DNA from: a virus
DNA: 23,470 bases
Virus record (IMG/VR): IMGVR_UViG_3300030012_000218
Coordinates: 1-23,470 of that record
Strand: one strand, 5' to 3'
Positions 1 to 23,470 of this stretch are shown here, piece by piece. Each line of letters opens with the position of its first letter. Positions within the stretch are counted from its first letter, which is position 1. The notes under the pieces were generated by a model. The model saw nothing but the letters and a program-made list of their open reading frames with translations. It searched no databases and had not been told where the DNA came from. A program made the translations under genes and the position numbers.

Positions 1-26
1 ACAATTCCTAATGTTTCTTTGTGCAT
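1..26 (-). CDS. 5' end of a leftward gene, cut by the window edge
   Basis: Only the first eight codons are visible (MHKETLGI). The ATG lies at 26-24 and is preceded, five bases upstream on the minus strand, by a very strong ribosome site (AAAGGAGG, plus-strand positions 32-39). The spacing, strand and type of ribosome site match the three leftward genes to its right, so I read it as the next gene of that group. About 90 non-coding bases separate it from the upstream gene, so it may also have its own promoter. No function can be assigned from eight residues. Confidence 0.6.
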
Positions 27-105
27 AGTTGCCTCCTTTATACATTATGTATATTGCTATAATTAAAATTAATATCATTCGGTGATACCAAACTCCTTCC
101 TGTTT

Positions 106-130
106 GGGGGGGGGTATTATACCCCCTGTC
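106..130 (-). terminator. G/C hairpin spanning the stop codon of the leftward 172-aa gene
   Basis: GGGGGTA and TACCCCC pair perfectly around a three-base loop at 110-126, and extra Gs lie at 106-109. The TAA stop of the leftward gene (119-117) sits inside the hairpin. There is no T-run on either strand after the stem, so a classical intrinsic terminator is not shown. It could protect the 3' end of the message or slow ribosomes at the stop codon. The structure is seen; the role is inferred. Confidence 0.4.
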
Positions 131-635
131 CCACCAATGTGTTGATGTCTGCATTTAGAATACTTTCTGCAAATTCTTCATGCTCCTCATTTGTTGGTTG
201 CCTTAGTGTAGATGGTGTTGCTTTGTTTTTGTTTTTGTTTTCCAAAGCCTTTTCCCATGTTTCACCATAGATTAGTTCAAACTTAGATGACCAGGTGTCG
301 TATCTGTTAGTCCAATAGTCTGCAAGATCTGACCATCCTCTGAATGTTGCCACTCTGTCATAGTCTTGTTGCTGACCAATCTCTGTTTCTTCTTTATCTA
401 CTCTTTGATCATCAGCTAGTTTTAATGCTCTTCTAGCTTGATCAGCTCTGCTTGTTGCATTGTTCATGCCTCTTTTAGCACCTAGACATTCATACATGAT
501 ACTGTCTTTGCACCATCCTTGCATGAATGTTGTTTGTTGTATTGGATATAAACTGTCAAATAGTGTGTTCATATCCTGTTTACTAGCATCATTGATAGCT
601 ATTAGTTCTTTAGGTTCTATTCTCCATTCATTCAT
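117..635 (-). CDS. hypothetical protein, 172 aa, leftward group
   Basis: I do not recognise this protein. I chose the ATG at 635 rather than longer in-frame starts because GGAGG lies just upstream and because this ATG overlaps the TGA of the preceding 55-aa gene (ATGA, positions 635-632). The protein is soluble-looking and charged, with many aromatic residues. A central Arg/Ala/Asp/Glu-rich stretch (about residues 60-90) is likely helical, followed by a Trp/Tyr-rich segment (about 95-130) and a Glu-rich tail. There is no signal peptide, membrane segment or nucleic-acid-binding motif that I can see. It is the last complete gene of the leftward group, whose place next to the structural operon suggests early or regulatory proteins, but that is inference. 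Confidence 0.75.
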   Translation of the reverse strand: MNEWRIEPKELIAINDASKQDMNTLFDSLYPIQQTTFMQGWCKDSIMYECLGAKRGMNNATSRADQARRALKLADDQRVDKEETEIGQQQDYDRVATFRGWSDLADYWTNRYDTWSSKFELIYGETWEKALENKNKNKATPSTLRQPTNEEHEEFAESILNADINTLVGQGV

Positions 636-799
636 TTTACTACCTCCACATCTGTATTGAGATCTTTGATATCTCGTTCTTCCTGTAATGATAACCACTG
701 TGCTTCTGCTCTATATGCTTCAGCAACTTCATGATCTCCTTCTAGTTCAGCATACTTTGCTTTATCTAGCATTTCGTTTATCTTATCTTGATAGTCCAT
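632..799 (-). CDS. small hypothetical protein, 55 aa, leftward group
   Basis: The frame begins MDYQDKINEMLDKAKY and ends EVVK before TGA at 634-632. A textbook ribosome site (AAGGAGG) lies seven bases before the ATG. The start overlaps the stop of the gene upstream (TAATG) and the stop overlaps the start of the gene downstream (ATGA), so all three complete genes are probably translationally coupled. The protein is acidic and almost entirely helix-forming (alternating Glu, Ala, Leu, Lys), consistent with one long helix or a small coiled coil. Family unknown to me. The strong start signal and tight packing make it a convincing gene despite its size. Confidence 0.75.
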   Translation of the reverse strand: MDYQDKINEMLDKAKYAELEGDHEVAEAYRAEAQWLSLQEERDIKDLNTDVEVVK

Positions 800-1044
800 T
801 ATTTGACCTCCTTCATTCTGATACCTATATCCATTGTATAGTCTATGTTGTCATCATCCTGTGTTTCTATTGTGATTCCCCATGAATCCCTTGATCCACC
901 TTCTGATACTATTACTCCATCAATTTCTTGATCCTGTAGTGGTCTATCCATGTACCATAAGTCCATGTGATATTTTTCCTTTAACATCTCCTTGATATCC
1001 TCTGCTATCTTAGACATGATTGTATATGAATTATATTTGTTCAT
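799..1044 (-). CDS. small hypothetical protein, 81 aa, leftward group
   Basis: I set the start at the ATG at 1044 (MNKYNSYTIMSK) because AAAGGAG lies six bases upstream; the frame stays open further upstream, but that part runs into the structured divergent region. The TAA stop at 801-799 overlaps the next ATG. The N-terminal half looks helical (residues 10-24, Lys/Glu-rich). The C-terminal half alternates hydrophobic and polar residues as in beta strands (GVIVSE, WGITIE) and has a run of acidic residues (DDDNID). No family recognised. It is the first gene of the leftward group, so its 5' leader lies within the inverted-repeat region. Confidence 0.7.
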   Translation of the reverse strand: MNKYNSYTIMSKIAEDIKEMLKEKYHMDLWYMDRPLQDQEIDGVIVSEGGSRDSWGITIETQDDDNIDYTMDIGIRMKEVK

Positions 1045-1083
1045 TCTGAACTCCTTTCTGATTTGAGTGCAAATCGAAAGGAT

Positions 1084-1192
1084 TTGATAGTTCTTGTCAG
1101 GTGCGACCAGATGATCGTCTTGGATTAGGATAAATAAAAAGCCAGGCATCTTGTTGCACCCCTACCCCTCGTGGGTTGACAAGAACTATCAA
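1084..1192. repeat. large inverted repeat: perfect 16-bp outer arms with a nested imperfect 14-bp stem
   Basis: TTGATAGTTCTTGTCA (1084-1099) is the exact reverse complement of TGACAAGAACTATCAA (1177-1192). Directly inside, GGTGCGACCAGATG (1100-1113) pairs with CATCTTGTTGCACC (1147-1160) with one mismatch and one G-U pair. The loop is 33 bases and there is a 16-base bulge (1161-1176) on the 3' side. Read as DNA, each outer arm presents TGACAAGAACTATCAA pointing outward, one toward each operon, and GGAT/ATCC follows on both sides one base out of register. It could therefore be a pair of divergent promoter or operator sites, or a long RNA hairpin. The pairing is seen; the role is open. Confidence 0.8.
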
Positions 1193-1206
1193 CATCCGTT
1201 TACCAT
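1176..1206 (+). promoter_or_regulatory. possible rightward promoter in the right arm of the inverted repeat
   Basis: TTGACA (1176-1181) is a perfect sigma70 -35 hexamer. The best -10 candidate is TACCAT (1201-1206), matching four of six bases with a long 19-base spacer. The mirror-image arm gives CTGACA pointing leftward, with no clear -10. The weak -10s may mean a phage-specific or activated promoter rather than a plain host one. This is a suggestion only. Confidence 0.2.
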
Positions 1207-1275
1207 AATTGAAAATCCGAGAGAGAGCCTTCGATCCCCTGTAGGACAGTCATCTAGTCCGATAGGCAATAACAA

Positions 1276-1318
1276 GAAATCCGTACAATCTTGATTGTAT
1301 ACTTGATCTTAGGATTTC
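1276..1318. repeat. nested inverted repeat upstream of the small terminase gene
   Basis: The outer arms GAAATCC (1276-1282) and GGATTTC (1312-1318) are perfect complements. Inside them TACAAT (1284-1289), loop CTTG and ATTGTA (1294-1299) form a tight six-pair hairpin. The structure ends about 70 bases before the probable terminase start, so it would lie in the leader of the rightward transcript if transcription starts further left. It could be an operator or an RNA leader element. Confidence 0.5.
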
Positions 1319-1386
1319 TACTGTCCGTGCAAACTCGTTACAATTTTTTACTTGACATGGTTACGGAAGCCTTGGTATCTATCGTT

Positions 1387-1773
1387 ATGCCGAGAACACA
1401 GTTATCAAAGAAAGACGCATTAACTTACAAACAAAGACTGCTTGTCGATACTCTCGTAGCTAGTAATTGCACCATAACCGAAGCAAGCCAAAAAGCTGGA
1501 TATGCAAAGGGAGAAGCTGGTAGAGTAATAGCTAGTAGGACACTACGATTGCCAAAGGTACAAGCATACCTTCAACAAGAAGTATCCAACAAGTTAGGAC
1601 TAGGTTCTGTCCACGCATCCTCAACATTACTACACCTTATACAAAATGGTAAGTCTGAGTATGTTAGACTAGAAGCATCAAAGGACCTATTAGATAGGAT
1701 CGGAATGAAAGCTCCTGACAAGGTACAACATTCGCACCACGGAAATGTTAGTATCTCTATAGACCTAGATTAG
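1387..1773 (+). CDS. terS: small terminase subunit (Terminase_2-like)
   Basis: TerS recognises phage DNA and hands it to the large subunit for cutting and packaging. The frame from this ATG gives 128 aa. Residues 7-60 form the typical N-terminal domain: LSKKDALTYKQ, then a helix-turn-helix-like stretch with TEASQKAGYA (31-40), then a helix reaching the LPKVQAYL segment. The middle is helical (LLHLIQNGKSEYVRLEASK). The tail (MKAPDKVQHSH, then alternating Ile/Ser) is the ending commonly seen in small terminases just before the portal-binding strand. The frame is open upstream to about 1291, and an ATG at 1357 is an alternative start. Neither ATG has a clear ribosome site, so the start is uncertain, but the domain begins after 1387. 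It lies about 1.7 kb from terL, separated by a run of small genes. Confidence 0.75.
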   Translation: MPRTQLSKKDALTYKQRLLVDTLVASNCTITEASQKAGYAKGEAGRVIASRTLRLPKVQAYLQQEVSNKLGLGSVHASSTLLHLIQNGKSEYVRLEASKDLLDRIGMKAPDKVQHSHHGNVSISIDLD

Positions 1774-1885
1774 CGAGGTAGGGGGGTTTAAAAATAGGGC
1801 GACAGCATAGTCATGAGGACCTCTACACACAACATAGTTAAAAAAAGCACTTCAAAAAAAATATTATTTATAGTAAGGTTCGGAT
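1774..1885. other. non-coding gap after the small terminase gene
   Basis: These 112 bases start with a G-run (GGGGGG near 1782) and end in a very A-rich segment before GTAAGGTTCGGAT and the next ATG. I find no strong stem with a T-run, so no terminator is shown. A promoter for the small-gene run could lie in the AT-rich half (around ATATTATTTATAGT), but no -35/-10 pair stands out. Confidence 0.4.
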
Positions 1886-2266
1886 ATGGTTAGAGCTAAC
1901 AAGACGCTGTATAAATCAGCAAAGAAAATAAAAGAAAAAAAAGAAGTAGCAATAAACAAAGCCACTAATGCGTTTAATGATTACTGGTCTGATTTATCTG
2001 AAAGCCAAGTCAATAAGTTTAGTGAAATTGGCTATGATAAAAATAGATTATTGAAAGGTTATTTAGCAGATGATGGAGCTTTAGGATTTAAAGCTATGAT
2101 GCTGAATGAAGATAATTTTAATACTATTCAGGCCAAATTAATTATTAATGGTATTAAGAAGTGGGCATCTAGTTTATTTAAAAAAAATAAGGATAATGAT
2201 AAAAGAGTATCACCATCAGTATCTGATGCTGAACAATCATTTGTTCTTGGAAGTATGAAAGAATAA
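1886..2266 (+). CDS. hypothetical protein, 126 aa, lysine-rich
   Basis: I do not recognise this protein. The start ATG follows AAGGTTCGG, a weak ribosome site. The first 25 residues are dominated by Lys, with Glu and Ala (KSAKKIKEKKEVAINKA), and probably form a basic amphipathic helix. The middle (30-90) has conserved-looking aromatic and hydrophobic spacing (FNDYWSDLSESQ, GFKAMML, IINGIKKWASSLF), suggesting a small helical domain. The last 25 residues are polar and likely unstructured. It opens the block of small proteins between the terminase subunits. The position suggests a role in packaging or virion assembly, but nothing in the sequence proves one. Confidence 0.7.
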   Translation: MVRANKTLYKSAKKIKEKKEVAINKATNAFNDYWSDLSESQVNKFSEIGYDKNRLLKGYLADDGALGFKAMMLNEDNFNTIQAKLIINGIKKWASSLFKKNKDNDKRVSPSVSDAEQSFVLGSMKE

Positions 2267-2271
2267 AAAAA

Positions 2272-2595
2272 ATGGTTAAAACAAATCAATCAATGTTTCC
2301 TGGTAAAAAGAAGTTTGATATGAATCAAATAGCTTTAAAAATAATAATGAGTAACATAGATGCTTTTAGTGAGGCGATTGGTTTTCCGTCTAATGTTACC
2401 GTACAACAAACAAAATATGAAAAACGTTTATTTGATAAACATGAAGGAGATCTTGATTCATATTTTAGTATGTTGAGAACAAATAGGACAGAATCACCCC
2501 ATGCGAGATATATAAAAAAGTGGGTAAAATCTAATAAAAAAGATGCAATAGGATTTTTACAAGCAAAAAATAAATATAAATATAAATCTGATTAA
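2272..2595 (+). CDS. hypothetical protein, 107 aa, basic
   Basis: It starts five bases after the previous stop, in an A-run (AAAAAAATGG) with no ribosome site, so it is probably translated by re-initiation. It contains a central helical portion (NQIALKIIMSNIDAFSEAIGF, residues 18-38) and a basic C-terminus (KKWVKSNKKD, then KNKYKYK). Its stop overlaps the next start (TAATG at 2593-2597). No family recognised and no catalytic motif visible. Size, charge and position fit its neighbours in the small-gene block. Confidence 0.7.
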   Translation: MVKTNQSMFPGKKKFDMNQIALKIIMSNIDAFSEAIGFPSNVTVQQTKYEKRLFDKHEGDLDSYFSMLRTNRTESPHARYIKKWVKSNKKDAIGFLQAKNKYKYKSD

Positions 2596-2852
2596 TGACA
2601 GATCCTCGAATAAAGAGAGCTGGAGTTAGTGGTTTTAATAAACCTAAAAGAACTCCTGGTCATAAGACTAAATCACACATAGTGGTAGCTAAGTCTGGAG
2701 ATGAAATTAAGACTATAAGGTTTGGACAACAGGGAAAGACAGGAGATAGAACTATGACAAAGAGAGCAAAGTCTTTTAAGGCAAGACACGCAAAAAATAT
2801 AGCGAAAGGTAATATGTCAGCAGCATATTGGGCAAACAAGGTGAAGTGGTAA
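2595..2852 (+). CDS. small basic conserved phage protein, 85 aa
   Basis: The protein begins MTDPRIKRAGVSGFNKPKR and carries the segment HIVVAKSGDEIKTIRFGQQG, followed by a Lys/Arg/Ala-rich stretch ending in AAYWANKVKW. I recall similar sequences from marine podoviruses and cyanophages near packaging and structural genes, but I cannot name the family securely. The central segment looks like two beta strands and the C-terminal third like a basic helix. The fold could bind nucleic acid, but there is no diagnostic motif. Its start overlaps the stop of the 107-aa gene, and its stop overlaps the ATG of the 56-aa gene (TAATG). Confidence 0.75.
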   Translation: MTDPRIKRAGVSGFNKPKRTPGHKTKSHIVVAKSGDEIKTIRFGQQGKTGDRTMTKRAKSFKARHAKNIAKGNMSAAYWANKVKW

Positions 2853-3022
2853 TGGCAAAAGGAACAAAACACTATTTTAAGAATGGTACAGAGTACAAAG
2901 GAGCAGTTCATAAGATGGGTAAAGGTGTGATACATACTGGTAAAACACATAGTAATAGTAGTAAACCAGTGGTACATTTTAAAGATCTTAGCCCTACTGC
3001 TAAAAAGAAAGCAAAAAGTTAG
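2852..3022 (+). CDS. small basic protein, 56 aa, conserved style in marine phages
   Basis: I use the ATG at 2852, which overlaps the TAA of the gene before it, rather than an in-frame start 24 bases upstream that would reach into that gene. The protein reads MAKGTKHYFKNGTEYKGAVH and continues with a GKTHSNSSK stretch and a Lys-rich end (TAKKKAKS). It has many Lys and His residues spread evenly and few hydrophobic ones, so it is probably a small beta-rich or disordered basic peptide. Similar His/Lys/Gly-rich peptides occur, from memory, in cyanophages and other marine phages without assigned function. Confidence 0.7.
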   Translation: MAKGTKHYFKNGTEYKGAVHKMGKGVIHTGKTHSNSSKPVVHFKDLSPTAKKKAKS

Positions 3023-3034
3023 GAGAATAGAACA

Positions 3035-3166
3035 ATGTCTTTATATGAAAATATAAATAAAAGGAAAAAAGCTGGAACAAGCAGATCTAAGAAAAATAGC
3101 ACGATCAGTGATAAATCTTATAAAAGTATGAAAGCTGGTTTTCCTAAAAAGAAAAAGAAAAAATAA
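3035..3166 (+). CDS. 43-aa very basic protein
   Basis: A short gene with a good ribosome site (AGGAG) nine bases before the ATG. Fourteen of its 43 residues are Lys and two are Arg, ending with six Lys in a row after GFP. It opens MSLYENINKRKKAG, a start I recall from small proteins of marine phages. With this charge it could neutralise or bind packaged DNA or RNA, but that is speculation. The following gene starts ten bases after the stop with its own AAGGAG site. Confidence 0.65.
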   Translation: MSLYENINKRKKAGTSRSKKNSTISDKSYKSMKAGFPKKKKKK

Positions 3167-3175
3167 GGAGTAGAT

Positions 3176-3283
3176 ATGTATAATAAAATGTTGAAACGTT
3201 GGAACAACCTTAACAAAAAAGGTAAGACTTTAGTTGTTGCAGTTGCTGTTATTATAGTTGTTGCAATAGTACAGTCTGTATGA
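3176..3283 (+). CDS. 35-aa single-span membrane peptide
   Basis: The ATG follows AAGGAG. The peptide is MYNKMLKRWNNLNKKGKTL followed by a run of Val, Ala and Ile (residues 18-32) and a short QSV end: a basic N-terminus and one strongly hydrophobic helix, predicted N-inside by the positive-inside rule. Its TGA overlaps the next gene's ATG (ATGA, 3280-3283). Membrane peptides this small are seen among phages as holin-like or regulatory peptides, but there is no endolysin beside it, so I leave the function open. Confidence 0.65.
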   Translation: MYNKMLKRWNNLNKKGKTLVVAVAVIIVVAIVQSV

Positions 3284-3477
3284 CACAGCAGTACGCACAG
3301 GATCTTATATCTTTTCAAGACAGAATGAAGTTAAGAAAGATTGTTAAGAAAGTTCATTTTGCACACTATCCAAAGGAATATATTACAGATAGAGAAGCAG
3401 ATATGTTTATTGAATCATTATTACCTGAAACTATTTATAAATTAATTAAAGCTGGTACTGATTCTAATGTTGTGTGA
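3280..3477 (+). CDS. hypothetical 65-aa protein preceding the large terminase
   Basis: Its ATG overlaps the stop of the membrane-peptide gene and its TGA overlaps the GTG of terL (GTGA, 3474-3477), so translation is probably coupled into terL. The N-terminal half has a basic patch (RMKLRKIVKKVHF) and the C-terminal half is acidic and helical (DREADMFIESLLPETIYKLI). I recall similar proteins beside terL in other marine podoviruses, but know no function. A packaging accessory role is possible from position alone. Confidence 0.7.
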   Translation: MTQQYAQDLISFQDRMKLRKIVKKVHFAHYPKEYITDREADMFIESLLPETIYKLIKAGTDSNVV

Positions 3478-4997
3478 GTGGATTAAATTATAAAGCACCT
3501 GGAGAAGTTATTAAATCCTTTATGAAGGATAATAGCTTCTTTAGAGGTGTACGAGGTCCAGTAGGATCAGGCAAATCAGTATCTTGTTGTATAGAAATAT
3601 TTAGGAGAGCTGCCAGACAACAACCATCTCCTGATGGTAAGAGAAAATCTAGATGGGCAGTAATCAGAAACACAAACCCTCAGTTAAAAACTACTACCAT
3701 GAAAACATGGTTAGATTGGTTTCCAGAAAATATATTCGGTAATTTTACTTACTCAGTTCCGTTTACACATTACATAAAGATTAATGATATAGAACTAGAA
3801 GTTTTATTTTTAGCATTAGATAGACCAGAGGATGTTAAGAAACTATTATCACTAGAGCTTACAGGAGTATGGATTAATGAAGCTAGAGAAATACCTAAGT
3901 CTATTGTAGATGCGTGTACTATGCGTGTAGGTAGATTTCCAGCAATTAAAGATGGTGGACCTACATGGTACGGTGTTATTGCTGATACTAATGCACCAGA
4001 TGAAGATCATTGGTGGTCTATAATGTCAGGAGAAGTACCAATGCCAGATCATATGAATCAAGAAGAATCATTAATGTTAGTTAAACCTGATAACTGGAAA
4101 TTTTTTGTACAACCTCCAGGTATGATAGAAAAAAAAGAAGATGATAAAATTAAGGGTTATGAACTAAATACAACAGCAGAAAACATTAAGAATGTTACTC
4201 CTGAGTATTATAGTAATATTATTAGAGGTAAATCAAAATCGTGGATAGATGTTTATGTTTTAAATAAATTAGGAACTATAGAAGATGGAAAGTTAGTCTA
4301 TGGTTCATTTAGAGAAGATACACATATAGCTAGTGAGAATATAGAGTTTGCAGATACTTCAGTATATATAGGGTTAGACTTTGGTCTAACACCTTCTGCT
4401 GTATTTGGACAACGACTACCTGATGGTAGATGGATTATAAACCATGAGTTAGTTTGTTTTGATATAGGCACAGTTAAGTTTAGTGAGATGCTAAAGCATG
4501 AAATAATAAAACATTGTGCAGATAAAGATTTAAAAATATTTGGTGATCCAGCTGGTGATTTTAGGGCACAGACAGATGAAACTACTCCTTTTCAGATACT
4601 TAGACAGCAAGGTATCCAAGCCTTTCCAGCTCCATCAAATGATGTAGCTCTACGAATAGAATCAGTAGAATCTGCATTGAATAGGATGGTTGATGGTAAG
4701 TCAGGTTTCTTACTATCACCATCCTGTAATCAGCTAAGAAAAGGTTTTTTAGGTGGTTACCATTATAGAAGAATACAAACATCTGGAGAAAGATATGAAG
4801 ATAGACCTAATAAGAATAAATATTCTCATGTACATGATGCACTACAGTATTTAATGTTAGGTGCTGGAGAAGGTAGATCTTTAACTGTAGGACCACAGAA
4901 ACAAACAGTTACAAATGTTTACAAAAGTTGGGATATATTTAATAGAAATACAATAAATAAGCGAGGTAAATGGGATATTTTCCGAAAGAATGGCTAG
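3474..4997 (+). CDS. terL: large terminase subunit (packaging ATPase and nuclease)
   Basis: TerL drives DNA into the procapsid and cuts it. The 507-aa protein has the two expected halves. ATPase: Walker A GPVGSGKS (residues 28-35); a Walker B-like segment TGVWINEARE (130-139), with Asn where many families have Asp but the catalytic Glu kept; and a coupling motif around ADTNAP (170-174). Nuclease (RNase H fold): first acidic residue in IGLDFG (D302), second in FGDPAGD (D358) and third in HVHDAL (D455). The start is GTG overlapping the preceding TGA; an ATG at residue 17 is a less likely alternative because Walker A would follow almost at once. Its 3' end overlaps the next gene by 28 bases. Length is normal for the family. 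Confidence 0.95.
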   Translation: MSGLNYKAPGEVIKSFMKDNSFFRGVRGPVGSGKSVSCCIEIFRRAARQQPSPDGKRKSRWAVIRNTNPQLKTTTMKTWLDWFPENIFGNFTYSVPFTHYIKINDIELEVLFLALDRPEDVKKLLSLELTGVWINEAREIPKSIVDACTMRVGRFPAIKDGGPTWYGVIADTNAPDEDHWWSIMSGEVPMPDHMNQEESLMLVKPDNWKFFVQPPGMIEKKEDDKIKGYELNTTAENIKNVTPEYYSNIIRGKSKSWIDVYVLNKLGTIEDGKLVYGSFREDTHIASENIEFADTSVYIGLDFGLTPSAVFGQRLPDGRWIINHELVCFDIGTVKFSEMLKHEIIKHCADKDLKIFGDPAGDFRAQTDETTPFQILRQQGIQAFPAPSNDVALRIESVESALNRMVDGKSGFLLSPSCNQLRKGFLGGYHYRRIQTSGERYEDRPNKNKYSHVHDALQYLMLGAGEGRSLTVGPQKQTVTNVYKSWDIFNRNTINKRGKWDIFRKNG

Positions 4998-5413
4998 TAT
5001 TCTTTTATGATCCACCTTTAGAATCGTGGTATCATATGTTTAGGAGAGGGGGTATGGCACATTGTGGCATGATGGGGTATGACCATACTAAGAATGTATG
5101 GATTATTATAGAACACATACACAAAAGACTTGATGTAAAAGTTTTATCTGGTGAAGAAATATCTTACATAATGGAATATATTGTAAACAACAAAGGAGTT
5201 ATTTTAAAATGTCCACTTCAAAGAGAAAAATTCAAATTATTTCAAGGTGCATGGCTTAGAGAAAATAGTTGCGTTACAGTAATAATGAGGGTATTAGGTA
5301 TTAATAGGTTGATTATAACACCTTATGGGTTATATAAATACTTAGTAAATAATGGATGTAAACAATGGGAATATTTAGAACACCAAAATACAGAAAATCA
5401 GCAGCAGAAATAG
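4970..5413 (+). CDS. 147-aa protein, possible permuted papain-fold (NlpC/P60-like)
   Basis: No other frame covers 4998-5364, so this is a real gene although it overlaps terL by 28 bases and the next gene by 49. The ATG at 4970 has GAGG just upstream. It carries a His-Cys pair in RRGGMAHCGM (H31, C32), then WIIIEHIH (E48), then a second Cys in RENSCVTVIMRVLGI (C101), followed by TPYGLYKYL (117-125). His first, acidic residue next and Cys last is the order in circularly permuted papain-fold proteins such as YiiX/YaeF, where the Cys heads a helix and a 'TP..LY..L' helix follows. This assignment is my inference from the pattern; no enzyme activity is shown. If active it could cut peptide, amide or thioester bonds, for example in assembly or entry. 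Confidence 0.6.
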   Translation: MGYFPKEWLVFFYDPPLESWYHMFRRGGMAHCGMMGYDHTKNVWIIIEHIHKRLDVKVLSGEEISYIMEYIVNNKGVILKCPLQREKFKLFQGAWLRENSCVTVIMRVLGINRLIITPYGLYKYLVNNGCKQWEYLEHQNTENQQQK

Positions 5414-5586
5414 CTATGGAAGAACAGATGGAAGAAGATCGTAAAAAAGCTGAAGAAGAAAAAAAACGATTAGAAGCTGAAGAAAAAAGATATAAGAAAA
5501 GATTTGGTAAAGGAATGGTTGGTATTAGATCATTATTTTCAAAAGCTGGTGGTGGTGGTTTTTTTAGTGATGGAGAAGAAACTTAA
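5365..5586 (+). CDS. small coiled-coil protein, 73 aa
   Basis: The protein begins MGIFRTPKYRK; residues 12-46 are almost entirely Glu, Lys, Ala and Arg (EEQMEEDRKKAEEEKKRLE), a clear charged helix or coiled coil. Then come RFGKGMVGIRSLF and a Gly-rich end. The pattern 'short basic start, Glu/Lys coil, Gly/Arg/Ser-Leu segment, Gly tail' is familiar from small proteins placed before portal genes in marine podoviruses. No function is known to me. It overlaps the previous gene by 49 bases, an unusually long overlap, and its TAA overlaps the next ATG. Confidence 0.7.
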   Translation: MGIFRTPKYRKSAAEIAMEEQMEEDRKKAEEEKKRLEAEEKRYKKRFGKGMVGIRSLFSKAGGGGFFSDGEET

Positions 5587-6305
5587 TGGGTGCAAAGCAA
5601 GGAGCATCAAAAGGTGGAATGTCAAACAAAACTGCTGAATCAAGTGCAGTTGTTCAAGCAAAAAGAGCTGAAGAATACGCAAAAAAAAAATTAGGTATTA
5701 CTGAAACAGTAGCTGGCCCAATCAAAGGAGCAAATACTAGTGTTACTGGTATTTACTCGACTGCTGTTCCTAATCAAATGTATGGTGATAAGTTTAGAGA
5801 AGCTCAAGGAGAATATTTAGCATCACAAGGTTTAGCAACAGCTAGAGAAATTACAGATGCTACTGGTAAAAAATTTACAGTATATGATAAATCAAAAGAA
5901 TTAATGGATGCTGTCAATAGAACAAGGATTCCATTATCAAAACAAATGTATCAAAGTCAGCAAAATTTTAAACTTGGTATAGCAGCAGTATCAGCAGCTG
6001 CTGGTATTCCTTTAATGCCAGGTATTTTATTTCATCAATCACAAGTGCCATATCAAAATTATATAAATAAAAATAAACAAATGTTTTCTTACCAAAATAT
6101 AGATTCTGGTTCTAATCAAACATCTAATCAAACATCTGATCAAACAACACAAATGGGAAATGAAGATCCTAATACATTTAGAGCAGACAAAACAGATACA
6201 AGAAAAAAATATTTAGCTAGTTTGAAAGATGGAGATACATCTAAAGGAGATAGAAAATTTATTACTGGTTCTAGACAAGGTTTTGGTGGTGAATATACAG
6301 TTTAA
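5586..6305 (+). CDS. hypothetical protein, 239 aa, pre-portal
   Basis: I do not recognise this protein. It starts on the TAATG overlap with the gene before and ends on a TAATG overlap with portal. The N-terminal 50 residues are polar with an Ala/Lys/Glu helix. Residues about 130-150 are hydrophobic and Ala/Gly/Pro-rich (GIAAVSAAAGIPLMPGILF), enough for a weak membrane or core helix. Residues about 175-190 are built from a 12-base tandem repeat giving SNQT, SNQT and SDQT. The C-terminal 50 residues are charged and polar. Position between packaging and portal genes suggests a virion or assembly protein; there is no direct evidence. Confidence 0.65.
   Translation: MGAKQGASKGGMSNKTAESSAVVQAKRAEEYAKKKLGITETVAGPIKGANTSVTGIYSTAVPNQMYGDKFREAQGEYLASQGLATAREITDATGKKFTVYDKSKELMDAVNRTRIPLSKQMYQSQQNFKLGIAAVSAAAGIPLMPGILFHQSQVPYQNYINKNKQMFSYQNIDSGSNQTSNQTSDQTTQMGNEDPNTFRADKTDTRKKYLASLKDGDTSKGDRKFITGSRQGFGGEYTV
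6111..6146 (+). repeat. three tandem copies of a 12-base unit inside the 239-aa gene
   Basis: TCTAATCAAACA occurs at 6111-6122 and 6123-6134, and TCTGATCAAACA at 6135-6146. The unit is in frame (Ser-Asn/Asp-Gln-Thr), so gain or loss of a copy changes a polar linker without breaking the gene. Confidence 0.85.
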
Positions 6306-7906
6306 TGGAATATAATAGTTACAGATCTGCTGCAAATATGTCTGATGAAATGTCAGCAAAAATGTTTCTAAAAAAATATTCACAAGCAGATGCTTTAAAA
6401 ACTATATGGAAATCTAAGTTTGAAGAAGCATATGAATACACTATGCCAGGTAGGGAATCTTTTTATGAAGAATCACCTGGGCAAAAAAGAACAGATAGAA
6501 TATTTGATGAAACAGCTGTAGTAGGTATTCAAGAATTTGCTAGTAGATTACAAGCTGGTATTACTCCTACATTTGGTAGATGGATTAATTTAAAATCAGG
6601 TATTGAAATAGCACCTGATATAGCTCCTCAAATAGATGAACAGTTAGATGCGATAACTCAATATATATTTGAAGTATTACACAACTCTAATTTTAATCAG
6701 GAAGTACATGAAGCATTTATGGATTGTGCTATAGGTACAGGATGTTTATTAGTTAATGAAGGAACAGCAGCTGATCCTATAGTATTTAATGCAATACCTT
6801 TACCTCATATAACTTTAAATAGTGGACCTAATAATAAAATTGATTGTATATATAGAAAGCGACAAATTAGATTAGGAGATTTAAAAGTATTATATCCAAA
6901 TGCAGAACTTAATGAAATTACAATAAATAAATTATCACAAGATCCAGATCAAAAAATTAATGTTATTGAAGGTACAATGCGTAATTATTCTGAACCAAAT
7001 AAAGAAGCATATGATTATGTAGTATGTTTACAAGAACATGAATCAATTATAATACAAGAAAAGTATACTGGAGCTGGATCTAATCCATTTATTACATTTA
7101 GATGGAACAAAGCATCAGGAGAAGTTTATGGTCGTGGACCAGTATTTAATGCTATGTCAGCTATTAAGACTACTAACCTTACTGTAGAATTAATATTAGA
7201 AAATGCACAGATGAATATATCTGGTATTTATCAATTAGAAGATGATGGAGTAATTAATACAGATAATATTGCATTAGTGCCTGGCACAATAATTCCAGTT
7301 GCTCCTGGATCTAGAGGATTACAACCTATTAATGGTGCTGGTAGATTTGATGTAGCACAATTAGTGTTAGAAGATATGAGAAATAATATTAGAAAAGCAT
7401 TATATATGGATACACTTGGTCCAACAAAAGGTACACCAATGTCTGCTACTGAAGTTGCAGAAAGAATGTCCGATCTATCAAGACAAATAGGATCATCATT
7501 TGGTAGATTACAATCAGAATTTATACAACCATTAATTAAACGAGTTATATACATACTAAAAAAACAAGGAAGAATAGAAATACCTAGTATAGATAACAAA
7601 GAAATAAAAATTATTCCTGAATCACCACTATCAAGGGCGCAGAATGAACAAGATATTGCTGATGTTAATAGATTTAATTCTACTTTAGGTCAAACATTCG
7701 GTCCTGAAGTATTAAATTTAATAGTTAAACAAGAAGAAGTAGCTAGATACCTAGCAGAAAAAATGAATTTACCAGAAAAAATTATTAGAGATGCAGCTGA
7801 ACAGCAACAAGTAATGCAACAGATGCAACAACTACAACAGATGCAACAAATGCAACAAATGCAAGGAGGACAAGGTGGCTTGGGAGAAGATACGCAACAA
7901 ACCTGA
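6305..7906 (+). CDS. portal protein (podovirus head-tail connector)
   Basis: The portal forms the dodecameric ring through which DNA enters and leaves the head. At 533 aa it is close to T7 gp8 (536). The N-terminal region (KYSQADALKTIWKSKFEEAY, then TMPGRESF) and the segments RIFDETAVVGIQEFASRLQ, GITPTFGRW and CAIGTGCLLVNEG are typical of the Head-tail_con family. Later come RWNKASGEVYGRGP, the central NAMSAIKTTN helix and TPMSATEVAERM, also family hallmarks. The last 35 residues are almost only Gln and Met, encoded by short near-identical repeats, then Gly-rich. The ribosome site of the next gene lies within this tail and the two genes overlap by 32 bases. Confidence 0.95.
   Translation: MEYNSYRSAANMSDEMSAKMFLKKYSQADALKTIWKSKFEEAYEYTMPGRESFYEESPGQKRTDRIFDETAVVGIQEFASRLQAGITPTFGRWINLKSGIEIAPDIAPQIDEQLDAITQYIFEVLHNSNFNQEVHEAFMDCAIGTGCLLVNEGTAADPIVFNAIPLPHITLNSGPNNKIDCIYRKRQIRLGDLKVLYPNAELNEITINKLSQDPDQKINVIEGTMRNYSEPNKEAYDYVVCLQEHESIIIQEKYTGAGSNPFITFRWNKASGEVYGRGPVFNAMSAIKTTNLTVELILENAQMNISGIYQLEDDGVINTDNIALVPGTIIPVAPGSRGLQPINGAGRFDVAQLVLEDMRNNIRKALYMDTLGPTKGTPMSATEVAERMSDLSRQIGSSFGRLQSEFIQPLIKRVIYILKKQGRIEIPSIDNKEIKIIPESPLSRAQNEQDIADVNRFNSTLGQTFGPEVLNLIVKQEEVARYLAEKMNLPEKIIRDAAEQQQVMQQMQQLQQMQQMQQMQGGQGGLGEDTQQT
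7810..7862 (+). repeat. short in-frame repeats encoding a Gln/Met tail on the portal protein
   Basis: Units of the type CAACAGATG and CAACAAATG recur with small changes and one CTA variant, giving the Gln-Gln-Met pattern. Units of nine or fewer bases in frame can expand or contract by slippage without disrupting the gene. Confidence 0.75.
7863..7869 (+). promoter_or_regulatory. ribosome binding site deciding the GTG start of the 91-aa gene
   Basis: AAGGAGG lies five bases before GTG at 7875, inside the portal gene's Gln/Met/Gly tail. It is one of the strongest ribosome sites in the rightward block and decides the start of the following gene, which has no ATG nearby. Confidence 0.8.
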
Positions 7907-8150
7907 GGGTTTTTATCATTCAATAGACGGATTTACTAGATCAAAAGGTGCAGAGATAGAGCTTAATGCTGATATTGCTGCATTATTTAAAACAGATTTA
8001 GGAAAAAAGGTTTTAAATTACTTAAAATCTATTACAGTAGATGCTGTAGCTGGTAGAGATATTACAAATGACCAGCTAAGACACTTAGAGGGAATGAGAT
8101 ATTTATATTTTATTATACAAAAAAGAATAGAAACACATAAGGAGAGTTAA
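7875..8150 (+). CDS. hypothetical 91-aa protein between portal and scaffold
   Basis: The GTG start is supported by a perfect ribosome site five bases upstream. The protein starts MAWEKIRNKPEGFYHSIDGF; residues 30-90 look like two or three helices (ADIAALFKTDLGKKVLNYLK, then TNDQLRHLEGMRYLYFIIQK). I recall a small protein of this type, with a 'D..qLrhleG.r.L...I..r' helix, next to portal in other marine podoviruses, without a known function. It overlaps portal by 32 bases and ends on TAATG with scaffold, so its expression should track both. Confidence 0.75.
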   Translation: MAWEKIRNKPEGFYHSIDGFTRSKGAEIELNADIAALFKTDLGKKVLNYLKSITVDAVAGRDITNDQLRHLEGMRYLYFIIQKRIETHKES

Positions 8151-8896
8151 TGTCAGAAGAAGCAGTACAATCAGAAACACAACAAGCAGTAGAAGTAACA
8201 GAAAAAGAACCAGAAGTTAGTAGACCTGAGTATGTTCCTGAAAAGTTTTGGGATTCAGATAGAAATGAAATTAAAGTTGAAGAACTTAGTGCATCATATA
8301 ATTCTTTAGAAAAGAAGTTAGGTATGAGAACTGATGAGTTATCAAATCAAATACGAACAGATATAGAACAAGAAAGATTAGGTTCTATCCCAGAAAAATA
8401 TGAAATTATTATGCCTGATGTACCTGAAGATGTAAACATTGAGGTAAATGAAGAACAAGAATTACTTAAAGAATGGTCAAATATTTGTAAAGAAAACAAA
8501 TTATCACAAGAAGTATTTAATAGAGGTGTTAATGCTTTTGTTAATAATGAAATAGCTGGATTACCAGATCTTAAATCAGAAATGGAAACACTCGGAGATA
8601 ATGCTAAGTCTAGATTAGAAGCAGCAGAACTATGGACAAAGAAGTATCTGTCTAATGAAGCATATGATGCTATGAGTAGACTAGCCGCAACTGCTGAAGG
8701 AGTTAAAGCTATTGAAGAAATAATGAATATTACTAAAAGCAAACCATTACCTAATGCTAATACTGTAGTAGATGCAGAACTAGAAGAAGATGATTTAAGA
8801 TCTATGATGAATGATCCTAGATATTATGATCCATCACGCAGAGATAAAGCATATTACGATAAAGTAACAAAACTATTTGAAAAGAAATATGGCTAA
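8150..8896 (+). CDS. capsid assembly scaffolding protein
   Basis: Scaffold directs capsid protein into a procapsid and leaves before or during packaging. At 248 aa it is somewhat shorter than T7 gp9 (307). The sequence is acidic and helical, rich in Glu, Gln and Lys with long stretches free of Gly and Pro, as is usual for scaffolds. The segment RPEYVPEKFWD (residues 25-35) followed by IKVEELSASYNSLEKKLG is a recurring scaffold motif in podoviruses. The last 30 residues are charged (RSMMNDPRYYDPSRRDKAYY, then LFEKKYG), consistent with the C-terminal hook that contacts the shell. Position between portal and capsid supports the call. Confidence 0.9.
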   Translation: MSEEAVQSETQQAVEVTEKEPEVSRPEYVPEKFWDSDRNEIKVEELSASYNSLEKKLGMRTDELSNQIRTDIEQERLGSIPEKYEIIMPDVPEDVNIEVNEEQELLKEWSNICKENKLSQEVFNRGVNAFVNNEIAGLPDLKSEMETLGDNAKSRLEAAELWTKKYLSNEAYDAMSRLAATAEGVKAIEEIMNITKSKPLPNANTVVDAELEEDDLRSMMNDPRYYDPSRRDKAYYDKVTKLFEKKYG

Positions 8897-9149
8897 GAAT
8901 AAAGAACTTCCTTTTAAAAAGTATATTTTTAAATGGGAAGATCCTACTGGTCATAGTGAATGGATGTCAAAAAATGACATGGATACAGTAAAACCAGCTG
9001 TTATTACTACAGAAGCCTATCTTTATTCTAAAGATCAAAAGCACATAAAGACATTTGCGTCATACATAGAGGAATCTGATGGCTCATATACCTTTGGAGA
9101 TGTCAATGTTTTTATTGCTTCTGGTCTTGTAAAGATGACAAAAATATAA
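8889..9149 (+). CDS. hypothetical 86-aa protein before the major capsid gene
   Basis: I use the ATG at 8889, which overlaps the end of scaffold by eight bases; an in-frame TTG at 8877 is less likely. The protein has several aromatic residues in beta-like stretches (KKYIFKWEDPTGHSEWMSKN, then AYLYSKDQKHIKTFASYIEE and VFIASGLVKMTKI). Small proteins with this 'W.D..G.S.W' pattern occur near capsid genes in marine podoviruses, from memory, with no known role. It ends just before the capsid leader. A minor capsid or assembly role is possible but unproven. Confidence 0.7.
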   Translation: MAKNKELPFKKYIFKWEDPTGHSEWMSKNDMDTVKPAVITTEAYLYSKDQKHIKTFASYIEESDGSYTFGDVNVFIASGLVKMTKI

Positions 9150-9262
9150 TATATCTCAACTAACAAGCCGAAATAGACTGGACTATGCCCAGTAGGACAA
9201 CATACTAAGGTTTATAACGACAACTTGATTATTAACTAACAATACTCGAAAGGAAACTTATT
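9150..9262 (+). other. leader of the major capsid gene with small stem and direct repeats
   Basis: This 113-base gap is the longest after 2 kb in an otherwise gapless operon. ACTGG (9177-9181) pairs with CCAGT (9189-9193) around a seven-base loop. AACTAACAA occurs twice (9158-9166 and 9234-9242). TATAAT (9145-9150) is a perfect -10 hexamer but lacks a matching -35 at the proper distance. The eight bases GTAGGACA (9192-9199) also occur in the divergent region (1241-1248). A promoter or a message-processing or stabilising leader that raises capsid output would make sense here. Confidence 0.5.
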
Positions 9263-10102
9263 ATGAGTGCGACTATAGACCAAGCCTTTATAAAGCAGTT
9301 CGAAGCAGAAGTGCATATGGCTTATCAAAGAATGGGCTCTAAGCTCAAAAATATGGTCCGTAATGTCAGCAACGTAAAAGGTAGTACTGTTCAGTTTCAA
9401 AAAGTAGCAAAAGGTTCTGCTTCAACTAAAGCAAGACACGCTGAAGTTGTCGCTATGAACTCTGTACACTCTAATGTAACTGCAACATTATCTGACTATT
9501 ACGCAGCAGACTATGTGGACAAACTAGACGAACTAAAAGTAAACATTGATGAAAGAAACATTGTTGCTCAAAATGCAGCATATGCTCTTGGTAGAAAAAC
9601 AGACAGTATCGTAACAGATACTTTTGATGCTGGAGCTACAGCAGTAGCACACAACGCAAACTCTGATTCTGCCGCTGGTATGTCTTTAATCAAAGCTAAG
9701 AAGATGTTTGAAACATTCCAAGAAAATGATGTTCCAGATGATGGACAAAGATATTGGGTTGTTGGTGGAAACCAATGGTCAGATCTTTTATCCATAGATC
9801 AATTCTCTAGAGCTGAATATATCGGTGAAGCTGATCTTCCATTTAAAGGTGGATTAACAGCTAAGAGATGGATTTCATTTATGTGGATGGCATTTAGTGG
9901 TCTATCAAAAGATGGTTCTAATGATAGATTTACATTAGCATGGCATAAGTCATCAATGGGATTAGGTGTAGGTTCAGATGTAAGAACTGAAGTAAACTAC
10001 ATACCTGAGAAGGTAGCACACCTAACTACATCATATATGTCAATGGGTGCAGTACTTATTGATACTGACGGATGTAGAGTGCAGAAATGTAGGGAGAGTT
10101 AA
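9263..10102 (+). CDS. major capsid protein
   Basis: The 279-aa protein follows scaffold and has a clear ribosome site (GAAAGGA) before the ATG. It begins MSATIDQAFIKQFEAEVHMA and contains the segments VQFQKVAKG, the SDYYAADYVDKLDELKVNID stretch (about residues 75-95), NAAYALGRKTDSIV, and later QRYWVVGGNQWSDLL and a strand-rich C-terminus with TTSYMSMGAVLIDTDG. These match the smaller HK97-fold capsid proteins of marine podoviruses; it is shorter than T7 gp10A (345). By eye its G+C is a little higher than that of the ejection-protein genes, as expected for a highly expressed gene with constrained codons. Next to it lie the leader upstream and a small probable decoration gene two bases downstream. 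Confidence 0.92.
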   Translation: MSATIDQAFIKQFEAEVHMAYQRMGSKLKNMVRNVSNVKGSTVQFQKVAKGSASTKARHAEVVAMNSVHSNVTATLSDYYAADYVDKLDELKVNIDERNIVAQNAAYALGRKTDSIVTDTFDAGATAVAHNANSDSAAGMSLIKAKKMFETFQENDVPDDGQRYWVVGGNQWSDLLSIDQFSRAEYIGEADLPFKGGLTAKRWISFMWMAFSGLSKDGSNDRFTLAWHKSSMGLGVGSDVRTEVNYIPEKVAHLTTSYMSMGAVLIDTDGCRVQKCRES

Positions 10103-10104
10103 TC

Positions 10105-10353
10105 ATGGCATACGCAACTTCAAATCCAATTAAGAAAATCTCTCAAATGGGAGATAGTAATTCCTTATGGTACTACTCTGACGGAGATGCCATAGGAACT
10201 ATTGATGATGCAGATTACTTTTTATCAGCAACAGGCGACTTAAATGCTGGTGATGTAATTATTGTAAACAGTGGTGGATCAAATGGTGTAGTAGATATTT
10301 TAATAGTATCAGCTGCTTCATCCTCTACAGTAACAACTGCATTATTATCATAA
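10105..10353 (+). CDS. small capsid-linked protein, possible decoration protein
   Basis: The 82-aa protein begins MAYATSNPIKKISQ and contains LWYYSDGDAIGTID followed by the DADYF segment, GDVIIVNSGG and Ser/Thr/Val-rich strands to its end. The 'MAYATSNP' start and the 'SLW.Y...D....ID.ADYF' core are familiar from small proteins directly after capsid genes in marine phages, thought to be head decoration or capsid-stabilising proteins. It is nearly all beta, with no membrane segment. It follows the capsid stop at once, with GGAGAG before its ATG, which suggests co-expression in similar amounts. The function is inferred from place, size and style. Confidence 0.65.
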   Translation: MAYATSNPIKKISQMGDSNSLWYYSDGDAIGTIDDADYFLSATGDLNAGDVIIVNSGGSNGVVDILIVSAASSSTVTTALLS

Positions 10354-10360
10354 TGATATT

Positions 10361-10382
10361 GGGGGGATTTATTCCCCCCTTT
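10361..10382 (+). terminator. C/G hairpin between capsid and tail genes (terminator or attenuator)
   Basis: GGGGGGA (10361-10367) pairs perfectly with TCCCCCC (10373-10379) around TTTAT and is followed by only three Ts. The seven-pair stem with six G-C pairs is strong. The short T-run suggests leaky termination or message stabilisation rather than a full stop, since the tail gene ATG follows five bases after the Ts. Confidence 0.6.
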
Positions 10383-10386
10383 AACT

Positions 10387-10983
10387 ATGGCAGATACTAA
10401 AGTAGACATTTGTGCAAGAGCTATCATTATGATAGGCGCACAACCGATTTCATCTTTTGATGATGGTTCAACAGAAGCATTAGTAGCTTCTAATATGTAT
10501 GAAAATATACTGAAGTCTTGTTTATCTAGACATAGATGGAAGTTTGCCACAGAACAAAAACAACTTTCTTTATTAGCTGATGCACCTACAGGAAGATATG
10601 AATATGCTTATCAATTACCATCAAGTCCTGAACTATTAGTTTTAAATACAGTTACAGTTAATGACAATCCAATACACTATGCAAGATACGGAGATAAGAT
10701 TTTTTGTAATACATATGGATCTACCAATGTATTAATAGCAGATTATATATTTAGACAAGACGAAGCAGACTTTCCAGAGTATTTTAAGTTAGCTTTACAA
10801 TATAAATTAGCAGCAATATTTGCTGGATCTGTTGCAAGAGATGCACAAATGATACAACAGTTTGAAACACTTGGTGAAAATCAAATGAGAATAGCAAAGA
10901 ACATTGATAGTCAAGAAGTTACTAATAGTGTTCTAAATACGAAAAGGTTTATACAGGATAGATTGACTACTGGAGGATACTAA
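10387..10983 (+). CDS. tail tubular protein A (head-tail adaptor, T7 gp11-like)
   Basis: This protein forms the adaptor ring below the portal. At 198 aa it is nearly identical in length to T7 gp11 (196). The N-terminus (KVDICARAIIMIGAQPISSF, then LVASNMYENILKSCLSRHRW with KFA) is the family's signature: a helix ending in 'IG..pI.Sf', then a 'Y......Ll..h.W.FA' helix. The middle is beta (YAYQLPSSPELLVLNTVTVN) with the usual Pro-rich turn. The C-terminus is helical (ALQYKLAAIFAGSVARDAQM). No ribosome site is seen, and the ATG sits right after the hairpin at 10361-10379, so initiation may be limited. It overlaps the next gene by one base (TAATG). Confidence 0.93.
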   Translation: MADTKVDICARAIIMIGAQPISSFDDGSTEALVASNMYENILKSCLSRHRWKFATEQKQLSLLADAPTGRYEYAYQLPSSPELLVLNTVTVNDNPIHYARYGDKIFCNTYGSTNVLIADYIFRQDEADFPEYFKLALQYKLAAIFAGSVARDAQMIQQFETLGENQMRIAKNIDSQEVTNSVLNTKRFIQDRLTTGGY

Positions 10984-13178
10984 TGGCAAGGGTCCTTAGA
11001 ACTGTATACACTAACTTTGCAAGTGGAGAACTTAATCCTTTATTAAACGCAAGAACAGATGCTTCTGCATATTTCAATGGAGCAAAGACATTAAGAAACT
11101 GGTACTTACTTGATGAAGGTGGATTAATGCGTAGACCAGGTACTACATATAAATCAACATTACCTGGAGCATCAAGAATAATTCCTTTTATATTTTCTAA
11201 TGATGAGATGGCAGTATTTGCTTTATCTAATAATAGATTAGATGTATTTAATAGTAGTGGTGCTAGTGTTCAAGCTAATATTACTAGCAACTGTAATTGG
11301 ACAACAGCACAATTATTTGAATTAAATTATGCACAGTTTGGTGATACAGTATTTATTGTACACAGAGATAATCCTATAGTTAAAATTGTAAGAACTTCTG
11401 CATCAAACTTTGCAGTAAGTTTATTTACATTTGAAGAAAATGAAACTGTTACTGTAGGTGGTGCTAATAAAACAACACAACCTTTTTTTAAATATGCTGC
11501 ATCAACTATATCAGTTACTTTGTCTGCACACGCAACTGGTACAGGCAGAACATTAACAGCTAGTTCAGGATATTTTACAGCAGATTATGTAGGTACATAC
11601 TTATTAGTAAATAATAAACAAGTTAAAGTAACAGGATTTACAAGTTCTACAGAAATAACTGTTACAGTTATAGAAGATACAGTAAGTGCTGGTCCTCATT
11701 TTGTATGGGCAGAACAACTGATATCTTCAATAAAAGGTTATCCCCAAGCAGTTACATTCCATGATAATAGATTATATTTTGGTGGTATTAAGGATAAACC
11801 AGCAGCAGTTATAGGTTCGGTAGTAGGAGAATATTTTAATTTTGAAGTAGGATCTGGTAATGCAGATGATGCTATAGATGTAACTATAACAGCAGATAGA
11901 ATTAATGAGATTAGACATTTAGTAAGTTCAAGAAACTTACAAGTATTTACAGATGGTGGTGAATTTTTTGTACCATCTTCTTCTGATACTTCAGCAGTTA
12001 CACCTTCTAATATTGTTTTTATGAGGCAAACACCTTATGGGTGTAATAGAGCAAGACCAGTTATATTTGATGGAGCTACTTTATATGCACAAAAAAATGG
12101 TAGAGCTGTAAGAGAATATCTTTTTTCAGATGTAGAATCAGCATATGCATCTACTTCAATATCTATACTTGCTTCGCAAGTTATTAATAATCCAGTAGAT
12201 ATGGCTATGATAACTGGTACAGCAACTAGACCAGAACAATTTGCTTTCTTTACTAATACAGATGGAACACTAGCTTTATTTCATAGTATTAGATCTGAAA
12301 AGATTGCTGGATGGACAGCATGGAGTACTAGATCAGGAGATAATTTTACAAGTATTACAGCAGTTAATGAAAATTTATTTTGTGTTGTATCTAGAGTTAT
12401 AGGTGGATCTACTATATATACATTAGAAAAATTTGCTGATGATGATACTTTAACTTTAGATTGTTCAGGTGTTACAACATTAAATCAACAAGGTTCTCCT
12501 AAAGTAAATGGTGGCAGTCAATCAGGATCATCATTAAATGTAGATGGATATACATCTGCACCAAATCCTAATGATATTATTACAATAGCTGGCAACACTA
12601 CAGAATACACTATTCAAACTGTAAATGCTACAGCATCTGGATATACTTTAGTTTTAAATAAAACACTTGCTGCTACACCATCTGATAATGCTGTGATTAC
12701 AATAGTACAAGGTAGATTACATAATACACCTACGCACTTGACATCTACTTCAGTATATGCTGTTGATGGTACAATGGCATTAGGAACATTTACTACTACA
12801 GGATCTAATACAATAACACTAAATGAAGCTCACCCAGCTGGAGTTACTATTGGATTTAATTTTAGTCCTGAGTTAGAAACTATGCCTATAGATAAAGAAG
12901 TACAGAATGGTCCATTGACAGGAAATTTTAAAAGAATATCTAGAGCAGTTATAGATGTTGCAGATACACTTAATATTGCTTTACAAGCATCAGATAAAAC
13001 CGCAAAGAATCTAATTATTAGACAAGTAGATTTTGATGTAGCAACATCAGTAGCTAAAGTTACTGGTAAAAAAGAATTTTATTTTCTTGGATATGATAGA
13101 TCACCTACAGTAAAAATAACACAAACAGAACCATTACCATTAAAGTTATTAGGTATGGCACTAGAGGTAATATATTAA
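10983..13178 (+). CDS. tail tubular protein B (nozzle, T7 gp12-like)
   Basis: This protein forms the tip of the short tail. At 731 aa it is slightly shorter than T7 gp12 (794). The start (FASGELNPLLNARTDASAYF, then NGAKTLRNWYLLDEGGLMRR with PGT) is the family's hallmark, with 'F..GElsP.l..R.D...Y..g...l.N......Gg..rRPGt'. Further in are WAEQLISSIKGYPQAVTFHD followed by NRLYFGG, a well-known nozzle motif, and FMRQTPYGCNRARPVIFDGA followed by TLYAQ. The rest is a long beta-rich propeller-like body. The start overlaps the gp11-like stop and the stop overlaps the next ATG. Confidence 0.94.
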   Translation: MARVLRTVYTNFASGELNPLLNARTDASAYFNGAKTLRNWYLLDEGGLMRRPGTTYKSTLPGASRIIPFIFSNDEMAVFALSNNRLDVFNSSGASVQANITSNCNWTTAQLFELNYAQFGDTVFIVHRDNPIVKIVRTSASNFAVSLFTFEENETVTVGGANKTTQPFFKYAASTISVTLSAHATGTGRTLTASSGYFTADYVGTYLLVNNKQVKVTGFTSSTEITVTVIEDTVSAGPHFVWAEQLISSIKGYPQAVTFHDNRLYFGGIKDKPAAVIGSVVGEYFNFEVGSGNADDAIDVTITADRINEIRHLVSSRNLQVFTDGGEFFVPSSSDTSAVTPSNIVFMRQTPYGCNRARPVIFDGATLYAQKNGRAVREYLFSDVESAYASTSISILASQVINNPVDMAMITGTATRPEQFAFFTNTDGTLALFHSIRSEKIAGWTAWSTRSGDNFTSITAVNENLFCVVSRVIGGSTIYTLEKFADDDTLTLDCSGVTTLNQQGSPKVNGGSQSGSSLNVDGYTSAPNPNDIITIAGNTTEYTIQTVNATASGYTLVLNKTLAATPSDNAVITIVQGRLHNTPTHLTSTSVYAVDGTMALGTFTTTGSNTITLNEAHPAGVTIGFNFSPELETMPIDKEVQNGPLTGNFKRISRAVIDVADTLNIALQASDKTAKNLIIRQVDFDVATSVAKVTGKKEFYFLGYDRSPTVKITQTEPLPLKLLGMALEVIY

Positions 13179-13690
13179 TGGCAGCAATAACACCAGCAAC
13201 TATGTTTATGATTTCAGCTGGAATTAGTACAGCTGGAACTATTTTACAAATGAGAGCAGCAAATGCAGCTGCAAGAGAAAATATAAGAAGATATGAACAA
13301 GAAAAAAAGGTTGCAGAGTTTGAAGGATTACAAGCAGAACTTGCAAGAAGAAGGGAAGTAGAACAAATACTAGCAAATAACAGAGCTGTTAAAGGAGCTA
13401 GTGGTGTAGGAGAAAGTAGAAGTTTTCTTGCAATACAACAAGATATTAGAAATGTTTTAGAACAAGATTTAGCTACTAATAGATTTAATGTAAATAAAAT
13501 TAAAACATCTTATGACCAAGCTATTTATAATGAAAAATTAGATCGTAGATATTCTAATATAGGTTCATTAGTAAATGCTTCTACTACTATAGTAAATGGA
13601 TGGCAATACCATGATATGTATTTACAACCTGGTGAAAAAACTTTTGGACAAAAAGTTATAGGATTTAAGAATAGGATTATGCGTGGTTAA
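13178..13690 (+). CDS. internal virion protein (T7 gp14-like ejection protein)
   Basis: The 170-aa protein is close to T7 gp14 (196) in size and sits in the same place, just after the nozzle gene. It starts with a hydrophobic, Ala/Gly/Met-rich helix (residues 5-30, ATMFMISAGISTAGTILQMR) suited to membrane insertion, then a long coiled-coil stretch rich in Ala, Arg, Glu and Gln. SGVGESRSFLAIQQDI matches the 'GV.g.S......q.......' hinge of the family. It ends in a Tyr/Gly-rich tail. In T7, gp14 forms the outer-membrane part of the ejected channel; the same role is inferred here. Its end overlaps the next gene by eight bases. Confidence 0.85.
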   Translation: MAAITPATMFMISAGISTAGTILQMRAANAAARENIRRYEQEKKVAEFEGLQAELARRREVEQILANNRAVKGASGVGESRSFLAIQQDIRNVLEQDLATNRFNVNKIKTSYDQAIYNEKLDRRYSNIGSLVNASTTIVNGWQYHDMYLQPGEKTFGQKVIGFKNRIMRG

Positions 13691-16600
13691 AATACAAAAA
13701 ATAAATCCAACAACAACAGTATCACCATCATCTACAGCTTCTAGAATGGGAGTAGTAACAGTAGGTACTCCTAATATATCTGGTATAACTGATCCTATTA
13801 CTGATTCTTTAAATGCTTTTGGTGAAGCACAAGCAAAACTTTATGACACTAAATGGTTAAATGACTACGAATTTAATACAGGAATGTTTATAAATAATCA
13901 TGTTAATGATGTGTTAGCTTCAGGAGAAATGCCAAACTTAGAAAAATTTAATGCTGAAATGAACGCATATAATGATGCTATTTTAGCAGAAGCACCAGAA
14001 AGATTAAAAATTGCAGCTAATGGTTATTTTCAAACAAAATTTGTAAACAGTTTTGAAGTATTAAGAGATCAAGCTAATACATTAACTTTTAATGAAGCAC
14101 AAGAAACATTTAATATTTGGAGTAATAATATTCTTTCAAGCTATGAAAATGATTTATTACAAATAACTATGACAGCTCCAGACCCAGCAACAGCTATGGA
14201 AAAAATACATCAAGTATCTGGAACTACATTAACAAATTCTTTAGAAGGATATTCAGAAAGATATAGATCATTATTTCCATTTAGTGGTGGTAAATTTAAT
14301 GAATTAACTCTTAAAGAAAGTGAATTAAATTTATTAAAAAATGTTGAGATAGCAAGAGTAAATGCAATTTATAGATCTTTTTATCAAGGAATAGATATTA
14401 CAAATGCTGAAGAAGTAGAAGCAGCAGATAAAGCAGCAGCACTTTTCCAAAGTAATTATTTAAAAAATAAAGATAATGCAAGAGGATTAAATTATGAAAT
14501 ATTTACAGAATATCAAGAAGGAGAAGATCAACCAATTTCTGTTGGAGAAAATACAGTACAATCTGTAATAGCAGAAACAAATACATATTTAGGACAACTT
14601 AAATCTGCAAACACAAATAAAGCAGTTAAAGAAGAAATAAATAAATTATCAAAAAATTACGAATTTGTAGAAAAGGTAGAAAGAGGTTTAGAAAATATAA
14701 CTGATTCATCAGGAGAAGGAGCTTTATTTACAACAAGTCTTGGAGGAACAGGAGAAGTACAACCATATACTTTTAGTGAAATGAAACAGTATTTTATAAA
14801 TAGTGGAGTTGAAGTAACTGATGCTAAAATACAAACACTTACAGATAAAAATACTGCTAAATTTAATGCACTAAGTGTTTACAGACTTGGTACAACTTTA
14901 GCTGCTAATGATACTTTATTTGAAAACCCAGATAAAAAAGTTTCAATATTAATAGATGAAAGATTATCAGATCAAGATATTACATTATTAGGAGGAAAAG
15001 ATAATATTATGAGTGGTTATTATAATTATCTTTTAAATGGATTTGGATATGAAAACAATGTTCAATTTTTTGAAAATCAAGATGAAAATAATTTAACTAC
15101 TATAACAAAACTTATGCAATTTGAAGATTATATTCCTTCAGGATATAGTAATTGGTTTGCTACTTTAGATGAACAAACAATAGTAAATGGTAGTGTAGAA
15201 GATTTAGTTTCTTTAATTGCAAAAAGATTACCAGCATATGATGTTTTAACTAATGGTGGTGCATTTCAACCAGATGGAATGTCAAATAATCTATATGATT
15301 TTTATAGTAAGCTATCAGAATATCGTAGAGAAGGTATGTCAAACGAATCTATTATACAAGTAATGAAAAAAAATTTAGATAGACCTGAATCTGTAAATAA
15401 AGAAATAGAAACTATAAATCAAACATATTTAACAAATACAGTACTAGGTAATGAAAAGGATTTATTTGTAAATTCTATGGTAGAAATGAGTAAGGCTTCA
15501 TATACAAATGATGGGCATAAAAGAAAAATATACGATCATATGGGTATTAGAGGGTATGCATATCCAAATGATCCACAAAAAGCTGCTTATATTTTTGGAA
15601 AATTCTACGATGAAAATTCTGGTTTAATAGATAGAATGATTCAAGAAAATACAATGGGGTATTTTAATTCTATAAGTACAACTAGTGATACAGACGATCA
15701 AAAAGCTCAAAGATTTAATCAAGCAATTATATATTCATTTAACAATTTAAATAAAGGTAATTATGGCAATACAGAATTTATGGACAATGTAAGTGGATCT
15801 TCATATATGTTTATGCCTATAGAAAAAGAACATAAAAATATACCTAAGGTAGATATTGGAAATTCATTTGCTGCATATGCTTATAATAATATTTCAGAAG
15901 TATTATCAGATATAAATCATCCTATGTATGAATCACTTACAGATCAATTTACTACTAAAGATGGTGAAGTACAAATACCAAGTATAGAAAAAATAAAAGA
16001 ATTAATAGAAACAGGAAATATATATTTAACTTATAGAGATGATGGTGGTTCTGGTACACAAGCAACTTACGATATGGTTGTAGCTAATAGTGGTACAGGA
16101 TATTTAGAACCTGATAATTTTGATTCATTAAATACAGTTAGTTTTGATGGATCAGGTTTTAATCCTACTGAATATACATTAAATGGTATGTGGACTTTAG
16201 ATAAATTAAAACAAACATTTAGAATGGATTTTGCAAAAGAATATGGTCAAGCTGGTGTGTTTGATAGTTTTGAAAAAACTTTAATAGCTCCTTTTGTAGT
16301 TTGGGCGCAAGATACTTTTGGAGATTTAGATATAGAAGGAAATTATGCAAAACTATTACAAGAACTACACTCAAATCCAAGTACTAAATTGTATTTAAAT
16401 TTTCAACTAGATCATAAAGACAAAAAATTTAATTCTATAGAAGATAGAAACACAGTATTTAATATTGTTGATGAAGGTATGAGTAGAATTTTAGATATAG
16501 AAAAAACTAAATATAGTGATGATCTTTTAAAGAAAACATATAATTTTGTTGATGAAGAATATTTTAATTTTACACCTATTACAAAAGCATTTCTAAGTAA

Positions 16601-16757
16601 AGTATTATTAGACAATCCTAATATTAATAAAAAAGAATTTAAAGAAGCAGTAATAGCATCAGATATAGAATATTTTAATAATTTATATAATTCACCTGAA
16701 TTAAATTCATTCTTTACATTATTCTTTGTTCCACAACTAATTGAATTTAATGAGTAA
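13683..16757 (+). CDS. internal virion protein (T7 gp15-like position)
   Basis: At 1024 aa this is longer than T7 gp15 (747) but has the same place between the gp14-like and gp16-like genes. It starts at GTG (MVKIQKINPTTTV), overlapping the previous stop. It is mostly helical, acidic and polar, with very AT-rich codons (for example, 14641-14700 are 20% G+C by direct count). The N-terminal start (a Thr/Ser/Pro-rich tail, then a region of long helices with many Asn, Glu and Leu) is typical of ejected internal proteins. I see no enzyme motif. The extra length compared with T7 could hold added domains, but I cannot name one. Sequence similarity to gp15 is weak by eye, so position is the main evidence. 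Confidence 0.8.
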   Translation: MVKIQKINPTTTVSPSSTASRMGVVTVGTPNISGITDPITDSLNAFGEAQAKLYDTKWLNDYEFNTGMFINNHVNDVLASGEMPNLEKFNAEMNAYNDAILAEAPERLKIAANGYFQTKFVNSFEVLRDQANTLTFNEAQETFNIWSNNILSSYENDLLQITMTAPDPATAMEKIHQVSGTTLTNSLEGYSERYRSLFPFSGGKFNELTLKESELNLLKNVEIARVNAIYRSFYQGIDITNAEEVEAADKAAALFQSNYLKNKDNARGLNYEIFTEYQEGEDQPISVGENTVQSVIAETNTYLGQLKSANTNKAVKEEINKLSKNYEFVEKVERGLENITDSSGEGALFTTSLGGTGEVQPYTFSEMKQYFINSGVEVTDAKIQTLTDKNTAKFNALSVYRLGTTLAANDTLFENPDKKVSILIDERLSDQDITLLGGKDNIMSGYYNYLLNGFGYENNVQFFENQDENNLTTITKLMQFEDYIPSGYSNWFATLDEQTIVNGSVEDLVSLIAKRLPAYDVLTNGGAFQPDGMSNNLYDFYSKLSEYRREGMSNESIIQVMKKNLDRPESVNKEIETINQTYLTNTVLGNEKDLFVNSMVEMSKASYTNDGHKRKIYDHMGIRGYAYPNDPQKAAYIFGKFYDENSGLIDRMIQENTMGYFNSISTTSDTDDQKAQRFNQAIIYSFNNLNKGNYGNTEFMDNVSGSSYMFMPIEKEHKNIPKVDIGNSFAAYAYNNISEVLSDINHPMYESLTDQFTTKDGEVQIPSIEKIKELIETGNIYLTYRDDGGSGTQATYDMVVANSGTGYLEPDNFDSLNTVSFDGSGFNPTEYTLNGMWTLDKLKQTFRMDFAKEYGQAGVFDSFEKTLIAPFVVWAQDTFGDLDIEGNYAKLLQELHSNPSTKLYLNFQLDHKDKKFNSIEDRNTVFNIVDEGMSRILDIEKTKYSDDLLKKTYNFVDEEYFNFTPITKAFLSKVLLDNPNINKKEFKEAVIASDIEYFNNLYNSPELNSFFTLFFVPQLIEFNE

Positions 16758-19700
16758 TATTAAAAGAATAAAATTTGGTGAAGCTGGACCACAAGTAAAA
16801 TTACCTAAATTTAAAAGTTTTCAATTAGATACATCAAAAGAAAATATTAATAAGAAATTAAATACAGCTAAACAATTTTTTGGTGATCCTAACATGATGG
16901 GTAGAGCTTTAACCGATAATGCTTTTATAGGCATTCCCTTCAAAATGAGGGATTATTTTAAATATAATGATGATGAAGAAGAAGGATATATACCAGCTTT
17001 AGATCCACAATTAGTAGTTACTGGATTATACGATCAATTTCCAGAATATTTTTTTGATTCTAGATCTGCTGTAGAATCGGCAGCAAGGGCTGCTAACTTA
17101 AATCAAAAATTTAATGACATGAAAAATCCAATGTATAATGCTACTAGAGTTGCAAGTGAAATATTTTTAGATCCATCATCATTTTTATTATTAAGTAAAC
17201 CATTAAGACTTGCTCTTATGGCAAAAAATACAAATAGATTTTCTACTATAGGAAAAATTATGGGAGTAGAAGAAACAAGTAAACAAATATTTGACAGAGA
17301 TAGAACAGCAACAGATGCAATAGTTATTGGTACACTTGCTGTAGGTTTACATAAACTAAGTCCAACCTTAATGAAATATGATAAAAGATATAATAAATAT
17401 AAATACGATCCCTCTAATGATAGAGGTGTAATTATTGATTTAGATGATTTAGCTGATGTAACTAAAACAGAAGCTGGTACTACATCTACTAGATTACTTA
17501 CAGGACCTAAACCAGTACAAACAATTAAAGTTCCACCTAAACCTGGAGTTCCTAAAAATGTAAAAGATTTATTAAAAATATTTCAAAATGAATATCCTAC
17601 TATGACAATAATTGTAGGTGGTAAGCCAGGTAAATTATCAGGAGGTAAGTATATTCCAGCTTATTATAATAAATTTAAAGATGAAATGGTATTAGATATA
17701 GAAGGTATTAAACAAATGTACCGAGATGGTAGACCATTTAAAAATGTTAAAATGGCAGATGGTACTGTTATTGGTTTTAAAAAAGGTGCATTTAAAAATG
17801 AAGATGAATTTGTTGATTTTGTTATGCGACATGAATTTGCACACAAAACATACAGAAGAAGAAAAGGAGAAGGTAAAGCAGCATATGAAAATAGAATTAA
17901 TAAAATTGCATATAAACAAGTAGTAGATAATAGAAAAGATATTCAAAGAATAGGCTCTACTATATTAGATGATGCTAAAGTATTAGATCAAGAAGCATAC
18001 AACTATGGAATGTTTGAAAAAGAATTATTTGATAATATGAGATGGCAAGATATTGGTTATAAAGATTCAACATTAAGAAGTGCTATTGTTACAGGCTTAA
18101 CAAAAGCAACACAAATATTATCACCATTAGATTATTTTATACATTCAGGTAGTAAAACAGGAAAATTATTTGCAATAAATATGTTTAACAGTCCTTTAAT
18201 GTATAAATTTAATAAAGGTTTACCTAGTCCAGATACAGTAGAACAAATGAGAAATTTACAATTTGGACCAATTATGTTTGATGTATTAGAAGAAGGATAC
18301 CAAGTAGCAAAAAGAATTACTAGAAAAATGCAAGGTAAAGACAGAGCATTTTTTATGAATTGGAAAGGATTTTCTTCTTTAAAATTTAAAAATGTAATGA
18401 CACCTGATGAAGTTTTTAAAGCTGTAACATATGCTAGAATGAATAAAAACAAACATGAGATACCAGATATAGCTGAATATGCAGCATACATAAATAAATT
18501 TTTTATACCTATAAGGGATAAGGCAAATGAATTAGGTTTACCTTTTATTTCAAATATAAAAAGAGAAGAATTTGTAAATGTTTTAGATAGTTATTTTGCA
18601 AATCCAAAAAATAAAGTTTACAAAAACAAAGTAACTGGAGAAACATGGACAAGAGCAGAAGCTGCTGCATATAAAAAAAATGTTGAGTTAGATATAAAAT
18701 TAACTAAAGCATTTGATGATCCAAATTATGTACCTATAAATTGGCAGTATGACCAAATATCTACAAGATGGGATGAGTTTAGTAGTTTATTAGCTAAACA
18801 AATGAGTTTAGCTAGAGATAAAAAGACTGGTGCTAGAAAATATACAGATGAAGATATAAAAACAATTATACCAAACTTTATGAACTATGCTGAAAATGCA
18901 GCACCTATTACTCCTAAAGGTGTACCACCAGGAATGTTATATCAAATGAAAAGAGGATTTTTTTCTAAACATTTAAAAACAAGATTTTTAAAAGACATTG
19001 ATTATATACCATTAATGAGAGCTGGTTTTATTGATGATAATATGCAAGCAATAATTGCACATTACTTTAGATCAATGGCTCCTGATATAGCTATGACAGA
19101 AAAGTTTGGCGATCCTTTTGGTTTTGGATGGTTTTATGGACAGAAAAAAGGTCTTGCTCCTGGCATAATACAAATATCAGAAGATTTAATAAAAGATGGA
19201 CCAAAAGGATATGGTTTATCTAGCTCAGAATTTGCAAAGAGATACGAAATGGACATAACAAAAGCTGAAAATGTTGTATCTTTAGTTAAAAATAAATTTG
19301 GTTTACCAGATAATCCACAAGGTTATATGTACAAAACATCTAATATTATAAAAATATCAAGTAATTTATTACACTTAACAGGCATTACACAAATAGCAGA
19401 TATAGGTAGAGTTATAGCTGTAGATGGATTAATGAATACAATACCTAAATTATTACAAGCATTTAGTGGTGGTATGGGTAAAGCTCTTTTTGAAAAGGGT
19501 TTAAAAGAATCTAATTTAGCTTTTCAAGCAATTGATTTAGGATTAAATTTTGGTAGACAAGATATAATTTCTGGTAATGACCAACTAAGAAGTAGTTTTA
19601 CTGGAGCAGAAAAAATATTTCAAAAACTAAATCAAATAGCTTTTCAATATGGAAACTTACAAAATCCTTGGACAACTGCAATAAAAGTTCCAGCTACTTT

Positions 19701-20562
19701 ATTAGTTAATACTAAGTTATTAGATATAATAGAAAGAATAACTAAAGGAAAAGCTAAACAATGGGAAATTGAATACTTAAATGGTTTAGGTATAGGTAGC
19801 GAAACAGCAACACATAAAAAAATATTAAAAGATATTTTAGATAATTATTATAAACATGGTCATGGTGTAGGTACTAAGAATGGTCCTTTTGCAAAAGAGT
19901 ATGATTTATTAAAGTTACCAAATACAGATCTATGGGATAATACTACAGCTACTATGAAGTTTAGAGCTGCTTCTAATAAAGAAGTAGATAATGTAATTGT
20001 TACTCCAGGTCTAGCAGATGCACCATTATTTGCTAATACTGTAGCTGGATCGGTGTTATTCCAATATAAAAAGTTTGGTTTAGGATATACAAGAAGGGTT
20101 TTATATAGAGGACTAATGGTAGATGATGGTAACTTCTTACTAAACATTGGAGCATTAGTAGCTATGGGAATGATGATAGATGCCTTTAGATCACAACAAA
20201 CAAATGCACCATACAGCTCTATGACATTAAGAGAAAAAGTATTAAGTGGTGCAGAAAGAGGAGGAGTAGGTGGATATTTTACTGATATAGATAGATTAGT
20301 AATGGCATTTAGTAATAACAATGTAGGAATTAGACCAACTTTATTAGGTATAAACAAACCATATGGTACTTCTATGAAAAGAAAGATGGGTTCTGTAGCT
20401 CCTGTAGGATCTACTATTGGTAATATATATGAAATTATGTATGACTGGGGTAGGGGAAGGCATAACCATCATACTGCTAGAAGAATTAGAAGATTAATAC
20501 CTTTCAACAACTTATGGTATGCAGATTTTTTATTTGATAAACTAGAAAAAGGACTATATTAG
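16750..20562 (+). CDS. large internal ejection protein (T7 gp16-like) with an HExxH motif
   Basis: I chose the ATG at 16750; an in-frame TTG lies nine bases upstream. The 1270-aa protein has the size of T7 gp16 (1318) and the same place, last of the internal proteins. I do not see the N-terminal lytic transglycosylase domain of T7 gp16. Instead, residues 361-365 read HEFAH, within DFVMRHEFAHKTYRRRKGEG: the HExxH zinc site of metallopeptidases. It is preceded by strand-like segments (YYNKFKDEMVLDI, residues 308-320) and followed by E380 as a possible third ligand. The C-terminus has a hydrophobic stretch (about 1131-1146) and ends IPFNNLWYADFLFDKLEKGL, an ending familiar from large ejection proteins. 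Peptidase activity is inferred from the motif only. Confidence 0.85.
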   Translation: MSNIKRIKFGEAGPQVKLPKFKSFQLDTSKENINKKLNTAKQFFGDPNMMGRALTDNAFIGIPFKMRDYFKYNDDEEEGYIPALDPQLVVTGLYDQFPEYFFDSRSAVESAARAANLNQKFNDMKNPMYNATRVASEIFLDPSSFLLLSKPLRLALMAKNTNRFSTIGKIMGVEETSKQIFDRDRTATDAIVIGTLAVGLHKLSPTLMKYDKRYNKYKYDPSNDRGVIIDLDDLADVTKTEAGTTSTRLLTGPKPVQTIKVPPKPGVPKNVKDLLKIFQNEYPTMTIIVGGKPGKLSGGKYIPAYYNKFKDEMVLDIEGIKQMYRDGRPFKNVKMADGTVIGFKKGAFKNEDEFVDFVMRHEFAHKTYRRRKGEGKAAYENRINKIAYKQVVDNRKDIQRIGSTILDDAKVLDQEAYNYGMFEKELFDNMRWQDIGYKDSTLRSAIVTGLTKATQILSPLDYFIHSGSKTGKLFAINMFNSPLMYKFNKGLPSPDTVEQMRNLQFGPIMFDVLEEGYQVAKRITRKMQGKDRAFFMNWKGFSSLKFKNVMTPDEVFKAVTYARMNKNKHEIPDIAEYAAYINKFFIPIRDKANELGLPFISNIKREEFVNVLDSYFANPKNKVYKNKVTGETWTRAEAAAYKKNVELDIKLTKAFDDPNYVPINWQYDQISTRWDEFSSLLAKQMSLARDKKTGARKYTDEDIKTIIPNFMNYAENAAPITPKGVPPGMLYQMKRGFFSKHLKTRFLKDIDYIPLMRAGFIDDNMQAIIAHYFRSMAPDIAMTEKFGDPFGFGWFYGQKKGLAPGIIQISEDLIKDGPKGYGLSSSEFAKRYEMDITKAENVVSLVKNKFGLPDNPQGYMYKTSNIIKISSNLLHLTGITQIADIGRVIAVDGLMNTIPKLLQAFSGGMGKALFEKGLKESNLAFQAIDLGLNFGRQDIISGNDQLRSSFTGAEKIFQKLNQIAFQYGNLQNPWTTAIKVPATLLVNTKLLDIIERITKGKAKQWEIEYLNGLGIGSETATHKKILKDILDNYYKHGHGVGTKNGPFAKEYDLLKLPNTDLWDNTTATMKFRAASNKEVDNVIVTPGLADAPLFANTVAGSVLFQYKKFGLGYTRRVLYRGLMVDDGNFLLNIGALVAMGMMIDAFRSQQTNAPYSSMTLREKVLSGAERGGVGGYFTDIDRLVMAFSNNNVGIRPTLLGINKPYGTSMKRKMGSVAPVGSTIGNIYEIMYDWGRGRHNHHTARRIRRLIPFNNLWYADFLFDKLEKGLY

Positions 20563-20568
20563 TAAACA

Positions 20569-22008
20569 ATGGCATTAGCAATATCAGATACTTCGCCTAG
20601 AATACAGTATACAGCTACTGGTGGGCAAACTGCATTTACAGTTCCGTTTGAATTTTTTGCTGATGCTGATCTAACAGTCATTAAAACAGCTGCATCTGAT
20701 GGTGCAGATACAACTCTTACCCTTACTTCAAGTCCATCTTCTGCTACTCAGTACTCCGTAACTGGTGCTGGTGTATCAGGAGGTGGATCTATTACACTCG
20801 GTAGTGGAGCTACTGTTAATGATAAATATACTATATCTAGAAACTTAGCTGTATCTAGAACCTCTGATTTCCCTGTATCTGGTACATTTCCTATAGAAAC
20901 ACTTAATACTGAACTAGACAAAATTATTGCTATGATTCAGCAAAATGAAAGAGATATATTATTTTCTCCAAAAGCTAAAATATCTACATCAACTGCATTT
21001 AACCTGACATTTCCTGAGTTAGTAGCTAATAAAATACTTTCAGTTAATAGTGCTGGTAATGCTTTAGAGTTTTCACAATCAATTACAGATGTAGCAACTG
21101 TTGCTGGTATTGCTAGTGATGTTACCACAGTAAGTGGTATTGCATCTAATGTTACAGCTGTTGCTGGTAATGCAACTAATATCAATGCTGTTGCTGCTGA
21201 TGCAACTGATATAGGTGCTGTTGCTGGTAAAGCTACAGAGATAGGTAGATTAGGTACAGCAGATGCTGTAGCAGATATGGCTTTACTAGGTACTTCAGCA
21301 GTAGTAACTGACATGGATTTATTAGGAACTTCTGCCAATGTTACAGCTATGGGCCATCTTGGTACTTCAGCAAATGTTACAGCTATGGGATTACTTGGAA
21401 CGTCTGCTGTAGTAACTGATATGGGAATATTAGGAACTGCTGATGTTGTTGCAGATATGAATACTTTAGCTACTGCTGATGTAGTATCTGACATGAATAC
21501 TCTTGCTACTTCAGATATTGTAAGTGATATGAACACTTTAGCTACATCTTCAAATGTAACTAATATGAATACTCTTGCTGGTATATCTAGCAATATAACT
21601 ACTGTTGCTGGAATATCTAGTAATGTAACTACAGTAGCTGGTAATAATTCTAATGTTACTACTGTTGCTTCAAATATTACAGACGTTAATACTTTTGCTA
21701 ATCAATATAGAATAGGATCTTCAGATCCATCTTCTTCTCTTGATGAAGGTGATTTATTTTATAATAGTACAAGTAATGAACTAAAATACTACAATGGTTC
21801 AGCATGGGTTGCGATTGTTGCTGATACTGATGTAAAGGTAAAAGTAAGTTCTAATGATACTACACCAGGATTTCTAAATGGAAAACTGGTTGCTGGAACT
21901 AATGTATCCTTTACAGAAGGCAGTGATGGTGGTAATGAAACATTAACAATAGCTAGTTCAGGAGCATCTTTAGATGATGCAACTGCTTTAGCAATAGCAT
22001 TAGGCTAG
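20569..22008 (+). CDS. tail fibre protein (T7 gp17-type N-terminus, repeat shaft)
   Basis: The fibre joins the tail and binds the host surface. Residues 10-125 match the T7 tail-fibre N-terminal domain: RIQYTATGGQTAFTVPFEFF, then ADLTVIK, YSVTGAG, and the ISRNLAVSRTSDFPVSGTFP segment, followed by ETLNTELDKIIAMIQQ. Residues 174-232 are 10-residue repeats of the type DVTTVSGIAS, residues 233-340 are nine 12-residue repeats of the type VVTDMDLLGTSA, and 341-370 return to 10-residue repeats. After that comes RIGSSDPSSSLDEGDLFYNS, then SNELKYYNGSAW, a module common in marine phage fibres. The 479-aa length is shorter than T7 gp17 (553). The host-binding tip may be on the following small proteins. 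Confidence 0.92.
   Translation: MALAISDTSPRIQYTATGGQTAFTVPFEFFADADLTVIKTAASDGADTTLTLTSSPSSATQYSVTGAGVSGGGSITLGSGATVNDKYTISRNLAVSRTSDFPVSGTFPIETLNTELDKIIAMIQQNERDILFSPKAKISTSTAFNLTFPELVANKILSVNSAGNALEFSQSITDVATVAGIASDVTTVSGIASNVTAVAGNATNINAVAADATDIGAVAGKATEIGRLGTADAVADMALLGTSAVVTDMDLLGTSANVTAMGHLGTSANVTAMGLLGTSAVVTDMGILGTADVVADMNTLATADVVSDMNTLATSDIVSDMNTLATSSNVTNMNTLAGISSNITTVAGISSNVTTVAGNNSNVTTVASNITDVNTFANQYRIGSSDPSSSLDEGDLFYNSTSNELKYYNGSAWVAIVADTDVKVKVSSNDTTPGFLNGKLVAGTNVSFTEGSDGGNETLTIASSGASLDDATALAIALG
21088..21678 (+). repeat. tail-fibre repeat block: 10-aa units flanking nine 12-aa units
   Basis: Positions 21088-21264 encode 30-base units (type 'DVTTVSGIAS'). Positions 21265-21588 encode nine 36-base units with Met in the fifth position and Leu-Gly-Thr or Leu-Ala-Thr near the end. 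Positions 21589-21678 return to 30-base units. Nucleotide identity between copies is only partial because codons vary, so the block is old or under selection rather than newly copied. Confidence 0.85.
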
Positions 22009-22018
22009 AAAGGATAGA

Positions 22019-22369
22019 ATGGCTAATACATTTAAAATAAAAACTAATGATGCTATGCCATCTAGTTCTGGTACACCTTTAACACTATATACAGTACCAA
22101 GTTCTACTACTTCGGTAGTACTAGGATTATTACTATGTAATATTCATACAGCTGAAGTAAATGTTAGTGTTAAGATTGAATCAGATACTTCTGATACAGA
22201 AACAAATCAAACTGTGTTTGTAGTTAAAAATGCACCTATTCCAGTTGGTGGTACTCTTGAAGTACTAACTGGTTCTAAGGTGGTATTACAAACTACAGAT
22301 GTTGTTAAGGTTGATTGTTCTGTATCTGCAAAAATAGATGCAGCATTATCAATAATGGAGATTACATAG
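22019..22369 (+). CDS. small tail-associated or adhesin protein, 116 aa
   Basis: It is preceded by GAAAGGAT, a good ribosome site, ten bases after the fibre stop. The protein starts MANTFKIKTNDAMPSSSGTP and continues TLYTVPSSTTSVVLGLLLCN, then alternating strands. The 'T...LYTVPSSTTSVVLGL..CN' core is familiar from small proteins next to tail fibres in marine phages. It is all beta, with no membrane anchor. The likely role is as a fibre-linked or tail-tip protein; the exact function is unknown. Confidence that it is a gene is high, and for the role moderate. Confidence 0.75.
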   Translation: MANTFKIKTNDAMPSSSGTPLTLYTVPSSTTSVVLGLLLCNIHTAEVNVSVKIESDTSDTETNQTVFVVKNAPIPVGGTLEVLTGSKVVLQTTDVVKVDCSVSAKIDAALSIMEIT

Positions 22370-22370
22370 A

Positions 22371-22943
22371 TTGGGATATATAGGCAGAACACCCACAGGA
22401 TCTATACTTACTGGTGCAGATATAGCAGACGGATCTATATCTACAGCTAAGATAGCAGACACAGCAGTTAGCACAGCTAAGATTGCTGATGATGCAGTTA
22501 CTGCAGCTAAAGCTACAGGCTTTGGTAAGATTGGTCAAGTTGTAAGCAATACAGTAACAACAAGTGTTAGTACAAGTGGAGATACTTATACAGATACAGG
22601 ATTGTCAGCAACTATTACACCAACAAGTTCAAGTTCAAAAATATTAATTTTCCCTTTTAATCCTTTAGGTGGTGATGTTGATAATGATAGTGGTGGAACA
22701 ATAGAAGTAAAACAAAAATTACTTAGAGATTCTACTACAGTTTATGAAGATGATAGATTTTTAGTAGCAAGAGGTGGACAACATCATTCTAATGCCTTTA
22801 GTCATTTTTTAGATACACCTAACACTGCATCAGCTATAACTTATAAATGTCAATTTGCTCGATCTGATAGCGGAAGTACAGATGCTGTTTCAAATCAAGG
22901 TGGTAGAGAAATGACTATGACATTAATGGAGATATTAGCATAA
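22371..22943 (+). CDS. short tail-fibre or adhesin protein, 190 aa (TTG start)
   Basis: There is no ATG at the start; TTG at 22371 gives MGYIGRTPTGSILTG, and TGGAG lies ten bases upstream, so TTG is the likely start. Residues 14-45 hold 10-residue repeats (ADGSISTAKIADTAVSTAKI, then ADDAVTAAK), the usual stalk of marine phage fibres. The C-terminal domain contains TYTDTGLSATITPTSSSSKI, then a beta-sandwich-like run and QHHSNAFSHFLDT, ending in MTLMEI. The 'DTGLSATITP.SSSSKIL' motif is common in phage tail and fibre proteins. It overlaps the next gene by one base (TAATG). Confidence 0.8.
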   Translation: MGYIGRTPTGSILTGADIADGSISTAKIADTAVSTAKIADDAVTAAKATGFGKIGQVVSNTVTTSVSTSGDTYTDTGLSATITPTSSSSKILIFPFNPLGGDVDNDSGGTIEVKQKLLRDSTTVYEDDRFLVARGGQHHSNAFSHFLDTPNTASAITYKCQFARSDSGSTDAVSNQGGREMTMTLMEILA

Positions 22944-23395
22944 TGGCATACATAGGAACAGCTCCTACAGATGGACAATATACAATCTTAGATGATATAT
23001 CATCAGGCTTTAACGGATCAGAAGTAACATTTAACTTAACAAGTGGTGGTACTGCTGTTGTACCTCAGACAGATGCTAATGCCTTAATCTCTATCTCTGG
23101 TGTTGTGCAATACACATCTGCATATAGTATTAGTGGATCACAGATAACATTTAGTTCTGCTCCATTATCGACAGATACTTTTAGTGGTAGAGTTCTTGGT
23201 AATAGTAAAGATATTGGTACACCTACTGACGGAACAGTAACTTCTTCTAGTCTATCCTCTACATTCTTTATGACTAACGGACAAACATTTAACAACATAT
23301 CTATTGCATCTGGTAAAAATGCTATGGCAGTAGGTACAATAACTGTGAGTGGTACATTGACAGTACCATCAGGGAGTACATTTGTAATATTATGA
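22943..23395 (+). CDS. short tail-fibre protein, 150 aa
   Basis: The start MAYIGTAPTDGQYTIL shares the 'M.YIG..P' opening with the previous protein, suggesting a common docking segment. It continues with FNGSEVTFNLTSGG, then ALISISGVVQYTSAYSISGS followed by QITFSSAPLSTDTFSG, a module widely seen in marine phage fibres. The last 50 residues are strand-rich (FNNISIASGKNAMAVGTITV), as in triple beta-helix tips. The TGA overlaps the next ATG (ATGA). This is a structural assignment; ligand unknown. Confidence 0.8.
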   Translation: MAYIGTAPTDGQYTILDDISSGFNGSEVTFNLTSGGTAVVPQTDANALISISGVVQYTSAYSISGSQITFSSAPLSTDTFSGRVLGNSKDIGTPTDGTVTSSSLSSTFFMTNGQTFNNISIASGKNAMAVGTITVSGTLTVPSGSTFVIL

Positions 23396-23470
23396 GTACA
23401 TTAGAAGTAAATAAAATAACACCAAGTACAGGAACAAGTATTACTCTTGGTGATAGTGGTGATACATTTA
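23392..23470 (+). CDS. 5' end of another tail-fibre-like gene, cut by the window edge
   Basis: The frame starts MSTLEVNKITPSTGTSITLG and is open to the edge. The 'L.VN.ITPSTGTSITLGDSGDT' opening is a common start of fibre or adhesin proteins in marine phages. Its ATG overlaps the previous stop. It shows that the fibre series continues beyond this window. Confidence 0.75.
   Translation, partial: MSTLEVNKITPSTGTSITLGDSGDTF

Follow-up and report, generated by a model that had tools for sequence, protein, structure and literature searches.

What does a perfect inverted repeat do between two divergent phage operons? The window, meaning the whole stretch of DNA analysed here, is a 23,470-base virus record (G000; 32% GC overall) in which such a repeat lies, as a preliminary description had stated, between divergent operons: small genes run leftward from 1044, and other genes run rightward from 1387. 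The first leftward gene (799 to 1044, minus strand) encodes 81 amino acids without a known family, as judged by gene calls and profile searches. The rightward genes are terS, encoding the terminase small subunit (1387 to 1773, plus strand; PHROG 51 and 2538, Pfam Terminase_2), terL, and those for a head-tail adaptor, the major head protein, and internal virion proteins. The leftward genes of near-complete relatives include DUF932, DUF3310, YqaJ, a sub-threshold Rad52 match, and SSB, and no integrase was recognised among them. We named the leftward operon early because of this gene content, which, together with the rightward structural genes, therefore places the repeat at the early/late operon boundary.

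The closest cultured phage is Pelagibacter phage EXVC031P (Hodr), with TerL 65% and TerS 58% identical; its corresponding intergenic region is L070:19650-19986. A nucleotide search of cultured phages gave no match. A search of host genomes found only nine relatives, of which eight were in MAG contigs and the ninth was in a Roseomonas isolate. Elsewhere in the window, a G9-TATTATA-C5 tract (103 to 127) forms the palindrome GGGGGTATAATACCCCC at the stop of the leftward gene at 117 to 638, and a terminator-like hairpin, TTGGGGGGATTTATTCCCCCCTTT (10346 to 10382), follows the gene at 10105 to 10353.

The inverted repeat and its predicted fold

The two exact 16-bp arms, TTGATAGTTCTTGTCA (1084 to 1099) and TGACAAGAACTATCAA (1177 to 1192), lie 77 nt apart and are fully complementary, as first described. 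Neither arm occurs elsewhere in the window, even when three mismatches are allowed, and the pair is the longest inverted repeat in the window, where no other perfect 16-bp repeat has its arms within 120 nt of each other. About 0.004 such pairs are expected in the whole window from its base composition, and in 200 dinucleotide shuffles the longest repeat was 15 bp (in 3 shuffles) and never 16 bp. The chance of about two in a million that had been put on the repeat was therefore too strong for a whole window of 32% GC, although even so chance explains the repeat poorly.

The region is unusually GC rich, as had been remarked (45% at 1080 to 1196 versus 32% for the window), and its plus-strand minimum-energy fold reaches -48.4 kcal/mol, against -26.5 ± 3.4 for shuffled sequence (z -6.4). 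The arms form helix P1, supported by complementarity, fold, and the alignment of the window's own sequence type, type A. The nested stem already proposed is real: GGTGCGACCAGATG (1100 to 1113) and CATCTTGTTGCACC (1147 to 1160) form P2, with 13 of 14 positions paired, one G-U included; both the fold and the type A alignment support it. However, it directly adjoins the arm on the 5' side only. On the 3' side 16 nt intervene, 15 of which (1161 to 1175) make a third hairpin, P3, predicted by the fold and present in a 3-bp version in the alignment consensus; the predicted shape is therefore a three-way junction of P1, P2, and P3.

The preliminary description thus captured P1 and P2 but overlooked the third stem, an outer closing stem, and the extent of about 180 nt. 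The whole structured element, D1, spans 1051 to 1227 in the rightward RNA sense (z -6.8 on the plus strand and -3.9 on the minus strand), and the covariance model R2 covers 1049 to 1230. The 5' side of its closing stem, CTCCTTTC (1051 to 1058), is the complement of the early gene ribosome-binding site GAAAGGAG and pairs with a GAGAG run in types A and C; the 3' side, GAGAGAGAG (1219 to 1227), contains a GAGAGAG run that is present in all types. In type A the minimum-energy fold has a local hairpin, CCTTTCTGATTTG/CAAATCGAAAGG (1053 to 1081), as an alternative to the closing stem. A second region, D2 (1220 to 1351), is weakly structured in type A and more strongly in types B and C, and is exchanged apart from D1.

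Related elements and cassette exchange

We compared 41 TerS relatives. Most carry distinct sequences, sorted into types A, B, C, and D, upstream of a conserved block, TTTACAATTTTTTACTTGACATGGTTACG...ATCTATCG-ATG. Type A comprises the window and six near relatives in which the structure is kept (L001, L003, L004, L006, L053, and L066). An exact 16-mer search in viral contigs returned 26 stretches, mostly chance or unrelated coding sites (e.g., L049 and L062). Relatives with 87 to 95% identical TerS lack the arms and have unrelated sequence at the site, yet this sequence is still folded (types B and C). Lack of conservation in close relatives had been named as grounds for refutation; the outcome was divided, with the exact arms kept only narrowly but a folded element found in all of the relatives of types A, B, and C that we examined. 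In these three types the element starts at the complement of the early gene ribosome-binding site, stops near the GAGAGAG run, and folds better on the plus strand. In types A and C the fold encloses the ribosome-binding site; in type E relatives it sits apart from this site.

Compensatory changes exceeded controls in type B and in the wider group described below, as expected of a structured RNA with a conserved fold. Type B has seven compensatory pairs, and its shuffle and slide controls were clean; type C has five, and its closing stem, CUCCUUUC/GAGAGAGAG, is as in type A. Type A has one, its members being too uniform for an informative test. The arms need not be perfect: a C-to-G change breaks one P1 pair in four type A members, and P1 of L004 contains a G-U and a mismatch. 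These alignments indicate that structure, not arm sequence, is conserved.

Covariance-model searches gave E-values that are rough, as calibration was short. Over 680 kb the type A model matched type C sequences and, beyond type A itself, no others; these matches cover the full model and are on the plus strand at the orthologous site (E 0.002 to 0.12). Their alignment rests on the closing stem and an AUAAU region, and the interiors are unlike. The model also gives weak matches on type A's own reverse strand because the element is nearly palindromic. The type B model matched a distant locus, L134 (TerS 58% identical), with 61 bits and E about 1e-14 to 2e-14 over 680 kb, and this match retains P1 together with the basal part of the third helix.

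Pairs of closely related phages differ abruptly at the element. Between L002 (type B) and L003 (type A), the left 800 nt are 97% identical and the right flanks 73%, whereas D1 and D2 are 33% and 12% identical, the level of random sequence. L005 and L006 show the same pattern, with a 90% identical flank. Because near-identical flanks stand beside differing D1 regions, D1 has been replaced as a unit. L012 and L014 are 100% identical in D2, 99% in the right flank, and 92% over the left 800 nt, but 50% in D1, with a common closing stem; the D1 swap was therefore independent of D2 there. The element is thus a cassette swapped between closely related phages.

The wider clade holds at least 596 relatives by TerS alignment search. 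Among 37 diverse upstream regions, most contain at least one 200-nt tile that folds well below shuffles (only 16 shuffles per tile). Eight loci (L074, L077, L079, L082, L088, L089, L093, and L116) have in common a larger, covarying RNA of 300 to 380 nt upstream of terS, modular in length, with a conserved GUGUGUG..GGACCCAU core. Compensatory changes occur in 25 of its 65 pairs, and in slid controls the paired fraction falls from 89% to at most 47%. It resembles the window's element in place and folding, a likeness that does not imply a common ancestor.

Other features were seen in this clade. Paired G-tracts (GGGGGGGG-ACACA-GGGGGGGG and variants) lie just upstream of the terS start in L122, L127, L129, L133, L135, L136, L137, and L139. 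In L096, L103, and L108, a hairpin, GGCGAGGCGAAGCCGAGCC, followed by at least eight T directly precedes the TTGACA upstream of terS and is terminator-like on the plus strand. About 600 nt without a clear gene adjoin SSB in the early operon of L159 (7090 to 7715), with a fold z of -1.3 on the first 300 nt.

Strand preference, transcription signals, and competing readings

Pairing had been noted to be slightly better for a rightward transcript, a G-U replacing an A-C; this is right, and it is true of the whole element. The wider region has z -6.0 on the plus strand and -2.8 on the minus strand, and across D1 regions the plus strand has the lower energy in 16 of 16 and the lower z in 14 of 16. 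Among pairs predicted on both strands there are 29 G-T versus 9 A-C cells, and 24 versus 6 when single sites flanked by common pairs are counted, in rows that are related, so that a binomial value on them is not a true probability. This wobble asymmetry is the main evidence for the rightward strand. Plus-sense single-stranded DNA would give the same bias, which therefore separates the strands better than it separates RNA from single-stranded DNA.

The probable terS (late) promoter, TTGACA ... TATCTA (1352 to 1381, plus strand), is conserved in types A to C, in which its -35 block TTGACATGGTTACG is kept. In the window (1352 to 1389) and its orthologues the promoter, TTGACA ... ATCTATCG, runs up to the start codon, which suggests that the terS mRNA is leaderless. 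Promoter scans of the relatives revealed no conserved plus-strand promoter upstream of D1, nor did scans find a leftward promoter to its right. Intrinsic terminators were found at 4 loci on the plus strand and 3 on the minus strand, of 59, without a pattern. Near the GAGAGAG end, types C, D, and E have an extended -10-like element, TGATATAAT or TGCTATAAT, from which transcription would begin beyond D1 and so serve D2 rather than D1; the window has the -10-like CATAAT at this place (1204 to 1209, plus strand), a possible but unproven start.

Several roles for the arms themselves were tried and rejected. As a sigma-70 promoter, the right arm offers TTGACA followed at 17 nt by TTTACC, with CATAAT only at 22, and the left arm offers leftward CTGACA followed by TCGATT, with no good -10 at 16 to 18 nt; promoter scans found no site with 16- to 18-nt spacing from either arm's -35-like hexamer. 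As an operator pair, the arms are altered on the left only in four of seven type A members and are missing from types B and C. A coding reading, in which the leftward open reading frame extends through D1 from a start at 1149, meets a 1-nt deletion in L004 and L006; the frame is broken there, and D1 is therefore not coding.

The alternative of a long structured RNA gains support from the predicted fold and from the relatives with a folded element at the same place. With a probability of roughly 0.7, we consider the repeat to be the central helix of a fast-evolving structured RNA cassette of about 180 nt, read from the rightward strand between the divergent early and late operons of pelagiphage-like (SAR11-type) marine podoviruses. 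Counting against this are the uniformity of type A, the lack of an upstream plus-strand promoter and of a terminator, the identical wobble bias of single-stranded DNA, and the type E fold off the ribosome-binding site.

Its main rival, which we regard as rather unlikely, is a trans-acting structured noncoding RNA upstream of terS (a protein scaffold, host-directed decoy, or packaging-related RNA) without an antisense role. The rightward bias and the position beside terS would suit such an RNA, and so would the large, elaborate RNA of the wider relatives, whose core motif is conserved. However, the interiors of types A, B, and C are unrelated beside nearly identical TerS, which is hard to fit to one fixed protein partner, and no promoter or terminator was found to delimit a separate RNA gene. 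The cassette functions next to flanking genes that are closely related, regardless of its own sequence, and a sequence-specific phage protein encoded at that locus is therefore an unlikely partner for it.

Less probable again is that the leftward early mRNA has a structured leader in which the first gene's ribosome-binding site is hidden, or which is processed by RNase III. The rightward strand is preferred by energy, z, and wobble alike, even though the leftward strand of the window's D1 also beats shuffles; the ribosome-binding site lies within the fold in types A and C but outside it in type E, and the scans gave no leftward promoter from which such a leader could begin.

A DNA element is the weakest candidate and improbable: the place is divergent, promoter bearing, and next to terS, and the early genes read in relatives yielded no recognisable replicase, so that an unusual origin is conceivable, but the twin outward promoters or operators once proposed fail on the missing well-spaced -10 of either arm and on arm sequence not kept in relatives, D1 is unrelated across 87 to 95% identical TerS, which makes a pac site read by TerS (a candidate we rejected) or a fixed operator unlikely, wobble is strand asymmetric, and coding-strand GC skew in Hodr is alike on both sides (0.13 to 0.21).

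Proposed action and comparison with known systems

If the repeat belongs to a structured RNA cassette, selection would retain the fold, with its long closing stem and internal junction, rather than the arm sequence. The element would be a rightward regulatory RNA with its 5' end on the complement of the early operon ribosome-binding site; by position, it would be complementary to any early mRNA leader crossing it. Its likeliest action would be cis-antisense control of early-gene expression. We prefer this because the other strand, the early mRNA leader, travels with the cassette and because the fold starts on the complement of the early ribosome-binding site, although we hold the antisense step by itself to be somewhat less than evenly probable. 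More speculative, and in our estimate unlikely, is that the element is an antisense RNA cassette of an uncatalogued class and that its exchange alters regulatory specificity, much as plasmids fall into incompatibility groups: the RNA of one phage would shut down early genes of any co-infecting phage with the same cassette, a swapped cassette allowing escape.

Phages of SAR11 rank among the most abundant marine viruses, and to our knowledge little is known of their early and late gene timing. A structured RNA at the early/late boundary, in varied forms in the sampled part of this clade, would be a new regulatory layer, and swaps between close relatives possibly mark competition between co-infecting phages.

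The element behaves like a structured regulatory RNA but matches no catalogued RNA family, and we assign it to no named one. Rfam 15 covariance models gave no match at the gathering score in the window and 18 relatives, and none up to E 5 in 950 to 1450 of the window; ARAGORN gave no tRNA or tmRNA match. In open-licence papers we found nothing on such an RNA in pelagiphages. GOLLD and ROOL are large structured noncoding RNAs associated with phages (PMC12286853). The present element shares that association and structured nature but is much smaller, without an Rfam match in the sequences searched and without tRNA neighbours.

The phi29 packaging RNA (pRNA) is likewise a phage RNA with a three-way junction, variable in sequence and kept in fold. 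Phi29, however, uses no small terminase; a pRNA would be expected with a motor that lacks TerS and has a pRNA-dependent ATPase, yet these phages have both TerS and TerL genes, and we rejected this identity. The HK022 put RNA, which acts in processive antitermination, is also structured and lies close to where a long phage operon begins. In the present case, however, the fold is upstream of the probable late promoter, and its sequence lacks the conservation that a contact for host polymerase should have.

Among the closest parallels are the cis-antisense RNAs that control replicons, ColE1 RNAI/RNAII and R1 CopA/CopT, and the phage immunity RNAs P1 c4 and P4 CI RNA. The present element differs in being known from sequence and predicted fold, and in that no integrase or repressor was found in the parts of these phages read. 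It resembles them in being structured and fast diverging and in overlapping the complement of the early ribosome-binding site, the position at which a cis-antisense control RNA meets the leader or ribosome-binding site of the opposite strand; in such systems, as may be the case here, replacing the locus alters the two partners together.
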